In this document: in pieces, positions 1-60,038 of the stretch
Layout of the letters: every line of letters starts with the position of its first letter
Numbering within the stretch: position 1 is the stretch's first letter
DNA from: Verrucomicrobiota bacterium
Lineage (GTDB): Bacteria; Verrucomicrobiota; Verrucomicrobiia; Verrucomicrobiales; DEV007
Length of the DNA stretch: 60,038 nucleotides
Assembly (NCBI GenBank): GCA_020630975.1
Contig: JAHDID010000010.1
Coordinates: forward strand, 78,217-138,254
Direction of reading: 5' to 3'
The notes under the pieces: generated by a model
What the model saw: only the letters and a program-made list of their open reading frames with translations
Told to the model about the DNA's origin: nothing
Databases searched by the model: none
Position numbers and translations under genes: made by a program

Positions 1-54
1 GGCGGCGGTGGCCGAGGTGGTAATAATCGCGGTCGTGGCAGAAGGCGTGGGTAG
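1..54 (+). CDS. C-terminal tail of an Arg/Gly-rich protein (partial)
   Basis: Frame 1 is open from the first base of the window to a TAG at 52-54 and encodes 17 residues made only of Gly, Arg and Asn (GGGGRGGNNRGRGRRRG). RGG-like tails of this kind are typical of RNA-binding proteins such as DEAD-box helicases or small RNA-binding domain proteins, where they add non-specific RNA affinity. The body of the gene lies outside the window, so the family cannot be decided. The high GC of the tail fits low-complexity coding sequence rather than spacer. Confidence 0.6.
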   Translation, partial: GGGGRGGNNRGRGRRRG

Positions 55-101
55 GCGGTCAGGTTAGTGGGGCTGCCTGCTCTTTTGTTGCCGTTTATTT
101 T

Positions 102-536
102 TTGCGGTGTTTGATAATTGGTGATATGGCAGTTGTTGTTATGACAGCTTCCCTGACTTTCCTTTCTAGGGTCTACATTGTGCCTACAGATCTCGGGATC
201 TACCTGACGGCATTGATCATGATCATCCTGACGCAGGTGCTTTTATGGTCGATTGCTCGATACACGACGGATATTGAGATATGGCGCTGTTTGGGGTTTT
301 GTGCGGTAGTAGGAGCGGCTTCTGCTATGGGGTTTGCTCTAGCTGGGGCCAGCGGAAATGGCTGGTGGGGTGTGTTGGGTTGTGGGGCGTTTGCCGGCTA
401 TTTGATAGGCGGGTTTATTTATGATTTTGATCTCTGGCAGCGTATCGTGGTAGCTATCTGTGGGCCGATATTGGCAGCTATCGCATTCTTCGGCGGGTAT
501 GCTCTCAAGGGGCTCATCTATTCCGGTTTGAGTTAA
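102..536 (+). CDS. small multi-pass membrane protein, unknown function
   Basis: The 144-residue product (TTG start at 102) is mostly hydrophobic, with about four membrane segments: near residues 8-24, 30-52, 62-105 (Gly/Ala-rich, possibly two) and 112-140. An ATG at 126 would give 135 residues and is an equally good start, since neither start has a clear Shine-Dalgarno. No charged catalytic motif is visible and I do not recognise the family. It lies 20 bp upstream of the next gene on the same strand, so the two probably share a transcript. Confidence 0.55.
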   Translation: MRCLIIGDMAVVVMTASLTFLSRVYIVPTDLGIYLTALIMIILTQVLLWSIARYTTDIEIWRCLGFCAVVGAASAMGFALAGASGNGWWGVLGCGAFAGYLIGGFIYDFDLWQRIVVAICGPILAAIAFFGGYALKGLIYSGLS

Positions 537-556
537 AACGGGAGGGCTCGAGTGTT

Positions 557-1012
557 ATGTTATCAGGCGGTTTACTGGGCTGGCTAATGGCTTTTATTGT
601 AGAGAAAGTCTTGGGTCGTGCTGTGGATAAAGCCGTATCAGGTGAGCATGTTGAGCCTGATGAAAGCGATTGGGATTGGTCGAAGTCTGAGGATGCTTCC
701 CCTGATCTGAATCAAATCAGCGCAGAAATTTTAGAGGCGGATGCCTCGTTGTTCTTTGGCGAAATCGTTCCGCACATAGAGCGGGGATTCGACATACCTC
801 AGATCGGTCTGCTGCTCAATCAGATCAGTCGTTTGGCAGATGGAGAGTATCGGATATCCGAGTTTCACGTGCGGGCATTTGGGCGGGGGACGGCTCTGAA
901 TGTAGGTGTGCAGCGACTATCTAAGGAGCGGATCGGAGTGCTGATCGAAAGCGATTCTGCGGTCACTTTCGAAGCGGCCACGAGTGTGGCAAAGTATGAG
1001 GCGAAGATCTGA
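557..1012 (+). CDS. hypothetical protein with N-terminal hydrophobic segment
   Basis: 151 residues starting at an ATG preceded by a GGGAGGG-like ribosome binding site about 10 bases upstream. Residues 1-20 form a hydrophobic stretch that could be a membrane anchor. The rest is acidic and soluble-looking, with an Asp/Glu/Ser/Trp-rich segment near 33-50 followed by a mixed alpha/beta region. It probably forms a unit with the small membrane protein 20 bp upstream. I do not recognise the family, and no catalytic or metal-binding pattern is visible. Confidence 0.6.
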   Translation: MLSGGLLGWLMAFIVEKVLGRAVDKAVSGEHVEPDESDWDWSKSEDASPDLNQISAEILEADASLFFGEIVPHIERGFDIPQIGLLLNQISRLADGEYRISEFHVRAFGRGTALNVGVQRLSKERIGVLIESDSAVTFEAATSVAKYEAKI

Positions 1013-1106
1013 GGCTATGGGTTTAGACTCGGTTTTTTCATTTTATCCTTTGGCACTGGTAGAGGCTCTATGGGGTCACTAGTTGGTGTTTGTCGTCACA
1101 TTGATA

Positions 1107-3242
1107 CTAGAAAGAATCTAAGATGGATACCAGGCCATTTCGACGGAGTAGGTCGGCGCGCTCCCAGCCGAAGACGGCTTTGGTGTCGTTGCGGATGTAG
1201 TTGTGGTGTGGCTTCTCGGGCTCGGTGGTGGACGTGGTTTCGATGATTTGGGGGAATTCGCCGATGTCGCCTAGTGGAATCTCGGTCGTGGCGATGGCTT
1301 GGGCTTTTTCCCAAGCTGCTCGGAGATCGTAGATGCCTCTGAGTCGGTTGGGGTAGTCTTTGTAGGGGGTGATCTCGAAGAGTCGCTCAGACAGGTCGGG
1401 GTGTAAGGCGGCTTTGTCAGGGTGTTTTTGGAGGTACTGTTCCATCTGTTTGGCGGCGTTGTAGTAGCGGCGATCGCGATCGAAGGCTTTGGCGAAATAC
1501 TCAAAGGCGAGGTGCTCTTTCTTTTGCTCCTGAAATAGCAGGCCCATCAGGTAATAGGTGCGGGGATTGTCGGCGCTTTCGTCGATGATGCGTTGGAAGA
1601 CTTTGGCTGCAGCGGCCTGAGCCTCAGGGCTGTCGAAGATGCCCTCGCAGCCAAAGCAGTGGCTCTCCACGGGGCCGAAGCTGACGGGCATTAGTTCGAA
1701 GGCTTGCTCAAAGTGAACCACAGCCTCATCGGCGCGGCCTTGGTCTAGTAGTGTCTTGGCTAGGCGCGACTGCAGGCAGTAGGCATCCTGAAAGTGGCCC
1801 AGCGCCTCTTGGTAGCGGCGGATCGCCTCGTTCTTCAGGCCAGCTTCGAGGAAGTCGTCGGCACGCTCGCCGAGGCGGATAGACTTGGTGACTTCTTCAA
1901 AGAAGGTGGCTTTCTCCTCATTGCCTTGGGCGCGTAGGATCTTGGCGAGTACATTGTAGACCTGCATGCGGGTATCTTTGCCCTGCTCGCCATCGGAGGG
2001 GTCGAGGGCTATCGCTTGGTCGACGAGTGTTTTCGCGGTATCGAGATCGCCTGCGGCGATGGCTAGCTCTGCGCGCCAGATGAGCGGGCGCTCTTCGTAG
2101 GGATTGTATAGGGAGAGTTGTTTGAGGAACGGCTCAGCCTCGGCACCGATGCGATCGATCAGTGCGCGGTAGTAGGCGTCTTTGCCGCCACGGGCGGCGA
2201 TCAGGTATTTGAGCAGTGTGGTGCCTGCTTCCTGGTCAGGTAGGGCGACTGCGAGTTGGGTGGCAAATTCGGGCAAATTGGCGAGCTCGTCGAGCCATAG
2301 CTTGGGATCGCGAAAGATGAAGCTTTCAGGTATAGCGGCGAACAAGGCTTCACTACCTTCGTGCTCCAGCGTCATCCAGAGGTGGTAAATCTCCAATTCC
2401 TTGAATTTACTCTCTTCCATTTCTCCCTTTGCACGGTCGAGAGAGGCGTAGACTTGTGGCCAGTTTTCGGGTGACCTGGTGAGAATATCGATGAAGCGCT
2501 TGCTATTGCGACGAGAATACCATTTTTTGTCTTTTGCGAAGTTCTCTATTTTTGAAAGCCCCCAATTTTTAACCTCTTCGAATAAGTCAGGACGGCTCAA
2601 TACGTCGCCTAGTATCAGCGCTTGAGTGTAGTACTGCATGGCCTTTGAGTTATCTTCTACATTAGCGGCATTATCGAGCAGCAGATCTATCCCCTCGTCG
2701 ATTTTGCCGTCATTGATCAATTTGGTCCATGGATCAATTTTCTTTTTATAGGGCTCCCTTTCTTTTGGTTTCTTGAATGTATCGACTAAAAATTGCTCGG
2801 CTTCTTCTGGGGGGGCTCCATTTTGGATTAATATAGCTTTCAGCTCGCGCCACCTATAATCGTAGGGTTGGCTCATTGATTTAATGCCGGTTTTGAGCAC
2901 GGCATTTCTGTTTTCGACTGGAGCTGTCAGAAGTGTGGCTAGGCACTCAGCTTTGTTTTTATCATCGGCACTTTTATACTTAACATTACGCATGTGATCG
3001 GCCAAGTCCGGCCACGTATCCGGCGCTGGTAGAAGAGGGTAGACATAGGATGTTTGGAAGAACCAAGCTGCAGCCGCCTCATCGAAGTATCCTTTCCACT
3101 CCTCTGGAGAATCCGTGGCAGGGAGATTTCTGAGGTAGTCAGCATTTCGCATTTCAAAACTACCGACGAAGCTTTGGCCATAGCATCCTGTCAGAAAACT
3201 AACGCTTAGACATATCAAGGGGAGCAAAATAGGGAATCGCAT
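1107..3242 (-). CDS. TPR-repeat lipoprotein downstream of the RND pump
   Basis: 711 residues. The N terminus is a lipoprotein signal: a hydrophobic core then LTGC, placing the lipidated Cys at residue 20. Residues 400-620 hold several tetratricopeptide-like repeats, for example the AIRRYQEALGHFQDAYCL and PRTYYLMGLLFQEQKKEHL segments, so the protein is likely a scaffold at the membrane surface. The ORF starts 35 bp after the pump gene stops, on the same strand, and closes a marR-adaptor-pump-TPR run. A role in assembling or protecting the efflux complex is inference from position; TPR lipoproteins are also common beside unrelated genes in this phylum. The ATG at 3242 is the only good start before the signal peptide. 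Confidence 0.8.
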   Translation of the reverse strand: MRFPILLPLICLSVSFLTGCYGQSFVGSFEMRNADYLRNLPATDSPEEWKGYFDEAAAAWFFQTSYVYPLLPAPDTWPDLADHMRNVKYKSADDKNKAECLATLLTAPVENRNAVLKTGIKSMSQPYDYRWRELKAILIQNGAPPEEAEQFLVDTFKKPKEREPYKKKIDPWTKLINDGKIDEGIDLLLDNAANVEDNSKAMQYYTQALILGDVLSRPDLFEEVKNWGLSKIENFAKDKKWYSRRNSKRFIDILTRSPENWPQVYASLDRAKGEMEESKFKELEIYHLWMTLEHEGSEALFAAIPESFIFRDPKLWLDELANLPEFATQLAVALPDQEAGTTLLKYLIAARGGKDAYYRALIDRIGAEAEPFLKQLSLYNPYEERPLIWRAELAIAAGDLDTAKTLVDQAIALDPSDGEQGKDTRMQVYNVLAKILRAQGNEEKATFFEEVTKSIRLGERADDFLEAGLKNEAIRRYQEALGHFQDAYCLQSRLAKTLLDQGRADEAVVHFEQAFELMPVSFGPVESHCFGCEGIFDSPEAQAAAAKVFQRIIDESADNPRTYYLMGLLFQEQKKEHLAFEYFAKAFDRDRRYYNAAKQMEQYLQKHPDKAALHPDLSERLFEITPYKDYPNRLRGIYDLRAAWEKAQAIATTEIPLGDIGEFPQIIETTSTTEPEKPHHNYIRNDTKAVFGWERADLLRRNGLVSILDSF

Positions 3243-3277
3243 CCCTTTATTTGCCGAAAAGTTGGCAATAGGTCAAT

Positions 3278-6200
3278 CTACTTCTCTTCAAAGAGGCTGC
3301 GTCTCGCATTGGCTAGATCATTTAGCACGAGGTAGTTGATCGGCACTAGCACGAGGGTGATCAGCGTCGCAAACAGTATGCCGTAGCCTAGGCTGACTGC
3401 CATCGGTATCAAAAACTGCGCCTGGGTAGACTCCATACGGATCAGTGGGAATAGTCCGGCAAAAGTCGTGGCCGAGGTGAGGATGATCGGGCGAAATCTC
3501 GCGGCACCTGCGGCCGACACCGCCTGAAAAACCGTATCGCCAGCACGGCGACGGCGATTGATGTAGTCGACGAGTACGAGGCTATCGTTTACCACCACAC
3601 CTGCGAGTGCCAGCATGCCTAGAAAGCTCAAGATACCCACAGGCATACCGCCAATGTCGGCTTTCACCTGGTCCTCGATGATGTGGCCGAGCACGGCACC
3701 GATCAGACCAAATGGAATGACCGACATGACGATGAGTGGCTGTACGTAGGAGCGAAATGGGATGGCGAGCATCGCGTAGATGCCAAAGATGATGATGAGA
3801 GCGCCCAGCTTGATCCCTGCATTGCTCTCCTCATTGTCACGAGCTTCGCCGACGAAGTCGTAGCTGACGGTGCGGTAGGGACTATTGCCACTGGTCTGCT
3901 CGTCTAGCCATTCGCTCAGGTCGGCGCGTACGTCATCTAGCTTGGCCACGGCCTTGTCGGCATCGGCAGATATGGTCACGGCGCGGTAGCGATCGATACG
4001 AGTGATGCGCGGCGGAGTCTGGGTGACAGTGGCCTCCGCTACGGTGGTAAAGGGTACCTCGGTGCCATCTCGGGTGCGGATCTTCATCGACTCGAGAGCG
4101 GCTAGAGATTGGCGGTCTTTGAGCGGGTACTTCAGCATCACCCGCACCTCGTCGCGGCCGCGCTGGAGGCGCTGGATCTCTTCGCCGAAAAAGGCCTGTC
4201 GCACCTGGCGAGCGAGATCGGTCAGGGTCAGGCCAAACTGCTCGGCCTCGGGGCGGATGGCTAGCTGGATCTCATCGCGGCTCTCATCGAGACTGTCCTC
4301 GATATCGAATAGCCCCTGATAGCTTGCCAGCTTGTCGCGCGTCTGGCCAGCGAGATCGGCTAGGGCCTGGGCATTTTGCCCACGCAGCTCGACTCGTATC
4401 GGGTCGCGGCCGCGCATGATCTCGGCGCGGAAGTAGAGCTGATTCGCCCCGACGATGCCGATCTCCTCGACTCGCTCGCGCCAGATGCTGAGGATCTCGC
4501 GGGCATCGATATCCAGCTCGCGCTCCTCGGGCGCGGTGATGTAAAAGACAATCTCGCCACGGTGACTACTGCCTGTGCGAGTGGTGCCTTTCGATGAAGC
4601 GACACCCTGCCCCCCGGCACTGGCAAAGACATCCTCGATGATGGAGACGCCATCGGTGCCAACGAATTCCTCGCGCATGTCCTCGACGATCTGCTCGATC
4701 TGCATGATGTAGCCGTGGGTGATCTCGTATGGCGTACCCTCCTGCATAGTCAGGCGGCAGGTGGCGCGTTCGCTGGCGACTCGGGGAAATTTTACCTGCT
4801 TCACCGCGCCACCGATCATCGCGCCGATGATGAGCGTCATGCCACCGAGGAATAGGGCGAGCACCGCGTAGCGCCACTCGAGTGCGACATTTAGCACTGG
4901 CTGAAAGACCCGCTGCACAAACCACTCCAGACTACCGGCAAAGGCGCGCTGCACTTTGGAAAACACGCCATAGGCCTGGCCGCAGTAGCCAGCGATCTGG
5001 CGACCGAGGAAGAAAGTGATCACCCCTTTCAGAAAACGGCGCGGGCTGTGGGTGAGGTGCGAGGGTAGGATGAGCTTTGACTCGATCAGCGAAAAGGCCA
5101 GCACGCTGATGACGATGGTAGCGATCTGCGGCATCCAGCTCATGCTCGGACCCTCCATGAAGTACAGGGAGACAAATGCCAGCATGGTGGTGAACACGCC
5201 AAACATCACCGGCATGGTCACCTCTTTGGTACCTTTTATCGAGGCCTGCACGATATCGGCGCCCTCCTGCTCCTGGTGAGAGTAGACATTCTCCCCTGTC
5301 ACGATGGCATCGTCGACCACCACCCCGAGCACGAGGATGAAGCCAAACAGGCTGACGATATTGACCGTGACGTCGAAAAGCGGCATCAGTGCCAGGGTGC
5401 CGAGAAAGCAAACCGGGATCCCGAGCATCACCCAAAACCCGAGGCTGGGTCTGAGGAAAAGGGTGAGGATGATGAAGACGAAAAGCATCGATTTCCACGC
5501 CGAGTCAAACAGCGTGATCAGGCGTGCCTTCACGATGCGCGAGGAGTCGCCCCAGTAGGCCACGCTCACGCCCTCCGGCAGAGTCGCTTGGCGCTCGGAG
5601 ATGTAGTCTTTTACCTCTTCGGCGATGCGGATGGCGCTCTGGGTGCCTTCGCGAAAGACTGGGATGATCACGCAGCGCTCCCCATTGAAGCGGGCGAGGA
5701 ATTCATCTTCGTGAAAACCATCGGTGACCTTGGCGATGTCGCCCAGCTTCAGGCGGGTGCCATCGCTGAGTGTGCGCAGTGGTATCGCCTCGAATTGAGC
5801 CTGATTGTAGGCGCGGCCTTTGGTGCGTAGCGCCACTTTGCCCGATTCGGTATCGAGCGTGCCGGCGGGGATGTCGATGGAGTAGCTGCGCAGCGCATTG
5901 GAGATCTGGGCAAAGGTCATGCCGTAGCGCTCGAGAGCATCCTCATCTACCTCGATGGCGATCTCGTAGGCGCGTACGCCCTGCAGCGCGGCGTGGGTGA
6001 TCTCTGGCAGAGCGGTGATCTCGTCGCGGATCTCGGCCCCGAGCTGGGCGAGGTCGCGCTCGTGCAGCTCGCCACTCAGCACCACACTGATGGTCCAGCG
6101 CTCGAGTTTCGCCTGGGCTACGGTGACATTTTCGGCATCACCTGGGGGAAAATCGACGATGCCATCCACACGTGTCTCGATCTCGTCGCGCAGCTCTTTC

Positions 6201-6502
6201 ACATCGTAGCCATCGTCTACCTCTACCATCACCTGGCCGGAGCTGGCGGTGGCGGTAGATACGATCTCCTCGATGCCCTCGAGATCGGCGATCGCCTCCT
6301 CGATACGCATCACGATCGATTCCTCGATCTCTTCTGGATTGGAGCCGCGGTAGGGCACCGATACTGTGATGCTGCGCAGCTCCGACATGGGAAATACCTC
6401 GACCGGTATCTTGCGCATACCGACCACAGCACCACCGGCTATCACGATAGCTAGCAGCAGCAGATTCGCCGCTACCCCATTTCTGCAGAAAAAAGCGATC
6501 AT
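3278..6502 (-). CDS. RND-family efflux pump, inner-membrane permease (HAE1/AcrB-like)
   Basis: 1,074 residues, close to AcrB length. The N terminus is the usual first membrane helix, followed by porter-domain sequence (KIPVEVFPMSELRSITVSVP), then a block of helices from about 335 to 470. The TM4 acidic pair that carries protons is visible as VVVDDAIV (Asp397, Asp398). A second porter half and helix block follow, with helix 10 reading GVVVNDSLVLVD near residues 968-979. The equivalent of the AcrB Lys940 is Asn here, a change seen in some marine RND subfamilies. It would export toxic or hydrophobic compounds by proton antiport with the adaptor encoded just upstream. No outer-membrane TolC-like gene is in the window. 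GAGG-type ribosome binding sequence precedes the ATG (AGGAGG about 9 bases upstream). Confidence 0.95.
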   Translation of the reverse strand: MIAFFCRNGVAANLLLLAIVIAGGAVVGMRKIPVEVFPMSELRSITVSVPYRGSNPEEIEESIVMRIEEAIADLEGIEEIVSTATASSGQVMVEVDDGYDVKELRDEIETRVDGIVDFPPGDAENVTVAQAKLERWTISVVLSGELHERDLAQLGAEIRDEITALPEITHAALQGVRAYEIAIEVDEDALERYGMTFAQISNALRSYSIDIPAGTLDTESGKVALRTKGRAYNQAQFEAIPLRTLSDGTRLKLGDIAKVTDGFHEDEFLARFNGERCVIIPVFREGTQSAIRIAEEVKDYISERQATLPEGVSVAYWGDSSRIVKARLITLFDSAWKSMLFVFIILTLFLRPSLGFWVMLGIPVCFLGTLALMPLFDVTVNIVSLFGFILVLGVVVDDAIVTGENVYSHQEQEGADIVQASIKGTKEVTMPVMFGVFTTMLAFVSLYFMEGPSMSWMPQIATIVISVLAFSLIESKLILPSHLTHSPRRFLKGVITFFLGRQIAGYCGQAYGVFSKVQRAFAGSLEWFVQRVFQPVLNVALEWRYAVLALFLGGMTLIIGAMIGGAVKQVKFPRVASERATCRLTMQEGTPYEITHGYIMQIEQIVEDMREEFVGTDGVSIIEDVFASAGGQGVASSKGTTRTGSSHRGEIVFYITAPEERELDIDAREILSIWRERVEEIGIVGANQLYFRAEIMRGRDPIRVELRGQNAQALADLAGQTRDKLASYQGLFDIEDSLDESRDEIQLAIRPEAEQFGLTLTDLARQVRQAFFGEEIQRLQRGRDEVRVMLKYPLKDRQSLAALESMKIRTRDGTEVPFTTVAEATVTQTPPRITRIDRYRAVTISADADKAVAKLDDVRADLSEWLDEQTSGNSPYRTVSYDFVGEARDNEESNAGIKLGALIIIFGIYAMLAIPFRSYVQPLIVMSVIPFGLIGAVLGHIIEDQVKADIGGMPVGILSFLGMLALAGVVVNDSLVLVDYINRRRRAGDTVFQAVSAAGAARFRPIILTSATTFAGLFPLIRMESTQAQFLIPMAVSLGYGILFATLITLVLVPINYLVLNDLANARRSLFEEK

Positions 6503-6523
6503 AGAGTGGCTACCTCCTGCGAT

Positions 6524-6559
6524 TCAATAGGGTACAATTTTGACTCAATAGGGTACAAT
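6524..6559 (-). promoter_or_regulatory. two tandem 15-bp sites, 21-bp period, upstream of the RND gene
   Basis: On the minus strand the sequence ATTGTACCCTATTGA occurs twice without mismatch, at 6559-6545 and 6538-6524, with starts exactly 21 bp apart, which is two helical turns. The nearer copy ends 21 bp before the pump start codon. A near-identical pair with the same spacing occurs at 28363-28398 before an oxidoreductase gene. Two identical sites on the same DNA face suggest a binding site for a dimeric or cooperative regulator, or a conserved repeat arm; no promoter consensus is obvious within it. Confidence 0.6.
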
Positions 6560-6570
6560 CGCTCGTAGGC

Positions 6571-6632
6571 GTGGCTTTTCAGCCGCCTAGCGACAGGCTC
6601 GGCCAGTGATGATGAGGCGGCTGGAAAGCCAC
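6571..6632. repeat. long imperfect inverted repeat (18-bp arms) between adaptor and pump genes
   Basis: The arms 6571-6588 (GTGGCTTTTCAGCCGCCT) and 6615-6632 (AGGCGGCTGGAAAGCCAC) pair over 18 positions with one G-T wobble, enclosing a 26-base loop. It lies wholly between the adaptor stop and the pump start on the same strand. Without a T-run it is not a classical terminator. A hairpin here could stabilise or partly block the transcript and so set the adaptor-to-pump ratio, or it may be a MITE-like dispersed repeat. Confidence 0.7.
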
Positions 6633-6656
6633 CTCTACAGAGAGGGCGCGGCATCA

Positions 6657-7940
6657 TCACTCTGCTCCTCCTTTTTTGCCCTTGCCGCCTTTACCTTTCC
6701 CTTTCGAGCCCTTTTCCCCTTTGCCCTTCACGCCGGGGATGTTTTCGACCTTGGGTTTTACCCCATCGATGGTGGCGATGACTTGGGCACCATTTACTGG
6801 GTAGGCGATATTGGTCAGGCAGAGCCGTTCGCCTGCCTTGATACCCGCGCTGCCGTCGGCGGGTATCACGATCTCGTCTGTGCCCTGCCAGACAGGGGTC
6901 ACCTCGCGGCGCTCGATTCGCGACTGTTGATCGATCAGCACGACTTCGCCGCTCACGCGCACGGTCGAGCGGGGTAGCACCAGCACATCGCGCAGTAGGT
7001 CGCCTTTGACTTTGGCATCGACATACATGCCTATCTTTAGCGGAGCGCCGCCTGCCTCTCGGCGGTAGGGATCGGCTATCTCCGCCACCACGAATAGCTG
7101 GCGCGAGGCAGTATCGATAGAGCTATCGACACGCACGATCTTTCCGGTCCAGGTCGACTGCTGGCGACCGATCTTGGCCGTCACCTCCACCTCGGGGCCA
7201 GTGGGCGTGCTGGCAGCAGATTCGCCACGGTAGTTTTCCGGCAGCTCGACGAAGGCGAGTTGATTGTTGGTCAGCGGTAGGCGCACCTCCATGATATCGG
7301 TGGCAAAGGCGCGGCCCAGCTGGGTATTGGGCGAGAGGTACTGGCCCACATCGACACGCTGCTCGAGGATGCGGCCGGCGTAGGGAGCCCGTACCTCGGT
7401 GCGCTCCAGGTCGCGATGGGCGCGCTCCAGGCTGGCCTGTGCGGCCTCCACTCGGGCCTCGGCCTCCTCGCGCTGTGGCACGCGTAGCACCATATCGGAT
7501 GGGGTGCCGTATTTGCCCAGCCGCTTCCAGTTCTCAGCTGCCTGAGTGCCGCGAGCTTTTTCTTCCTCTAGGGCGCGCTTGGCCTGGGCGAGTTGGCTTT
7601 TCGCAGAGATCAGTGCGGTCTCGTAGTCATATTTCTCCAGGCGCAGCAGTGCTTCGCCTTTCTCAAAGAAGCTACCCTCGCGAAAGTTGGGCGATATCCA
7701 CTCCACCTTGCCCGCTACCTCGGGGAAAAGAGTCGTCGTGGTACGCGGCACTACGGTGCCACGAGTGGGCAGGTAGACTTGGTAATCGGTAGGCTGGAGA
7801 GTCTCTGCCTCCACCTGAGTGATCTGTGGGATAGTGGGCCGCTGCTTGGGCGCTTCCCTTTTGCTGATAAATATCCAAGCGCCTCCGACACAGGCGGCGA
7901 GTATCAAAAAGGGGAGTAATATCCTAAAAAAAAGTCTCAT
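6657..7940 (-). CDS. RND efflux periplasmic adaptor (membrane fusion protein)
   Basis: 427 residues. An N-terminal membrane anchor/signal (residues 5-24) is followed by a lipoyl/biotinyl-like half (VAGKVEWISPNFREGSFFEKGE, here in residues about 74-95), an alpha-hairpin coiled coil (about 112-190, rich in Ala, Glu, Arg), the second lipoyl half ending in EVRAPYAGRI, and beta-barrel and membrane-proximal domains. This is the standard adaptor layout linking an RND permease to an outer-membrane channel. It lies between marR and the pump gene on one strand. Odd feature: the last 25 or so residues are almost only Lys and Gly, a polybasic tail not usual in adaptors, which could bind lipid A phosphates or acidic polymers (inference). 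Confidence 0.93.
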   Translation of the reverse strand: MRLFFRILLPFLILAACVGGAWIFISKREAPKQRPTIPQITQVEAETLQPTDYQVYLPTRGTVVPRTTTTLFPEVAGKVEWISPNFREGSFFEKGEALLRLEKYDYETALISAKSQLAQAKRALEEEKARGTQAAENWKRLGKYGTPSDMVLRVPQREEAEARVEAAQASLERAHRDLERTEVRAPYAGRILEQRVDVGQYLSPNTQLGRAFATDIMEVRLPLTNNQLAFVELPENYRGESAASTPTGPEVEVTAKIGRQQSTWTGKIVRVDSSIDTASRQLFVVAEIADPYRREAGGAPLKIGMYVDAKVKGDLLRDVLVLPRSTVRVSGEVVLIDQQSRIERREVTPVWQGTDEIVIPADGSAGIKAGERLCLTNIAYPVNGAQVIATIDGVKPKVENIPGVKGKGEKGSKGKGKGGKGKKGGAE

Positions 7941-8082
7941 AGGCCTCTCACGCAGCGGGGCATGTGGTAAAGCATACGCCTACCAACCCCAAACTTGCGG
8001 AAAGGTTGCCGAGGGCTGGCGATATGCCAGAAATAATGACTCAGCAGGGTCACTTTGCCCGATGAGAGGCAGCGCTGTGATA

Positions 8083-8577
8083 TCAGCCAGCTTCGACCAT
8101 ATCGCGGACCACGCTCAGGCGCGGATCGCCATCGCAGTCAGCGGCTAGGGAGTCGGCGATCAGATGCTGAGTGATCCGACGAATGGCGAACACCACCTGC
8201 GCACCCACTGGCGTGATCTGCACCATCACCTTGCGCCGATCGGTAGTCGATGGCACCCGGTGTACGTAGCCCATGCTGGGCTTTTCTGGGCGATTCACCC
8301 TCTCATCGCCGAGGCGGTCGATCAGGCCAGTGATAGCCGCGTCTTTTACCGACAGGGTATCGGCGATCTCCTTCATCGTCATAGGGCCTGACTCGAGCAG
8401 GCGGCTCAGCAGGAAGTATTGTTTGAAGGAAATCTCATACTCCTTCAGCGCATCGGTGAGCCCGAGTAGGAAGGAAAAATCGAGTAGGTTCGGCTGTGCC
8501 GCAGCACTGTGATCATCGAATTCGATGACGTTGCTCTTGTCTTGGAGGCTCTGGTTACGAGCGATAGGTTGTTTCAT
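8083..8577 (-). CDS. MarR-family transcriptional regulator
   Basis: 164 residues with the winged-helix layout of the family: helix pair around 45-63 (FKQYFLLSRLLESGPMTM), recognition helix about 66-82 (IADTLSVKDAAITGLIDRL), and a wing with the signature DRRKVMVQITPVG near 113-126. MarR proteins bind DNA as dimers and are released by small ligands. It is the first gene of the marR-adaptor-pump-TPR run, 142 bp upstream of the adaptor, so it is the likely local repressor of the efflux genes. Two AACCAA-type dyads lie just upstream of and at its start codon, consistent with autoregulation. Ligand unknown. Confidence 0.92.
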   Translation of the reverse strand: MKQPIARNQSLQDKSNVIEFDDHSAAAQPNLLDFSFLLGLTDALKEYEISFKQYFLLSRLLESGPMTMKEIADTLSVKDAAITGLIDRLGDERVNRPEKPSMGYVHRVPSTTDRRKVMVQITPVGAQVVFAIRRITQHLIADSLAADCDGDPRLSVVRDMVEAG

Positions 8578-8578
8578 G

Positions 8579-8634
8579 CCAATCTTGGTTGTTGTTGTTC
8601 AGTTGGTCATCTATTGAACGAACCAAAATTGGTT
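8579..8634. promoter_or_regulatory. candidate MarR operators (two AACCAA-type dyads)
   Basis: Site 1 at 8621-8634 is a perfect dyad, AACCAA-AA-TTGGTT. Site 2 at 8579-8590, read on the minus strand, is AACCAAGATTGG, matching site 1 at 11 of 12 positions and ending one base before the start codon at 8577. Centres are about 43 bp apart, close to four helical turns. A repressor bound here would cover the promoter and the translation start of marR. MarR-family sites are usually 14-20 bp dyads of this form. The assignment is inferred from position and symmetry. Confidence 0.6.
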
Positions 8635-8649
8635 AAGATTAGAATTTAT

Positions 8650-8663
8650 TTAAGAATTCTTAA
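8650..8663. repeat. perfect 14-bp palindrome TTAAGAATTCTTAA
   Basis: A fully symmetric AT-rich dyad between the marR promoter region and the stop of the membrane protein gene at 8684 (both genes on the minus strand). It could be a weak bidirectional transcription-end element or a second protein site for marR control. No T-run follows on the minus strand. Confidence 0.45.
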
Positions 8664-8683
8664 TGGTTTCGCCTCGTAAGGGA

Positions 8684-9097
8684 TCAATTTCCCGAGCTGC
8701 CGATGAGGTCGAGCAGATTGGAGATCGATTGCAGAAAACCAAAAATACCGAGAGCGACTGCGGATCTACGGACAGGTCGGAACCAGAAGGCTTGAGACAG
8801 GAGCACAGAGGCGAAAAGGAAGTAATAATAGTGCCGATAAGGACCGAATAGCCACCGAATGTGAAAGGCATCAGCCTCGTATTTATTGGCTCCATAGTAG
8901 GCGATAAAGGCCTCCAAACCATAGGCGATGATCACCGGGATACCCACGATCGCTATCGGTAGCCCGATATAGGGGCAGATAGATGCCGAGGTATCTTTTT
9001 TGAGCATACGCTGTATCAAAATGATGATACCCACGACCAAAGCGGTGGTGCTCAATGCGCCTAGCAAGAGGCCGGCTATGTAGTAGAGGCTGCTCAT
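8684..9097 (-). CDS. four-helix membrane protein, unknown function
   Basis: 137 residues from the ATG at 9097; a GTG at 9127 would add ten residues (MKKDFYLKST) but the ATG gives a cleaner membrane protein start. Four hydrophobic segments are visible, near residues 4-28, 40-65, 85-102 and 108-125. The central part has a Tyr-rich stretch (GPYRHYYYFLF). The gene lies upstream of marR on the same strand with a 106-bp gap holding the operator-like dyads, so it is probably transcribed separately. I do not recognise the family. Confidence 0.6.
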   Translation of the reverse strand: MSSLYYIAGLLLGALSTTALVVGIIILIQRMLKKDTSASICPYIGLPIAIVGIPVIIAYGLEAFIAYYGANKYEADAFHIRWLFGPYRHYYYFLFASVLLSQAFWFRPVRRSAVALGIFGFLQSISNLLDLIGSSGN

Positions 9098-9173
9098 GGT
9101 AGATTTTAGATAAAAATCCTTTTTCACCTAAAAGGCAAACTGCCGGATCTGAATATAATTCACCGAGTTCCTA

Positions 9174-9354
9174 GCACCCCACCGGGGTGCATCTTCACTT
9201 ATACGCTATCCGGTGGCTGCGCTAGGCTTGCCACCGGCTACTATCTTTGAGTCCCTCCGGGACTGACAGAGCCCCGGAGGGGCTTAGAGCTGGTAGCCTG
9301 GGGTGAAACCCCAGGTCGGATACCCACCAGCACTACCCCACCCTGGAAGGGTGG
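9174..9354. repeat. cluster of six GC-rich hairpins (dispersed REP-like repeat)
   Basis: Six perfect stem-loops follow each other: A 9174-9190 (GCACCCC/GGGGTGC, loop ACC), B 9210-9237 (CCGGTGGC/GCCACCGG, 12-base loop), C 9250-9264 (AGTCCC/GGGACT), D 9270-9284 (AGCCCC/GGGGCT), E 9297-9315 (CCTGGGGT/ACCCCAGG), F 9338-9354 (CCACCCT/AGGGTGG). Units A and B recur in the same order at 59969-60035, with the stems conserved and the spacer between them different. This fits a dispersed palindromic repeat. The 9128-9503 stretch has no gene and is mostly this element. None has a T-run, so simple termination is not the main explanation. Confidence 0.8.
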
Positions 9355-9503
9355 TAGAAATGTTCCGTCAACTCTACCTCTCCGACTTTGCTGCAACGAC
9401 GGAAAGCTGTCCCAAAAATGGCGTATCGGTTTGGGGGATTTCTAGACCTTCTGTTTTTTGGTGTGGTGTGCTGTAGACCTATAACCATGGGCTTTGCTTA
9501 AAA

Positions 9504-10109
9504 TCAAGAAGCCACAGCCAACTCTGGCCCTGCAGTCGGAGCCACCGCAGGAGTCTCCACCTCCGGACAGATTTCCGGCTCGAGCGTCTCCAGTTCATCC
9601 TCGAGCAGATCTGCCCAGGCTCGCAGGTAGGCGATCACATTGTCGCGCTCGTAGTGCGGATAGTCGACCGTATTGGTGCCGAGTCGGCGGCGAACGTCAG
9701 GATTGCTCAGGCGCTCGAGATGCTGAAAGTCGGCCGTCTCCAAGCCAAATCCCTGTAGGGTGTCGAAGACGATATCCAGCGACATGCCGGTCAGCGTGCA
9801 GGCTCCGACATTCTCCGGCTCCCAGGCCCCCTCATCCAGAGCGGGACGGTCGCCATAGTCGGGCTGAGCAGGATGGGTCGCGGCGTAGTCGGGAGTTTGC
9901 CCATAGGCCCTAGCCTGCTGCCCCCAATCCTGCTGGTGCACGATCGCTCGTGTCTGTATGGCCTCGGCATCCAGCCCGGTGATGGTGCGGACGAGGTGCC
10001 CACAGTTGCAGTGCGCGAAGTGCGACCACTTGTAGGTGACCTCAGGGCTGCTCAGATTCTGAGCAGTTTCTCGGAGAGCGGTGATCAATCGGAGAGTCGG
10101 TTTGGCCAT
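9504..10109 (-). CDS. conserved hypothetical protein with CNCGH motif
   Basis: 201 residues, ATG at 10109. The N terminus reads as a regular amphipathic helix (LRLITALRETAQNL) followed by a tryptophan/histidine/cysteine cluster, KWSHFAHCNCGHLVRTITGL, at about residues 27-46. The middle holds TGMSLDIVFDTLQGFGLE and a helical HLERLSNPDVRRRL segment, and the last 35 residues are acidic and Pro/Ala-rich. I believe this resembles an uncharacterised family found in Bacteroidota and Verrucomicrobiota, but no function is known to me. Coding sense was chosen over the overlapping plus-strand ORF because the minus frame has normal amino acid composition and the plus one is Arg/Pro/Ser-rich nonsense. Confidence 0.75.
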   Translation of the reverse strand: MAKPTLRLITALRETAQNLSSPEVTYKWSHFAHCNCGHLVRTITGLDAEAIQTRAIVHQQDWGQQARAYGQTPDYAATHPAQPDYGDRPALDEGAWEPENVGACTLTGMSLDIVFDTLQGFGLETADFQHLERLSNPDVRRRLGTNTVDYPHYERDNVIAYLRAWADLLEDELETLEPEICPEVETPAVAPTAGPELAVAS

Positions 10110-10261
10110 ATGAGATAATACGTCATACAGGATCAGGGCGGATCAAGTCTTGTCCCACTGTTAGCCCGAAAGCATTTTCACGCCGCGCCAGATTTTTTCA
10201 CCTTTTTTGGCACTGCTGGGCCATTGCGATGGGAATAAAGGTAGAATCTCGTTTTTAGGCG

Positions 10262-10783
10262 ATGAGTGGAAGCAATACAGAAGCAGAAAAGATCACCGGT
10301 CTACTGATGCAGCACCACGATACCCTGGTGCGGTATGCGATATCCCTGCTCGGCTCGGAGCAGGATGCTCGGGATGTGGTGCAGGAGGCCAGTATCCACC
10401 TGATGCGCAAGGCAGCCGATTACGATGAGGATAAGCCTTTCGTGCCATGGGCGTGCCGATTCACCTACTACGAGGTGCTGAAATATCGGGAGAAAAACCG
10501 ACGGATGCCTCAGCTGTTGGATGACGATATGCTGGAGATCCTAGCAACCGAGCAGGCAGATCGCCTGCAGCGAGATGAGCGGAGCGAGGCGCTGGGCTTC
10601 TGCCTAGCAGAGCTGCCATCTGCCGATCAGCAACTGCTGGAGCTGAAGTATCACCAAGAGCTGGATGCGAATGAGCTGTGTGAGCAGTCTGGGATGAGCC
10701 GGCGCAGCTTGTTTCGGCATCTGCAGGATCTGAGAGAGAGTCTCTATGCCTGCATCAAAAACAGAGAGATATCGACTGTGTAG
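10262..10783 (+). CDS. ECF-type RNA polymerase sigma factor
   Basis: 173 residues with both ECF domains. Region 2 spans about 15-80, with the core-binding and -10 melting segments visible as EQDARDVVQEASIHLMRKA and FVPWACRFTYYEVLKYREK. Region 4 spans about 113-165 with a helix-turn-helix (ELCEQSGMSRRSLFRHLQDL) for the -35 element. There is no region 1 or 3. The FecR-domain gene starts 8 bp after the stop, the usual arrangement for a sigma factor held by a membrane regulator. In this phylum such pairs often head sets with DUF1552/DUF1592 or DUF1549/DUF1553 genes, as here. Confidence 0.93.
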   Translation: MSGSNTEAEKITGLLMQHHDTLVRYAISLLGSEQDARDVVQEASIHLMRKAADYDEDKPFVPWACRFTYYEVLKYREKNRRMPQLLDDDMLEILATEQADRLQRDERSEALGFCLAELPSADQQLLELKYHQELDANELCEQSGMSRRSLFRHLQDLRESLYACIKNREISTV

Positions 10784-10791
10784 AGAAGGAG

Positions 10792-12396
10792 ATGAAGGAC
10801 TCGACCCATCAACAAACTAGAGAGCAGATGCGTGAGCTGATCGGTATCATATGCGATCAGGGAGCTGCTGCACTCACATCTGAGCAGCGCGAAGACCTGA
10901 ACAATCTATTGCGCGAGAGTCCTGCGCTACGCCAAGAGTATGCCGGCCTGATGGATCTGCACGGGCAGCTGATCACCAAGCAGCAATGGGCACCCGCCGA
11001 GGTGGTACCCTTCGTCTCGGCACGGCCGATACCACAGCGCCACTCGCTGCGCTCTATCGCGGCAATAGCGGCTGTACTGGTGGCCGGTTTGTTTCTTCTA
11101 TTTTGGCTGATGGGCCGTGGCATCGGTGGCTGGACTATGGGCGGTGGCTACCTGGCGAGTCGCGAGGCTGCAGCGGACACTCATCTCGCTACTTTGATCG
11201 AGTCTGTAGACGCCGTGTGGCAGGGTGGTACCACCTATGCCGAGGGCGCCCCGATCGGCGCTGGGGTGCTCGATCTCGCTGCGGGCGAGGCCGCGATCCG
11301 CACGCGATCGGGCATCCGCCTCTATCTAAACCAAGGGACGCGGCTGGAGCTAAAAACAGGCAACTCTGCCTATCTGGAGAGAGGCGAGATCTACTTTGTG
11401 AATACCGAGACAGAGTGGCTGGGAGCCCCATTTTTGATCCAGACCCCCAAGGCCGAGCTGGAGCATCTAGGCACCCGCTACTCGATAGCAGTAAAGGCCG
11501 ATGGTGTGGAGGAACTCTTCGTCGAGGAGGGTGCTGTCATTCGCAAAGATAGCTCGGGTAGAGAGGAGCATATAGCGCAGCAGTCTGCACGCCGCTGGAG
11601 CCAAACCCAGCAGGCCGGCGAGGAGATCACCTTTGCCAAAGCGGCCTACTACCGCAGAGCGGCGAAGCGATCGGACAGAGGATTGCCCATAGTCCGAGAG
11701 ACATTCGATCTAGCACCAGACCTAGCCGCCAGCCTAGAGCTAGGCAGTGGTGTCGGGGTGAAAAATACCTGGCTGCTCTGGCATGGCGGGCAGGCGGTCG
11801 CCGAGGCAGAGGGGGCCAGTCTCGGCGACTTTGTCCACACAGAGCAGGGACTGATCACTAGCCAAAAAGCAGCTGTGGCGGGTAGGCTAAAGATCCCCAT
11901 CGATTTAGCCCAAGATGAGGTCACGTACTTCTCTTTCGATCTAGGGCTCGATCCCGATGTGCTACGACAGAGCCGTAGCGGAGGCATGTATTTCGCCTTT
12001 CGCTGCGCAGACGAGGTGGATCAGAAGATACAGATCAGCCTGACATCTCGCCGCAAAGCAGCGTTTCGCCTGGAGACGAAGATATCCCACTACGACAGTG
12101 ATCTGCGTGGCAAGGCGATGGCGGCGCTACCTATCTCGCCTACCGAGACAGAGCTACGTGTCGTGGGCAAAATCGTCAGCCATGCTGCAGCTGCAGATCA
12201 AATATTTGTACGAGTGCTGCCTAGCTATGAGGAGCCGAGTGAGCTCGAGCCATGGGCATGGAGCCTCGTCGGGCAGTCGGCAGCAGCAGACTTTTCTCTA
12301 GAGTGGCTCACGCTACACTTCCGGCAAGATGGCGGCTGCGCGGTGAAGGAGATCCGCCTAGGCCGCTCGTGGAATAGTGTGGTGCGCGTGCTGTGA
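10792..12396 (+). CDS. FecR-domain membrane regulator (anti-sigma-like)
   Basis: 534 residues. A cytoplasmic segment (1-86) begins with the helical sigma-binding-type region (LTSEQREDLNNLLRESPALR), then a single membrane helix at about 88-107. The periplasmic part has a FecR domain (about 150-265; GAGVLDLAAGEAAIRTRSGI and FLIQTPKAELEHLGTRYSIA) and a C-terminal beta-rich extension of about 250 residues that may be a concanavalin/LamG-like sandwich. FecR proteins relay periplasmic signals to an ECF sigma factor. The start is 8 bp after the sigma gene, with AAGGAG directly before the ATG. The ligand of the extra C-terminal domain is unknown; a polysaccharide would fit the neighbours. Confidence 0.88.
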   Translation: MKDSTHQQTREQMRELIGIICDQGAAALTSEQREDLNNLLRESPALRQEYAGLMDLHGQLITKQQWAPAEVVPFVSARPIPQRHSLRSIAAIAAVLVAGLFLLFWLMGRGIGGWTMGGGYLASREAAADTHLATLIESVDAVWQGGTTYAEGAPIGAGVLDLAAGEAAIRTRSGIRLYLNQGTRLELKTGNSAYLERGEIYFVNTETEWLGAPFLIQTPKAELEHLGTRYSIAVKADGVEELFVEEGAVIRKDSSGREEHIAQQSARRWSQTQQAGEEITFAKAAYYRRAAKRSDRGLPIVRETFDLAPDLAASLELGSGVGVKNTWLLWHGGQAVAEAEGASLGDFVHTEQGLITSQKAAVAGRLKIPIDLAQDEVTYFSFDLGLDPDVLRQSRSGGMYFAFRCADEVDQKIQISLTSRRKAAFRLETKISHYDSDLRGKAMAALPISPTETELRVVGKIVSHAAAADQIFVRVLPSYEEPSELEPWAWSLVGQSAAADFSLEWLTLHFRQDGGCAVKEIRLGRSWNSVVRVL

Positions 12397-12502
12397 TCCG
12401 AAGCGCGGGACGCGAGAAAATCTCGATTCTGCTCAAAAAACTTCAGATTTTTTGGCACTCTCTCCACCACTCAGCCGGATACCCTGTGAACCTAGCTTTT
12501 TT

Positions 12503-13795
12503 ATGATGATACCCAGCAATTCGCCACTCTCTCGTCGAGGTGTGCTCCGCGGACTCGGAGTCAGCCTATCGGTCCCTGTATTCGAAAGTCTCGGAGCGAA
12601 AGGTGCGCTCGCCGAGGTCGTGCAACCAGAGGTAGCCGCTGAGGTGCCGAGGCGACTAGTGTGTATGGCCAATCACCTGGGTTTTTACCACGGCAATTTT
12701 TTCCCCAAGGGCGAGGGCGGTCTGGACTACGAGCTGAGTCCCACCCTGCAGCCACTGGCTCCGCACAAAAAAGACTTCACCGTGTTTTCCAATATGGACG
12801 ATGGGCTGAATGGCGGCCACGCCTGCGTGCATGCCTTTCTCAGCGGTATTCGCACCGAGGAGGCGGGCGGTTTTCCTGACAAAAACATCACCATCGATCA
12901 GCGCGCTGCCGAGCATGTGGGTAGTCATACCCGGTACCGCTCGATCACCGCTGGTATCGACCAAGGTACCAAGCTGTGCTGGAATCGCTCCGGCATCGCC
13001 ATCCCGCCGATCAATAATCCAGCCAGACTATTCGATGCGCTATTCGTCGATGGCGATGCAGCGGCTCAAGAAAAAGAGCGGCGCAGACTATCGATGCGCG
13101 CATCGGTGCTCGACGCGCTGAATGGCTCGGCGAAAAAACTATCGGGTAGCCTGAACCAGGCCGACAAAGACAAACTCGACCAATATCTGACCTCGGTCCG
13201 CGAGGTCGAGCAGACTCTGCAGATGTCTCAAGAGTGGCTCGGCAAACCCAAGCCGCAGGTGGACATGAAGCGTGTGGCCGAGGCCGAGCGAATGCACCTA
13301 GAGATCATGCCGCTCATGCTGCGCCTCCTAGCACTGGCACTGCAGACCGACTCGACTCGGGTGACTACCTTTGAGCTGCCGCTAGGCTTTGCCACTGTGG
13401 AGCTCGATCTGGGTTCCTATCACGGCCTCTCCCACCATGGTAAACACCCTGAGCGCCTCGATGAGCTCTTTGTCGTAGAAACCTACTTCATGAAACAGTT
13501 CAGCAAGTTCATGGATCTGCTCAAGGAGATGCCCGCTGGTAATGGTAGTAGTGTTTTTGATCAGACCGCTATCGTCATCGGTAGTGGTATGGGCAATGCC
13601 TCTTCGCATCACAATCGAGATCTACCTGTAGTCGTAGCAGGCGGTGGCTTTCAGCACAAAGGCCACTACATAGCCCCCGAGGAGGACCACAAGCGAGTGC
13701 CGCTGTCGAATCTATGGTTATCCTTGTTGCAGTGGTTCGGTGTCGAGACCGATAGCTTTGGCCGTAGCACGGGTGCTTTCGATGCGCTGGCATAG
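12503..13795 (+). CDS. DUF1552 protein, Tat-exported
   Basis: 430 residues from the ATG at 12503; the frame is open further upstream to 12377 but that part overlaps the FecR gene and lacks a signal. The N terminus is a twin-arginine signal (SRRGVLRGLG at residues 10-19 followed by a hydrophobic stretch). The remainder matches the DUF1552 family: an early GFYHGNFFPKG segment, the central helical region with SVREVEQTLQ, and the C-terminal GMGNASSHHNRDLPVVVAGGG. The family has an alkaline-phosphatase-like/DUF1501-like fold but no proven activity. It nearly always neighbours a DUF1592 gene, which here starts 22 bp downstream. Confidence 0.88.
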   Translation: MMIPSNSPLSRRGVLRGLGVSLSVPVFESLGAKGALAEVVQPEVAAEVPRRLVCMANHLGFYHGNFFPKGEGGLDYELSPTLQPLAPHKKDFTVFSNMDDGLNGGHACVHAFLSGIRTEEAGGFPDKNITIDQRAAEHVGSHTRYRSITAGIDQGTKLCWNRSGIAIPPINNPARLFDALFVDGDAAAQEKERRRLSMRASVLDALNGSAKKLSGSLNQADKDKLDQYLTSVREVEQTLQMSQEWLGKPKPQVDMKRVAEAERMHLEIMPLMLRLLALALQTDSTRVTTFELPLGFATVELDLGSYHGLSHHGKHPERLDELFVVETYFMKQFSKFMDLLKEMPAGNGSSVFDQTAIVIGSGMGNASSHHNRDLPVVVAGGGFQHKGHYIAPEEDHKRVPLSNLWLSLLQWFGVETDSFGRSTGAFDALA

Positions 13796-13817
13796 AGAAA
13801 CCCCCATCTATTTGGTT

Positions 13818-16292
13818 ATGAAGTTTATTTACCCACTTCTGTCATTGCTAGGCATCACCTCAGTCTATTCCGCCGAGGTCGACCCGATGCACTTCCTCGA
13901 AACCTACTGCATCGCCTGCCATGGCGGGGAAAAGCAAAAGGGCAAACGCCGATTTGATCATCTCGACCTGGAGATCACCGATTTTGAGAAGGTGGAGCAT
14001 TGGCAAGAGATCGTCGATCAGCTGAATCTCTATGATATGCCGCCAGAGGACGAGCCGCAGCCCAGCGATGAGCAGCGCGATGCGATGATCGACTTTGTCA
14101 CAGCCAAGCTCACCGAAGCGCAGGCCAAGATGAAATCCAGTGGTGGTCACACCGTGCTGCGCCGTCTCAATGCTACCGAATACCGCTACACGATCGAAGA
14201 TCTACTGGGTATCAAAACCGAGATGTGGGATCCGGCAGCTGATTTCCCCAAAGATGTGGCGATCCATGGTTTTGATAACAATGGTGAAGCCCTCGTGACA
14301 TCTAGCATGCTGCTAGAGGAGTATCTGGAGGCCGCGGAGTCGATCATCGAAAAAGCCACTAACTTTGGCGATAAGCCAGAAATGCAGCTGTGGGCCAGTT
14401 GGCACCCGTTTCACTTTAGCAAACTCCCCGAAGACCTCGTCGATGCACCTCGCAATGAGGTTTATTCCTTCGATCGCTACCGACCGAAATACAAAGGCGA
14501 CTACACCAAACTGGTAGGCAGGCACGATAGAGGTGGCTCGATAGGGTTTCGTCCCTGGGCTATGGATGGGGCTCCGGAGAGTGGTATCTACACGGTACGG
14601 GTAAAAGTGGCATCGAGCGGGGTCAATCACCCCTACCCGAAAGCTCTATCACGCGCCGGCAGTCAGCCCGGCGATCTCAATATCCTAGAGCTGCGTGCCG
14701 TCGATCGGCGTGCCAGCCTCTCTGCCACACGAGTCATGGTCCGAGAGAAGCTCACCAATGAAGAGCCTGAGTGGCTGGAATGGGATGTCTACATCGAGAA
14801 AGGCTACCAGCCCGAGGTGCGCATGGGCAATGGCCCAGGCGCAGCCAAAAACCTGATGCGGATCGTCCTAAAGGGCGAGGGCGCAGATCTGGAGCACATG
14901 CAGCCTTTCCTAGAAAAGTCCGATGATGATGGCTTGGCGAGATGGCACAATTTTTTCGAGGCCTACCAGGGGCCTCAGATCCGCGTCTACGAGATACAGG
15001 TAAAAGGCCCGCATCCCGAGCCATGGCCTCGCAAAGGGCAGCAATTGCTCTTTAGCGATATCAAGGATGGCAAGAAGATCAGTCATGGTAAGGCCAATGA
15101 TCAGCTAATGGCCTTTGCTGAGGCTGCCTATCGTCGCCCAGTGAAAGAGGGTGAGCTAGACGATATACTTGAGATGGTCTACACCATGAAGAAACAAGAC
15201 GATGTATCTGACCTAGAGGCAGTTCAGTTCGGCTTCCAAGCGATATTGGCTTCTCCAGGGTTTCTCTATCTCAGCCAGAGCGAAGGGGCACTAGATAGCT
15301 ATGCGCTAGCTTCTCGATTGTCCTACTTTCTCTACTCCTCCATGCCTGATCAGGAGTTGCTAGACGCTGCGGCTACCGGTGAGCTCGATCTACTGGCACA
15401 GACCGAGCGCATGCTACAGGATCCCAAGTCGGACCGCTTTGTGAAAGAGTTTCTCTACGACTGGCTGCACTACAACAATGTCGGGGAGATGCCGCCTAGC
15501 AATAAAGCCTTTCGCGAGTACTATCGCGATCAGCTGGGCACTGCTATGGCTACCGAGACTGAGATGTTCTTTCGTGACCTGCTCGATCGCAATGGCGAGC
15601 TGAAGCACTTTCTCGACTCCGACTACACATTCCTCAATGAGCCGCTGGCCAATCACTACGATATCGAGGGTGTCGAAGGTCTGGAGTTTCGCCGCGTCGA
15701 GCTGACCGATCGTCGTAGAGGTGGACTGCTGGGGCAGGGTTCGTTTTTGACGGCATCGGCCAATGGGGTCGATACCTCGCCAGTGGTACGCGGTGTGTAT
15801 CTACTCGAGCAAGTCCTCGGCGAGGTGCCTGCCCCGCCGCCGCCAGATGTGCCTGGACTCGAGCCCGATATCCGCGGCGCCTCGACGATCCGCGACATGC
15901 TGGTAAAGCACCGCGAGATCAAGACCTGTGCGGAATGTCATGCCACCATCGATCCTCCTGGCTTCGCTTTGGAGAACTTTGATGCCATCGGCGGGTGGCG
16001 TACCAACTACGGTGAAGATGGAAAAGGTCTACCTATCGATGCTAGTGGCAGGCTCAAGGGCGATGTTGAGTTCGATGGAGTGGTGCAGTTCAAAGAGCAC
16101 CTACTCACCAGGCAAGATCAGTTCGCCCGATGTTTGACGGAAAAGCTACTCACCTTCGCCCTTGGCCGAGAGCTCGATATCCAGGATCGTCCGGAGATCG
16201 ATCGTATCCTGAGCGACCTCGATTCGAAGGGGAATGGTTTGAAGGATCTGCTACTGCTTGTGGTGACCAGTGAGATGTTTGCGAGTAATTAG
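13818..16292 (+). CDS. DUF1592-type multidomain c-type cytochrome protein
   Basis: 824 residues from the ATG at 13818 (signal peptide MKFIYPLLSLLGITSVYSA); an upstream in-frame start would overlap the DUF1552 gene. Domain order follows the family: N-terminal cytochrome-like segment with CIACH (31-35), a DUF1587-like helix block (LRRLNATEYRYTIEDLLGI), a beta-sandwich insertion at about 180-410, DUF1595 and DUF1592 from about 430, then DUF1588 with CAECH (704-708, followed by DPPGFALENFD) and DUF1585 at the end (TEKLLTFALGRELD). The two CxxCH motifs would each bind a haem c in the periplasm. Function is unproven; oxidation of carbohydrate-derived substrates is the usual guess. Co-transcription with the DUF1552 gene is very likely. 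Confidence 0.9.
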   Translation: MKFIYPLLSLLGITSVYSAEVDPMHFLETYCIACHGGEKQKGKRRFDHLDLEITDFEKVEHWQEIVDQLNLYDMPPEDEPQPSDEQRDAMIDFVTAKLTEAQAKMKSSGGHTVLRRLNATEYRYTIEDLLGIKTEMWDPAADFPKDVAIHGFDNNGEALVTSSMLLEEYLEAAESIIEKATNFGDKPEMQLWASWHPFHFSKLPEDLVDAPRNEVYSFDRYRPKYKGDYTKLVGRHDRGGSIGFRPWAMDGAPESGIYTVRVKVASSGVNHPYPKALSRAGSQPGDLNILELRAVDRRASLSATRVMVREKLTNEEPEWLEWDVYIEKGYQPEVRMGNGPGAAKNLMRIVLKGEGADLEHMQPFLEKSDDDGLARWHNFFEAYQGPQIRVYEIQVKGPHPEPWPRKGQQLLFSDIKDGKKISHGKANDQLMAFAEAAYRRPVKEGELDDILEMVYTMKKQDDVSDLEAVQFGFQAILASPGFLYLSQSEGALDSYALASRLSYFLYSSMPDQELLDAAATGELDLLAQTERMLQDPKSDRFVKEFLYDWLHYNNVGEMPPSNKAFREYYRDQLGTAMATETEMFFRDLLDRNGELKHFLDSDYTFLNEPLANHYDIEGVEGLEFRRVELTDRRRGGLLGQGSFLTASANGVDTSPVVRGVYLLEQVLGEVPAPPPPDVPGLEPDIRGASTIRDMLVKHREIKTCAECHATIDPPGFALENFDAIGGWRTNYGEDGKGLPIDASGRLKGDVEFDGVVQFKEHLLTRQDQFARCLTEKLLTFALGRELDIQDRPEIDRILSDLDSKGNGLKDLLLLVVTSEMFASN

Positions 16293-16299
16293 CAATAGT

Positions 16300-16725
16300 A
16301 TGTTGGCTGATTTGAAAGTGGATGGGTATTTTTACATCGTAGGTAGCGATAACCTGACTATCGAAGACGAGCTGCTCCGCTTTTTTCGAGAAATGGAAGC
16401 TGAACTCGATCTCAATTACTTCAGAATTGTGAACCACGTGTCGGATCAAATATCCAAAGTCTTTTGCGATGGATTACCGCATTGGGCACTGGGCGTGAAC
16501 TTTGATTTCGTCAAGACCTCGGCTTCAGGTGTGGAAGGTGTTTGGGGTAGGTTTCAAAATGCCGCAAAGCGTTTTAATCGCGAATTTGTCATGGGTTATT
16601 TCGATTATAAAGCTCAGGAGAATCACGAGTTGGGGGTTATTTCGGCGCAAGCAGAGAGTCATGCTGCGGGACTGGGAGAGCTCCTGAGGTCACATCAGAT
16701 TCTAGTGAACCGCTACGGCACATGA
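16300..16725 (+). CDS. hypothetical protein translationally coupled to a sulfatase gene
   Basis: 141 residues from the ATG at 16300; an earlier in-frame start at 16270 would overlap the cytochrome gene. The product is soluble-looking, mixed alpha/beta, with an acidic helix near 24-40 (IEDELLRFFREMEAEL) and aromatic-rich segments. Its TGA overlaps the ATG of the next gene (ATGA at 16722-16725), so ribosomes finishing this gene can restart on the sulfatase. The base composition is more AT-rich than both neighbours. I do not recognise the family. Confidence 0.6.
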   Translation: MLADLKVDGYFYIVGSDNLTIEDELLRFFREMEAELDLNYFRIVNHVSDQISKVFCDGLPHWALGVNFDFVKTSASGVEGVWGRFQNAAKRFNREFVMGYFDYKAQENHELGVISAQAESHAAGLGELLRSHQILVNRYGT

Positions 16726-18179
16726 GATACTTGATCCGTGTCATTCCGCTTTTACTGCTCTGCATCACTGCGTCTGCGGCGATCGCTCGGCCCAATATCC
16801 TTCTCGTTCTTTCCGATGATCACAGCCTACCGCACCTAGGTAGCTATGGGTGCGCGAATTGTCAGACGCTTTCTCTCACGCCCAATCTCGATGGATTCGC
16901 GCTGGAGGGGATGCGTTTTAATCGCGCCTACACCGCAGCACCTCAGTGCGCGCCGTCTCGCACCTCCATCTTTGCAGGCCGATCGCCGGTCGGCTTACGA
17001 GCGACTCGTTTCGCTCAGCCAGCCAGTGCCGATACGCCTTTCTTTACCGACATACTCCGAGAGGCGGGGTATTGGACGGGTCTGGATGGTAGACACCAGC
17101 ATCTAGATGGAAAAAAGCGCGATGCTGATCATGTCTCCGAGACACTGGTTCGGAATGGCATGCGCGGAGAGGATTTTGATTCCCGCTTCGATCACTTTGT
17201 CCAGGGTATCAATACCAAGGGCGCGGCACTCGATGAGCTGGCCACTATCTTCGGAGCTGCTCTCGACAAAGTCCCTGACTCCCAGCCGTTCTTTCTCTAT
17301 TTCGGCTTCAGCCAGCCGCACCGCAAGTGGGGCGACGATCACGACGGAATCGATCCTGATCAATTGGTTCTTCCTCCCGATTGGCCAGATCTACCAGCAG
17401 TCCGCCTCGACTACGCGCGTTATTTGGCTGAAGTGCGCGACTTGGATACGGGGTTCGGGGCGATCATGCAGGAGTTAGCAGACCGCGGGCAGGCAGAGGA
17501 TACGTTAGTAATCTTTATGGGTGACAATGGCGAAGCCCTACTACGTGGCAAGGGCACGCTCTACCAGAGAGGTATCAATGTACCACTGATAGTCCGCTGG
17601 CCTGGAAAGATTCAGCCAGGCACTGTCAGTGATACGCTGATCAGTGGTGTGGATCTAGCGCCTACGGTACTAGAAGTCGCAGGGCTTAGCTCAGCTCCCG
17701 GTATGACAGGGCAGAGTCTTCTACCAACCCTGCTCGGTCATACCAATGCCCAAAAACGAACCGAGGTCTTCTCCGAGCGCAGTTGGCACTGGGGACCGAT
17801 CACCCGCACCGATGGCTTTGATCTATCCCGCTCGGTCACGACAGACCGTTTTCACTTCATATACAACGCCCTTCCAGATCGTAGCTACACCCCAGTCGAC
17901 ATGGCGGCCAAAAATGTCGCTTGGGAAGCTGTAAAGCAGGCACACGCCGACGGCAGCCTATCGCGAGATCATGAACGCCTATATTTCAGCAATCCACGCC
18001 CCTTGTTTGAGCTCTACGATATCAATGCCGACCCTTTTCAGCTGAAAAACTTGGCAGGACAAAGTGAGAGCGATGCTATCGAAACTGAGTTGCGGAATAA
18101 GCTTGATCAATGGATGATTAACGAAGGTGATTACCTGCCGCTGCCTAGCCATGTTTGGGGGATCGAGCAGAAGCAATAG
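16722..18179 (+). CDS. secreted sulfatase, CAPSR type (heparan-N-sulfatase-like)
   Basis: 485 residues with a signal peptide (1-22). The catalytic Cys76 lies in CAPSRTSIFAGR, the site converted to formylglycine. Metal-binding sequence LVLSDDHSLPHLGSYG (about 29-43) and the second site MGDNGEALLRGKG (about 267-279) are both present. The histidine-containing SQPHRKWGDD segment is typical of the active-site groove. The overall pattern resembles N-sulphoglucosamine sulphohydrolase-like members, so a sulfated amino sugar is a reasonable guess but not shown. It overlaps the preceding small gene by 4 bp. Confidence 0.9.
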   Translation: MRYLIRVIPLLLLCITASAAIARPNILLVLSDDHSLPHLGSYGCANCQTLSLTPNLDGFALEGMRFNRAYTAAPQCAPSRTSIFAGRSPVGLRATRFAQPASADTPFFTDILREAGYWTGLDGRHQHLDGKKRDADHVSETLVRNGMRGEDFDSRFDHFVQGINTKGAALDELATIFGAALDKVPDSQPFFLYFGFSQPHRKWGDDHDGIDPDQLVLPPDWPDLPAVRLDYARYLAEVRDLDTGFGAIMQELADRGQAEDTLVIFMGDNGEALLRGKGTLYQRGINVPLIVRWPGKIQPGTVSDTLISGVDLAPTVLEVAGLSSAPGMTGQSLLPTLLGHTNAQKRTEVFSERSWHWGPITRTDGFDLSRSVTTDRFHFIYNALPDRSYTPVDMAAKNVAWEAVKQAHADGSLSRDHERLYFSNPRPLFELYDINADPFQLKNLAGQSESDAIETELRNKLDQWMINEGDYLPLPSHVWGIEQKQ

Positions 18180-18210
18180 GGCTGAGGGAACCATTTACTT
18201 ATTTAGAAAG

Positions 18211-18591
18211 ATGTGTCGGTATGGTCAATCCACTTACAAAGAACCATTTGCATGTTTTGAATGCCGAAAGGTGTTTAAACAAGTGAGTCGATGGGAACTT
18301 CCTGAATCTCAAAGACTAATAGTAGGTGAACAACGAGAAATCAATTGCCCGCAATGTAGCGGTTTGATGGCTGATATGGGTTTTGATTTCAAGGCACCAA
18401 AGATGAATGACATTAAGCAGTGGGAGAAAGTTCGCTTGTTGTTTCAACATGGATACAATTTTTATTCTTGCGGTTGTTGCGGCCCTGGACTCAGGCCCGA
18501 CCTACTGAGGGAGGTTGAGGGATTTCTAGCATCGAATAAGTCACTATCGGATGGTGAAACTTTGTTAAAAAAAATTGCTCAGAAAAAATAG
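18211..18591 (+). CDS. small zinc-ribbon-like protein
   Basis: 126 residues from the ATG at 18211; the frame continues upstream but only into the end of the sulfatase gene. Cysteine pairs at 15/18 (CFEC), 46/49 (CPQC) and a CGCC cluster at 87-90 suggest zinc binding. The N terminus MCRYGQSTYKEPFACFEC recalls a family of small cytoplasmic proteins found in scattered bacteria, with no known function. The body is helical and charged. Lower GC than the sulfatases on either side suggests independent acquisition. It is not an obvious part of the sulfatase unit. Confidence 0.7.
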   Translation: MCRYGQSTYKEPFACFECRKVFKQVSRWELPESQRLIVGEQREINCPQCSGLMADMGFDFKAPKMNDIKQWEKVRLLFQHGYNFYSCGCCGPGLRPDLLREVEGFLASNKSLSDGETLLKKIAQKK

Positions 18592-18673
18592 ATTAGTGTG
18601 AGACATATTTTTTGCCTCTAAGTTAGCGTGTTCGCCTGCCTTGCTATCTAGGAAATGGCGGATTTATTGCAAA

Positions 18674-20119
18674 ATGCGGGTCCACACAATCTTATTCTTT
18701 TTTTGTTTTGCTTTCACGTTGCTCCAGTCTGCCGAGCGCCCCAATATCGTCGTCGTGCTCTGCGATGACCTCGGCTGGGGGGATCTGGAAAACTACGGGC
18801 ACCCACACATCAAGACTCCTCGTCTGATGCAAATGGCGGCGGAGGGAATGCAATTTAGTAGCTTTTACTCAGCTGCACCGGTGTGCTCACCGTCTCGGGT
18901 AGGGCTGTTGACAGGGCGAAATCCGAATCGAGCTGGGGTGTATGATTGGATACCGCCTGTGAAGGGTGGAGTCATCCGTAATTCGCGGAATCATGCTCAG
19001 CTGCGCAAGGAGGAGTACACCCTATCTCGGATGCTGAAGGATGCGGGCTACGCGACTTGCATGTCGGGCAAGTACCACTGCAATGCGATGTTTAACTCGC
19101 CGGATCAGGCGCAGCCTCACGACCATGGTTTTGACCATTGGTTTGCGACTCAGAATAATGCCTCACCCTCGCATGCGAATCCGAAGAACTTCGTGCGCAA
19201 TGGCGAGCCTGTCGGAGTGGTCGAAGGCTATGCCTGCCAGATCGCAGCCGATGAGGCGATCGACTGGCTGGAGCTCCATCATCAGAATGATGCCGATCAG
19301 CCTTTCTTTATCTACCTAGCCTATCATGAGCCACACGAGCCTGTCGCATCGCCAGCCGACTTGGTAGCCAAGTATGAAAAGGTCGGTGCACGCAATAAAG
19401 AGGAGGCCGAGTACTTCGCCAATGTCGAAAATCTCGATGCGGCCACGGGCTCACTCATCGATACCATCGATCGGCTGGGCTATCGGGATGATACCTTGAT
19501 TATCTTTACCTCGGACAATGGTCCCGAGACTCTGATGCGCTACGGCAGTGCCAAGCGCAGTTATGGCGTATCGGGTCCGTGGCGCGGCATGAAGCTGCAC
19601 ACCCACGAGGCCGGCTCGCGTGTGGCAGGCATCATGCGCTGGCCCGCTCGGATCGAAGCAGGCTCTACCGATGATCAGCCGGTGAGCTCTCTAGATTTTC
19701 TACCGACTTTCGCTGCGCTAGCAGGAGCAGATCTGCCCACTGATCGACAGCTCGATGGCACCAACTTTCTACCCGCCACCGCAGGTGAACGGATCAATCG
19801 TCAGCAACCACTGCTCTGGGCGTACTACAATTCCTACGATGGTCAGCAGCATATCCCGACTGTGGCCATGCGCGATGGCGATATGAAAGTGCGCGCCCGA
19901 CTCGAAGGCATGTCGAATACCTCGAATGTCGATAGCTCGACCATCGCCCAGGTCAAAGCCGCTAAGCTAGTCGACTTCGAGATCTACGATCTATCCAAGG
20001 ATCCTGGCGAGACCACGCCACTGGATATCGAGGGCAGCCCCCTGCCTGCGAAGATGCAGAAGCTCTATGAAGATCTGCTAGCCGATAGCCATGTCTGGCC
20101 AGCGGTAGCGAAGCCATAA
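18674..20119 (+). CDS. secreted sulfatase, CSPSR type
   Basis: 481 residues from the ATG at 18674, which begins directly at the signal peptide (MRVHTILFFFCFAFTLLQSA); the 11 residues further upstream would spoil the signal. Cys71 in CSPSRVGLLTGR is the maturation site. Metal ligands are seen in VVLCDDLGWGDLENYG and FTSDNGPETLM. The substrate-pocket sequence GKYHCNAMFNSPDQ replaces the more usual GKWHLG, so the substrate subfamily differs from the other sulfatases here. It is the last gene of the plus-strand run that began with the ECF sigma gene and is convergent with the XRE-TPR gene. Confidence 0.9.
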   Translation: MRVHTILFFFCFAFTLLQSAERPNIVVVLCDDLGWGDLENYGHPHIKTPRLMQMAAEGMQFSSFYSAAPVCSPSRVGLLTGRNPNRAGVYDWIPPVKGGVIRNSRNHAQLRKEEYTLSRMLKDAGYATCMSGKYHCNAMFNSPDQAQPHDHGFDHWFATQNNASPSHANPKNFVRNGEPVGVVEGYACQIAADEAIDWLELHHQNDADQPFFIYLAYHEPHEPVASPADLVAKYEKVGARNKEEAEYFANVENLDAATGSLIDTIDRLGYRDDTLIIFTSDNGPETLMRYGSAKRSYGVSGPWRGMKLHTHEAGSRVAGIMRWPARIEAGSTDDQPVSSLDFLPTFAALAGADLPTDRQLDGTNFLPATAGERINRQQPLLWAYYNSYDGQQHIPTVAMRDGDMKVRARLEGMSNTSNVDSSTIAQVKAAKLVDFEIYDLSKDPGETTPLDIEGSPLPAKMQKLYEDLLADSHVWPAVAKP

Positions 20120-20143
20120 GTGACTGAAAGCGGTGTGTTGGGG

Positions 20144-20180
20144 GCAGCGATTACAAACCGCCGCTCCTAGTCGGCTGCTC
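20144..20180. repeat. copy of a GGAGCGGCGGTTT-type dispersed repeat
   Basis: Read on the minus strand, this stretch contains GGAGCGGCGGTTTGTAATCGC. The same core, GGAGCGGCGGTTTG, occurs on the plus strand at 31832-31845 within a hairpin, and a related form (GGAGCGGCGCACTTTTAGTCGCC) at 47045-47067. All three are intergenic. Here it sits between two convergent gene ends. Confidence 0.55.
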
Positions 20181-20187
20181 TTTCTGT

Positions 20188-21804
20188 TTATCCCTCCATC
20201 CAGACTCTTTCTTCTACGTCGCGGTATTCTGAGTCTTGAGCGTAGATGTCTGCAAAGATGGTTTTGGCTTGATCGGGTTGACCTAGTTTATCGAGAATGA
20301 GGGCCTTTCGGTAGTGGAGGTCTTTCCATTGTAGGTCGGATTTGTCATTTCCGTCTGCAGGATTGATTTTGGTTATAGCGGCTTCGATTTCTTTCAGGGC
20401 TAGTTCGGTGAGTGATCCAGCTAGGAAGCAATCAGATAGCAAGATCATCGCAGCGATATCGATAGCACCACGTGGGTCCTTCTTGGCTTTCTGCAGCGGT
20501 TTGACGGCTTCTTTGAGTTTTCCGAGATTGATTAGTGACTCGCCATACTCAAGCTGAGCTTCGGCATTGGTGGGGTTGGTTAAGGCATTTCGCTCGGCGA
20601 TTTCGAAACGAGTCTGTAGATAGGCCGCCTTTTGTGTTTGGTAGGCAGGATCATCATTAGATCGTGAAGAGGAATTTTCGGCTTCGGCTAGTTTTCGGGT
20701 ATGAATCTGTAGTTTTATTTGATCTAATTGAGCGTAAAGAACAGGATCGTCTGAGACGTCTTTTATCAATGTTTCTTGTAGGTCGTAGGCGCGTTCTAGG
20801 TATTCAGTGTCTTCTTGTCCGAGGTCGAGTGATAGAGCGATGGCGCGTTTAATGATAGAAGCTGCCTCTGGGGAGTCTGGAGTCTGCTGGTATAGGGTGG
20901 TGAGTCTATGGATCTCTTTCTGCTTGGCTGCGGAAGTCATTCCAATTTTTTGATCCTTTTCGAGGCTTGCTGCTTGGGCTGTATCTTTCTTCTCGATCGT
21001 TCCGCTTTTCATCGATGCTTCTGCCATGGCATCTCGCAGCGATTTTTGAGCTGCCAGATCAGTTGGGTCGATATGGGTGACGTGCTGTAGGGCATCGCAT
21101 GCTTTATTGAGTTGGCCAGTCATACGGTAGTGCTCTGCCAGTCGCTGAAAGATCAGTTTGTCCCTTTGATTATGGGTGGCGGCAAATTCGATGGCGAACT
21201 GTGCTGTCTGGGGGAGGTCGGCAGCTGAAGCTGCGGTGTAAAGTGCGAGGTTGGCCTTCACGTCAGTGGGCAGGTAGACAAAGACTTTTTCTTCCAGTAT
21301 TTCGATTGCCTCTAACGGGGAGTTTTCTTCTGTTCTCTTTTGCGCCCTGCCTATGAAGCTCTGCGGTGGGGGGATGCGATCGCTAATTGGGATTTTAAGT
21401 GCCGCATTCACAGCTGCGATTCTCATCATGCGTCGAGCTTCGAGAAATTCAGGATGCCGTTTGAGAATCGGATCGAGGAACATCATTGCCTCCTTCCACT
21501 GTTTGGTGTGTCCCTCAGTTGCTCGTTTGGCATTGTGCCAGTTGAACTGCAAATCACCCAGTGTCTCAGGATTGAAGGCTTCTCGTGTCGTTTGGGTGGA
21601 TGCTTTTGGTCCGCTGGCCAACACCTTTTCCACCACTGCAGGAGGTTGGTTCAAAGCCGAAGCTAGCGCATGAATGGAACCAGATTGGGCGCGTGATCGG
21701 CCGTTTTCTAGCGCGCTGACAGTTGCCTGGCGGAGGCCAGTTTTTTCGGCTAACTCACTCTGTGTGAGCCCTGCTGCCTTCCGTAGCTCCTTTAATGATC
21801 TCAT
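20188..21804 (-). CDS. XRE helix-turn-helix protein with TPR repeats
   Basis: 538 residues. Residues 4-55 are a clear Cro/C1-type helix-turn-helix (LRKAAGLTQSELAEKTGLRQ, then ATVSALENGRSRAQSG). The remaining 480 residues are all helical with TPR-like repeats, for example near 175-290 and 395-525. There is no membrane segment, so it is cytoplasmic. HTH-TPR proteins often sense a peptide or a partner protein through the repeats and switch DNA binding. No obvious target operon; it is transcribed toward the sulfatase unit's end and sits downstream of the selD fusion on the same strand. A TATATT element lies about 12-25 bases upstream of the start. Confidence 0.88.
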   Translation of the reverse strand: MRSLKELRKAAGLTQSELAEKTGLRQATVSALENGRSRAQSGSIHALASALNQPPAVVEKVLASGPKASTQTTREAFNPETLGDLQFNWHNAKRATEGHTKQWKEAMMFLDPILKRHPEFLEARRMMRIAAVNAALKIPISDRIPPPQSFIGRAQKRTEENSPLEAIEILEEKVFVYLPTDVKANLALYTAASAADLPQTAQFAIEFAATHNQRDKLIFQRLAEHYRMTGQLNKACDALQHVTHIDPTDLAAQKSLRDAMAEASMKSGTIEKKDTAQAASLEKDQKIGMTSAAKQKEIHRLTTLYQQTPDSPEAASIIKRAIALSLDLGQEDTEYLERAYDLQETLIKDVSDDPVLYAQLDQIKLQIHTRKLAEAENSSSRSNDDPAYQTQKAAYLQTRFEIAERNALTNPTNAEAQLEYGESLINLGKLKEAVKPLQKAKKDPRGAIDIAAMILLSDCFLAGSLTELALKEIEAAITKINPADGNDKSDLQWKDLHYRKALILDKLGQPDQAKTIFADIYAQDSEYRDVEERVWMEG

Positions 21805-21933
21805 ACGATTTTTAGAATAATATACGGAAACGAATAAATCAAGATTAGGATATCTTCGGATCAGGGATGGAAATGCATCAGACTAGGTGTGTGACGTTAG
21901 AGGACTTAGGTCGAGAAGTGTCTCATGGCTGCT

Positions 21934-24168
21934 TTACTCAGCGACTCGTACATATTTCCCTTCAGAAATATCACCCGCTACGACTTCTCCTATCACGCAA
22001 GTCGCCGGGTATTGCTCTTTTAGTGTAGCTATACATTCGTCCACCCGCTCTGCAGGCACGCTGGCTAGCAGTCCGCCTGAGGTCTGGGGGTCGAAGAGTA
22101 TGGGGTAGGCGACATCTTGGGCGGCTGCTTCATCTGCCTCGACTCCGCGTCTGAGCCTGAGATTATCTGGCTGGAGGGAGCTGTAGATACCGGCTCGCAT
22201 GCAGTCGAGGGCACCATCTAGGATAGGGATGGTGCTGAGGGAGATCTGGGCGCGGCTGGTGGAGGCTTTGAGCATCTCCACCAGGTGGCCGAGTAGGCCA
22301 AAGCCGGTGACATCGGTACAGGCGGTGGCTCCGTGGGCATGGAGGATCTGGCCTGCCTGGTAGTTGCTGAGCACCATGGACTCGATGGCACTCTGCGCCC
22401 ACACGCCGCGAGCTTTGTTGCGCATGTCGGCGGCGAATAGAGTGCCGGTACCGACTGGCTTGGTGAGGATGAGCTTTTCGCCGGGAGACATGCCGCCTTT
22501 TTGCATGAGCTGGTCGCGTGGCGAGATGCCGTGCACGGATAGACCAAAGGCCATCTCGTGGCCCATAGTGGTGTGGCCGCCGGCTAGGGCGCAGCCGCAG
22601 TCGTTGAGGATCTCTAGGGCTCCGGCCATGACTTGGTAGAGTTGTTCTTCGACGTTTTCCTCATCGCCATAGGGCACGGTAGCCATGGCTAGGGCGGACT
22701 GGGCCTCGGCACCCATGGCGAAGACATCGGACAGGGCGTGATTCGCCGCGATCTGGCCGAAGAGGTAGGGATCGCTGATGAAGGAGCGGAAAAAGTCGAT
22801 GGTGTGCACACCCACGTAGCCCTCGGGCGTGGCGGTGACGGCGGCGTCGTCTGGCGAGTCGAGTCCGATCAGCACATCATCTCGTTGGATGGGTGAGAGC
22901 TTTTTGATGACTCGTGAGAGGGTGGTGGAGCCGACCTTTGAGCCGCAGCCACCGCAGTGCATGACTGGGGCCTGTAGCAGCTCTGGCACGGTGAATCGAT
23001 CGGCTTTCACCTCGGGCTGCTCCATCTCGGGCATCTCCTGGTAGCGCTCCATCCAGCGGCGATCGATCCAGTCTTTCCAGCGCCAGATGTAGTCGCCGCG
23101 TAGTGCTAGTGCACCGTAGGAGGCGACGGCACTCTGATCGCCGGTGGAGATGAGGCTGAGAAATTTCGACTGTGGTTTGAAAGGCTCGAGCTTTTGCCCC
23201 GCACAGAGCAGTCGGATGTTTTTTGCCAATGGCGGCCCCTGACGTACGGCAAAGACACCAGACTTTGGCCTTGGGTACTTTGCGCAGCTAGCGATATCGC
23301 CAGCGGCAAAGACGTAGGGATGCGACTCGCTCTGTAGGGTGTCTTTGATCGCGATGAAGCCGCGCTCGTCGGTAGCTAGTCCAGAGTCGGCTGGCCAGGT
23401 GGGTGGCGAGGCATTGGTCACCCAAAAGAGCACATCGTAGGGCACGGTGCTGCCATCGCTGAGGATCAGCTCATCTGCCTCGACGCGGTCGACTCCTTGG
23501 CCGGTTTGTACCTGCACATCGCGCTGCTGCAGGATCTTTTCGTAGGTCTGCTGCACTTTTCTACCATGGGTGGGGAGAATGGTCTCTGTCTGGGTGACTA
23601 CGGTGTAGCTGCTGCCTGCTGCAGTATCGCGCAGGGCGTATTGGGCGGCCATGGTCAGCTCCACACCGCCAGCACCGGCACCTACGGTGACGAAGCGGAG
23701 CGGCTTTTCCTCGCTGCGCAGCTGGTCTTGGATCTGCTGCCAGCGTTCGAGAAATTTTTCGATCGGCTTGACCGGTATGGCATGCTCGCGAGCACCAGGC
23801 ACAGCGTTTAGGAATGGAGTGGAGCCGGTATTGATCGATAGCACATCAAAGTGCACAGGCGGTCTGCCAGCGCAGTGGACCTTGCGGTTTTCTAGATCGA
23901 TTTGGGTCACCGCATCGTTGTACAGCTGGGCTCCGGCGAAATTGGCCAGCGGTCGGAGGTCGATGTGAGCCTCTTCGAAGCTGTAGTGTCCTGCGATGAG
24001 CCCCGGGAGCATGCCGCTGTAGGGTGTGTCTAGATCCTTGCCGATCAGAGTCAGGCGTACGCCAGGCATCGGCTTCATGCCGAAACTCTTCAGCACCGCG
24101 ACGTGCGAGTGGCCGCCGCCGACTAGGACGACATCTTTGACGATGTGATTTTGGGATGCGGTATCCAT
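21934..24168 (-). CDS. selD: NADH-dehydrogenase-like flavoprotein fused to selenide, water dikinase
   Basis: 744 residues from the ATG at 24168; a GTG at 24198 would add ten. Numbering from the GTG: residues 21-385 are an FAD/NAD-binding pyridine-nucleotide oxidoreductase (VVLVGGGHSHVAVL; VTVGAGAGGVEL; VFAAGDIAS). Residues 410-750 are SelD, which makes selenophosphate from selenide and ATP. The SelD active loop CGGCGSKVG (415-423) keeps the catalytic Cys418 and Lys421; the second E. coli Cys is Ser. The phosphate loop GLDSPDDAAV and GHTTMGHEMAFGLS follow. Such fusions are known in cyanobacteria and others and likely reduce or deliver selenium. No SelA, SelB or 2-selenouridine synthase gene is in the window, so the end use of selenium is undecided. 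Confidence 0.93.
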   Translation of the reverse strand: MDTASQNHIVKDVVLVGGGHSHVAVLKSFGMKPMPGVRLTLIGKDLDTPYSGMLPGLIAGHYSFEEAHIDLRPLANFAGAQLYNDAVTQIDLENRKVHCAGRPPVHFDVLSINTGSTPFLNAVPGAREHAIPVKPIEKFLERWQQIQDQLRSEEKPLRFVTVGAGAGGVELTMAAQYALRDTAAGSSYTVVTQTETILPTHGRKVQQTYEKILQQRDVQVQTGQGVDRVEADELILSDGSTVPYDVLFWVTNASPPTWPADSGLATDERGFIAIKDTLQSESHPYVFAAGDIASCAKYPRPKSGVFAVRQGPPLAKNIRLLCAGQKLEPFKPQSKFLSLISTGDQSAVASYGALALRGDYIWRWKDWIDRRWMERYQEMPEMEQPEVKADRFTVPELLQAPVMHCGGCGSKVGSTTLSRVIKKLSPIQRDDVLIGLDSPDDAAVTATPEGYVGVHTIDFFRSFISDPYLFGQIAANHALSDVFAMGAEAQSALAMATVPYGDEENVEEQLYQVMAGALEILNDCGCALAGGHTTMGHEMAFGLSVHGISPRDQLMQKGGMSPGEKLILTKPVGTGTLFAADMRNKARGVWAQSAIESMVLSNYQAGQILHAHGATACTDVTGFGLLGHLVEMLKASTSRAQISLSTIPILDGALDCMRAGIYSSLQPDNLRLRRGVEADEAAAQDVAYPILFDPQTSGGLLASVPAERVDECIATLKEQYPATCVIGEVVAGDISEGKYVRVAE

Positions 24169-24235
24169 GGAGCAATGCAGCACTATAGGCGACTTCACCT
24201 GGTAGGCGACAGGAGGATACGCGCATCATATTTTG

Positions 24236-24410
24236 CGCTGAATATTTAATCAATTCAGCGTATGATTGTTAATCAGGTAAATAATGCGCTGAAATTTGAC
24301 GCGTTTTAGCGGATTTATCGGAGTGTCTGTAGCTTATTTTCAATTTCGCGCTAGATTATAAAAGATTTCAGCGCATTAAGAGCTTTTTATAAAGTTATGC
24401 GCTGGAAAAT
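24236..24410. promoter_or_regulatory. AT-rich intergenic region with five CGCTGAA-type half-sites
   Basis: CGCTGAA or its complement occurs at 24236-24242 (+), 24254-24260 (-), 24287-24293 (+) and 24367-24373 (-), with a variant ATGCGCTGGAAAAT at 24397-24410 (+). Sites 1 and 2 form a dyad, CGCTGAAT-9 bp-ATTCAGCG (24236-24260). Sites 3 and 4 form a larger dyad with perfect 12-bp arms, ATGCGCTGAAAT (24284-24295) and ATTTCAGCGCAT (24365-24376). The region separates the divergent selD-fusion and ATPase genes. It could be a cooperative operator for either gene or the end sequence of a small element. Confidence 0.6.
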
Positions 24411-24425
24411 GCAATAAATCAGCTA

Positions 24426-25853
24426 ATGAGCTTTACGGGCAGACAACATGAGATACGACTACTGCGTGAGGATAATTGGCGCGACAAAGCGGTGCTGGTC
24501 GCTGTCTGGGGGCGCAGACGTGTGGGCAAGACCCATCTGATCGAGCACGCCTTTTGCGACGATGTGATGTGGAAATTCGAGGGTATCGAGGGCGGCGATC
24601 CTAAAACTCAGATCTCACTCTTTCACAGTCAGCTCTGTCGCTGTACCGATATCGATCCTGGCGACTTGCCAAAGATCTGGCCCGAAGCCTTCGACAGACT
24701 AGAGGCTGCGATTGCTGCATTTCAGAAAGACTACCCCAACAAGAGATTGGTCATCTTTCTCGATGAGTTTCAGTGGATGTGTGGCATGCGGACCAAGCTG
24801 GTCTCGCTTTTCAAATTTCATTGGGACAACTTTTTCTGCCGCCATGCCAACTGCAAATTTGTGATCTGTGGCTCGGTATCGTCCTTTATCGTAAAGAAGG
24901 TGCTCAGCTCGAATGCGCTCTATGGCCGCGTCGATCAGGAGATCGCTCTGAAGCCACTGAAACTCGCCGAGACCAGAGGATTCCGCGCTGGGCATCTCAC
25001 CGAGCAGGACTGGCTAGAGACCTACATGACTTTTGGCGGGATACCGCAATATTGGGTAGAGCTGAATCCGGCCTTCAGCCTGCAGCAAAATCTAAATGAA
25101 TACGCCTTTAAAGGCAGCGGCTTCTTCTTTCGTGAGTTTGATAGGCTGTTCATCAGCCATTTCGCGGCCAATCCCGTGTACGAAGAGATCCTACGTGCCC
25201 TGTCGCAGGCCCCTTGTGTGCTAGACGATCTGGCCAAGAAAGTCGGGAAAGCTAGCGGTGGCACACTGACCAATCACATCGCCGAGCTGGAGATGGCTGG
25301 CTTTGTCGAGCGCTACACTCCGCTAGGCACTAGCAAGCGCTCCAAACTGGTGCGCTATCGGCTCACTGATGAGTACCTGCATTTCTACTTCCAGCTGATA
25401 GTGGCCAATGCACCGGCCATCTTGTCTGGCGATCTCAGCTTCCGCGAGGCAGAGCTATCGAAAAACTACGCCCAGTGGCAAGGCTATGCCTTTGAGCGCA
25501 TGTGCCGAAATCATGCTCGCGATATAGCAGAGTATCTTCAGTTCGCCGGTATCCGCTTCGAGTCTGGCTCTTGGTTCAATCGCGGTACGGGTAGCAAACA
25601 CGGCGCTCAGGTAGACCTAGCTTTTCTCCGTGCTGATAAGATGATCACACTCTGTGAGTTCAAATACGTCGATAAGCTCAGCGTCGCCGATCTCCGCCGC
25701 AGTCTGGAGGGCAAGGTCGCTAGTATGAAGCACGCCTTCCCTGGCTATGGCGTAGAGACTCTGCTGATATCGGGTAAACCTCTATCTAACTGGGACCAGA
25801 TCAAGACAGCTGTGGATAGAGCTCATCTGGCACAGGAGATTTTCCTCAAGTAG
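24426..25853 (+). CDS. AAA ATPase of the archaeal-ATPase/DUF234 type
   Basis: 475 residues. Walker A is GRRRVGKT (29-36), Walker B LVIFLDEF with Asp113-Glu114, and a sensor-like VICGSVSSF follows near residue 155. Residues 250-330 contain a winged-helix (APCVLDDLAKKVGKASGGTL). The C-terminal domain has the pattern VDLAF...CEFKY (about 397-417), that is the D...ExK arrangement of a PD-(D/E)XK nuclease-like fold, as in DUF234 proteins. These genes are common and patchily distributed, with no settled function; some are thought to belong to defence or toxin-like modules. It overlaps the convergent downstream gene by 8 bp at the 3' ends. Confidence 0.88.
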   Translation: MSFTGRQHEIRLLREDNWRDKAVLVAVWGRRRVGKTHLIEHAFCDDVMWKFEGIEGGDPKTQISLFHSQLCRCTDIDPGDLPKIWPEAFDRLEAAIAAFQKDYPNKRLVIFLDEFQWMCGMRTKLVSLFKFHWDNFFCRHANCKFVICGSVSSFIVKKVLSSNALYGRVDQEIALKPLKLAETRGFRAGHLTEQDWLETYMTFGGIPQYWVELNPAFSLQQNLNEYAFKGSGFFFREFDRLFISHFAANPVYEEILRALSQAPCVLDDLAKKVGKASGGTLTNHIAELEMAGFVERYTPLGTSKRSKLVRYRLTDEYLHFYFQLIVANAPAILSGDLSFREAELSKNYAQWQGYAFERMCRNHARDIAEYLQFAGIRFESGSWFNRGTGSKHGAQVDLAFLRADKMITLCEFKYVDKLSVADLRRSLEGKVASMKHAFPGYGVETLLISGKPLSNWDQIKTAVDRAHLAQEIFLK

Positions 25854-26853
25854 TAGTTGGCTGCTTAGGGGCTTTCTCTGATTGCCGCTCGCCACGCTGC
25901 CACCAGATGAAAAACAGATACATCGATATCGCCCAGTGCGGGGTGCGGAGCACGGCTTGGTGGATGAATTGATCGGCCCCCCAGTAGAGCAGATCCGTCG
26001 ACATACCCGATACCGGGCGAGCGAGTGCGGTCGCTAGTCCCCAGGCCGCTCCGTAGAGGGCGGAAGCGCAGCGCAGTCCCGGGATGAAGATGCCGACGCA
26101 GATGATCATATCTAGGACGCCGGCGGTTCGGAGGAAGAGATTGGCAGTGTCGTAGTCGCAGTTCAAGATGACCTGGGTCATACCGTAAAAGGAGGATGGC
26201 GTCTGCCACAGGCCTAGGGCAAAGGCACCGTGCCCGGCGAATGTGGAGATAAACGCGACTATCGCGGTGATGATGGTGATCCGGTGTCTGGGACCCAGAG
26301 TCAGAGCCAGGCAGAGCAGCACAGCGCAGAGCATCTGCCCGCCATGCTCGACAAACATCGGCAGTAGGCCGCCGCTTTTTACATATTTTGCCCAGCTCAT
26401 GCAGACGAGCAGGGCCGTGCCGATGCCTAGCCCAGTCATCTGCAGCCAAGCGCCCTTGCGCACTGTCAGGCAGAGGATCGCACAGAGCAGATAGATCCAG
26501 CCCAGTCGGTGCAGCCAGACCTGTATCAGCCCGTCGTTTGCCCCCGTGCCGACGAATTCATCCCAGCTGATGCCCAGCCGCTGTGCCCACTGGTAGGTGC
26601 TATCGTGCCAGACTAGCACTCCGTAGGGTGGCTCCCAGTAGAGGTGGGTCCACGTCCAGCCCGCGAAGCATAAGCAAGCTCCGAGGCGTAGCCAGAAAAT
26701 GAGAGAAGGTAGCCAGATAGGGTTCACTGTCGTTGATTGAGTGTGCCGAGTAACATGTCCGATACGGTGCCGTATCTTTCGCAATCGTGGAGTGTAGCAC
26801 TCCTGTGTGAGTGCCGATGGAAAATTCATGTGGCGGGGATGTGTGATTACCAT
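25846..26853 (-). CDS. multi-pass integral membrane protein, unknown function
   Basis: About 335 residues from the ATG at 26853. The start is uncertain: the first 40 or so residues are polar and an alternative GTG at 26727 starts just before the first membrane segment. Roughly eight hydrophobic segments are spaced along the rest, with aromatic-rich loops (WTHLYWEPPYGVLVW; WHDSTYQWAQRLG). It ends in a short charged tail. I do not recognise a named family with certainty; the pattern is that of membrane proteins seen beside Gfo/Idh/MocA genes in this phylum. It is convergent with the ATPase gene and divergent from the first oxidoreductase gene. Confidence 0.7.
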   Translation of the reverse strand: MVITHPRHMNFPSALTQECYTPRLRKIRHRIGHVTRHTQSTTVNPIWLPSLIFWLRLGACLCFAGWTWTHLYWEPPYGVLVWHDSTYQWAQRLGISWDEFVGTGANDGLIQVWLHRLGWIYLLCAILCLTVRKGAWLQMTGLGIGTALLVCMSWAKYVKSGGLLPMFVEHGGQMLCAVLLCLALTLGPRHRITIITAIVAFISTFAGHGAFALGLWQTPSSFYGMTQVILNCDYDTANLFLRTAGVLDMIICVGIFIPGLRCASALYGAAWGLATALARPVSGMSTDLLYWGADQFIHQAVLRTPHWAISMYLFFIWWQRGERQSEKAPKQPTTT

Positions 26854-26977
26854 CTCTGCAGTCACTTATTTTCGAGAGGGGTTTATTCGATGCCGGAGGA
26901 GGATTAGCCATTAGGTGGACTTGATCCCGCCTACGAGCGGCTTGCATTCTGTTCTCTGCGTCGGCTAGGGTGTCCCT

Positions 26978-28351
26978 ATGCCTAATAGACGCTCTTTTCT
27001 GAAAAAATCCGCAGTGGCAGCTGCTGCAGCTACTGGTCTGCCTAGCTTTTCTATCGGCCAGGGTGGTGGTTCGGCCAACAGCAAGCTGAACATCGCTCAC
27101 ATCGGTGCCGGTGGTATCGCCAAGATGGCCTACGGACCGAGTAAGGGTGAAAACACCGTAGCGCTCTGTGATATCGATGAGAACCAATTTGGCCAGCACT
27201 TCGAGGCATTTCCCCATCTGGAAAAGGCCAAGCGTTTCAAAGACTTCCGCGAGATGCTCGACAAGATGGGCGACGAGATCGACGCCGTCTGCATCAATAC
27301 GCCCGATCACACCCACTTTGCCGCGACGATGGAGGCGATGCAGCGAGGCAAGCACGTCTTCACTCAGAAGCCGCTGACACACAATATCTGGCAGGCGCGC
27401 ACGCTGAAAAAGGCCAAGGAGAAATACGGTGTCACCACGGTGATGGGCAACCAAGGCCACACCTACGATGGCATCCGCGCCCTGCGCGAGTGGTACGAGG
27501 CCGATATCCTAGGCCAGGTGCGCGAGGTGCACTGCTGGCACCCTGGGCCTGCCTATGGCAGTAAGTATTTCAATATGCCAGAAGCCTTCCCTCCGACTGC
27601 CATGGAGGTGCCGGCCCACGTCGACTGGGATCTCTTCGTCGGGCCAGTGGTGACCGATCTTCCGTATAATGAGCTATTCCACCCGCTCACGTGGCGTGGC
27701 TTCTACGAGTTTGGTAGCGGTATCTTGGGTGATTGGTTTCCACACATCGGCGATGGCCCAGTGTGGATCCTCGATCTCTACGACCCGATCTCGGCCGAGC
27801 TCATCGAGCAGTCCGATGCGCCTCAGGGCGTAGCCGCGCAGTCCAGTGTGGTGAAGTGGGAATTCCAAAAGCGCGGCACCAAGGAGGCTTGCACGCTCTA
27901 CTGGCACAATGGCAAAAACCAGCCGGAGAAACCCGCAGACTGGACCTGGGGAGAGAATATCAAGAAAGCAGGCAGTCTTTTCAAAGGAGATAAAAAAACC
28001 GTCTACCTCGACCAGCGCTCGAATAACCCGATCCTCTCCAATCGCGATGATATGATCGCCTTTAAAGAAGCGGGCTACCCTGCCGAGAAGTACCCACGCG
28101 TGAAGTCCGACGGCCCTATCGGCGAGTGGATCGATGCGATCAAAGGGGATGGGCCAGAGCCAGGGTCGAATTTTGACTACGCGGCACCTTTCACCGAGAC
28201 TCACATCCTCGGCGTGCTGGCGATGCGCTTCGGCGGCAAGATCGAGTGGGATGCTGAGAAGATGCAGATCACCAATCGCCCCGAGCTAAATGCCTACGTG
28301 AAACCTCCAGTGCGCAAAGGCTGGGAATATGGCGAAGACCTGTGGGCGTAG
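26978..28351 (+). CDS. Gfo/Idh/MocA-family oxidoreductase 1, Tat-exported
   Basis: 457 residues. Tat signal NRRSFLKKSAVAAAAATG (residues 3-20), then a Rossmann domain beginning LNIAHIGAGGIAKMAYG for NAD(P). The conserved EKP motif of the family is TQKPLTHN here, a Gln for Glu change that is known in some planctomycete and verrucomicrobial members. The C-terminal half is the (alpha/beta) catalytic domain with GSGILGDWFPHIGDGPVWI. The enzyme would oxidise or isomerise sugars or cyclitols outside the cytoplasm. It heads three same-strand genes of the family; the second begins 49 bp downstream. Confidence 0.92.
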   Translation: MPNRRSFLKKSAVAAAAATGLPSFSIGQGGGSANSKLNIAHIGAGGIAKMAYGPSKGENTVALCDIDENQFGQHFEAFPHLEKAKRFKDFREMLDKMGDEIDAVCINTPDHTHFAATMEAMQRGKHVFTQKPLTHNIWQARTLKKAKEKYGVTTVMGNQGHTYDGIRALREWYEADILGQVREVHCWHPGPAYGSKYFNMPEAFPPTAMEVPAHVDWDLFVGPVVTDLPYNELFHPLTWRGFYEFGSGILGDWFPHIGDGPVWILDLYDPISAELIEQSDAPQGVAAQSSVVKWEFQKRGTKEACTLYWHNGKNQPEKPADWTWGENIKKAGSLFKGDKKTVYLDQRSNNPILSNRDDMIAFKEAGYPAEKYPRVKSDGPIGEWIDAIKGDGPEPGSNFDYAAPFTETHILGVLAMRFGGKIEWDAEKMQITNRPELNAYVKPPVRKGWEYGEDLWA

Positions 28352-28362
28352 GTAAAAAACGG

Positions 28363-28398
28363 ATTGTACCCTATTGAATCAAAACTGTACCCTATTGA
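28363..28398 (+). promoter_or_regulatory. two tandem 15-bp sites, 21-bp period, before oxidoreductase 2
   Basis: ATTGTACCCTATTGA at 28363-28377 and ACTGTACCCTATTGA at 28384-28398 are 21 bp apart, matching the pair at 6524-6559 in sequence, spacing and orientation to the downstream gene. The second copy ends two bases before the ATG at 28401, leaving no room for a Shine-Dalgarno between the site and the start. A protein bound here would block translation initiation as well as transcription from the upstream gene. Confidence 0.6.
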
Positions 28399-28400
28399 AA

Positions 28401-29858
28401 ATGAGTGATTTTAGCAAAAAATTCAACCGCCGTCGCTTTCTCTCCACTGGTGGAGCGGCTGCTCTGTCGATACCACTGCTCGGGCGCACCTCGGTGCTCG
28501 GTGCCAATGATACCGTGCGCGCCGCGATCATCGGCTGTGGTGGTCGGGCAGGCGGGCTCACTGAGCAATTCTCAAAAATCGACGGCTGCGTGGTGACTGT
28601 GCTCTGCGATCCCGATACCGATCAGATGGAAAAGCTGGCAGCTCGCCTCGCGAAAAAAGAGGTCGACCTGAGCAAAGCTGCCCACGAGCAGGATTACCGC
28701 AAAGTGCTGGAGCGCAAGGATGTGGACATCGTGGTGATCTGTTCGCCCAACTACTGGCACGCTTTGCAGTCCATCGAGGCGATGGCCGCTGGCAAAGATG
28801 TGTATGTCGAAAAGCCAGTGAGCCACAGCATCTGGGAGGGCAAACAACTCGTCGCTGCTGAGAAAAAGTATGGCCGAGTCATCGGTGGTGGTTTCCAGAA
28901 TCGCTCAGACCCAGGGCCGCAGACTGGCATCCAGTTCATCCAGGAGGGCAATCTGGGCAAGATCCTGTCGGTGCACTCCGTCTGCATGCGCAACCGCAAG
29001 AGCATCGGCAAACAGGATAGCCCACTCAAGCCGCCTGCGACCATCGACTACGATCTGTGGCTAGGCCCCTGTCAGGACGAGGAGATGCTGCGCCCGCGCT
29101 TTCACTACGACTGGCACTGGGTGTGGAATACCGGCAATGGCGATGTTGGTAACCAAGCCCCACACGAGATCGATATGGCCTGCTGGGCGCTAGGCGATCC
29201 CGCGCTGCCGACCGAGGTGCAGTGCTATGGCGGACGCTTTGGCTGGAATGATGCTGGCGAGACGCCGAATATGATGGCCACCTGGTTCAAGCAGGGCGAT
29301 ATCCCTTTCATCATCGAGGTGAATGATATGTGGCTCGCGCCAGAGAGAAATACCTCTCCCGTGCGCGATGGTATCCGCGTGGGCATCGTGGTGAAGTGCG
29401 AAGGCGGCGAGCTGTGTGGTGGCCGCGGCGGAATGTATGTCGTCGGAGAGGATGGCAAGACCAAGACCCACAAATTTCCCGGCGATGGTGGTAGGACCCA
29501 CCAGCAGAACTTCATTGATGCGGTGCGCGCTGGTAGTAGCAAAGACCTGTGCTCGAAGATAGCCGAGGCCGAGAGATCCTCAGCCGTAGCTCACCTGGCC
29601 AATGTCTCCTACCTATCCGGTGGGCAGGCCGATCGAGCCGCGGTGGAGAGTGCCATCGGCAGCGATGCGACCGTCGGCAAGATCCTCGACGAGCAGGCCA
29701 GACAGCTCAGCGCTTGGAGCATCGATGAGCCATCCTACATGCTCGGCAAGAAAATCGAGGTCGACCCTGCCACCAGCGAGGTGCTCACCGCAGGCGCCGA
29801 CCAGCGCCAGATCAAGCGCGACTACCGCGAGCCCTTCGTGGTGCCGGAGCTGGCCTGA
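28401..29858 (+). CDS. Gfo/Idh/MocA-family oxidoreductase 2, Tat-exported
   Basis: 485 residues from the ATG at 28401. A TTG nine codons upstream (28374) lies inside the tandem repeat and is an unlikely start. The signal is twin-arginine (NRRRFLSTGGAAALSIPLLG). The Rossmann start is VRAAIIGCGGRAGG and the family motif is intact as VEKPVSHSIWEG. The C-terminal domain holds RFHYDWHWVWNTGNGDVGNQ, a pattern shared with oxidoreductase 4 on the opposite strand, so these two are closer to each other than to 1 and 3. Probable role: oxidation or epimerisation of a sugar in the periplasm. Confidence 0.92.
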   Translation: MSDFSKKFNRRRFLSTGGAAALSIPLLGRTSVLGANDTVRAAIIGCGGRAGGLTEQFSKIDGCVVTVLCDPDTDQMEKLAARLAKKEVDLSKAAHEQDYRKVLERKDVDIVVICSPNYWHALQSIEAMAAGKDVYVEKPVSHSIWEGKQLVAAEKKYGRVIGGGFQNRSDPGPQTGIQFIQEGNLGKILSVHSVCMRNRKSIGKQDSPLKPPATIDYDLWLGPCQDEEMLRPRFHYDWHWVWNTGNGDVGNQAPHEIDMACWALGDPALPTEVQCYGGRFGWNDAGETPNMMATWFKQGDIPFIIEVNDMWLAPERNTSPVRDGIRVGIVVKCEGGELCGGRGGMYVVGEDGKTKTHKFPGDGGRTHQQNFIDAVRAGSSKDLCSKIAEAERSSAVAHLANVSYLSGGQADRAAVESAIGSDATVGKILDEQARQLSAWSIDEPSYMLGKKIEVDPATSEVLTAGADQRQIKRDYREPFVVPELA

Positions 29859-29880
29859 TTTTAGGTGAAGTAAAAAATCC

Positions 29881-30211
29881 GTAGCGGAAGATCCCAATCT
29901 TCCGAGCAGAGCCTTTGCCGACAGGATGCGATCGGCATTTTGGGAAATGCCGCTACTTGCGCAGAGTAGCGGAAGATCCCAATCTTCCGAACAGAGCCTT
30001 CGCCGACAGGATGCGATCGGCATTTTGGGAAATGCCGCTACTTGCGCAGGGTAGCGGAAGATCCCAATCTTCCGAGCAGAGCCTTCGCCGACAGGATGCG
30101 ATCGGCATTTTGAGAAATGCCGCTACTTGCGATGAGTAGCGGAAGATCCCAATCTTCCGAGCAGAGCCTTTGCCATCAGGATGCGATCGGCATTTTCGCA
30201 AATGCCGCTAC
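29881..30211. repeat. four-unit tandem array of 76-bp cloverleaf-like elements
   Basis: Units lie at 29881-29956, 29966-30041, 30051-30126 and 30136-30211, an exact 85-bp period made of 76-bp units and 9-bp spacers. Each unit starts GTAGCGG and ends CCGCTAC (a 7-bp closing stem). Inside are three hairpins: AAGA/TCTT with loop TCCCAA, GCCGA/TCGGC with a 10-base loop, and CATTT/AAATG with a 4-base loop. Units are nearly identical. The changes in units 3 and 4 fall in the last loop (TGGG, TGAG, TCGC), while unit 4 weakens the middle stem. The array fills the gap between oxidoreductase 2 and 3. A decayed fragment may lie at 52181-52200. Confidence 0.85.
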
Positions 30212-30225
30212 CCACACTTTAAGCT

Positions 30226-31653
30226 ATGAAAACAACTCAATCTCAAAACACCACTCGTCGTAGTGCGATGAAGAAGACGGCTTCGGCTGCCTTTGGTTTC
30301 TCCGTGCTGCCATCCTACCTTGCTCTGGGCAAGCCCGATGGTGAGGGCAATGTACCGCCGAGTCAGCGTATCAATCTCGCCTGTATCGGTACCGCTGGCC
30401 GCGCTAATAGCGTGATCCCTAGCCTCTGCTCGGGAGGGCATGCCCAGGTCGTGGCTTTGGCCGATGTCGATGCCAATAACCTGAACAGTCAGAAGAACCA
30501 GGAGCGCTCGCCCGATGCCAAGAAGTTCAAAGACTTCCGCGTGATGCTCGACAAGATGGGTGACGATATCGATGCCGTCAGCGTGGTCACTCCCGATCAC
30601 ACCCACTACGTGGCCACGCTCGCCGCCATGCAGCTAGGCAAGCACGTCTACGTCGAGAAGCCGCTCACCCACTCCTACAAAGAGGCCGATAACTTGATGA
30701 AGGCCGAGGAGAAATACGGTGTCGTCACCCAGATGGGTAACCAAGGCCACACCTCTACGGGCTCCGAGCAGTTCAAGCATCTCGTCGATAAGGGCATCAT
30801 CAAAGATATCGTCAAGATCGAGGCATGGAAGTCGCCCAGCCTGTGGTTCATGAAGCCAGAGGAGCGCAAAAATGGCTTTCCGCTGAAGATGTCAGACGTC
30901 CCCGGTCACGTCGATTGGGATCTGTGGTGTGGGCCGGCTCCGATGGAGGAGTTTTGTAAGCAGTATCACCCATTCGGCTGGCGCGCTTTTTACCTATATG
31001 GCCTAGGTATGCTCGGCGACTGGGGGGCGCACATCATTGACTTTGCTCACCACTGGCTGGACATGAGGCTACCGACCAAGATCGATGCGATCACCATGGA
31101 GGATCACAATCAGGTGATCTTCCCACTCGTCACCCGTCTCGGCATGCATTTCCCGGCGCGTGGCGACAAGCCACCTATCGACCTGACTTGGCACGATGGG
31201 GCGGGATTCGAGCCTGATGTGAATGAAAAATTCTGGGACAGCGGCTCCGACGGCGCGAAGAAAAAGCCTAATCTCGGCGGCGCAGGCACCCTGCTCTACC
31301 AGGAGGACGGCGACTACGTCGTGCACCGTAATTCTCACGGATCAGCATCGCGCATCTACCCACGTGTGGAGATGATGAAGTACAAAGACGACATCAAGGT
31401 AGCAGGCCCCGAGCTAGACCACCTACAGAGCTTTACCCAAGCCTGCATGGGCAATGGCAAGACCAGCTCACCATTCAGCGTAGCTGCTCCATTGACCAAG
31501 GTGCTCACCCTAGGCGTCGTCGCCCAATACCTAAACGAGAATCTCGAATTCGACCCCGAGACAGAGACTTTCAAAGGCAACGCAGCCGCCAACGATCTAC
31601 TCAGCGGTCCAGCACCACGCAAAGGCTGGGAAGGCTACTACGAGAGTGTGTGA
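30226..31653 (+). CDS. Gfo/Idh/MocA-family oxidoreductase 3, Tat-exported
   Basis: 475 residues. Tat-like signal TTRRSAMKKTASAAFGF (residues 9-25). Rossmann domain begins INLACIGTAGRANS and the motif is VEKPLTHSYKEAD. The catalytic half has YGLGMLGDWGAHIIDFAHHW, close to the pattern in oxidoreductase 1. The start codon lies 14 bp after the last unit of the tandem array, with no clear ribosome binding site. A strong terminator follows the gene. Substrate unknown; the cluster with two same-strand homologues suggests successive or alternative steps on related sugars. Confidence 0.92.
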   Translation: MKTTQSQNTTRRSAMKKTASAAFGFSVLPSYLALGKPDGEGNVPPSQRINLACIGTAGRANSVIPSLCSGGHAQVVALADVDANNLNSQKNQERSPDAKKFKDFRVMLDKMGDDIDAVSVVTPDHTHYVATLAAMQLGKHVYVEKPLTHSYKEADNLMKAEEKYGVVTQMGNQGHTSTGSEQFKHLVDKGIIKDIVKIEAWKSPSLWFMKPEERKNGFPLKMSDVPGHVDWDLWCGPAPMEEFCKQYHPFGWRAFYLYGLGMLGDWGAHIIDFAHHWLDMRLPTKIDAITMEDHNQVIFPLVTRLGMHFPARGDKPPIDLTWHDGAGFEPDVNEKFWDSGSDGAKKKPNLGGAGTLLYQEDGDYVVHRNSHGSASRIYPRVEMMKYKDDIKVAGPELDHLQSFTQACMGNGKTSSPFSVAAPLTKVLTLGVVAQYLNENLEFDPETETFKGNAAANDLLSGPAPRKGWEGYYESV

Positions 31654-31684
31654 CCTCACTCGGTAAAGAACCAACTTTAGGAAG

Positions 31685-31711
31685 AGGCGCTCCACTCGGG
31701 GCGCCTTTTTT
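31685..31711 (+). terminator. intrinsic terminator after oxidoreductase 3
   Basis: Stem AGGCGCTCC (31685-31693) pairs with GGGGCGCCT (31698-31706), nine pairs with one wobble, loop ACTC, followed directly by six T residues. It lies 32 bp after the stop of oxidoreductase 3 and ends that three-gene run. It is the clearest factor-independent terminator in the window. Confidence 0.85.
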
Positions 31712-31819
31712 ATATACAGAGTAACAGCAATAAGCAGAGCGGCAAAGTGGCGGCGAGCGCGCAGCGAGTGGAAGCAAAGCCTATCCACCGCATCAGGCCC
31801 AGCTGCAGCTACGTGCACA

Positions 31820-31866
31820 GTCCCCAGACTGGGAGCGGCGGTTTGCAACCGCCGGACTACCCCAGC
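31820..31866. repeat. GGAGCGGCGGTTT-type repeat with an 8-bp hairpin
   Basis: CGGCGGTT (31836-31843) and AACCGCCG (31847-31854) form a perfect stem with loop TGC, flanked by partly symmetric CAGACTGG and CCGGACTACCCC. The element lies between convergent oxidoreductases 3 and 4. It shares its core with copies at 20144-20180 (minus) and 47045-47067. Probably a dispersed intergenic repeat. Confidence 0.6.
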
Positions 31867-31888
31867 CAGAACCCAAACCCAATTTCAC

Positions 31889-33346
31889 CTACACCTGCTC
31901 AGGTATCGCGAACTCCTCGCGCTGAGGTGTCTTGATATAGACATTTGCCTCATCAGCATGATCGCCGGTGAATCGCTCGCTCTTAGCATCAAAGGTCAGC
32001 TCAGGCCCGAGGTGCATCGACTCCACATCAGCACCGTTTGCCTTCAGTTGCTCGAGCACGGAGTCCACGGTATTCGCCGCATCTTCATGTTTGCTAAAGG
32101 CTTCCTTCACCTCTCCCACAGTCGCATCGGCACCGACGCGGTAGGAAGCATTGGCGAGGTGGCAGATACCGCTGCTCACGTGGCCGCTAGCGATCTCGGC
32201 AGCGAGGTCTTCTTTCTTGCCGCTGCGGATCGCATCGATGAAGTTTTCGAAGTGGCCTTTGCCGGAGTTGCCCGAGTATTTCTTGATCGTGGTCTTGCCA
32301 TCTAGCTCGTAGGACTTGCCACCGCCGCGTGCGAGTTTGATGATGCCTTTCTCACACATGATGATATTGCCCTGCTGAGCGCGTAGGTACACGCCGTGGG
32401 TCTGGCGCTCTAGAGAGTAGGGTAGATTGCGTGTCTCGACGACTACCGGCACGCCATCGTAGTCCATCAGGGAGAAGATCATGTTTGGCGTCTCGCCATT
32501 GTCCTCCCAGATGAAGCGGCCGCCACCGGTCTGGACTTTGGTGGGCATCTTGTCATCCCAGCCCAGCATGTGGCAGAGATCGTCGGTGTAGTGCACACCC
32601 CAGTTGCCCATCTCGCCGTCGCCCCAGTTCCACTGCCAGTGCCAGTCGTAGTGAAAGCGCTGGCGCATCGGTGCCGCGTCGGAGGCAGGGCCGCACCAGA
32701 GATTGTAGTCGAGTCCGTCAGGTATTTTGGCGGGCTCGCTGACCATGCCGATCGGAGCGCGGTGGTTTAGCTTCATGCAGTGCACCCACTGTACCTTGCC
32801 GTACATGCCATCGGCCAGATCGCGTGCTACCTCCTGTGGAGCTGGGCAGGAGCGCTGCTGGGTACCGCCCTGCACGATGCGGTCGTATTTGCGGGCGGCC
32901 TCGATCATTTTGCGGCCTTCCCAGATATTGTGACTGACTGGCTTCTCGACATAGACGTGTTTGCCAGCCTGGCAGCCGAGCACGGTCATCGCGGCGTGCC
33001 AGTGGTTTGGCGTGGCGATGGAGATGGCATCGATGTCGCTGCGCTCTAGGATCTTGCGAAAATCTTTGATCTGCTCCACATCGGGATCGCCTTCCTTCAC
33101 CCAGTTCATCTTGGTGATGTCGGGATCGCAGACGGCTACGACTTTCGCACCAGGTACCGCCCGAAATGACTTGGTGTGTATCGCCCCGCGGCTTCCCATG
33201 CCGATCACGGCCACACGGATCTCGTCATTCGCTCCCAGGACATTGAAGGATGGTGCTGCTAGCAGGCCAGCGCTGCCAGCGGTGATGCCTTTTATGAAGT
33301 GTCTGCGAGAGGAAGGGGATGGCGAGCCATTCGGATGTGAAGTCAT
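31889..33346 (-). CDS. Gfo/Idh/MocA-family oxidoreductase 4, Tat-exported
   Basis: 485 residues. Tat signal SSRRHFIKGITAGSAGLLAA (residues 12-31). Rossmann domain begins IRVAVIGMGSRGA and the motif is VEKPVSHNIWEGRK. RFHYDWHWQWNWGDGEMGNW in the catalytic half matches oxidoreductase 2. It is on the minus strand, convergent with genes 1-3, and separated from them by the terminator and a repeat. It is likely controlled separately although it belongs to the same functional group. Confidence 0.92.
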   Translation of the reverse strand: MTSHPNGSPSPSSRRHFIKGITAGSAGLLAAPSFNVLGANDEIRVAVIGMGSRGAIHTKSFRAVPGAKVVAVCDPDITKMNWVKEGDPDVEQIKDFRKILERSDIDAISIATPNHWHAAMTVLGCQAGKHVYVEKPVSHNIWEGRKMIEAARKYDRIVQGGTQQRSCPAPQEVARDLADGMYGKVQWVHCMKLNHRAPIGMVSEPAKIPDGLDYNLWCGPASDAAPMRQRFHYDWHWQWNWGDGEMGNWGVHYTDDLCHMLGWDDKMPTKVQTGGGRFIWEDNGETPNMIFSLMDYDGVPVVVETRNLPYSLERQTHGVYLRAQQGNIIMCEKGIIKLARGGGKSYELDGKTTIKKYSGNSGKGHFENFIDAIRSGKKEDLAAEIASGHVSSGICHLANASYRVGADATVGEVKEAFSKHEDAANTVDSVLEQLKANGADVESMHLGPELTFDAKSERFTGDHADEANVYIKTPQREEFAIPEQV

Positions 33347-33510
33347 GCCCGTAGCGTATCGGAGCGCCGGTCATTTTTCTATGCCGCACCTGCGTGCCCC
33401 GATCTAGGTAGCGTCTCTGCACTGATAGGGCTCTTCGAAGCAATATTTCGTGTCAGGAGAAGCTGCTTTCAATTGGTCCGTAGACAGAGAGTCAAGCGGC
33501 ACTTCCAGCT

Positions 33511-33972
33511 TCAAAAGTGGATTCCAAACAGATAGGATTTGCAGCATATCTGAATCATACCTTTTGTGGTTTTTTTCGGATCTGGCTGAGTTCGGATAAG
33601 GATGAAATGTTGAGCTGAAATCGGGGATATATATCGCGAAAATCCAGAACCATTTGAAGATCCACCAACTGTAATGGTGTAGTTAGGGCGGTGAAGCCGG
33701 TGATGAGGTGGCACCTTTTTGCCGATATGAACTCCTCTGAAATTGTTCTGATGAGCCTCTTTTATGTACTTAGCTATTAGATCTGATTCGGTGCCGTTGT
33801 ATTCGGTAGTAAAAATATCAACAATGTCTCCCATGTTGGGGTCGTTATGGATCCAGCGAAGAACATGAAGCGCCTTTTCTTGGTTTATCTTGTCTGCGAA
33901 GAATACGCCGCTTACCCATATAATGATCAGTGTAGGCAGTAGGCAGAGTAGAGTCCATTTTTTGAACCTCAT
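33511..33972 (-). CDS. small membrane-anchored hypothetical protein
   Basis: 153 residues from the ATG at 33972; a GTG at 33978 overlaps the preceding TGA and is a possible alternative. One N-terminal membrane segment (about 6-25), then a helical, charged region and a beta-rich C-terminal part. It follows the acetylesterase-like gene directly, the start and stop being adjacent or overlapping (33972-33977), so the two are co-transcribed and probably translationally coupled. I do not recognise the family. AT content is higher than in the neighbour. Confidence 0.6.
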   Translation of the reverse strand: MRFKKWTLLCLLPTLIIIWVSGVFFADKINQEKALHVLRWIHNDPNMGDIVDIFTTEYNGTESDLIAKYIKEAHQNNFRGVHIGKKVPPHHRLHRPNYTITVGGSSNGSGFSRYISPISAQHFILIRTQPDPKKTTKGMIQICCKSYLFGIHF

Positions 33973-33974
33973 AG

Positions 33975-36239
33975 TCACTGCGTCATAGCGGGTCTATCCC
34001 AGTCGACACTGGGCTTTTTTACCTCGGGTTTCTCAGGCTTTTTCACCTCGACGATCTCTCCATCAGGATTAAACAGGGGCCAGTCATCGGTGCGAAATGG
34101 CGAGGCTGGGATCCCTTCCTTGTTGTATAGGAGATTGCGCTGCGAGGGATTCATCGCCCAGGCATAGCGTGCCGCCACTGGAGCTGTGACGCTGGGTGAG
34201 GAGAGTGTTATTTTATTGCCATCGATCTCTGCCTCGGCCCAGTGCCAATTTTGGTCGGAGCCAGCGATGGCAAAAGTATCGAGGGTCTCTCCAGGTCTGG
34301 CTGGAAGCATGCCGCTGCCGATCGAGTCGAACTCTAGCACGATACGACTGCCGTTTATGGTGTGCTCTTTATAGCGCGGGCCATAGTCGACGAAGTCTTT
34401 ACCATAGGTTCGTTTGAGTGCCAGATAGGCATGGCGGATACCGATTGGCTTTTTGTTTTTGGGGTGCAGCTCGATGGCGTCGCCGGTATCGATGGTCACT
34501 GCCATCGCGGTATTGGGTGCCTCCAGTGTCACCAGTCGCATTGATTCGCGACTCACGGCCCATGGGGCTGATAGCCCCTCCACAGGTGTAGTCTGCTCGG
34601 GTGTCCAGCTAGGTAGTTGAGTGAACTGCACGGGGAAATCTTTGGCGACATGGCCACCGGATAGTTTGTGCCACGAGCTGCGATAGTAGTCGATCAGGCG
34701 GGCTAGCTGTACTCGGTAGTGGTAGGCTTGAGGATTGTTTTTCGCATTTCTCTCGCCTTGGTACCATAGCATCCCTCGGATACCGTAGGGACGGACTGGG
34801 TAGATCATGGCATTGAATTGGTGCCCTGGGTATTGGTGGCCTAGGTTTGCTGGTTTGGTGATGATCGGTGGCGACCAGGGTTTCACGCTGTTTTTCATGG
34901 TATTGCCAGCGTCGATATTGGCGTGGTACGTGTCGAGTTCTGCCTGCCAGGTAGTGAGCGCTGTATCTCTCGTAGAGCCTGAGCGACTTTGTCTCTCCGC
35001 AGTCGTATCGTAGGTGGTCTTGTGATCGATGGCGCGAGGATCGTCTTTCTGGATGTCCCATGGCATCCAGCCCTCGATAGGAGTGCCTGCGTAGGCCTGC
35101 TGGATGATGCCCACCGGTATATCGAGCTCCTGATGGAGCTTCTTGCCAAAGTAGTAAGACACGGCAGAGGTCTCGAGTGCGGTATGAGGGTCGCAGGGCT
35201 TCCACTGGGATAGTCGGTCGCGCTGCATCTCCAGAGGCTCGTGCCAGTGCTCTCGCGCCGAGCGGAAGATACGAAAATCTGGCAGATCGACAGCCATTTC
35301 TCCCTCGGCCTCGAAGCAATTGCCCACAGCCCAGCCCATATTCGATTGGCCGGCACAGAGCCATACCTCGCCGATGGCGACGTTTTTTATAGTGATGGAG
35401 TCAGTTTTGCCTGTGATAGTCAGCGAGTGACCGGTGCCGTGGCTTGGAGTTTTGAGGAGCAGTTTCCATCGTCCTGTTTCATCACTAGTCGTCTGTCCCG
35501 TCTCACCCCAAGATGCTGCTACCGCGATCGCCTCGCCGGGGTCTGCCCAGCCCCATACCGTATTGCTGGTGCGCTGCTGGAGGATCATGTCATCGCAGAA
35601 CAGGCGCGGCAGACGAAGGGTATCGGTATCCGTCACTGGCGGTGCGGTAGTGGGTGCGGTGGGGGCGACAGTGATAGGTTGCTGCTCTGAAGGTGGCGCT
35701 GTGGTGCGTGGTCGGAAAGAAAGGGTATCAATAGCGAATGTCGATGTGATACGCCTAATCCGACCGCTCCGCTCAGATGTGCTGGATAATGATAACCCTG
35801 TCAGACCTTTGGGTGTTGTCGTAAAAGTGGTGAATTTGTTATTACTTTCCGCCGATACGACTTTTCCTTCGAGATTCTTTTCTACTCCTGTGCCTAGAAT
35901 GGCTTTGGCGTCGGCGATGTTGACGCTCATCGTGGTTTTGCTATCGATACGGTAGCCTGCAGACAAGCGTTTTACCCCATGATCAGCCGAGATCTGATAC
36001 TGTATTTCGATACGGTCGTCGAATTCACCAGTGCCATCGAGGTCCAAATCCGAGAGGGTGATGGTAGGTTTTTCGGCGTCTTCGCTCTGGTGGGCATTCT
36101 CAGTCAGATCGGATGTTCCCTGCGTGATTTTGAGATCAGACGGTGCGCCAAAGCTAACGCTGAGAGGTTCGCTCTTAACTGTAGCCGGCCAGCAGATAAG
36201 CGCTACGGCCGTCAGAAGTAGTGATGGTTGGAATCTCAT
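33975..36239 (-). CDS. sialate O-acetylesterase-like (SASA/GDSL) secreted protein
   Basis: 754 residues with signal peptide (1-23). Residues 24-178 are an extra N-terminal domain of unknown type, joined by a Pro/Thr linker (about 178-205) to the catalytic region. The esterase part holds EVWLCAGQSNMGWAVG with nucleophile Ser299, the WYQGERN block, and the C-terminal catalytic pair in DTGDAIELHPKNK. The family removes acetyl groups from sialic acids, xylan or other glycans. Unlike many relatives the block WYQGESN has Arg in place of Ser. In this setting acetylated polysaccharide is a likely substrate. The stop is coupled to the following small gene. Confidence 0.88.
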   Translation of the reverse strand: MRFQPSLLLTAVALICWPATVKSEPLSVSFGAPSDLKITQGTSDLTENAHQSEDAEKPTITLSDLDLDGTGEFDDRIEIQYQISADHGVKRLSAGYRIDSKTTMSVNIADAKAILGTGVEKNLEGKVVSAESNNKFTTFTTTPKGLTGLSLSSTSERSGRIRRITSTFAIDTLSFRPRTTAPPSEQQPITVAPTAPTTAPPVTDTDTLRLPRLFCDDMILQQRTSNTVWGWADPGEAIAVAASWGETGQTTSDETGRWKLLLKTPSHGTGHSLTITGKTDSITIKNVAIGEVWLCAGQSNMGWAVGNCFEAEGEMAVDLPDFRIFRSAREHWHEPLEMQRDRLSQWKPCDPHTALETSAVSYYFGKKLHQELDIPVGIIQQAYAGTPIEGWMPWDIQKDDPRAIDHKTTYDTTAERQSRSGSTRDTALTTWQAELDTYHANIDAGNTMKNSVKPWSPPIITKPANLGHQYPGHQFNAMIYPVRPYGIRGMLWYQGERNAKNNPQAYHYRVQLARLIDYYRSSWHKLSGGHVAKDFPVQFTQLPSWTPEQTTPVEGLSAPWAVSRESMRLVTLEAPNTAMAVTIDTGDAIELHPKNKKPIGIRHAYLALKRTYGKDFVDYGPRYKEHTINGSRIVLEFDSIGSGMLPARPGETLDTFAIAGSDQNWHWAEAEIDGNKITLSSPSVTAPVAARYAWAMNPSQRNLLYNKEGIPASPFRTDDWPLFNPDGEIVEVKKPEKPEVKKPSVDWDRPAMTQ

Positions 36240-36371
36240 TTTACTGGTTTTCCCCTAGATTTACTCGATTCGAGCTGAAGTTGAAAGGTAATATTCGTAT
36301 CACGGCTAGCTAGTTGGATCCGTTTGTTATTTCATTGCACTGAAGTAGCGGCTCTGGTTACGATCATTGCC

Positions 36372-37310
36372 ATGGTGCAAAAAGTGCTCGTTGCCCTAGT
36401 TATTTCTTTCGTCGGTTCACTTGGCTTTAGTCAGAACGAAAATAGAGCCTGGACGTCGAGCGATGGGAAGTCGTCTTTCCAAGGTAGGCTGACTTCGGCC
36501 ACGGATACATCGGTGAAGGTCCGACACCAGAATGGTCAAACCTTTGATTTGCCGCTGGAGAAGATCTCGCAGGTGGACCGGGACTATGTGGCTACCTATC
36601 TGAAGGGTCAACTTAGGGCTAAGGGGCTGGAGGAAGGTTTGTTTGCCGATAAATTGAATGGGCAGTGGGTGAAAGTGCCTGCGAGTGAGCAGGGTATCCT
36701 GTTTCAGATCTATGGCGATGCGCGGCGACTGAAGCGGCAGGCGGACGAGGGCTTTCCTCTGTTTGTGCATCTACACGGCGCCTCCAGTCGCGGTAGCGAT
36801 GTCGAGACGGGGAAGGTAGAGATAGCTGCCAAGCGGCTGGTTCAGGATCATTACGACGATCACCCATGTGTGCTGATTGTACCGACCTGCCCTGAGAATA
36901 CCTTCTGGGGAGATCACCGAACGGCTCTGGAGAATCTCATCGATCTAGCCTGCGATAGCCTACCCATCGATCGCAGTCGCATCTACCTGTCAGGCTACTC
37001 GATGGGCGCGGTAGGCATCGGGGCCCTGCTAGAGTCCCGCCCAGAGCACTACGCTGCTGCACTTTTCGCCGATGGTAAGCCAAAGATGGCCTGGGCGGGG
37101 AAAGTAGACGCTGCCTTGTGGTTCACCTATTCAGGCGAGCGAGATCTGAAGACTGCCGAATCTGTGGCCGCAGCCCATAGCGCAGCAGGCAAGGTGGCGA
37201 AATTCAACGGGCACCCCGACCGCACTCACAATCAAATCCACTGGACCCTGGCCAAGACCGATGGGGTTTATGACTGGTTGTTTGAGCAGAGACTGGCCAC
37301 TAAAGAATAG
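36372..37310 (+). CDS. secreted esterase with N-terminal SHD1-like domain
   Basis: 312 residues from the ATG at 36372; an earlier start at 36324 would place 16 extra residues before the signal peptide. The signal is VQKVLVALVISFVGSLGFSQ. Residues 25-80 form an SHD1-like domain (WTSSDGKSSFQGRLTSATD), a module common in this phylum. An alpha/beta-hydrolase domain follows, with oxyanion-hole HGASSRGSD, nucleophile in GYSMG (Ser210), and likely acid and base in SGERD and DRTHNQIHW. It resembles PHB-depolymerase/feruloyl-esterase-like enzymes. Substrate unknown; deacylation of glycans is plausible from the neighbours. Confidence 0.82.
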   Translation: MVQKVLVALVISFVGSLGFSQNENRAWTSSDGKSSFQGRLTSATDTSVKVRHQNGQTFDLPLEKISQVDRDYVATYLKGQLRAKGLEEGLFADKLNGQWVKVPASEQGILFQIYGDARRLKRQADEGFPLFVHLHGASSRGSDVETGKVEIAAKRLVQDHYDDHPCVLIVPTCPENTFWGDHRTALENLIDLACDSLPIDRSRIYLSGYSMGAVGIGALLESRPEHYAAALFADGKPKMAWAGKVDAALWFTYSGERDLKTAESVAAAHSAAGKVAKFNGHPDRTHNQIHWTLAKTDGVYDWLFEQRLATKE

Positions 37311-37394
37311 TGGTGTTAGTGCTAAAGAAAGGGCGCAACTCTCGTTGCCCAACTAGTCCGGCCATCTACCCCTAAACCCTCGAATAGAATTTGG

Positions 37395-38168
37395 CTAGAG
37401 TAAGCACTGTAGCTGCCTCTGTGATACGGCATCAACAATCATTTCCACACGGGAGAGATAGAAACGTGCCCAATTGAAGCAGTTGCATTCGATGACTTTC
37501 CATTGATCTTCGACTCTGCCAATGTCGAGCACGAATACCGGAGCGGGAGTCCAGTGGGATATTAGGTCCTTGGCGAATACTAGCAGTTCGTCTGGAAGGG
37601 CGGCGTCGCCCCATGGCCGATACATTGAGCCACTGATGATCTGGCCATCTACCACGAACAGTCTCCATTCGGCATCGACCTCGAGAGGTCGACTGACTAG
37701 GATCTTCTCTGGAAAGGTAGGGCTAGTGTCGAGCTTGCTTCGGAGTCCAACTAAACTAGATGCTGATGCTACGAAACCCGTGAATGCCTTCAAATCATCA
37801 GGAGGCTTGATGAACTTTTGCCCACATTTGGTGATCTCATTTTCAGCCTCCTCCCAACTCATCAGTGTTGCCTCGGCATTGATGTAGGCGGCTCCAAAGC
37901 CTTGGCAGTATGCCTGATGTTGAAAAGTGGATTCGTCGTAGAATACACCTTCTTTAAATCTGGGATCGTTACTAGCCAGGCAGACCAGAGTCGTCGTGCC
38001 ATGAACAACCAGTGGGCCTGACTCAGGGATAGGCTCGGGTAAGCTACATTGCCTAGCCTGGATATCGACGCCGAGGAAACGATAGTCGAGCCGAGAACAA
38101 GCTTTCTTTAAAAGGAACTTGGTCTCTGAGCCTTTGATATTGGTCTGAACTATCCAGGTGCTGGTCAT
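37395..38168 (-). CDS. ATP-grasp domain protein (R2K clade 3/DUF4343-like)
   Basis: 257 residues, cytoplasmic. The C-terminal half has the ATP-grasp pattern: FIKPPDDLKAFTGF (about 138-151), EWRLFVVDGQIISGSMYR (about 188-205) and VFVLDIGRVEDQWKVIECN (about 232-250), with acidic and Asn residues that bind Mg-ATP. Members of this clade ligate a carboxylate to an amine and are often found in small biosynthetic or phage-encoded peptide-modification loci. No partner of that kind is next to it here. It stands alone between the esterase gene and the toxin-antitoxin pair, converging with the esterase. Confidence 0.78.
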   Translation of the reverse strand: MTSTWIVQTNIKGSETKFLLKKACSRLDYRFLGVDIQARQCSLPEPIPESGPLVVHGTTTLVCLASNDPRFKEGVFYDESTFQHQAYCQGFGAAYINAEATLMSWEEAENEITKCGQKFIKPPDDLKAFTGFVASASSLVGLRSKLDTSPTFPEKILVSRPLEVDAEWRLFVVDGQIISGSMYRPWGDAALPDELLVFAKDLISHWTPAPVFVLDIGRVEDQWKVIECNCFNWARFYLSRVEMIVDAVSQRQLQCLL

Positions 38169-38406
38169 TGTTTGGGGAGCGTAGTTGGGTGGAAAACGAA
38201 ATCAAGGACACCTGTTCATTAATGGAGTTGAATGGAGTGCGTGTGACTAGATCAGAGAATTTGCGTTGGATCTGCAGATGGTGTCAGGTGGATTTGAGAA
38301 GACTGTCAGGCTTCATTGGATTGTCGGCAGGATAGGGAGTGGAAACTTTGATTAGAGAATCAATGAGCGCGAAGCTGGTGCTAGATTTCAAATTTCTGGG
38401 GACTTG
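38169..38406. other. intergenic stretch with no recognisable feature
   Basis: The region between the divergent ATP-grasp and antitoxin genes (38169-38438) shows no open frame with coding composition. Apart from the dyad at 38407-38421 I see only weak direct repeats such as GGAGTTGAATGGAGTG. It should hold the promoters of both genes. Confidence 0.4.
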
Positions 38407-38421
38407 AAAAGTATTACTTTT
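38407..38421. promoter_or_regulatory. 15-bp perfect dyad, candidate toxin-antitoxin operator
   Basis: AAAAGTA-T-TACTTTT is a perfect palindrome ending 18 bp before the antitoxin ATG. AbrB/MazE-type antitoxins repress their own operon by binding such dyads near the promoter. The spacing to the start fits the -10 region or the early leader. Confidence 0.65.
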
Positions 38422-38438
38422 GTGTAAGACTTTAGATT

Positions 38439-38669
38439 ATGAAGGCTTCGAAATTGACGCAGAAGGGGCAGATCACCCTACCAAAGGCTATGCGCGATGC
38501 GATGGGCTGGGGGTTGGAGACTCCGCTTACTTTTGTGAAATGTGACGATGGCGTTAAGATCATCGAGGTGCCTAGATCTGCCACATCTGTGATCGAGAGT
38601 ATGATGCAGGTCGAGTGGCAGGGGCCTACCTACGATGAGATAAAAGCTGAAACTCGATCGGAAGTATGA
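38439..38669 (+). CDS. AbrB/MazE-type antitoxin
   Basis: 76 residues with an N-terminal SpoVT/AbrB swapped-hairpin DNA-binding domain (KLTQKGQITLPKAMRDAMGW, residues 5-24). The C-terminal tail is acidic (YDEIKAETRSEV) and would wrap and neutralise the toxin. The stop overlaps the toxin start by 4 bp (ATGA at 38666). The pair is a type II toxin-antitoxin module of the VapBC kind with an AbrB-family antitoxin. Confidence 0.88.
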   Translation: MKASKLTQKGQITLPKAMRDAMGWGLETPLTFVKCDDGVKIIEVPRSATSVIESMMQVEWQGPTYDEIKAETRSEV

Positions 38670-39064
38670 CGCTGGTAGACACCAATGTGGTGCTGGATAT
38701 ATGGACTCAAGATCCCAAGTGGCTATCTTGGTCCAGCCAGGCGTTTCAGCAGGTGCTGACCTCGGGCCAAGCAGTGATAAATCCAGTAATCGCAGCCGAA
38801 TTGAGTTGGGGTTTTAGTAATGAAGCTGATTTTGAGTCGGCGTTGTTACGATCCAATATTGTGAAATACGACCTGCCTTGCCAGACCGCGTTTTTAGCGG
38901 GTCAGGCGTATCAGCTATATAAGAAAAGAGGTGGTATCAAGGGACGTGTCTTGGCCGATTTTTTCATTGGCGCTCATGCTGACTTCCTAGGTATTCCGAT
39001 AGTGACTAGAGATCCCTCTGGGTATCGGAGTTATTTTCCTAATGTAACGCTGATTTGTCCTTAG
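38666..39064 (+). CDS. PIN-domain ribonuclease toxin (VapC-like)
   Basis: 132 residues. The four acidic residues that bind metal are present: Asp5 (LVDTNVVLD), Glu45 (IAAELSWGF), Asp98 (VLADFFIGAHA) and Asp116 (IVTRDPSGY). The start overlaps the antitoxin stop by 4 bp, giving translational coupling with antitoxin first. VapC toxins cut tRNA or rRNA, most often initiator tRNA or the sarcin-ricin loop. The target here cannot be told from sequence. Confidence 0.9.
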   Translation: MTLVDTNVVLDIWTQDPKWLSWSSQAFQQVLTSGQAVINPVIAAELSWGFSNEADFESALLRSNIVKYDLPCQTAFLAGQAYQLYKKRGGIKGRVLADFFIGAHADFLGIPIVTRDPSGYRSYFPNVTLICP

Positions 39065-39248
39065 GGGAGGTGGTGGTAAGGAATCACAGCTCCTCAGTCC
39101 GATGAAACGCCACTCGCTAGGCGCTCGCCGCCACATTCTGTTGGAGCCCAGCCGCACAGAACCTCTAAAACTGGAAAGTTTTTTGATGCATGGATTCTTA
39201 CGGATGGAAGGTGGATTCTATTTGAACCTACGGTTCTCCTTCGGTTAG

Positions 39249-42089
39249 TTACTTTGCGGCCTCGACGATCATCTCGCCACGCATCAGGCGCCAGTGGCCG
39301 GGGAAGGTGCAGATGTAGGGATAGCGTCCTGGTTTAGTCGGTGTGGTGAATGTCTTTTCTACCTTCCCTGCATGAGGAATTTGCTCGGTAGAGAATAGGA
39401 CTGCCTCGTGGTCTGGGATGAAGTGCTTGGCCATGCCGTCTGGCTGCGCGGCCATGGTGTCGGCTAAGTCGCCGACTAGCTCGCCCTGGCCGGGCTGGGT
39501 GATGACGATGTTGTGCAGCATGTGGTCGGGATTGTCGAAGACGAATTGATACTCCTTGCCTGGCTGGACGGTGAAGGTTTTGACATTGAAGGCCATCTGC
39601 GAGGGCACGGCCTTGATGTAGATGCGACTATCGGTGACGGTGGCGTAGCGCTCATTCCAGCTATCGCGCCAGGCTAGGTGCTCGGCCTCGTCTTTTGCGT
39701 AGGTGATACCATCTACCGCATCGCCGATCAGACTGGCTAGGTAGAGGTCGATGGTTTCGCTGCGTTTGTTTTTCGCTGGTACGAAGTATCGGATATGGTT
39801 GATGCCTTGCTCGAGACTAATGGTCAGTTGGCCGTCTTTGGAATGAATACTACCGGTGAATCTCGATAAGGGGATACCATTCACATCGATGCACATGTAG
39901 GGATTGTTTCGGTAGCCGAGGATGGCGGTCTGCGGCTGGGCGCTCTTGATCCATAGTGAGCCGCCATCGGGATTGCGAGTGGTATGCCAGCCGGTAAGCT
40001 GGCAGTCGGGCGATACCTTTAGTAGGGGGAACTCTGGACTGATCGCAGGAGCGTCGTAGTTGCTGGCGAGGGACTGCATGTTGGCTAGCGGGCTGCCGGA
40101 TTTGGATTCGATCGACTGGACGAAGTCCGCCCACCAGCTGTCGGCTTTCTGTAGGTAACTGGCGGAGGACACGACATTCATCGTGGTGCGGGTGTCGCCG
40201 GTAGCAGCTAGGTCCTGGGCTATCGTCTTGGCCTCGTCGCCTAGTAGGGTGTGGTAGGCGCGCAGAGACTTGGCGGCTACACGTCGGAGGGATACGTCTG
40301 TGCTCGTAGCTAGCTGACGAAATAGGTCAGCTCCGCTTTCGAGATCGATGCGCTCTAGTAGCCACAGCAGTTCGATAGCCAGGATCGAGTTGTCTTTGGC
40401 TTTGGGTAGGCGTGCCTGGGTGGCTGCTAGCACTTGGTCGTCTGGTTTCTTCTCTAGCTCGTAACGAGCTAGCTCTCGCACGTTGACGTGCTGGTCGGAG
40501 AGCAGGTCGAGTAGTGTTTCGATGCTGGCTCCGCTGATCTGCGGTGGTGTCGATAGGTCAGCGCCTTTCCTGGTGACTCGCCAGATGCGGCCATTGCTAT
40601 AGTCGCGATTTTTATCGCGGATGGAGTGTTGCGCGTGGCCGATGATCGGGTAGTAAAAGTCGGAGACGTAGAGCGCGCCATCTAGGCCAAACTCCAAGTC
40701 CACTGGGCGAAATACTTTATTACGAGAGGTGAGTAGGGGAAGTGACGTGGCTGCCTTGGTCATGACGCCGTCGCGGAGCTCTAGTGGTGTGTATAGCACG
40801 GTGTTTTTACCTAGTAGGTGGCCAGTGACGACTCCACCCCGCCACTCCTCGGGGAAGTGGTCGCTACTGACGAACTCGATGGTGCAGCCCTTGTCATCGC
40901 GGAATGGCATACCGAAGTCGGCTGGACTGGATGAGCCTACGGGGGTGGCGATATTGTAGTAGTCGCAGTCGGTGATCTGCCCGCCGCCAAACATCTGGAT
41001 CGACTCGCCCCACTCATTCCACGAGATCTTCCACGGATTGGGGTGGGCGGTCTGTCGCTCGATGGATAGTGAGTGGTTCCTCGGATCGAAGTGTAGGATC
41101 GCTACATTTTTGGTGCGTACGGGACCGTGCATGGTCTCGAACTGTCCGCGATGGAACAGCGCCTCGGTCAGGATGATGTCGCCCTGCGGCGTGCGCGATA
41201 GGTAGCCTCCATGGTGGGTATCGGTATCGTCGGCACCTCGGAGTAGCTCTACGGTCATATCGGCGACGTCGTCGCCATTGGTATCGCGTAGCCAGAGCAG
41301 CTTGCGCGCGACGGATACGACGATGCCGTCTTTGTAGAATACGAAACCATCTGGCAGCTTTAGTCCGTCGGCGAAGATGGTTTGTTTATCAGCGGTGCCA
41401 TCGCCATCGGTGTCTTCAAAGATCAGGATCTTATCATCGGAGAGCTCGCCAGGTACCGGCACAGGGTAGCTGGCGAAACAACACACCCACATGCGGCCTT
41501 TGGCATCGGTGTGGATCTGCAGGGGATTGATCAGGTCGGGGAAATCTTCGCTGGAGGCAAAGGCATTTACCTGATAGCCATCGGCTACGGTGAAGTCCTC
41601 GAGATCTTCCTCGGTAGTCTTGATTTCGCCTAGGCCTTTTCGAGGCTTTTTGTCCGGCGCTACCGCTACCGAGGTGGTCAGTGTCGGCATAGGCAGAGCC
41701 TGGCTCAGGTCCTGTGCTTGTTTCCAGATTGCTTCATCGAGTTGGTTGGCGAGCTTTAGGTGGTGAGGAATCTCGGCTTCGTACTCGAACTCGCGGGCAC
41801 GCAGTCCGTAGTAGTGGATGCCGTTGGCAGGCTTGTAGGCCATGGCGACTTCGTAGGCTTTGCGAGAGACCAGCTCGCGGAGGCGGGCGAAGCCGGGTGC
41901 ATTGTCGTCGACCTTAGTTTCTCCATCGCTTAACTCTCTGGCTAGATAGCTAGCGACCATACGGCGACCATCTTGGGTTAAGTGGAAACCATCGGAAGTG
42001 ATAGGCTTTTCCTTTTTCGCTATCATTCGCGAAGTGAATCCGTACACATCGATATACCGAATACCGGTGTCTCTAGCTACCTGCTCCAT
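39249..42089 (-). CDS. C-terminal part of the split fusion: SGNH end, propeller dehydrogenase, HEAT, cupredoxin
   Basis: 946 residues from the ATG at 42089, but with no signal peptide and starting inside a domain. Residues 1-55 are the end of an SGNH esterase, with block V as SDGFHLTQDGRR (Asp33, His36). Residues about 160-520 are a sorbosone/glucose-dehydrogenase-like beta-propeller of the TIGR02604/DUF7133 type (LINPLQIHTDAKGRMWVC; ILIFEDTDGDGTADK). HEAT-like repeats run about 525-650. Residues 832-946 are a plastocyanin-like cupredoxin whose type 1 copper ligands are His859, Cys927, His932 and Met936. No CxxCH is present, so the cupredoxin replaces the usual cytochrome tail. The missing first part of the SGNH domain is in the adjacent upstream ORF, out of frame by one base. 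Confidence 0.85.
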   Translation of the reverse strand: MEQVARDTGIRYIDVYGFTSRMIAKKEKPITSDGFHLTQDGRRMVASYLARELSDGETKVDDNAPGFARLRELVSRKAYEVAMAYKPANGIHYYGLRAREFEYEAEIPHHLKLANQLDEAIWKQAQDLSQALPMPTLTTSVAVAPDKKPRKGLGEIKTTEEDLEDFTVADGYQVNAFASSEDFPDLINPLQIHTDAKGRMWVCCFASYPVPVPGELSDDKILIFEDTDGDGTADKQTIFADGLKLPDGFVFYKDGIVVSVARKLLWLRDTNGDDVADMTVELLRGADDTDTHHGGYLSRTPQGDIILTEALFHRGQFETMHGPVRTKNVAILHFDPRNHSLSIERQTAHPNPWKISWNEWGESIQMFGGGQITDCDYYNIATPVGSSSPADFGMPFRDDKGCTIEFVSSDHFPEEWRGGVVTGHLLGKNTVLYTPLELRDGVMTKAATSLPLLTSRNKVFRPVDLEFGLDGALYVSDFYYPIIGHAQHSIRDKNRDYSNGRIWRVTRKGADLSTPPQISGASIETLLDLLSDQHVNVRELARYELEKKPDDQVLAATQARLPKAKDNSILAIELLWLLERIDLESGADLFRQLATSTDVSLRRVAAKSLRAYHTLLGDEAKTIAQDLAATGDTRTTMNVVSSASYLQKADSWWADFVQSIESKSGSPLANMQSLASNYDAPAISPEFPLLKVSPDCQLTGWHTTRNPDGGSLWIKSAQPQTAILGYRNNPYMCIDVNGIPLSRFTGSIHSKDGQLTISLEQGINHIRYFVPAKNKRSETIDLYLASLIGDAVDGITYAKDEAEHLAWRDSWNERYATVTDSRIYIKAVPSQMAFNVKTFTVQPGKEYQFVFDNPDHMLHNIVITQPGQGELVGDLADTMAAQPDGMAKHFIPDHEAVLFSTEQIPHAGKVEKTFTTPTKPGRYPYICTFPGHWRLMRGEMIVEAAK

Positions 42090-42154
42090 GGTGGCGGTAT
42101 ACAGCTTGAGAACTGCAGTCCGCTTGTGGACATCGAAATAAGGGTGGCCTCCTT

Positions 42155-42180
42155 CTACATCGGCGAGACGAGTATATATT
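42155..42180 (-). other. frameshift junction inside the SGNH domain
   Basis: The upstream frame reads ...GSEYILVSPM and stops at TAG (42157-42155). The downstream frame is open from about 42178 and reads ...DVEGGHPYFDVHKRT into the 42089 ATG with no break in domain sense. The frames differ by one missing base (or two extra) at 42155-42180. From the SGNH consensus (LVSP followed by an acidic residue) the lost base is most likely just after the CCG at 42163-42161. With one base restored, 44926 to 39249 is exactly 1,893 codons. No slippery heptamer is present. A perfect AAGGAGG follows the stop at 42154-42148, so reinitiation downstream cannot be excluded. Confidence 0.75.
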
Positions 42181-44926
42181 CACTCCCTGGGTGGCGGCCT
42201 TTGATCAGGTCGATGTAGATGCGCAGATCTTTTTCGAAATTCACAAGTCCCTCCGCGCCCGCGAATGCTTCATTCATACCAAAACACATGACCACCCGAT
42301 CGCACTGTAGCTGGCTGGAAATGTAACCGAGATGATTGCCAAACTTCGCTGGGCGGATGCGGAAGCCCACCTCGTCGCCAGTGTAGGCCAGTGAGCGGAA
42401 TTGGTGCCTTTTGCTAGGGTCTGCTGCGTGTAGGATCGCCTCCATCGTGCCATCCTCTTGCAGTCGCTCGACGAAGCTATTGCCGTAGAAAATAGTCAGC
42501 CCACCGGTGTCCAGCTTGGATGGTTTTGCGGTAGCAGGGGCAGCGGCTACTGGCTCTGGTTTCGGCGCTGGCTTAGCTGCTGGTTTCGCTTTCGCTGGTT
42601 GCTTCTTTTTCTTGGGAGAGGTCAGCTTCAGTGGATTGATCGCTGTATCGGCAGAGGGGACTGGCTGCCCTGCTGCCCAAAAGACTCCATTGACCATGAG
42701 CCGCATCGATTCAGGCACGGCGAAGTCGCCGGTGTGGCCGAGCGAGGTGGAGAAAGTCTTGCCACCCCATTTATTGGTCCAAGTCCAGGCGACAGTATCG
42801 GTCATCTCTGGCTGTAGCTGGTGGGTGCCAAATTGATTGGTGCGCACACTGGGCTCGGCCGACTTGGATTTACCAGTGCCCATGAGCAGTGGGGTGATAC
42901 CTGGCTCTAGTTTGGTCAGGTAGAGCGTGCCTGGGGATGGCCATTGATCAGGAATCTCGATACCGGTGAATATTGGGTGATCCTTGGCACCGTCGGCTAG
43001 TTCTAGTTGTGTGCCACCAGCTAGGTGGATCAGGTAGGGAGTGCCGAGAGCATCTTTGCCAAAGTCGTTATTCCATTTCGCCTGTGGGTGATCTTTCGGG
43101 TAGTTAAAGCCATGGGTGCTGGTGCGAAAGCCGACTACAGGTTTGCCTGACTCTAGGTAGCGAGTGATGTGGCCGAGTTGCTCGTCTTCGAGTTTGAGAA
43201 AGCGGGTGAATAAGATCGCGATGTCGGCATCGGCCAGAGCCTCTAGGCCAGGTAGGCCGCGTTTATCCTTCTCGGGATCCCAGTCGGGGTTCACCACGGT
43301 AGTAGCTAGGCCGAGCCGCTCTAGCTCCTGGGCGAAAAGCGGCATACTGCGCTGGGGCGAGTAGTGGTGGGTGCCGACTATGATCACGGCATGAGGCTTT
43401 TCTGCGGTTTTAGCTGTTGTTTCTGGGGCACCGTTTTTCCATAGTTCGATGGTATCGACATCGTTACTCTGCTCTGGGCCTGGTGTGCTGCGACCTCGAT
43501 CGACATCCTGCTGTAGCTGGGCTAGTAGCGCTTGCGCTTTTTCGGGATGAGTTTTGTAGAGATTATTTTTCTCTCCCGGATCATCGGCTAGCTGATAGAG
43601 CTGAGCGGGATAGGGGCTTTTCTTCGCTTGGCTCTCAGTGGGCGATGTCCAGCCGCCAGAGCCTCTGGATAGCACGAGCTTGTAGTCGCCCTGGCGGTAG
43701 GCAAAGTGGCCAGATATCGAGTGATGGACGATACCCGCCCGCTCGGTCTCGATCGTCTCGCCTTTCAGCGCGGGGAGAAAGCTGACGCTGTCCTCACCAG
43801 CATCGGCAGGCAGCTCGGCATCGACCAGCTCAGCGCAGGTAGCGAGTAGATCGGTCATGCAGATGGTCTGGTCGCAGATCGATCCAGCCTCGACCGCATC
43901 TGGCCAGCGAGCGATGAATGGCACACGGTGGCCGCCCTCCCAGATGTCTGCTTTCGACCCGCGGTATTGGGCGCTAGGGTAGTGGCCTTTTTTTTGCAGC
44001 TCGGCTATGCCGCCTGCCTTTGAGCAGCCATTGTCGCTGCTGACGATGACTAGGGTGTTTTCTTTCAGCCCCGCGTCATCCACGGCATCGATGATCTCGC
44101 CGATGATATGGTCGGTCTGCATCTGGAAGTCGGCGTATTTATTGAGCCCACTTTTACCGATCCACTCCTCGGTCGGTAGGATGGGCGTGTGTGGCGAGGT
44201 GAGCGGCACGTAGACAAAGAATGGTTTTTCGCTGTCCTTTTTATCGTGGATGTAGGCAGCAGTCTTGCGGCCGATCTCTGGGAGTACATCCGCTCGGTCG
44301 AATCCCTTGGCCGTCGAGGATTTGCCATCCTGCGGGATCTCGCCGACGAAGCGGTCGCCCTGGATGTAGATGTAGGGGGCCATATCCAGCGAGGCGGATA
44401 TACCGTAGAAATGGTCGAAGCCGACGTCGGTGGGGCCATTTTTGATCTGGCCACTCCAGTCGATATTTAGAGACTTAGGTCGCCTGCCGACTGGTAGTGG
44501 GCCGTCATCGATAGTTGGCATGTTCATACCGAGATGCCATTTTCCGATCAGGGCCGTGTGGTAGCCATGGTCTTTCAGCAGAGAGGCCACCGTCATCCGG
44601 TCGGGTGCGATCAGCGGCTCGCTGTAGCCCCAGAGCATGTGTTTCTGGAGTTCGGTGCGCCAGTTATAGCGGCCGGTGAGCAGGCTGTAGCGGCTCGGTG
44701 TGCAGACCGATGAGGTCGTGTGTGCATCGGTAAAGATCATGCCCTCGCGAGCCAGCCGATCCATGTGTGGATTCGGGAGTTTGCCCCGCTCGGGATTCAG
44801 GATCTGCACATCGCCATAGCCCATATCATCGGCGTAGATGAAGACGATATTCGGCGGCTCCGCAGCAGAGGCTACTAGAGAGCTGAGGTAGCCGAGCAGT
44901 AGGGCGAGAGTGGTTTTGAAATTCAT
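42155..44926 (-). CDS. N-terminal part of the split fusion: sulfatase, ThuA-like, SGNH start
   Basis: 923 residues from the ATG at 44926 (signal MNFKTTLALLLGYLSSLVAS); an upstream in-frame start has no signal. Residues 23-500 are an arylsulfatase-type sulfatase with the maturation Cys75 in CTPSRYSLLTGR, GKWHLGMNM, and metal residues in YADDMGYGD and VSSDNGCSK. About 510-765 is a ThuA-like domain (HAVIIVGTHHYSPQ; GFRTSTHGFNYP). A Lys/Ala/Pro linker runs from 772 to about 806. From 808 an SGNH esterase begins (GNSFVERL, Ser817; GMNEAF, Asn885) and is cut off by the stop at 42155. The remaining SGNH block and further domains lie in the next ORF. The combined product would be about 1,892 residues. 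Confidence 0.87.
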   Translation of the reverse strand: MNFKTTLALLLGYLSSLVASAAEPPNIVFIYADDMGYGDVQILNPERGKLPNPHMDRLAREGMIFTDAHTTSSVCTPSRYSLLTGRYNWRTELQKHMLWGYSEPLIAPDRMTVASLLKDHGYHTALIGKWHLGMNMPTIDDGPLPVGRRPKSLNIDWSGQIKNGPTDVGFDHFYGISASLDMAPYIYIQGDRFVGEIPQDGKSSTAKGFDRADVLPEIGRKTAAYIHDKKDSEKPFFVYVPLTSPHTPILPTEEWIGKSGLNKYADFQMQTDHIIGEIIDAVDDAGLKENTLVIVSSDNGCSKAGGIAELQKKGHYPSAQYRGSKADIWEGGHRVPFIARWPDAVEAGSICDQTICMTDLLATCAELVDAELPADAGEDSVSFLPALKGETIETERAGIVHHSISGHFAYRQGDYKLVLSRGSGGWTSPTESQAKKSPYPAQLYQLADDPGEKNNLYKTHPEKAQALLAQLQQDVDRGRSTPGPEQSNDVDTIELWKNGAPETTAKTAEKPHAVIIVGTHHYSPQRSMPLFAQELERLGLATTVVNPDWDPEKDKRGLPGLEALADADIAILFTRFLKLEDEQLGHITRYLESGKPVVGFRTSTHGFNYPKDHPQAKWNNDFGKDALGTPYLIHLAGGTQLELADGAKDHPIFTGIEIPDQWPSPGTLYLTKLEPGITPLLMGTGKSKSAEPSVRTNQFGTHQLQPEMTDTVAWTWTNKWGGKTFSTSLGHTGDFAVPESMRLMVNGVFWAAGQPVPSADTAINPLKLTSPKKKKQPAKAKPAAKPAPKPEPVAAAPATAKPSKLDTGGLTIFYGNSFVERLQEDGTMEAILHAADPSKRHQFRSLAYTGDEVGFRIRPAKFGNHLGYISSQLQCDRVVMCFGMNEAFAGAEGLVNFEKDLRIYIDLIKGRHPGSEYILVSPM

Positions 44927-45010
44927 AGAATGGTTGTTGGAAGAGGTTACCGAGACACGGGGATCAGTGGCATACGCGATCGTGGTGGTGGATGACAAAT
45001 GAATGGGCAA

Positions 45011-45379
45011 AGGAATCTGAGGCCTGTGTATTCCGGCCTAGCTGAAGGCTCGAAACTCTGATGCAGGGACAAGAGAGTGGTGCTGGAGAATTTTGTTAGG
45101 AAGGGGGCCGGGCAACCAGGGGCGACGTCATAGACCGCTAGCTACGCCGCATGGCATCCATGCAAAATCGCACCTTACTTAGCCAAAGCCCACCAGCCGC
45201 CTGCACCCCACCACCTCCTCCACTCCTCCACTCAGAGCGCAGCGATGGGGCTTTATCTGCTTGGTTGAGTAAAAAAAAATCGATAAATCGCGGGTCGTAG
45301 GCGTCTAAGAGAGACACCGTTGAGTCGTAGTCGATTTTGATGCCACGCTCACAATGATTGTCATTTACCAACCTTCCTT
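45011..45379. other. intergenic stretch with a direct-repeat copy and a small dyad
   Basis: No gene is supported here. At 45108-45142 is one copy of a 35-bp sequence (CCGGGCAACCAGGGGCGACG...) found again at 47065-47099 with 31 of 35 matches. At 45149-45163 GCATGG-CAT-CCATGC is a short dyad, and at 45353-45365 AATGA-TTG-TCATT lies 15 bp before the next start codon and could be an operator. The middle is a Cys/Pro-coding-like GC-rich run (CACCACCTCCTCCACTCC) without a convincing frame. Confidence 0.5.
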
Positions 45380-46396
45380 ATGACCTCTAGACACACAGCA
45401 CATCACAGCCCCTTCTTCGCACCTCTGATTATAGGCCTGGCGATCGTGGCGCTGCTGCTAGCAGGTATCGCTAGTGGAGAAGAAACAGAGGATAGGTACA
45501 GCCAGCATGGTCTGAAACGCCTGGTAGACCGGGTGATCTACGAGGAGGATGGCGAGTACAAAGGCTCCATCCCGAAGATGCAGTCCAGAGCGAAAAGCGG
45601 CTTCAAAATCGCTGCAATCTGTGGAGTCGCATCGAAGACCCTAAAAGCCATCTACAAGAAAGACCTAAACGGAGTGGCTGAATACTACTCGAACCTATTC
45701 GGAGAGGTCTACACTATGGCTCTGGATTCCGAGCTGTCTGCAGCAGATGGTGCTCAGAAAATCTACCAAGCCGGCCACTCGGACAATACAGCCAAGTGGG
45801 CTGGACAGAGATTGTCGATCATCCGCTCCACGATGAGGCTACTGCATAGCGACCTAGCTCAGCCCGCTCCTGCAGGTATGCCAGAGCTAGATAATCTGCT
45901 CGGAGATCCATTGTCTCTCACAGGTGACTCATTTGCCACATTCATGGTCGATGTGAAAAAGAAAGCAGGCTCATCGGATGCACTCACTACCAATATGGCT
46001 GCAGCATTAGCTAGCTCTCCAGCAAAGCTAAATGGTCTAGTCGACAAGTGTTCCTTTTTGATCAAAACCAAGATCGCAGGCTTGTTAGCTGATCCTGCCG
46101 GTGGCGATTCCGAGGTGCCTGTGGCGATGCGGACTAGCCCCGATAAATTTAATGCACAAAATGTAGGCGATCTATACCTAGCCCTAGGGGTGATAGCCCT
46201 ACATATACAAAACCCGGATGCCCTGAGCCGAGCAGGAGTGACACTGCCCGCAGATGTCTTGGCAGCTTGTAACCAAGCTAAAGCTCAATTCACCGCAGAT
46301 AACAAAGCTATCAACCAGGTGCTCAGCAGCAGCAAACAAGGCAAAGCCATCTGGGAGTCGGCTCCACTTGGTCCAGCAGAGATCGCGTCAAACTAA
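45380..46396 (+). CDS. secreted or anchored helical protein, unknown
   Basis: 338 residues. An N-terminal hydrophobic segment (about 13-33, PLIIGLAIVALLLAGIASG) acts as signal or anchor. The mature part is helical and soluble with two Cys pairs spaced far apart and no enzyme motif. The gene is bracketed by the 35-bp direct repeats at 45108 and 47065. I do not recognise the family. A structural or binding role in the envelope is only a guess. Confidence 0.7.
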   Translation: MTSRHTAHHSPFFAPLIIGLAIVALLLAGIASGEETEDRYSQHGLKRLVDRVIYEEDGEYKGSIPKMQSRAKSGFKIAAICGVASKTLKAIYKKDLNGVAEYYSNLFGEVYTMALDSELSAADGAQKIYQAGHSDNTAKWAGQRLSIIRSTMRLLHSDLAQPAPAGMPELDNLLGDPLSLTGDSFATFMVDVKKKAGSSDALTTNMAAALASSPAKLNGLVDKCSFLIKTKIAGLLADPAGGDSEVPVAMRTSPDKFNAQNVGDLYLALGVIALHIQNPDALSRAGVTLPADVLAACNQAKAQFTADNKAINQVLSSSKQGKAIWESAPLGPAEIASN

Positions 46397-46560
46397 GGGC
46401 TGTGGAAGAAAAAAATTCTCAAAATGCAAAGAGATCTGGTCTGACAGTAGGCATCGAGCGGAGTTTAGCGGGCTAAATAAGTTGGTTGGTAACAAAGCAT
46501 GCACCTTTCGAGCCACAGCCTAGTGGCCTCCTTCACTCCTCACCTCCTTGTCTCCTCCCC

Positions 46561-46797
46561 TCAAAGCGGCCCACCAAGCTCTTCGGCGATCTTCCTCAGG
46601 TCTTCGTTACTGGCGAACTCTGGTCCACGCTCGCCATCGTTCCCTTCGCGGAGGTGGCGATCATCTTTACTCTCGGAACGCCGTATCACAGCCGGAGCTA
46701 CCTTCAGTCCAGCCATGCGTCGTTGGTAGCGGCCTTTCATCCACTGGTCCCAGGTCCATTGCCGGTCAGGTTTGATCTCTTTTAGGGTATCACTCAT
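46561..46797 (-). CDS. small hypothetical protein, coupled to the upstream micro-ORF
   Basis: 78 residues from the ATG at 46797, highly charged (WTWDQWMKGRYQRRMAG; SESKDDRHLREGNDGERG). The upstream micro-ORF stops inside this start region (the shared ATGAGTGA at 46797-46790). An alternative start five codons upstream at 46812 would overlap it further. No family is recognised. It is the last of three small minus-strand genes. Confidence 0.5.
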   Translation of the reverse strand: MSDTLKEIKPDRQWTWDQWMKGRYQRRMAGLKVAPAVIRRSESKDDRHLREGNDGERGPEFASNEDLRKIAEELGGPL

Positions 46798-46924
46798 CTT
46801 CGCCCGAGACATCCTCCTTCATAGCCATCAGCTGGTCAAGGCAGCGATAGGCTGGCAAGCTGGCTATACGCATGGCCTCCTGCCAATCAAACGGTATCGC
46901 CTCTTGCAGGACGGTGCGCATCAT
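46790..46924 (-). CDS. 44-residue micro-protein upstream of the small hypothetical gene
   Basis: The frame from 46924 encodes MMRTVLQEAIPFDWQEAMR, then a helical stretch (LPAYRCLDQLMAMKEDVSGE) and stops at 46790-46792. The composition is normal for protein and the stop overlaps the next start (ATGAGTGA), a typical operon join. A short helical protein or a leader that couples translation to the next gene are both possible. No family recognised. Confidence 0.45.
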   Translation of the reverse strand: MMRTVLQEAIPFDWQEAMRIASLPAYRCLDQLMAMKEDVSGEDE

Positions 46925-47044
46925 TTTTCTGGCACAGTCTTCGCCTTCTGGACTTGGCTTATGCTATGACTAGAGAATGGGGGCAGGACCATTCCGAAAT
47001 AACGGCCGACAGAAAACTCATCCAACGAAGCCTACCCGCCCAAG

Positions 47045-47099
47045 GAGCGGCGCACTTTTAGTCGCCGGGCAACCAGGGCCGTCGTCATAGCCCACTAGC
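47045..47099. repeat. second copy of two intergenic repeat types
   Basis: 47045-47067 is a divergent GGAGCGGCG-type repeat (compare 20144 and 31832). It runs directly into CCGGGCAACCAGGGCCGTCG... at 47065-47099, which matches 45108-45142 at 31 of 35 positions in the same orientation. The two 35-bp copies bracket the 45.4-46.9 kb genes at 1.96 kb distance. Confidence 0.6.
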
Positions 47100-47126
47100 A
47101 ATGACCCAGCACTCCTTCGGGAAAAT

Positions 47127-47387
47127 TCATGATTCAGCCAACTCCTCCAGCTCTCGCTTTTCCGCTCGAGACAGGCTCATACAGCTGCGATCTAGCAGTG
47201 CCCCACCGAGGGCGTACAGCAGCATGCGATGAGGCTGCACGATACCGCGCACGACCAGTTCACGGTATGCTCCCGCCGCTCCGATAGCCCGCAGCCCCGC
47301 CTCATCGTAGATCTCGATCTGCGCTAACCACTCGGCACAGCGCGGACCCAGATTTCGCATCTGCTCGATGGATCGGTTGTCATTCAT
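47127..47387 (-). CDS. TfoX C-terminal-domain-like small protein
   Basis: 86 residues from the ATG at 47387 (an earlier start at 47450 adds 21 residues of poor quality). The sequence MRNLGPRCAEWLAQIEIYDE, then AGLRAIGAAGAYRELV, matches the pattern of the TfoX C-terminal domain, a helix-hairpin-helix-like fold. The domain is often found alone in small proteins of unknown role. It precedes the micro-ORF and small hypothetical gene on the same strand, about 200 bp upstream. Confidence 0.8.
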   Translation of the reverse strand: MNDNRSIEQMRNLGPRCAEWLAQIEIYDEAGLRAIGAAGAYRELVVRGIVQPHRMLLYALGGALLDRSCMSLSRAEKRELEELAES

Positions 47388-47629
47388 CTCGTGATACACG
47401 TAATTCTTTGAGGCTGGAGGCCACGTTAATTTATGGAAGCCGTTTAACAAGGCTGCCGACAGGTTCTAACCCAAGCCCCCCGTCCTCATTTATACAAATT
47501 GGAGCTGGAGAATTCTCGGATAGCGCCTGAATGAGCTCCTGTTGACTCAAGAAGCCAGTGGGAAAAAGTCAGGAATGCGGTCTGAAATGGGGTTGGCTTA
47601 TGGAAACACCATGTCAGGATTGATTCTGT

Positions 47630-50059
47630 ATGCGCAGGCTTTTCTTCCAAATCACAAAGGGCTACCTGGTTCACTTCCGGCGGAACGTATTGGCGCCATT
47701 TCTTGTTTACTTATGCGTGCTGGCATTCGTTCCATTTACGATTGCTGGAGACATCACTGTCGCTGCCGATGGGGAGTCAGACCATGTCATCGGCTACGCG
47801 GGAAAGCCTGATCAAAAGGGAGCTCCTAAGCGAATCGCCTCCAGCGCTGGCCAAAGTGAAGCCTCTTCTTATAAGGAGCCCGTCCCCACTCCGACCTTTT
47901 CCGACATCCCGTATGGTCCCCACAAAAAACAGGTGCTCGATTTCTGGCAGGCATCATCGGCCTCGGCCGACCAGCCTGCACCGTTGGTCTACTACATCCA
48001 TGGCGGAGCCTGGCAACACGGTAGCAGGCAGAATATAAACGGCTGTGTTGATGTCGCAGCTTGTCTGGAGGCGGGTATCTCAGTGGTGGCAGTCGAGTAT
48101 CGTTTTATCAAGGAGGCGAAAACTGAGGGTATCGCGCCACCTGTCAAAGCACCCTTGAGCGATGTCGCCCGAGCTTTGCAGTTTGTGCGCAGCCAGGCGG
48201 GGGAGTGGCATATCGATAAGCAGCGGATCGCTGCGACTGGCGGCTCTGCTGGAGGTTGTTCTTCGCTCTGGCTGGCCTACCACGACGATATGGCAGATCC
48301 TGACAGCGACGATCCCATCGCTCGTGAGTCGACCCGACTGCTCTGTGCGGCGGTCCGGATACCGCAGAGCACTCTTGACCCAAAGCAAATTAATCAGTGG
48401 CTGGGTCATATTCCCTATGGCGGTCATGCCTTTGGCGTAAGCAATCAAGACTTTCTCAAGCAAAGGCAAAAGCTACTCCCCTGGATAAAGGAGTATTCAC
48501 CCTATGCTCACGTCAGCGCAGATGATCCACCAGTGGTCGCCTACTATGCAAAACGATTCGAAAAGGATCTGAAAGCCCATAGTCCACAGTACGGATTTCA
48601 TCTGGCAAAGCGCTGCAAGGAACTGGGCATTTCCTGCGAGATCAGGGGCCTGGAGAACACTCCCATGGAGAATGTTCGCGAGCTGACAGCTCATTTGATT
48701 GGCAAGCTCACGGCACCAGTCGTCGATCCTGACATTGCTACAGATCAGAAGAAGACGGCCAATCAACCCAATGTCCTGTTCATAGCCATTGATGACCTGA
48801 ATCACTGGGTCGGGCACCTGGGGCGAAATCCTCAGGCGAAAACACCGAATATTGACCGCCTGGCAGCCATGGGCACGTCCTTTACCAACGCGCATTGTGC
48901 TGTCCCCTCATGTGAGCCATCGCGCTGCGCGATCATGGGCGGCAGGCGTCCGTGGACTTCGGGTTGTTATCTCAACGGGCATCAGTGGCAAGAGATTCAA
49001 CCCGTGGGCCAGGGGCTGAGCGCGCAGTTTTTGCAAGCCGGATACTATGTAGCTGGTTCGGGGAAAATATACCATTCGATGAAATACTTCCCTGGGGAGT
49101 GGAGCGAATATATGCCGAAGGAAGGATTGAGTAACAATGGTCCGAGGGTTCAAAGTTACGATGGTTATCTTGTCGATAAAAAACACCCGCAACTCAAAGA
49201 CCAGGACATCATCGATTGGCATAGCGTCGATTACTGTATCGAGCGGATAAACGGAAGTAAAGGTGACGCCGATAAACCATTTTTCCTCGCCTGCGGTCTG
49301 TATAAACCTCATCTCGCCTTTGTCGCGCCCCGAAAATACTATGCCGATTTCCCACTGAATTCCATCAAACTGCCTCCCCATCGCAAAGATGACCTGAAAG
49401 ATATACCCAATGCCGGAGTGAGAATGGCGAACCCAGGCGGAGATCATCGGAAATTTCTGAAATCCGGTCGCTGGAAAGCCGCGATCCAGTCCTACTTGGC
49501 GACTATCGCCTATACCGATATGAATGTCGGTCGCTTACTCGACGCCCTCGATAGCAGTCCCAAAAAAGACAATACCATCATCGTGCTGTGGAGTGACCAC
49601 GGCTGGTCACTGGGCGAGAAACAGCATTGGAGAAAATTCGCCCTGTGGGAAGAGACCACCCGCACTCCCTATATTTGGGTAGTGCCGGGCCTGACCAAAG
49701 CGGGAACCCGGTCCAGCCGTGCTGTCGACCTGATGAGCCTCTACCCAACACTTTGCGAACTCGCCGATATCGAGCGCCCCAAACACGTCGAGGGCCACAG
49801 TATCGTTCCGTTACTAAAAGATCCCAATCACCCCTGGGAACATCCGGCGATCTCGACCCATGGAAAGGGAAATCACGCCGTCAGAACCGAGACTCATCGT
49901 TACATCCGTTACGCCAATGGCGATGAGGAGCTATACCATAACCAGGATGATCCCTACGAGTGGACGAATCTCGCTAAAGATAAAAAGTACGATCAACTGA
50001 AGCAGCAGTTGGCCCGGCATCTTCCTAGGGAAGAGGTTGAAGCTGCGATTAAAAAGTGA
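47630..50059 (+). CDS. esterase-sulfatase fusion protein
   Basis: 809 residues with a signal or anchor at about 20-40. Residues 85-360 are an alpha/beta-hydrolase of the BD-FAE/carboxylesterase type: oxyanion HGGAWQHG (124-131), nucleophile Ser206 in GGSAGG. Residues 378-800 are a sulfatase close to the iduronate-2-sulfatase group: NVLFIAIDDLNHW, Cys428 in CEPSRCAIMGGRR, SGKIYH, GLYKPHLAFVAP and VLWSDHGWSLGEKQHW. One chain thus carries an acyl-esterase and a sulfatase, which fits a glycan that is both acylated and sulfated. The upstream 180 bp show no gene. The next gene, also a sulfatase, is 89 bp downstream. Confidence 0.9.
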   Translation: MRRLFFQITKGYLVHFRRNVLAPFLVYLCVLAFVPFTIAGDITVAADGESDHVIGYAGKPDQKGAPKRIASSAGQSEASSYKEPVPTPTFSDIPYGPHKKQVLDFWQASSASADQPAPLVYYIHGGAWQHGSRQNINGCVDVAACLEAGISVVAVEYRFIKEAKTEGIAPPVKAPLSDVARALQFVRSQAGEWHIDKQRIAATGGSAGGCSSLWLAYHDDMADPDSDDPIARESTRLLCAAVRIPQSTLDPKQINQWLGHIPYGGHAFGVSNQDFLKQRQKLLPWIKEYSPYAHVSADDPPVVAYYAKRFEKDLKAHSPQYGFHLAKRCKELGISCEIRGLENTPMENVRELTAHLIGKLTAPVVDPDIATDQKKTANQPNVLFIAIDDLNHWVGHLGRNPQAKTPNIDRLAAMGTSFTNAHCAVPSCEPSRCAIMGGRRPWTSGCYLNGHQWQEIQPVGQGLSAQFLQAGYYVAGSGKIYHSMKYFPGEWSEYMPKEGLSNNGPRVQSYDGYLVDKKHPQLKDQDIIDWHSVDYCIERINGSKGDADKPFFLACGLYKPHLAFVAPRKYYADFPLNSIKLPPHRKDDLKDIPNAGVRMANPGGDHRKFLKSGRWKAAIQSYLATIAYTDMNVGRLLDALDSSPKKDNTIIVLWSDHGWSLGEKQHWRKFALWEETTRTPYIWVVPGLTKAGTRSSRAVDLMSLYPTLCELADIERPKHVEGHSIVPLLKDPNHPWEHPAISTHGKGNHAVRTETHRYIRYANGDEELYHNQDDPYEWTNLAKDKKYDQLKQQLARHLPREEVEAAIKK

Positions 50060-50079
50060 ACAACCCTTGAGCGATCGTT

Positions 50080-50100
50080 GCTTCGATTGCCAATCGAAGC
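50080..50100. repeat. 9-bp-stem hairpin between two sulfatase genes
   Basis: GCTTCGATT (50080-50088), loop GCC, AATCGAAGC (50092-50100): perfect pairing. No T-run follows, so it is not a classical terminator. It lies 20 bp after the stop of the fusion gene and may stabilise its mRNA end or be part of a dispersed repeat. Confidence 0.6.
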
Positions 50101-50148
50101 TGCTGAGTCCTGGCAGAATTCACTCCTGCTAAAAGTATCGATTTTTAT

Positions 50149-52113
50149 ATGATTTTCAGTTTTATAGACAAAGCAACTATTGCCCTAGTGATCGCCTTCT
50201 CTCTACGGTTGACTTCGGCCTACACAGAAGAACTATCCGATCGACCCAACATCCTTTGGCTGGTCTGCGAGGATATCAGCCCACATCTTGGTTGCTATGG
50301 CGACCAGCAGGCGCACACTCCATACCTCGACAAGTTTGCCGCGGAGGGCGTACGTTTCACTCGTGCTTATGCCAATTCTCCAGTGTGTGCAGTCGCTCGT
50401 AGTGCGCTCCTGACCGGTATGCATTCGAGCAGCATCGGCACTCAGCACATGCGTTCCCGGCCGATGGTGCCGGATTCTATACCGCTCTACCCGCGGGTGT
50501 TTAAACAGGCTGGATACTATTGTTACAACGGCCAGAAAACTGACTACAACTCAGCCAATCACGAGGCGGATAAAGATGAATTCTGGGATGTGAGTCGGGG
50601 CCAGCAAAGCATCAGCAGGCTGCCTAAAGAAAGACCTTTTCTGGCGGTCTTTAACACAGCCGTTACCCATGAAGGTCAGATCAGAAGCGATCGTGAGGAG
50701 AGTTATACCATGACTGGGCAGATACCCGAGTCCCCCCGGATCCCGCCAGAAGAAATCCAACTGCCGCCTTACCACCCCGACTTGCCTGAGATTAGGTACG
50801 ACTGGGCGCGATTTTATGATCAGATTACTTTGATGGATTCCATCGTTGGCGCGTGGCTGGACGATCTGGAGAAAGAGGGATTGGCCGAGAATACCATCGT
50901 GTTTTTCTACTCCGATCACGGCGGCATGCTCTCGCGCTCAAAACGCTTTATCTTTAATGGCGGTACTCAGGTTCCATTGGTCGTTCGGGTACCGAAAAAG
51001 TGGCAACACCTTGCCGCATTCGATTCAGGGAAATATATAGCTGGATCGGTTAATGACGAATTGGTTCAGTTCGTCGATTTCCCAAAAACCATCCTATCCA
51101 TGGTGGGTGTTCAGCCACCGGAATTGATGCAGGGGCGAGTTTTTATGGGATCGGGAAAAGAGCCTCCGCCACCTTTTCTCTATCTATATCGGGACCGGCA
51201 GAATGATCGTTACGACTTTTCACGGGCGGTGACCGACGGTCGCTATTACTTGATCCGCAATTTTATGCCGCATCGCCCGCGCGGGCAGGAACCTGAGCAC
51301 GGCTATAATGTTCACCGTAACTGGCGAGCCTGGCGGGATTGGTATCTGAAAAATCCCAAAGTCGCGGACCCGGTATATAGCCGGTTTTTCAAGCCCAAAC
51401 CTGTGTTGGAATTCTACGACCTAGAGAGTGATCCCTGGCAAATCAACAACTTGGCTTCTCATGCTGATCATCGGGAGCGTATCGCCACCATGGAAGACGC
51501 TCTCTACGACTGGATGATGAAAACCCGCGACACCGGCCTGATTCCCGAACCGATGTGGTATGACTTCGTCGGTGATGAGAAACCTTTCAAAACCATCTAC
51601 GACTACGCACAGAGCGACGAGTTTCCGGTCGATCGAGTGCTTGAAGCTGCCAACGTCGCCAGTAAAGCTGATCCGGACCTGTTGTCGACCTATCTAGAAA
51701 TGCTGGGTGATCGGCATTCTTTGGTTCGGCACTGGGCAGCTTATGGTATTTTCCTCGTCGGCGAGAATACTCCGGGGATTCAGGACGCACTCCGGCAAGT
51801 GATCAATGGCGATGCTCATTCAGCGAATCGCACGATGGCAGCACAAGCCCTGGCTCGCTGTGGCGATCCAGACACAGCTTTCAAAGCCCTCATGGAAGAA
51901 GTCAATGCCGAGAAGGATGAATACAAGCGACTCTTGGCAATCAATGCGCTTCAGTATGGCAGGGTCGACGACCGCGTGAGCCGTGAGCAATGGGAAGTCT
52001 TAGCAGAAAAAAAGTGGTCAAAAGAATCCCCCGATCCATTGGCTTGGGTTTTTCGTAGAAGCATTCCTGCTTACACCTTGGAAATCTGGCCCAGGCGAAT
52101 GATCGTGGAGTAA
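50149..52113 (+). CDS. secreted sulfatase with non-canonical CAVAR site and HEAT-like tail
   Basis: 654 residues, signal peptide 1-25. The domain begins NILWLVCEDISPHLGCYG, the pattern of heparan-N-sulfatase-like enzymes. The maturation motif reads CAVARSALLTG (Cys80). The consensus is C-x-P/A-x-R, so Val in the third position is unusual. Metal residues in FYSDHGGMLSRSK and the GQKTDYN and FNTAVTHEGQ segments are present. Residues about 500-640 are helical HEAT-like repeats (LVRHWAAYGIFLVG; RTMAAQALARCGD). It is co-oriented with the esterase-sulfatase gene 89 bp upstream. Whether Cys80 is converted to formylglycine is uncertain. Confidence 0.88.
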   Translation: MIFSFIDKATIALVIAFSLRLTSAYTEELSDRPNILWLVCEDISPHLGCYGDQQAHTPYLDKFAAEGVRFTRAYANSPVCAVARSALLTGMHSSSIGTQHMRSRPMVPDSIPLYPRVFKQAGYYCYNGQKTDYNSANHEADKDEFWDVSRGQQSISRLPKERPFLAVFNTAVTHEGQIRSDREESYTMTGQIPESPRIPPEEIQLPPYHPDLPEIRYDWARFYDQITLMDSIVGAWLDDLEKEGLAENTIVFFYSDHGGMLSRSKRFIFNGGTQVPLVVRVPKKWQHLAAFDSGKYIAGSVNDELVQFVDFPKTILSMVGVQPPELMQGRVFMGSGKEPPPPFLYLYRDRQNDRYDFSRAVTDGRYYLIRNFMPHRPRGQEPEHGYNVHRNWRAWRDWYLKNPKVADPVYSRFFKPKPVLEFYDLESDPWQINNLASHADHRERIATMEDALYDWMMKTRDTGLIPEPMWYDFVGDEKPFKTIYDYAQSDEFPVDRVLEAANVASKADPDLLSTYLEMLGDRHSLVRHWAAYGIFLVGENTPGIQDALRQVINGDAHSANRTMAAQALARCGDPDTAFKALMEEVNAEKDEYKRLLAINALQYGRVDDRVSREQWEVLAEKKWSKESPDPLAWVFRRSIPAYTLEIWPRRMIVE

Positions 52114-52180
52114 ACCTGTGGCAATTACTGAGGCAGTAAAAATTTAGAAGTATTCGATTGTCTTCCACTCCGCTTGCGCG

Positions 52181-52200
52181 ATCTTCCGAGTAGGATGCGG
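52181..52200. repeat. possible decayed fragment of the 76-bp cloverleaf-like element
   Basis: ATCTTCCGAGTAGGATGCGG matches ATCTTCCGAG and AGGATGCG of the array units at 29881-30211, joined after an internal deletion. The match is short and could be chance. It lies between the CAVAR sulfatase and rtcB. Confidence 0.35.
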
Positions 52201-52245
52201 CTGCTGAAAACCGGATCTACCTCAAATTTTCTTTAGATCTACCTT

Positions 52246-52316
52246 GTGCTTGAGATGCTCTCAGGCACCCGCTTCCATGTGCAGAGGAGCGTGGAGGCAC
52301 TTTTCTTATCTTATTA
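52246..52316 (+). ncRNA. structured leader or small RNA upstream of rtcB
   Basis: Hairpin 1: GTGCTTGAGA (52246-52255), loop TGC, TCTCAGGCAC (52259-52268), ten pairs with one wobble. Hairpin 2: GCTTCCA (52271-52277), 14-base loop, TGGAGGC (52292-52298), then a T-rich run (TTTTCTTATCTTATT). Repeated GTGC and GGCAC segments allow alternative pairing between the hairpins. Hairpin 2 plus the T-run could be an attenuator or the 3' end of a small RNA of about 60-70 nt. The rtcB ATG is 10 bp after the end of the T-run, with AAGG in between. Confidence 0.5.
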
Positions 52317-52326
52317 AGGTATTTTT

Positions 52327-53850
52327 ATGCATCAGGACAATCGTCTTGTGCGTCAAAGTGAGCATCACCTCACATTGGCGCACAACTATGACTTCCCAGT
52401 CGACTTTTTGGCGACCGAGGGAGTCCCTTTAGAATCAAAAGGTGTGGATGAGCTGCTGGGAGTCACCCGGCTTGCAGACACACTATCTCTACTACAAAAA
52501 CGTGCCCCGTACTATTTCGGCGGTGTTAATCCATCTATCGAAAAAATCAGTGTCACACCCGATTTCCACAAGGGAGCAGGCATCCCTATTGGAACGGTGT
52601 TGTCGACTCAGGGATTTGCTGTGCCTCAGGCTATCGGCAATGATGTCAATTGCGGTATGCGACTGATGTCGACTCCGCTGGACAGGCAATCGGTGGAATC
52701 TGCTATCGACCGCATCGTCGACCATACCCGGTATGTGTTCTTCGAAGGTGGTCGTGGTATTCCCATGACTAGCGATCAGCGCGAGGCATTAGTTCTGCGC
52801 GGATTGCCAGGATTGCTGGCACAGGCTGATGAAACCTCGGGCATGGGTATCTGGGAGCAGATCGACCCCGATCGGGAGCTAAGCGAACTGCAAAAGGTAC
52901 ACAACCAAGGCGGATTTGATACTCTAACTAGCTTTGCTCTGCAGGACTACCTGCAGTCAAAGGAAACAGCAACCTATGACAACCTTATAGGGGGACTAGG
53001 TGGGGGCAATCACTTCGCCGAGGTCCAGTATGTGAAAAAGATACATGATGGCTACACGGCTAATGCTTGGGGAATTAAGGAAGGCCAAGTCGTCATCATG
53101 GTTCACTGTGGCTCTCTCGGGCTTGGGCACATCGCTGGGCGGTGGTTTCTAGAGCAACTCAGAAACTACTGGCCAGATGGCTTGCCGCATCCGGAGAATG
53201 GTATCTATCCGCTACCCATCGAAGGTCCGTCGGAGCTTTATTCGAGGTTTATGACTTCGATGAATAATGCGGCGAACTTCGCGTTTGGTAATCGCTTCTT
53301 TTTAGCTCAGATGCTGCGCAAATCGATGATGGAGATCATTGGTGATTTTGACATCACCACCATCTATGATGCCCCGCACAATCTGATGTGGCAAGATCGG
53401 CCTGGGCACTACATCCACCGAAAGGGTGCATCCCCAGCTCACGACTGGGATGGTATGGCGGACACACCATTCTCGCTATATGGTGAGCCTGTGATCGTGC
53501 CCGGATCGATGGGGGCCTCCAGCTGGCTGCTGGCTGGGCGAGGATCAGAGTTGGCGTCACACAGCTCGTGCCATGGTGCCGGTCGAGCGCTATCGCGAGG
53601 AGAGGCACTGAAAGTCGACGACCGGCAGCTCGATGACTTCCTAGGTCGGTTCCGTGTTGTGGCACCTGTGGATCCGAAGCGAGCAGACATACGACAGCAA
53701 AAGCATGTTTTGAAAGCGTGGCGAAATGCTCTCAAGCGAGAGGCGCCTTTCGCTTACAAAAGCATCACCCCAGTGATTGAGACATTGAGTTCTGCCGGTA
53801 TGGCTAAACCTGTGGCGGAGCTTTTTCCTCTGCTAACGGTGAAGGGCTGA
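52327..53850 (+). CDS. rtcB: RtcB-family RNA ligase, divergent
   Basis: 507 residues. RtcB joins 2',3'-cyclic phosphate and 5'-OH RNA ends using GTP and Mn. Visible motifs: VPQAIGNDVNCGMRL with metal ligands Asp106 and Cys109 (GxDIGCGM in typical members), LGGGNHFAEVQ (Asn228, His229), VHCGSLGLGH (His260), DAPHNLMW (His351), HRKGASPA, VPGSMGASSWLL, and CHGAGRALSR with His416 as the guanylylated nucleophile. All catalytic residues are present but several blocks depart from the common form (HSGSRGLG, SHGAGR). No rtcA, rtcR, archease or prfH is adjacent. It is preceded by a structured leader and followed by a strong hairpin. Confidence 0.93.
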   Translation: MHQDNRLVRQSEHHLTLAHNYDFPVDFLATEGVPLESKGVDELLGVTRLADTLSLLQKRAPYYFGGVNPSIEKISVTPDFHKGAGIPIGTVLSTQGFAVPQAIGNDVNCGMRLMSTPLDRQSVESAIDRIVDHTRYVFFEGGRGIPMTSDQREALVLRGLPGLLAQADETSGMGIWEQIDPDRELSELQKVHNQGGFDTLTSFALQDYLQSKETATYDNLIGGLGGGNHFAEVQYVKKIHDGYTANAWGIKEGQVVIMVHCGSLGLGHIAGRWFLEQLRNYWPDGLPHPENGIYPLPIEGPSELYSRFMTSMNNAANFAFGNRFFLAQMLRKSMMEIIGDFDITTIYDAPHNLMWQDRPGHYIHRKGASPAHDWDGMADTPFSLYGEPVIVPGSMGASSWLLAGRGSELASHSSCHGAGRALSRGEALKVDDRQLDDFLGRFRVVAPVDPKRADIRQQKHVLKAWRNALKREAPFAYKSITPVIETLSSAGMAKPVAELFPLLTVKG

Positions 53851-53868
53851 CGCCCTTCTTCTCCTAAG

Positions 53869-53898
53869 CCTCTAGAGCGGATCTTTCCGCTCTAGAGG
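53869..53898. terminator. 13-bp-stem hairpin after rtcB
   Basis: CCTCTAGAGCGGA (53869-53881) pairs perfectly with TCCGCTCTAGAGG (53886-53898), loop TCTT, 18 bp after the rtcB stop. No T-run on either strand, so termination efficiency is uncertain; RNA end protection is an alternative. The rest of the 53851-54158 gap shows no supported gene. Confidence 0.6.
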
Positions 53899-54158
53899 TG
53901 AATGGCAGTGTTGCGCTCATGCGCAAACTTTTTCACCAGTCCTTCTCCCGAGCTTACCTTTTTTGTCTGTAGTCTGTACAAACGGTATCTGCAAAGAGTT
54001 CGAAATGATTTACCGCTTTTATTTTGATTGCCTCTAGATGCGGTATTGCTCGTGGGGCTCTAATGTCCCAGTCAGCGCCGCACAAACGAAAAGCGGATTC
54101 CTTTGTCCCATTCCTTTGTCATAGGGAGTAAAATCGAGGGGCTTTTTGGTAAACCAGT

Positions 54159-56042
54159 TCACTGCAGGCTTATCTTTCCATAAAACTGTGGCATCTGGTT
54201 GGCGTACCAAAAAGTGGGTGACCATTGGTAGGTTTTCTTTTCCCCGGCTTTGTAGTGGTGGCGCACGATCTGACCACGCCAGGTTGTCAGGTTGGCGGTG
54301 TCGACTTTCAGATCCTTTAATGGGATGGCCATTTCGATACTCCAGGACTCGTCTTGTATCGTGGCGGCTACTTTGGCGTGGCTATTCCACTTCGGATTCT
54401 TCTGGGTAGCATCGTATAGCGTGCCTTTGGGATTGATGGCGAAATGGTAGTAGGTCTTTTGAGCATTATTGGTATCTAAAAAGAACTCGATCGAGTCGTC
54501 TTCCCAGACATCGCCATCTGGAGTGGCGATCTGCTGCTGCAGGTCGCGGACGATGGGCTCTTCGCAGTGTACGCCTAGATAGAGGTGGCTGGTGTCGTAG
54601 CTGAGCCATGCCTGAGTGTCGACTGGCATGTAGCCGTCGGCCTGTCGAGGTATCAGCCGAGAGACGGTGGGTGGTGACTGCCAGAGTGGATCATCCAGGC
54701 GGCCGTCGATCTCGGGCGCTGCTGCCGTGTTCTTGGTGATGTGCATCTTCTCTGGGTGTTTTTTGACATGCTCGGTCAGGTCCAGCGGTAGATGCACCAT
54801 GCGCTCTAGGTGAAAGGATTGGTCGGGTGCCTGGAAATGGGCGTGCATCTTGGGTAGGGGGAAGTAGGTGGATACCGTGCCCTGATGATTTGCGGTGAAT
54901 GTCAGTTGCTGCTTTTCGCCGGGCTGTAGTTCGATCTGATCTCTACGCGGCGATACCGTCCAGTGGTCGGTAGCAGGGAGTAGCCAGAGAAACTTGGCGG
55001 TGAGTGGGGTGTCGAGTGGATTCTCTAGGCTCAGGGTGAGAGTCTGGTTCTCGAATGGGTAGGTCTGGGTAAAGTTTTCCTCGAAGCGGATCGAGCGCCA
55101 AAATTTCTGTTTGGCCTCGGTAGAGGCATCATCGGGTAGCATACCGTCGAGGGTTAGGTTGATCATTCGCGGGCCCTTATCGCTCATGGTGATCCAGGTG
55201 GCGTGGTCGAATTCGCCGAATACCGAGCCGCGTAACGCGCTGCCGCCGCCGGTGGTGCCGAGAGTGTAGTAGTTTGCCTCGTTGCGCTCGTACTGGGTAT
55301 AGCGATGCACATGGCCTGCGTACACGGTGTGATCGCGTCCGGCCAGGGCCGCTTCGATCTGTGGCCAGCCGGTGTTCGATTTTTTGATCACGGGTTTACC
55401 GTTGATGTTTCGCCGTATGCCCTCCTCGGTCAGCCACAGTGGCTGGTGGATGAATACTATCGTCCAGCGCACATCATCATGCTCAGCGAGCTGTCGCTGA
55501 GCCCATGCGATCTGCTGCTCGCCTAGATAGGGGCGAGTCGACTCGCCATCCTGCGTGTTTAGGCAGAGGAATAGCACGTTTTTGTAGGTGAATGAGTAAT
55601 AGCGGACGCCAAACATCTCGTCCCAGATACGGTCCATCAGAGCATTGCTGACATCGTGATTTCCCGGTAGGTAAAAGAACGGCATCTCAAAGCGCTCGGC
55701 AAAGCCATTGAATTCCTGCCATTGTCTACGGATCTCTTTTTCATCGCGCTGCCAGTTCCCACCCGCGATGAGATCACCTACCGATATAACGAACTCTGGC
55801 TGCATTTCATTGAGTCTAGCCACCGCGCGGGGGAAGACTCCTGGTCGCATACCGCCAGACCGATCGCTGACGATGGCGAACTGAAAGTCGAGCGGGTCGT
55901 TTTTAAAAGGGCGCTGCGTCCACGGTTTCTGCAGGGTGGGCACGCTGTGGTCAAAGTCTTGGTCTGCCTCTGGACCCGTTTGCGGATAGATCGAGCCGAT
56001 TAAGCTATACCACAGGGCCAAAAATACGATAGGGTACCTCAT
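54159..56042 (-). CDS. secreted metallophosphoesterase with CBM9-like domain
   Basis: 627 residues, signal 1-20. Calcineurin-like phosphoesterase domain about 50-300: FAIVSDRSGG (Asp60), ISVGDLIAGG (Asp90), LPGNHD (128-130), FIHQPLW (His199) and AGHVHRY. The usual D-x-H of the first block is D-R-S, a variant typical of this group. A beta-sandwich follows (about 320-430). Residues about 440-627 are a CBM9-like domain (IDGRLDDPLWQ; WEDDSIEFFLDT) seen in carbohydrate-active proteins. Divergent from the beta-lactamase-fold gene, with only 2 bp between start codons. Confidence 0.88.
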   Translation of the reverse strand: MRYPIVFLALWYSLIGSIYPQTGPEADQDFDHSVPTLQKPWTQRPFKNDPLDFQFAIVSDRSGGMRPGVFPRAVARLNEMQPEFVISVGDLIAGGNWQRDEKEIRRQWQEFNGFAERFEMPFFYLPGNHDVSNALMDRIWDEMFGVRYYSFTYKNVLFLCLNTQDGESTRPYLGEQQIAWAQRQLAEHDDVRWTIVFIHQPLWLTEEGIRRNINGKPVIKKSNTGWPQIEAALAGRDHTVYAGHVHRYTQYERNEANYYTLGTTGGGSALRGSVFGEFDHATWITMSDKGPRMINLTLDGMLPDDASTEAKQKFWRSIRFEENFTQTYPFENQTLTLSLENPLDTPLTAKFLWLLPATDHWTVSPRRDQIELQPGEKQQLTFTANHQGTVSTYFPLPKMHAHFQAPDQSFHLERMVHLPLDLTEHVKKHPEKMHITKNTAAAPEIDGRLDDPLWQSPPTVSRLIPRQADGYMPVDTQAWLSYDTSHLYLGVHCEEPIVRDLQQQIATPDGDVWEDDSIEFFLDTNNAQKTYYHFAINPKGTLYDATQKNPKWNSHAKVAATIQDESWSIEMAIPLKDLKVDTANLTTWRGQIVRHHYKAGEKKTYQWSPTFWYANQMPQFYGKISLQ

Positions 56043-56044
56043 CG

Positions 56045-57622
56045 ATGGAATGCCATAGAGTAACAGTCTGCCGTTGGGTGTATCAAGCTCTAATCCTACT
56101 GGGCCTGGTGGGTATGTTGATCTGTGCGGTAGCTGAGGAGCCAGAGCCTCTGCCTGCAGGCTACCTGTATCCCGGCGCGGATCCGGCTGCAGCCATCGCT
56201 AGACTATGCCTGGCTACTAGCGATACTGGCCTATTCACTGGTGCGGTGCTGGTGGCGCAGGGAGGCGAGGTGGTCTATCAGGGAGCATTCGGCGCGGCCA
56301 ATCGCGAGTGGGGCGTAGCCAATACGAACGATACCAAGTATCGCCTAGCATCGGTGAGCAAGCCTTTCTGTGCTCTGCTCGTCATGCAGCTGGTGCAGGA
56401 GGAGAGGTTGACGCTCGAGGACACGATTTCCGATCACCTGTTGTACTATCGACAGGACACCGGCAGCCAGATCACGCTGCATCATCTGCTAGCGCATCAG
56501 TCGGGTATTCGAGATTTCACCGCCAACTTTGACTATCGAAAGCAAATCTCTCGAGTGCCGAGCGATATCGATACCTTCATCCAGGAGCACTGTAGTAGCG
56601 ACCTGATCCATCCTCCTGGTACGATCTACTCCTACTGCAATGCGGGCTATTGTATACTGGGCCGTATCATCGAGAAAGTGACTCGTAAGAGCTTCGAGAC
56701 CAATCTGCACGAGCGCATTTTTGACCCTGCGGGTATGAAAGACAGCGGCTACGAGCGAAATCGCTATATCATCGATAAGTTAGCGTCTGGCTATACTAGA
56801 GATTCGTTTGGCTACACGCGGTGTCAGTATATCGATATGGATACCACTCCCGGTGCTGCGGGGGCACTGTACTCGACAGTGGGGGATATGTATCTTTTCG
56901 ATCGGGCGCTGCACACCGATCAACTGCTGAAAAAGTCGTGGCGGGATCGGATGTTTACGCCCAATCGCGATGTGCCAGAGGTGAAGGCTGCGGGTGGCAG
57001 AGCACACAGCCGCTATGGCTATGGCTGGCAGATCTACACCCGATCCCACCCAGTCACTCGCCACCGGACGAAAGTGATCAATCATGGCGGAGCTATCCAT
57101 GGCTTTCGCGCGATGTATAACCGTCTCGTCGACGACGATGCCCTGGTAGTAGTCCTCTGCAATCAGGGCGATGCACTCGGTGAGTTGGCAGTGTGGAAAA
57201 CGGTGACCAATCTGAGCACCGAGCTGATCCATATCGTCACCGATCAACCGTATCGATTGCCCGGCAGGCCACGGATCACTCAGGATCGTCGACTCTATGA
57301 TCTGACGCTAAACAGCGGGCACGCCGCCGCGATCGAGTGGTATAAGGAGAAAGGCAAACCGGCAGCCTGGGGTGGCACGACCATGAAGCTAGCTGATCAT
57401 CTGCTGCAAGAGGGGCGACTTGAGGCAGGTCTAGCATTTATGCGTATGGAGGCCGAAGGCGAGCGGCCTAGGGTATGGGTGCTGCGCCGGGCAGCGGTAG
57501 CACATCTAGAGAATGGCGAGGTAGAGATAGCGATGAAGCTTGCGAAGCAGGGGCTGCAGATGAAGCCCGGGGATGAGCGGTTGTTGATGATACAGAAAGA
57601 GGCAGAGAGTCAGGTGGAATGA
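56045..57622 (+). CDS. beta-lactamase-fold serine hydrolase (class C/DD-peptidase-like) with TPR tail
   Basis: 525 residues. A signal or anchor at about 12-30, then the family's three motifs: SxxK as SVSK (Ser103-Lys106), YxN as YCN (197-199) and HGG near residue 347. The C-terminal 130 residues are helical and TPR-like (AHLENGEVEIAMKLAKQGLQ). Members act as DD-peptidases, esterases or D-aminopeptidases; the substrate cannot be told. The start codon lies 2 bp from the divergent phosphoesterase start, so its promoter must lie within that gene. Confidence 0.88.
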   Translation: MECHRVTVCRWVYQALILLGLVGMLICAVAEEPEPLPAGYLYPGADPAAAIARLCLATSDTGLFTGAVLVAQGGEVVYQGAFGAANREWGVANTNDTKYRLASVSKPFCALLVMQLVQEERLTLEDTISDHLLYYRQDTGSQITLHHLLAHQSGIRDFTANFDYRKQISRVPSDIDTFIQEHCSSDLIHPPGTIYSYCNAGYCILGRIIEKVTRKSFETNLHERIFDPAGMKDSGYERNRYIIDKLASGYTRDSFGYTRCQYIDMDTTPGAAGALYSTVGDMYLFDRALHTDQLLKKSWRDRMFTPNRDVPEVKAAGGRAHSRYGYGWQIYTRSHPVTRHRTKVINHGGAIHGFRAMYNRLVDDDALVVVLCNQGDALGELAVWKTVTNLSTELIHIVTDQPYRLPGRPRITQDRRLYDLTLNSGHAAAIEWYKEKGKPAAWGGTTMKLADHLLQEGRLEAGLAFMRMEAEGERPRVWVLRRAAVAHLENGEVEIAMKLAKQGLQMKPGDERLLMIQKEAESQVE

Positions 57623-58300
57623 GGAGGCATTATTGTGCCCTCTTAGGCTATGCTTGAGACCGTTCAGCGGATCGTATCGAATGGCTAGCCCATTGGTGCC
57701 GGTACCACTTCGTTCATACCACAGCACTTCGCTTACTACAATTAGAGAGGCGGCATTGGTAAGAGGTAAATGGTAAGAGGTAAATGGTGTCAGGCAGATT
57801 GGGTCTTGGATATCAGCGTCTATTAAAAAACGTGCTGATTTTTTGATATTCTGGGTATTCTGAGTAGAAGGCGAGGGGGGATTGAAATCGAATCTACGGC
57901 TCGAAGGAGTCGCTAGGGGCAAATGTTGATCGTGGAAGATCAAGAAAGAAGGGCGAACTAGCCAATTAGATAGGGGGCGATCTAGAGCCAATAGGGTTTG
58001 ATTGGGTTTGATTCGAATCAAACACTGTACGTAAGCCGTAAAAACCATAGAGCGAGCGCTTTATAAGCCAAGGAATTACGGCATACCTGCCATTTGCATT
58101 GCCCATGGTTCCGTAGCCGAGGATGCCGTGATTCCTTGCTGCAACGTCACTACGTTGACCAGCTGAGGATACATTGCTGGCGTTTTCCTAGGATGCTGAG
58201 GCCAAGCTCGAGCTGGGTGATGGTCGGCGACCGAGATCGTGGAATCTGCCTACGTATTTCCGGAGTGGTGATGGGCACTCGGCTGATAGAGGGTAGAGGC
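57623..58300. other. intergenic region with small tandem repeats and a palindrome
   Basis: No gene is supported. 57758-57785: GGTAAGAGGTAAAT twice in tandem. 57994-58013: GGGTTTGATT twice in tandem, leading into an 18-bp perfect palindrome GTTTGATTCGAATCAAAC (58006-58023). The minus-strand frame at 57506-58048 runs back over the upstream gene and has poor composition. The frame from 58094 is only a 5' extension of the sulfatase. Confidence 0.5.
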
Positions 58301-59917
58301 ATGGGAATGAAACTACCTCGCCTCTTTCTTATCGGCTTTTTCTGCGGTCTGGTCGCTATCGGCAGCTCTGCGGATCGGCCGAATATCTTGTTCATCTTCA
58401 GCGATGATCACTCGCACAATGCCATAGGGGCCTACGATGGCTGGCTGAAGTCGATCGATCCGACGCCGAATATCGATGACCTGGCTGCCGATGGTATGAC
58501 GTTTCTGAATAGCTACTGCACCAACTCGATCTGCGGCCCTAGCCGTGCGGTGATCCAGACGGGCAAGTTTAGCCACAAAAATGGCTTTCGGCAGAATGGC
58601 GAGAGCTTTGACTGGGATCAGCAGACTTTCCCCAAGCTGATGCAGCAGGCTGGCTACCAGACGGCCATGTATGGCAAAACTCACCTGAAAGGCATACCGC
58701 AGGGCTACGATGACTGGAGTGTGCTGCCGGGGCAGGGGCTGTACTACAACCCCGACTTCATCACCCCAGAGGGAAAGGTGACGATCGAGGGGCATTGCAC
58801 CGATGTGGTGACTGATATGGCGGTCGATTGGCTGAAGGAAAACCGCGATGCTGAGCGGCCATTCATCCTGATGGTGCAGCACAAAGCGCCGCACCGAAAC
58901 TGGATGCCTGCGGAGCGCCATCTGAATCTGTATGACGATATCGAGATCCCCGAGCCACCGACCCTATTCGACCGGATGGAGGATAATGCCCCCGGCGCGC
59001 GCAATCAGCATATGGAGATCGATCGGCACATGCACCTGACTTTCGATCTGTTTGTCGATCTATCGGTGGATACACCAAAGATCACTCAGAAAGGCATCGA
59101 CCGCTCGGCATGGGGCAATATGAAGCGTATGACCGAGCCTCAGCTGGAGGCATGGCATGCGGCATACCGACCGAAGAATGAGGCCTTTCACCGTGCTGAG
59201 CTATCGGGGCAGGATCTGATCCGCTGGAAGTTTCAGCGCTACATGAAGAACTATCTGCGCTGTATCAAAGGCGTCGACGAAAGCGTCGGTACCCTGCGCG
59301 ATACCCTCGAGGAGCTGGGTCTGAGCGAGAACACGATCGTGATCTATTCGTCGGATCAGGGATTTTACCTAGGCGACCACGGCTGGTATGACAAACGCTG
59401 GATGTATGAGGAGTCGATGATGATGCCATTCATCGCAGCGTGGCCGGGGAAGACCGAGGCGGGATCGAAGAGCACTGCTCTGATACAGAATATCGACTAT
59501 GCCGAGACCTTTCTCGATCTGGCTGGTGCCAGTATCTCAGACGATATGCAGGGCCAGAGCCTGGTGCCGCTACTCGAGGGTGGGTCTGCAGAGGGCTTTC
59601 GAGATGCGCTATACTATCACTACTATGAGTACCCGCAGGAGCCGGGGTTATTTCGCTCGCACATGGTGCCTAGGCACAATGGTATCCGCACCGAGCGCTA
59701 CAAGCTGCTGAATTTTTACCAATTTGGCGAGTGGGAACTGTATGATCTGGAGAACGATCCCGATGAGCTGACCAATATCTATACCAGCGCTGACAAGGCG
59801 CTGGTTGACCGACTGAAGTCCGAGCTAGAGTCACTGGTGGACACTTATCAAGACGATAGCGATTTTTCGGCATTTCCGGCTGATGTGCAGAAACAGTTTT
59901 GGCCAGATGATCGCTAG
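58301..59917 (+). CDS. secreted sulfatase, CGPSR type (GlcNAc-6-sulfatase-like)
   Basis: 538 residues from the ATG at 58301 (second ATG 58307 equally possible); the 69-codon upstream extension has no signal. Signal MGMKLPRLFLIGFFCGLVA, then NILFIFSDDHSHNAIGAYDG. Cys78 in CGPSRAVIQTGK is the maturation site. GKTHLKGIPQGYDDW, VQHKAPHRNWMPAERH and SSDQGFYLGDHGWYDK agree with the N-acetylglucosamine-6-sulfatase-like group. Histidines and Asp for calcium and sulfate binding are present. A GAGGGTAGAGG ribosome binding sequence precedes the start. It is the last gene of the window. Confidence 0.92.
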   Translation: MGMKLPRLFLIGFFCGLVAIGSSADRPNILFIFSDDHSHNAIGAYDGWLKSIDPTPNIDDLAADGMTFLNSYCTNSICGPSRAVIQTGKFSHKNGFRQNGESFDWDQQTFPKLMQQAGYQTAMYGKTHLKGIPQGYDDWSVLPGQGLYYNPDFITPEGKVTIEGHCTDVVTDMAVDWLKENRDAERPFILMVQHKAPHRNWMPAERHLNLYDDIEIPEPPTLFDRMEDNAPGARNQHMEIDRHMHLTFDLFVDLSVDTPKITQKGIDRSAWGNMKRMTEPQLEAWHAAYRPKNEAFHRAELSGQDLIRWKFQRYMKNYLRCIKGVDESVGTLRDTLEELGLSENTIVIYSSDQGFYLGDHGWYDKRWMYEESMMMPFIAAWPGKTEAGSKSTALIQNIDYAETFLDLAGASISDDMQGQSLVPLLEGGSAEGFRDALYYHYYEYPQEPGLFRSHMVPRHNGIRTERYKLLNFYQFGEWELYDLENDPDELTNIYTSADKALVDRLKSELESLVDTYQDDSDFSAFPADVQKQFWPDDR

Positions 59918-59968
59918 TGGTTTCGACTGGCTGGACACTGGAACGCAGTAGGTTAACCAAAATTTCTA

Positions 59969-60038
59969 GCACCCCGCCGGGGTGCAGCTGCAGTTCTGCC
60001 CCACCACCCGGTGGCTGCGCTAGGCTTGCCACCGGCTA
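59969..60038. repeat. second copy of the hairpin repeat, cut by the window end
   Basis: Hairpin A at 59969-59985 (GCACCCC/GGGGTGC, loop GCC) and hairpin B at 60008-60035 (CCGGTGGC/GCCACCGG, same 12-base loop TGCGCTAGGCTT) match units A and B at 9174-9237. The spacer between the two hairpins differs in sequence but not much in length (19 and 22 bases). The window ends three bases after hairpin B, so whether units C-F follow is unknown. Confidence 0.85.

Follow-up and report, generated by a model that had tools for sequence, protein, structure and literature searches.

Two long open reading frames (ORFs) that lie head to tail on the minus strand of the window (the whole stretch of 60,038 nucleotides that was analyzed) probably go back to a lineage-specific fusion, in which an ancestral ThuA-SGNH-propeller-HEAT-cupredoxin chain came to stand behind a complete S1 sulfatase and the SGNH domain was then split. 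The first ORF covers positions 42155 to 45010, with its ATG at 44926, and the second covers positions 39249 to 42089; the frame of the second is open upstream of 42089 as far as 42164 (these and all coordinates below are on the minus strand). The first frame (42155 to 44926) encodes a sulfatase, ThuA and the front part of an SGNH esterase. The second frame (39249 to ~42158) continues with the back of this esterase, which is followed by a propeller that resembles sugar dehydrogenases, by HEAT-like repeats, by a beta-rich stretch and by a cupredoxin. Pfam found Sulfatase and ThuA on the first ORF and DUF7133, Copper-bind and the tail of Lipase_GDSL_2 (profile positions 121 to 177 of 178, below the cutoff) on the second. 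From 44926 to 39249 there are 5678 bases, that is, 1892 codons plus two bases; the ORFs, the Pfam matches and this span bear out the coordinates, the domain order and the codon count of the preliminary description.

The sulfatase at the N terminus

The first frame starts with a likely Sec signal peptide (MNFKTTLALLLGYLSSLVASAA; 44861 to 44926), assigned by eye from the translation. It is followed by a predicted S1-type formylglycine sulfatase (43433 to 44860), which scored 162.4 bits with PF00884 (cutoff, 25), was also matched by SGSH_C and contains the sequence C-T-P-S-R, an instance of C/S-x-P-x-R, which we take to be the maturation motif of S1 formylglycine sulfatases. The FGE family (PF03781) had 17 matches over the cutoff in the genome. 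The best homologues of the sulfatase, G038 (63%) and G049 (61%), are open frames of 519 and 530 amino acids, and the match extends up to residue 498. The best matches among solved structures were 7oze, a putative secreted sulfatase, and 6s20, an N-acetylgalactosamine-6-O-sulfatase, and others included 9s7x and the S1_15 entry 9bas. Judged by its best homologues, the sulfatase corresponds to a complete enzyme of the stand-alone type. A linker of ~ten residues (43403 to 43432), which was placed from the translation and the limits of the homologue matches, connects it in frame to the ThuA domain (42656 to 43402; PF06283, 43.9 bits; cutoff, 33.4). Since this join lies within one ORF, an intact gene would encode one chain, as had been claimed. 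The assembly contains another sulfatase that is divided between frames (G000:C158).

A scan of 160 loci gave 21 places besides this gene at which ThuA and SGNH stand in one ORF, divergent ThuA chains included. They belong to the same genus (G027, G028, G029, G031, G022, G026, G023, G019, G015, G005, G021, G030, G012 and G020), the same family (G057, G055 and G065), another family (G151), the contigs L096 and L104 and the genome itself, in which G000:C70 is a second such chain. An alignment-based search gave 18 loci, six of which (G027, G028, G023, G057, G029 and G031) were counted once; a scan of the genome contigs with the C-terminal half as the query gave no matches. The SGNH domain is uninterrupted in all 21 loci, and the propeller is reached in 20, G023 running off the contig end after a whole SGNH domain. 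Of the 21, 10 show a cupredoxin, 5 run off the contig and 6 have their end in view but lack a match to a cupredoxin. The closest relatives are G027 and G028, with 73 to 80% identity in ThuA and the SGNH front (ThuA, 75% and 73%; SGNH front, 74% and 80%, respectively) and 78% in the propeller. These comparisons give good support for an ancestral gene in which ThuA through cupredoxin formed a single chain.

The relatives do not bear out one conserved protein with a sulfatase at its N terminus: no sulfatase precedes ThuA in 19 of the 21 loci. The ORF start is in view in 13 of them, without a sulfatase before ThuA; in six the stretch begins inside the ORF, and the ORF lengths leave room for 13 to 99 residues, into which a sulfatase would not fit. 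For the remaining two, G020 and G065, the contig ends before the region upstream of ThuA. Where the N termini of relatives were inspected, a hydrophobic leader stands directly before ThuA. The order sulfatase-ThuA in one ORF was found in no second genome in the scan of 160 loci. The two domains are encoded by neighboring genes in the same order in G261 (sulfatase, 44%; ThuA, 68%) and are fused in reverse, as ThuA-sulfatase, in an 805-amino-acid protein of G139. G026 has an intact chain of 2245 amino acids with the sulfatase at its end (ThuA-like-SGNH-propeller-cupredoxin-sulfatase). In L096, the start of a sulfatase follows the cupredoxin and the ORF runs off the contig; this chain is probably sulfatase-last, like that of G026. 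Next door in G027 lies a sulfatase-FG-GAP-propeller-HEAT-cytochrome c arrangement. Because the same pieces occur elsewhere as neighbors, in reverse or with the sulfatase last, the gene is, as far as its sequence tells, a new arrangement of known parts in a class of glycan-processing fusions whose modules are shuffled, and not a new kind of system. The preliminary description had called the architecture not known as described. Indeed, no description of the order sulfatase-ThuA-SGNH-propeller-cupredoxin was found among the matches listed from the open-licence literature, but the order is one of several shuffled arrangements in the relatives.

The frame break in the SGNH domain

A Pro/Ala/Lys-rich linker (42506 to 42655), recognized in the translation, leads from ThuA to the front of the SGNH esterase (42158 to 42505), which was delimited by homology to G027 and G028 and by motif rows and contains the YGNS, GDEV and GMNE blocks; the DGFHL block lies in the back of the domain (41919 to 42158). 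The Ser, Gly, Asn and His of the four blocks are thus all present (the Asn is Tyr in the relative L096), and the His block is in another frame than the others, with a single frame for all of them in 21 of 21 relatives. That the two frames hold the halves of one SGNH domain was confirmed by the orthologue L040, which aligns them to its adjacent positions 405 to 515 and 525 to 626, and Lipase_GDSL_2 was matched whole (profile positions 2 to 178) in the orthologue L041. From the ORFs, the local sequence and the spacing in relatives, the break was placed at 42155 to 42180, with a TAG at 42155 to 42157; the shift between the two ORFs is -1 modulo 3. The fourth residue after the P (or L) of the loop is acidic or Gln in 14 of 14 relatives and, in a second search that did not require the acidic residue or Gln and whose loci overlap with the first set, in 19 of 19. 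Because this spacing is fixed, the comparison suggests that about four bases net are missing inside the SGNH domain and not one, as had been proposed; in the register of the relatives' loop, a one-base loss would need a lost codon too.

Separate sulfatase and ThuA genes do exist in relatives, and this agrees, though in a different sense, with part of the result that would refute one chain according to the preliminary description; a stop conserved in relatives, also named there, was not seen. In the 21 other loci where ThuA and SGNH share a frame, there is no break at this point, and therefore the stop is private to this copy. A broken copy would appear as ThuA and SGNH without a propeller, and only G023, with its contig end after the whole SGNH domain, looks like this. 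Downstream of the break, there are zero in-frame stops across 969 codons. Among positions fixed in nine relatives, the gene has kept 113 of 118 in the propeller, 30 of 31 in the cupredoxin, 9 of 12 in the SGNH tail and 11 of 15 in the HEAT region, and 3 of 36 are changed in the SGNH front. We read the break as either young or not real.

If the break were an assembly or sequencing fault, the gene would be intact in the living organism and would encode one chain of ~1,893 residues. The SGNH domain that is unbroken in every relative, the well-conserved downstream part without stops and the second split sulfatase of the assembly argue for such a fault, to which we give slightly less than an even chance: a net change of ~four bases at a site that has no homopolymer differs from the commonest read errors, and the odd diverged tract described below begins at the same point as the break. 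An assembly fault or a chimera is possible at either junction, that is, at the SGNH break and at the sulfatase-ThuA join.

Programmed ribosomal frameshifting, by which the two frames would be joined during translation, is very improbable. A purine-rich AAGGAGG after the stop is in its favor, but a scan for slippery heptamers (X-XXY-YYZ, where Y is A or T and Z is not G) in the 146 bases up to the stop gave none, and the SGNH domain is encoded in a single frame in the relatives; on these two grounds, no such heptamer and no conservation in relatives, it was rejected. Reinitiation of the second half was also rejected: the SD-like AAGGAGG precedes the in-frame ATG at 42089 by >50 bases, and the product would have no leader. 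As written, the exportable part is predicted to be sulfatase-ThuA-half-SGNH only.

The diverged tract after the break

The back of the SGNH esterase is a fast-diverged tract of ~80 codons, as seen from identities and the codon score. It is 30% and 22% identical to G027 and G028, respectively, and these two are 53% identical to each other there. The identity to G028 falls from 0.72 (residues 881 to 920) to ~0.25 (residues 921 to 1000) and returns to 0.78 (residues 1001 to 1040); between G027 and G028, it is 0.50 to 0.60 across residues 921 to 1000. No such drop is seen in G027 and G028, and a slight one is seen in G151. Moreover, the codon score is the lowest of the gene exactly from codon 924, and 0 of 1654 windows outside the tract score as low. 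All this would be expected if the back of the SGNH domain had been replaced by a divergent homologous tract, the break being the left edge of the recombination. Nevertheless, we consider this replacement rather unlikely: equally low codon scores occur in 380 of 8947 windows of 16 neighboring genes, the GC3 of the tract is not the lowest within the gene, no close donor was found among 288 genomes of the order, and an AU test did not reject orthology of the SGNH tail (p 0.378), with the G027 orthologue as the nearest row. The HEAT region, outside the tract, is long-branched as well (0.89 versus 0.15 and 0.22). A swap of the SGNH domain with a known paralogue was rejected since no close donor was found and orthology is not rejected.

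In a tree of the SGNH tail with 72 rows, three of which have branches of similar length or longer, the end branch of this gene is 1.56, compared with 0.17, 0.41 and 0.45 in G151, G027 and G028, respectively. The relative-rate counts were mixed. The SGNH tail was faster here with G031 as the outgroup (13 versus 2 and 18 versus 4), and the other two outgroups gave p values of 0.049 to 0.15. The p values were 0.024 to 0.19 for the propeller and reached 3.5e-06 for ThuA in one of six comparisons; cupredoxin and linker were not faster. These data bear on a break that is real and recent, with the gene a young pseudogene or one that now makes only a secreted sulfatase-ThuA protein. The long branch of the SGNH tail together with its incomplete set of fixed positions, the loss of about four bases rather than one and the propeller fragments in small frames at G000:C33 point to a real break, but the propeller and the cupredoxin still look constrained and the SGNH front, with its few changed fixed positions, is not clearly accelerated (relative-rate p 0.065 to 0.75). 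A real, recent break thus has close to, though not quite, an even chance. On these comparisons, a recent mutation and an assembly fault are about equally probable.

Propeller, repeats and cupredoxin

The SGNH back is followed by the propeller (40557 to 41627), which belongs to DUF7133/TIGR02604 (PF23500, 1e-52; TIGR02604, 162 bits; cutoff, 122.2), by HEAT-like helical repeats (40125 to 40529) and by a beta-rich region without a named family (39675 to 40124). HEAT_2 (PF13646) scored 17 here, below its cutoff of 27.7, and 27.8 in G029; helices are seen in the model of the orthologue, and the beta-rich region corresponds to strands at 870 to 959 of that model. The chain ends in a putative type-1 copper cupredoxin, similar to auracyanin and azurin (39261 to 39602; PF00127, 39.1 bits; cutoff, 21.2; 2aan, 6.1e-10). 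Its His, Cys, His and Met, which we take to be the type-1 copper ligand set, are present in 10 of 10 rows. The lack of a C-terminal extra domain was considered as a sign of decay and rejected: G027, G028 and others extend past the cupredoxin, but G151 ends there likewise. Small frames elsewhere in the genome hold propeller fragments (G000:C33).

A structure prediction covered the SGNH-to-cupredoxin part of the intact orthologue G028 (pLDDT, 78.8; pTM, 0.72). With Foldseek, the cupredoxin of the model was nearest to auracyanin (6kol and 2aan), and the SGNH fold matched a putative hydrolase (4h08) and the acetyl-xylooligosaccharide esterase Axe2 (4oao). In structural alignments, the propeller of the orthologue model came closest to PQQ pyranose and glucose dehydrogenases, with matches to 6i1q (Z 26.5; rmsd, 2.9; 292 aligned) and 1cq1 (Z 25.3; rmsd, 3.3; 297 aligned). 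The Z ranges of the model were 23.5 to 26.5 for PQQ entries, up to 23.2 for HHIP and up to 22.7 for SMP30-like entries; the model in this test of the PQQ-dehydrogenase fold is labelled orthologue L090. In the order of Foldseek E values, the non-enzyme HHIP (3ho4, 2.7e-9) came ahead of a PQQ glucose dehydrogenase (5min, 2.1e-7). A search by sequence gave no solved relative of the propeller, and its profile had no match to a solved sugar dehydrogenase. PQQ sugar dehydrogenases have an R-N-P motif, whose Arg is replaced by Pro in this gene (PNP). The sugar oxidation proposed in the preliminary description is a prediction from the resemblance in fold. PQQ-dependent pyranose and glucose dehydrogenases (AA12; 6i1q, 6jt5 and 1cq1) share the propeller fold of the orthologue model and have no sequence match.

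The C-terminal half of this gene's protein contains no CxxCH heme site. In L102, ThuA is encoded by a separate gene, and the SGNH-propeller chain ends in Cytochrom_C. The scaffold of L102 can be aligned from SGNH through the repeats, and its cytochrome c stands where this gene has the cupredoxin. A homologous chain in the same genome as our gene, L047, ends in a 3keto-disac_hyd domain.

Comparison with known proteins

Among the closest known proteins, the PVC-type heme-binding CxxCH proteins (TIGR02604/PF23500; NCBIfam and Pfam) have a propeller of the same family and a C-terminal electron-transfer domain, as in L102. Here, in contrast, there is a type-1 copper domain, and sulfatase, ThuA and SGNH stand in front. 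Because it has no CxxCH, this gene's protein is not a full member of that family. The chain of G026 (L045, 7086 to 13820) has the same set of modules in one frame (ThuA-like, SGNH, propeller, HEAT, cupredoxin and sulfatase), but its sulfatase comes last, its ThuA has 31% similarity to that of our gene and did not appear among the Pfam matches at 0.001, and its propeller is ~40% identical.

Fusions of sulfatases with glycoside hydrolases are described for the superphylum (S1_7 with GH10 or GH32 and S1_15 with GH29; PMC6388578). As in our case, a sulfatase is combined there with another glycan module in sulfatase-rich bacteria, but the partner here is ThuA-SGNH-oxidoreductase-cupredoxin and not a glycoside hydrolase. 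In sulfatase-rich freshwater Verrucomicrobia, many multidomain redox proteins with planctomycete-specific cytochrome c (PSCyt) domains are encoded near sulfatases, and a role in carbohydrate metabolism was suggested for them (PMC5615132). These proteins also combine redox domains with carbohydrate modules, but they have PSCyt/PSD domains, and that text makes no mention of copper.

Proposed pathway

In the preferred reading, the lineage-specific fusion, the ancestor would have exported a chain that ran from ThuA to the cupredoxin, and this chain would have been joined in frame behind a complete S1 sulfatase, with loss of the sulfatase stop and the ThuA leader, so that one signal peptide would export all. 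A small net loss of ~four bases inside the SGNH domain would then have split the frame in this copy. Domain order, homology, frames, motifs and the exchange of heme for copper were observed; catalysis, substrate and electron flow can be predicted as follows. The sulfatase would remove sulfate esters, the SGNH domain would take off acyl groups, and the propeller, going by its fold, may oxidize the exposed sugar. ThuA may act on the oxidized product; among the matches listed from the open-licence literature, no paper settles its reaction. The electrons would exit via the copper domain, in place of the cytochrome c of the relative. Cleavage of the oxidized sugar would close an exported oxidative pathway for sulfated, acylated glycans. 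We infer such a pathway because of the propeller fold, the exchange of cupredoxin and cytochrome c and the chain that ends in 3keto-disac_hyd; the 3-keto-disaccharide hydrolase domain family is tied to 3-keto-sugar hydrolysis (PMC9007349). That the living population has, or had until very recently, an intact gene and that one exported chain desulfates, deacylates and oxidizes a sulfated glycan and passes the electrons to its own copper domain is a doubtful extension of this scheme.

If true, Verrucomicrobia would be able to attack sulfated polysaccharides by oxidation with a single self-contained system, on whose scaffold copper and heme modules can replace each other. Fusions tell which activities belong together, and this fusion, along with its unfused and reordered relatives, would place S1 sulfatases, ThuA, an SGNH esterase and a propeller like that of dehydrogenases in one process. 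As cytochrome c and cupredoxin occupy the same terminal position, oxidative degradation of sulfated glycans, possibly through 3-keto sugars, can be tested directly.

A diverged tract after the frame break

In the gene under study, the minus-strand sulfatase-ThuA-SGNH-propeller-HEAT-cupredoxin fusion, the ~80 codons past the frame break (window 41919-42158, minus strand) had a branch several-fold longer than those of the orthologues and the lowest codon score of the whole gene. Because its edges are sharp, the sequence of this tract suggests that it was imported; no donor was seen among the 288 genomes of the order that were compared.

Elsewhere in the same genome, a further sulfatase, on contig C158, is divided over two frames (L127 1580-2464 and 2281-3123), and a DUF7133 propeller on contig C33 (15200-15509), present as two short pieces that each lie in a small frame (71 and 82 aa), is probably a gene remnant.

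Neighbouring genes and related chains

Directly downstream of the fusion gene, a small 132-aa ORF (38666-39064, plus strand) looks, by eye, like a candidate PIN-domain (VapC-type) nuclease. A second esterase-sulfatase fusion in the window is a single 809-aa ORF (47630-50059, plus strand) in which a complete sulfatase comes after a BD-FAE alpha/beta hydrolase. The 654-aa ORF at 50149-52113 (plus strand) has a sulfatase with HEAT repeats behind it, and a family 9 carbohydrate-binding module is fused to a calcineurin-like phosphoesterase at 54159-56042 (minus strand).

In the window's own genome, a ThuA-SGNH-propeller-cupredoxin chain (contig C70, L047 6241-11253) has a C-terminal 3-keto-disaccharide hydrolase domain, and in G029, a genome of the same genus, these four parts open a 2731-aa chain (L042 4652-12844) whose additional modules include a second ThuA-like stretch. 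The immediate neighbour of the orthologue in the congeneric G027 is an 1838-aa sulfatase-FG-GAP-propeller-HEAT-cytochrome c chain (L040 13629-19142). On an Opitutales contig, one ORF (L097 1-2163) contains a propeller end, a cupredoxin matching that of the window at 61%, and then a ThuA-like stretch, parts of the window's fusion in a different order.
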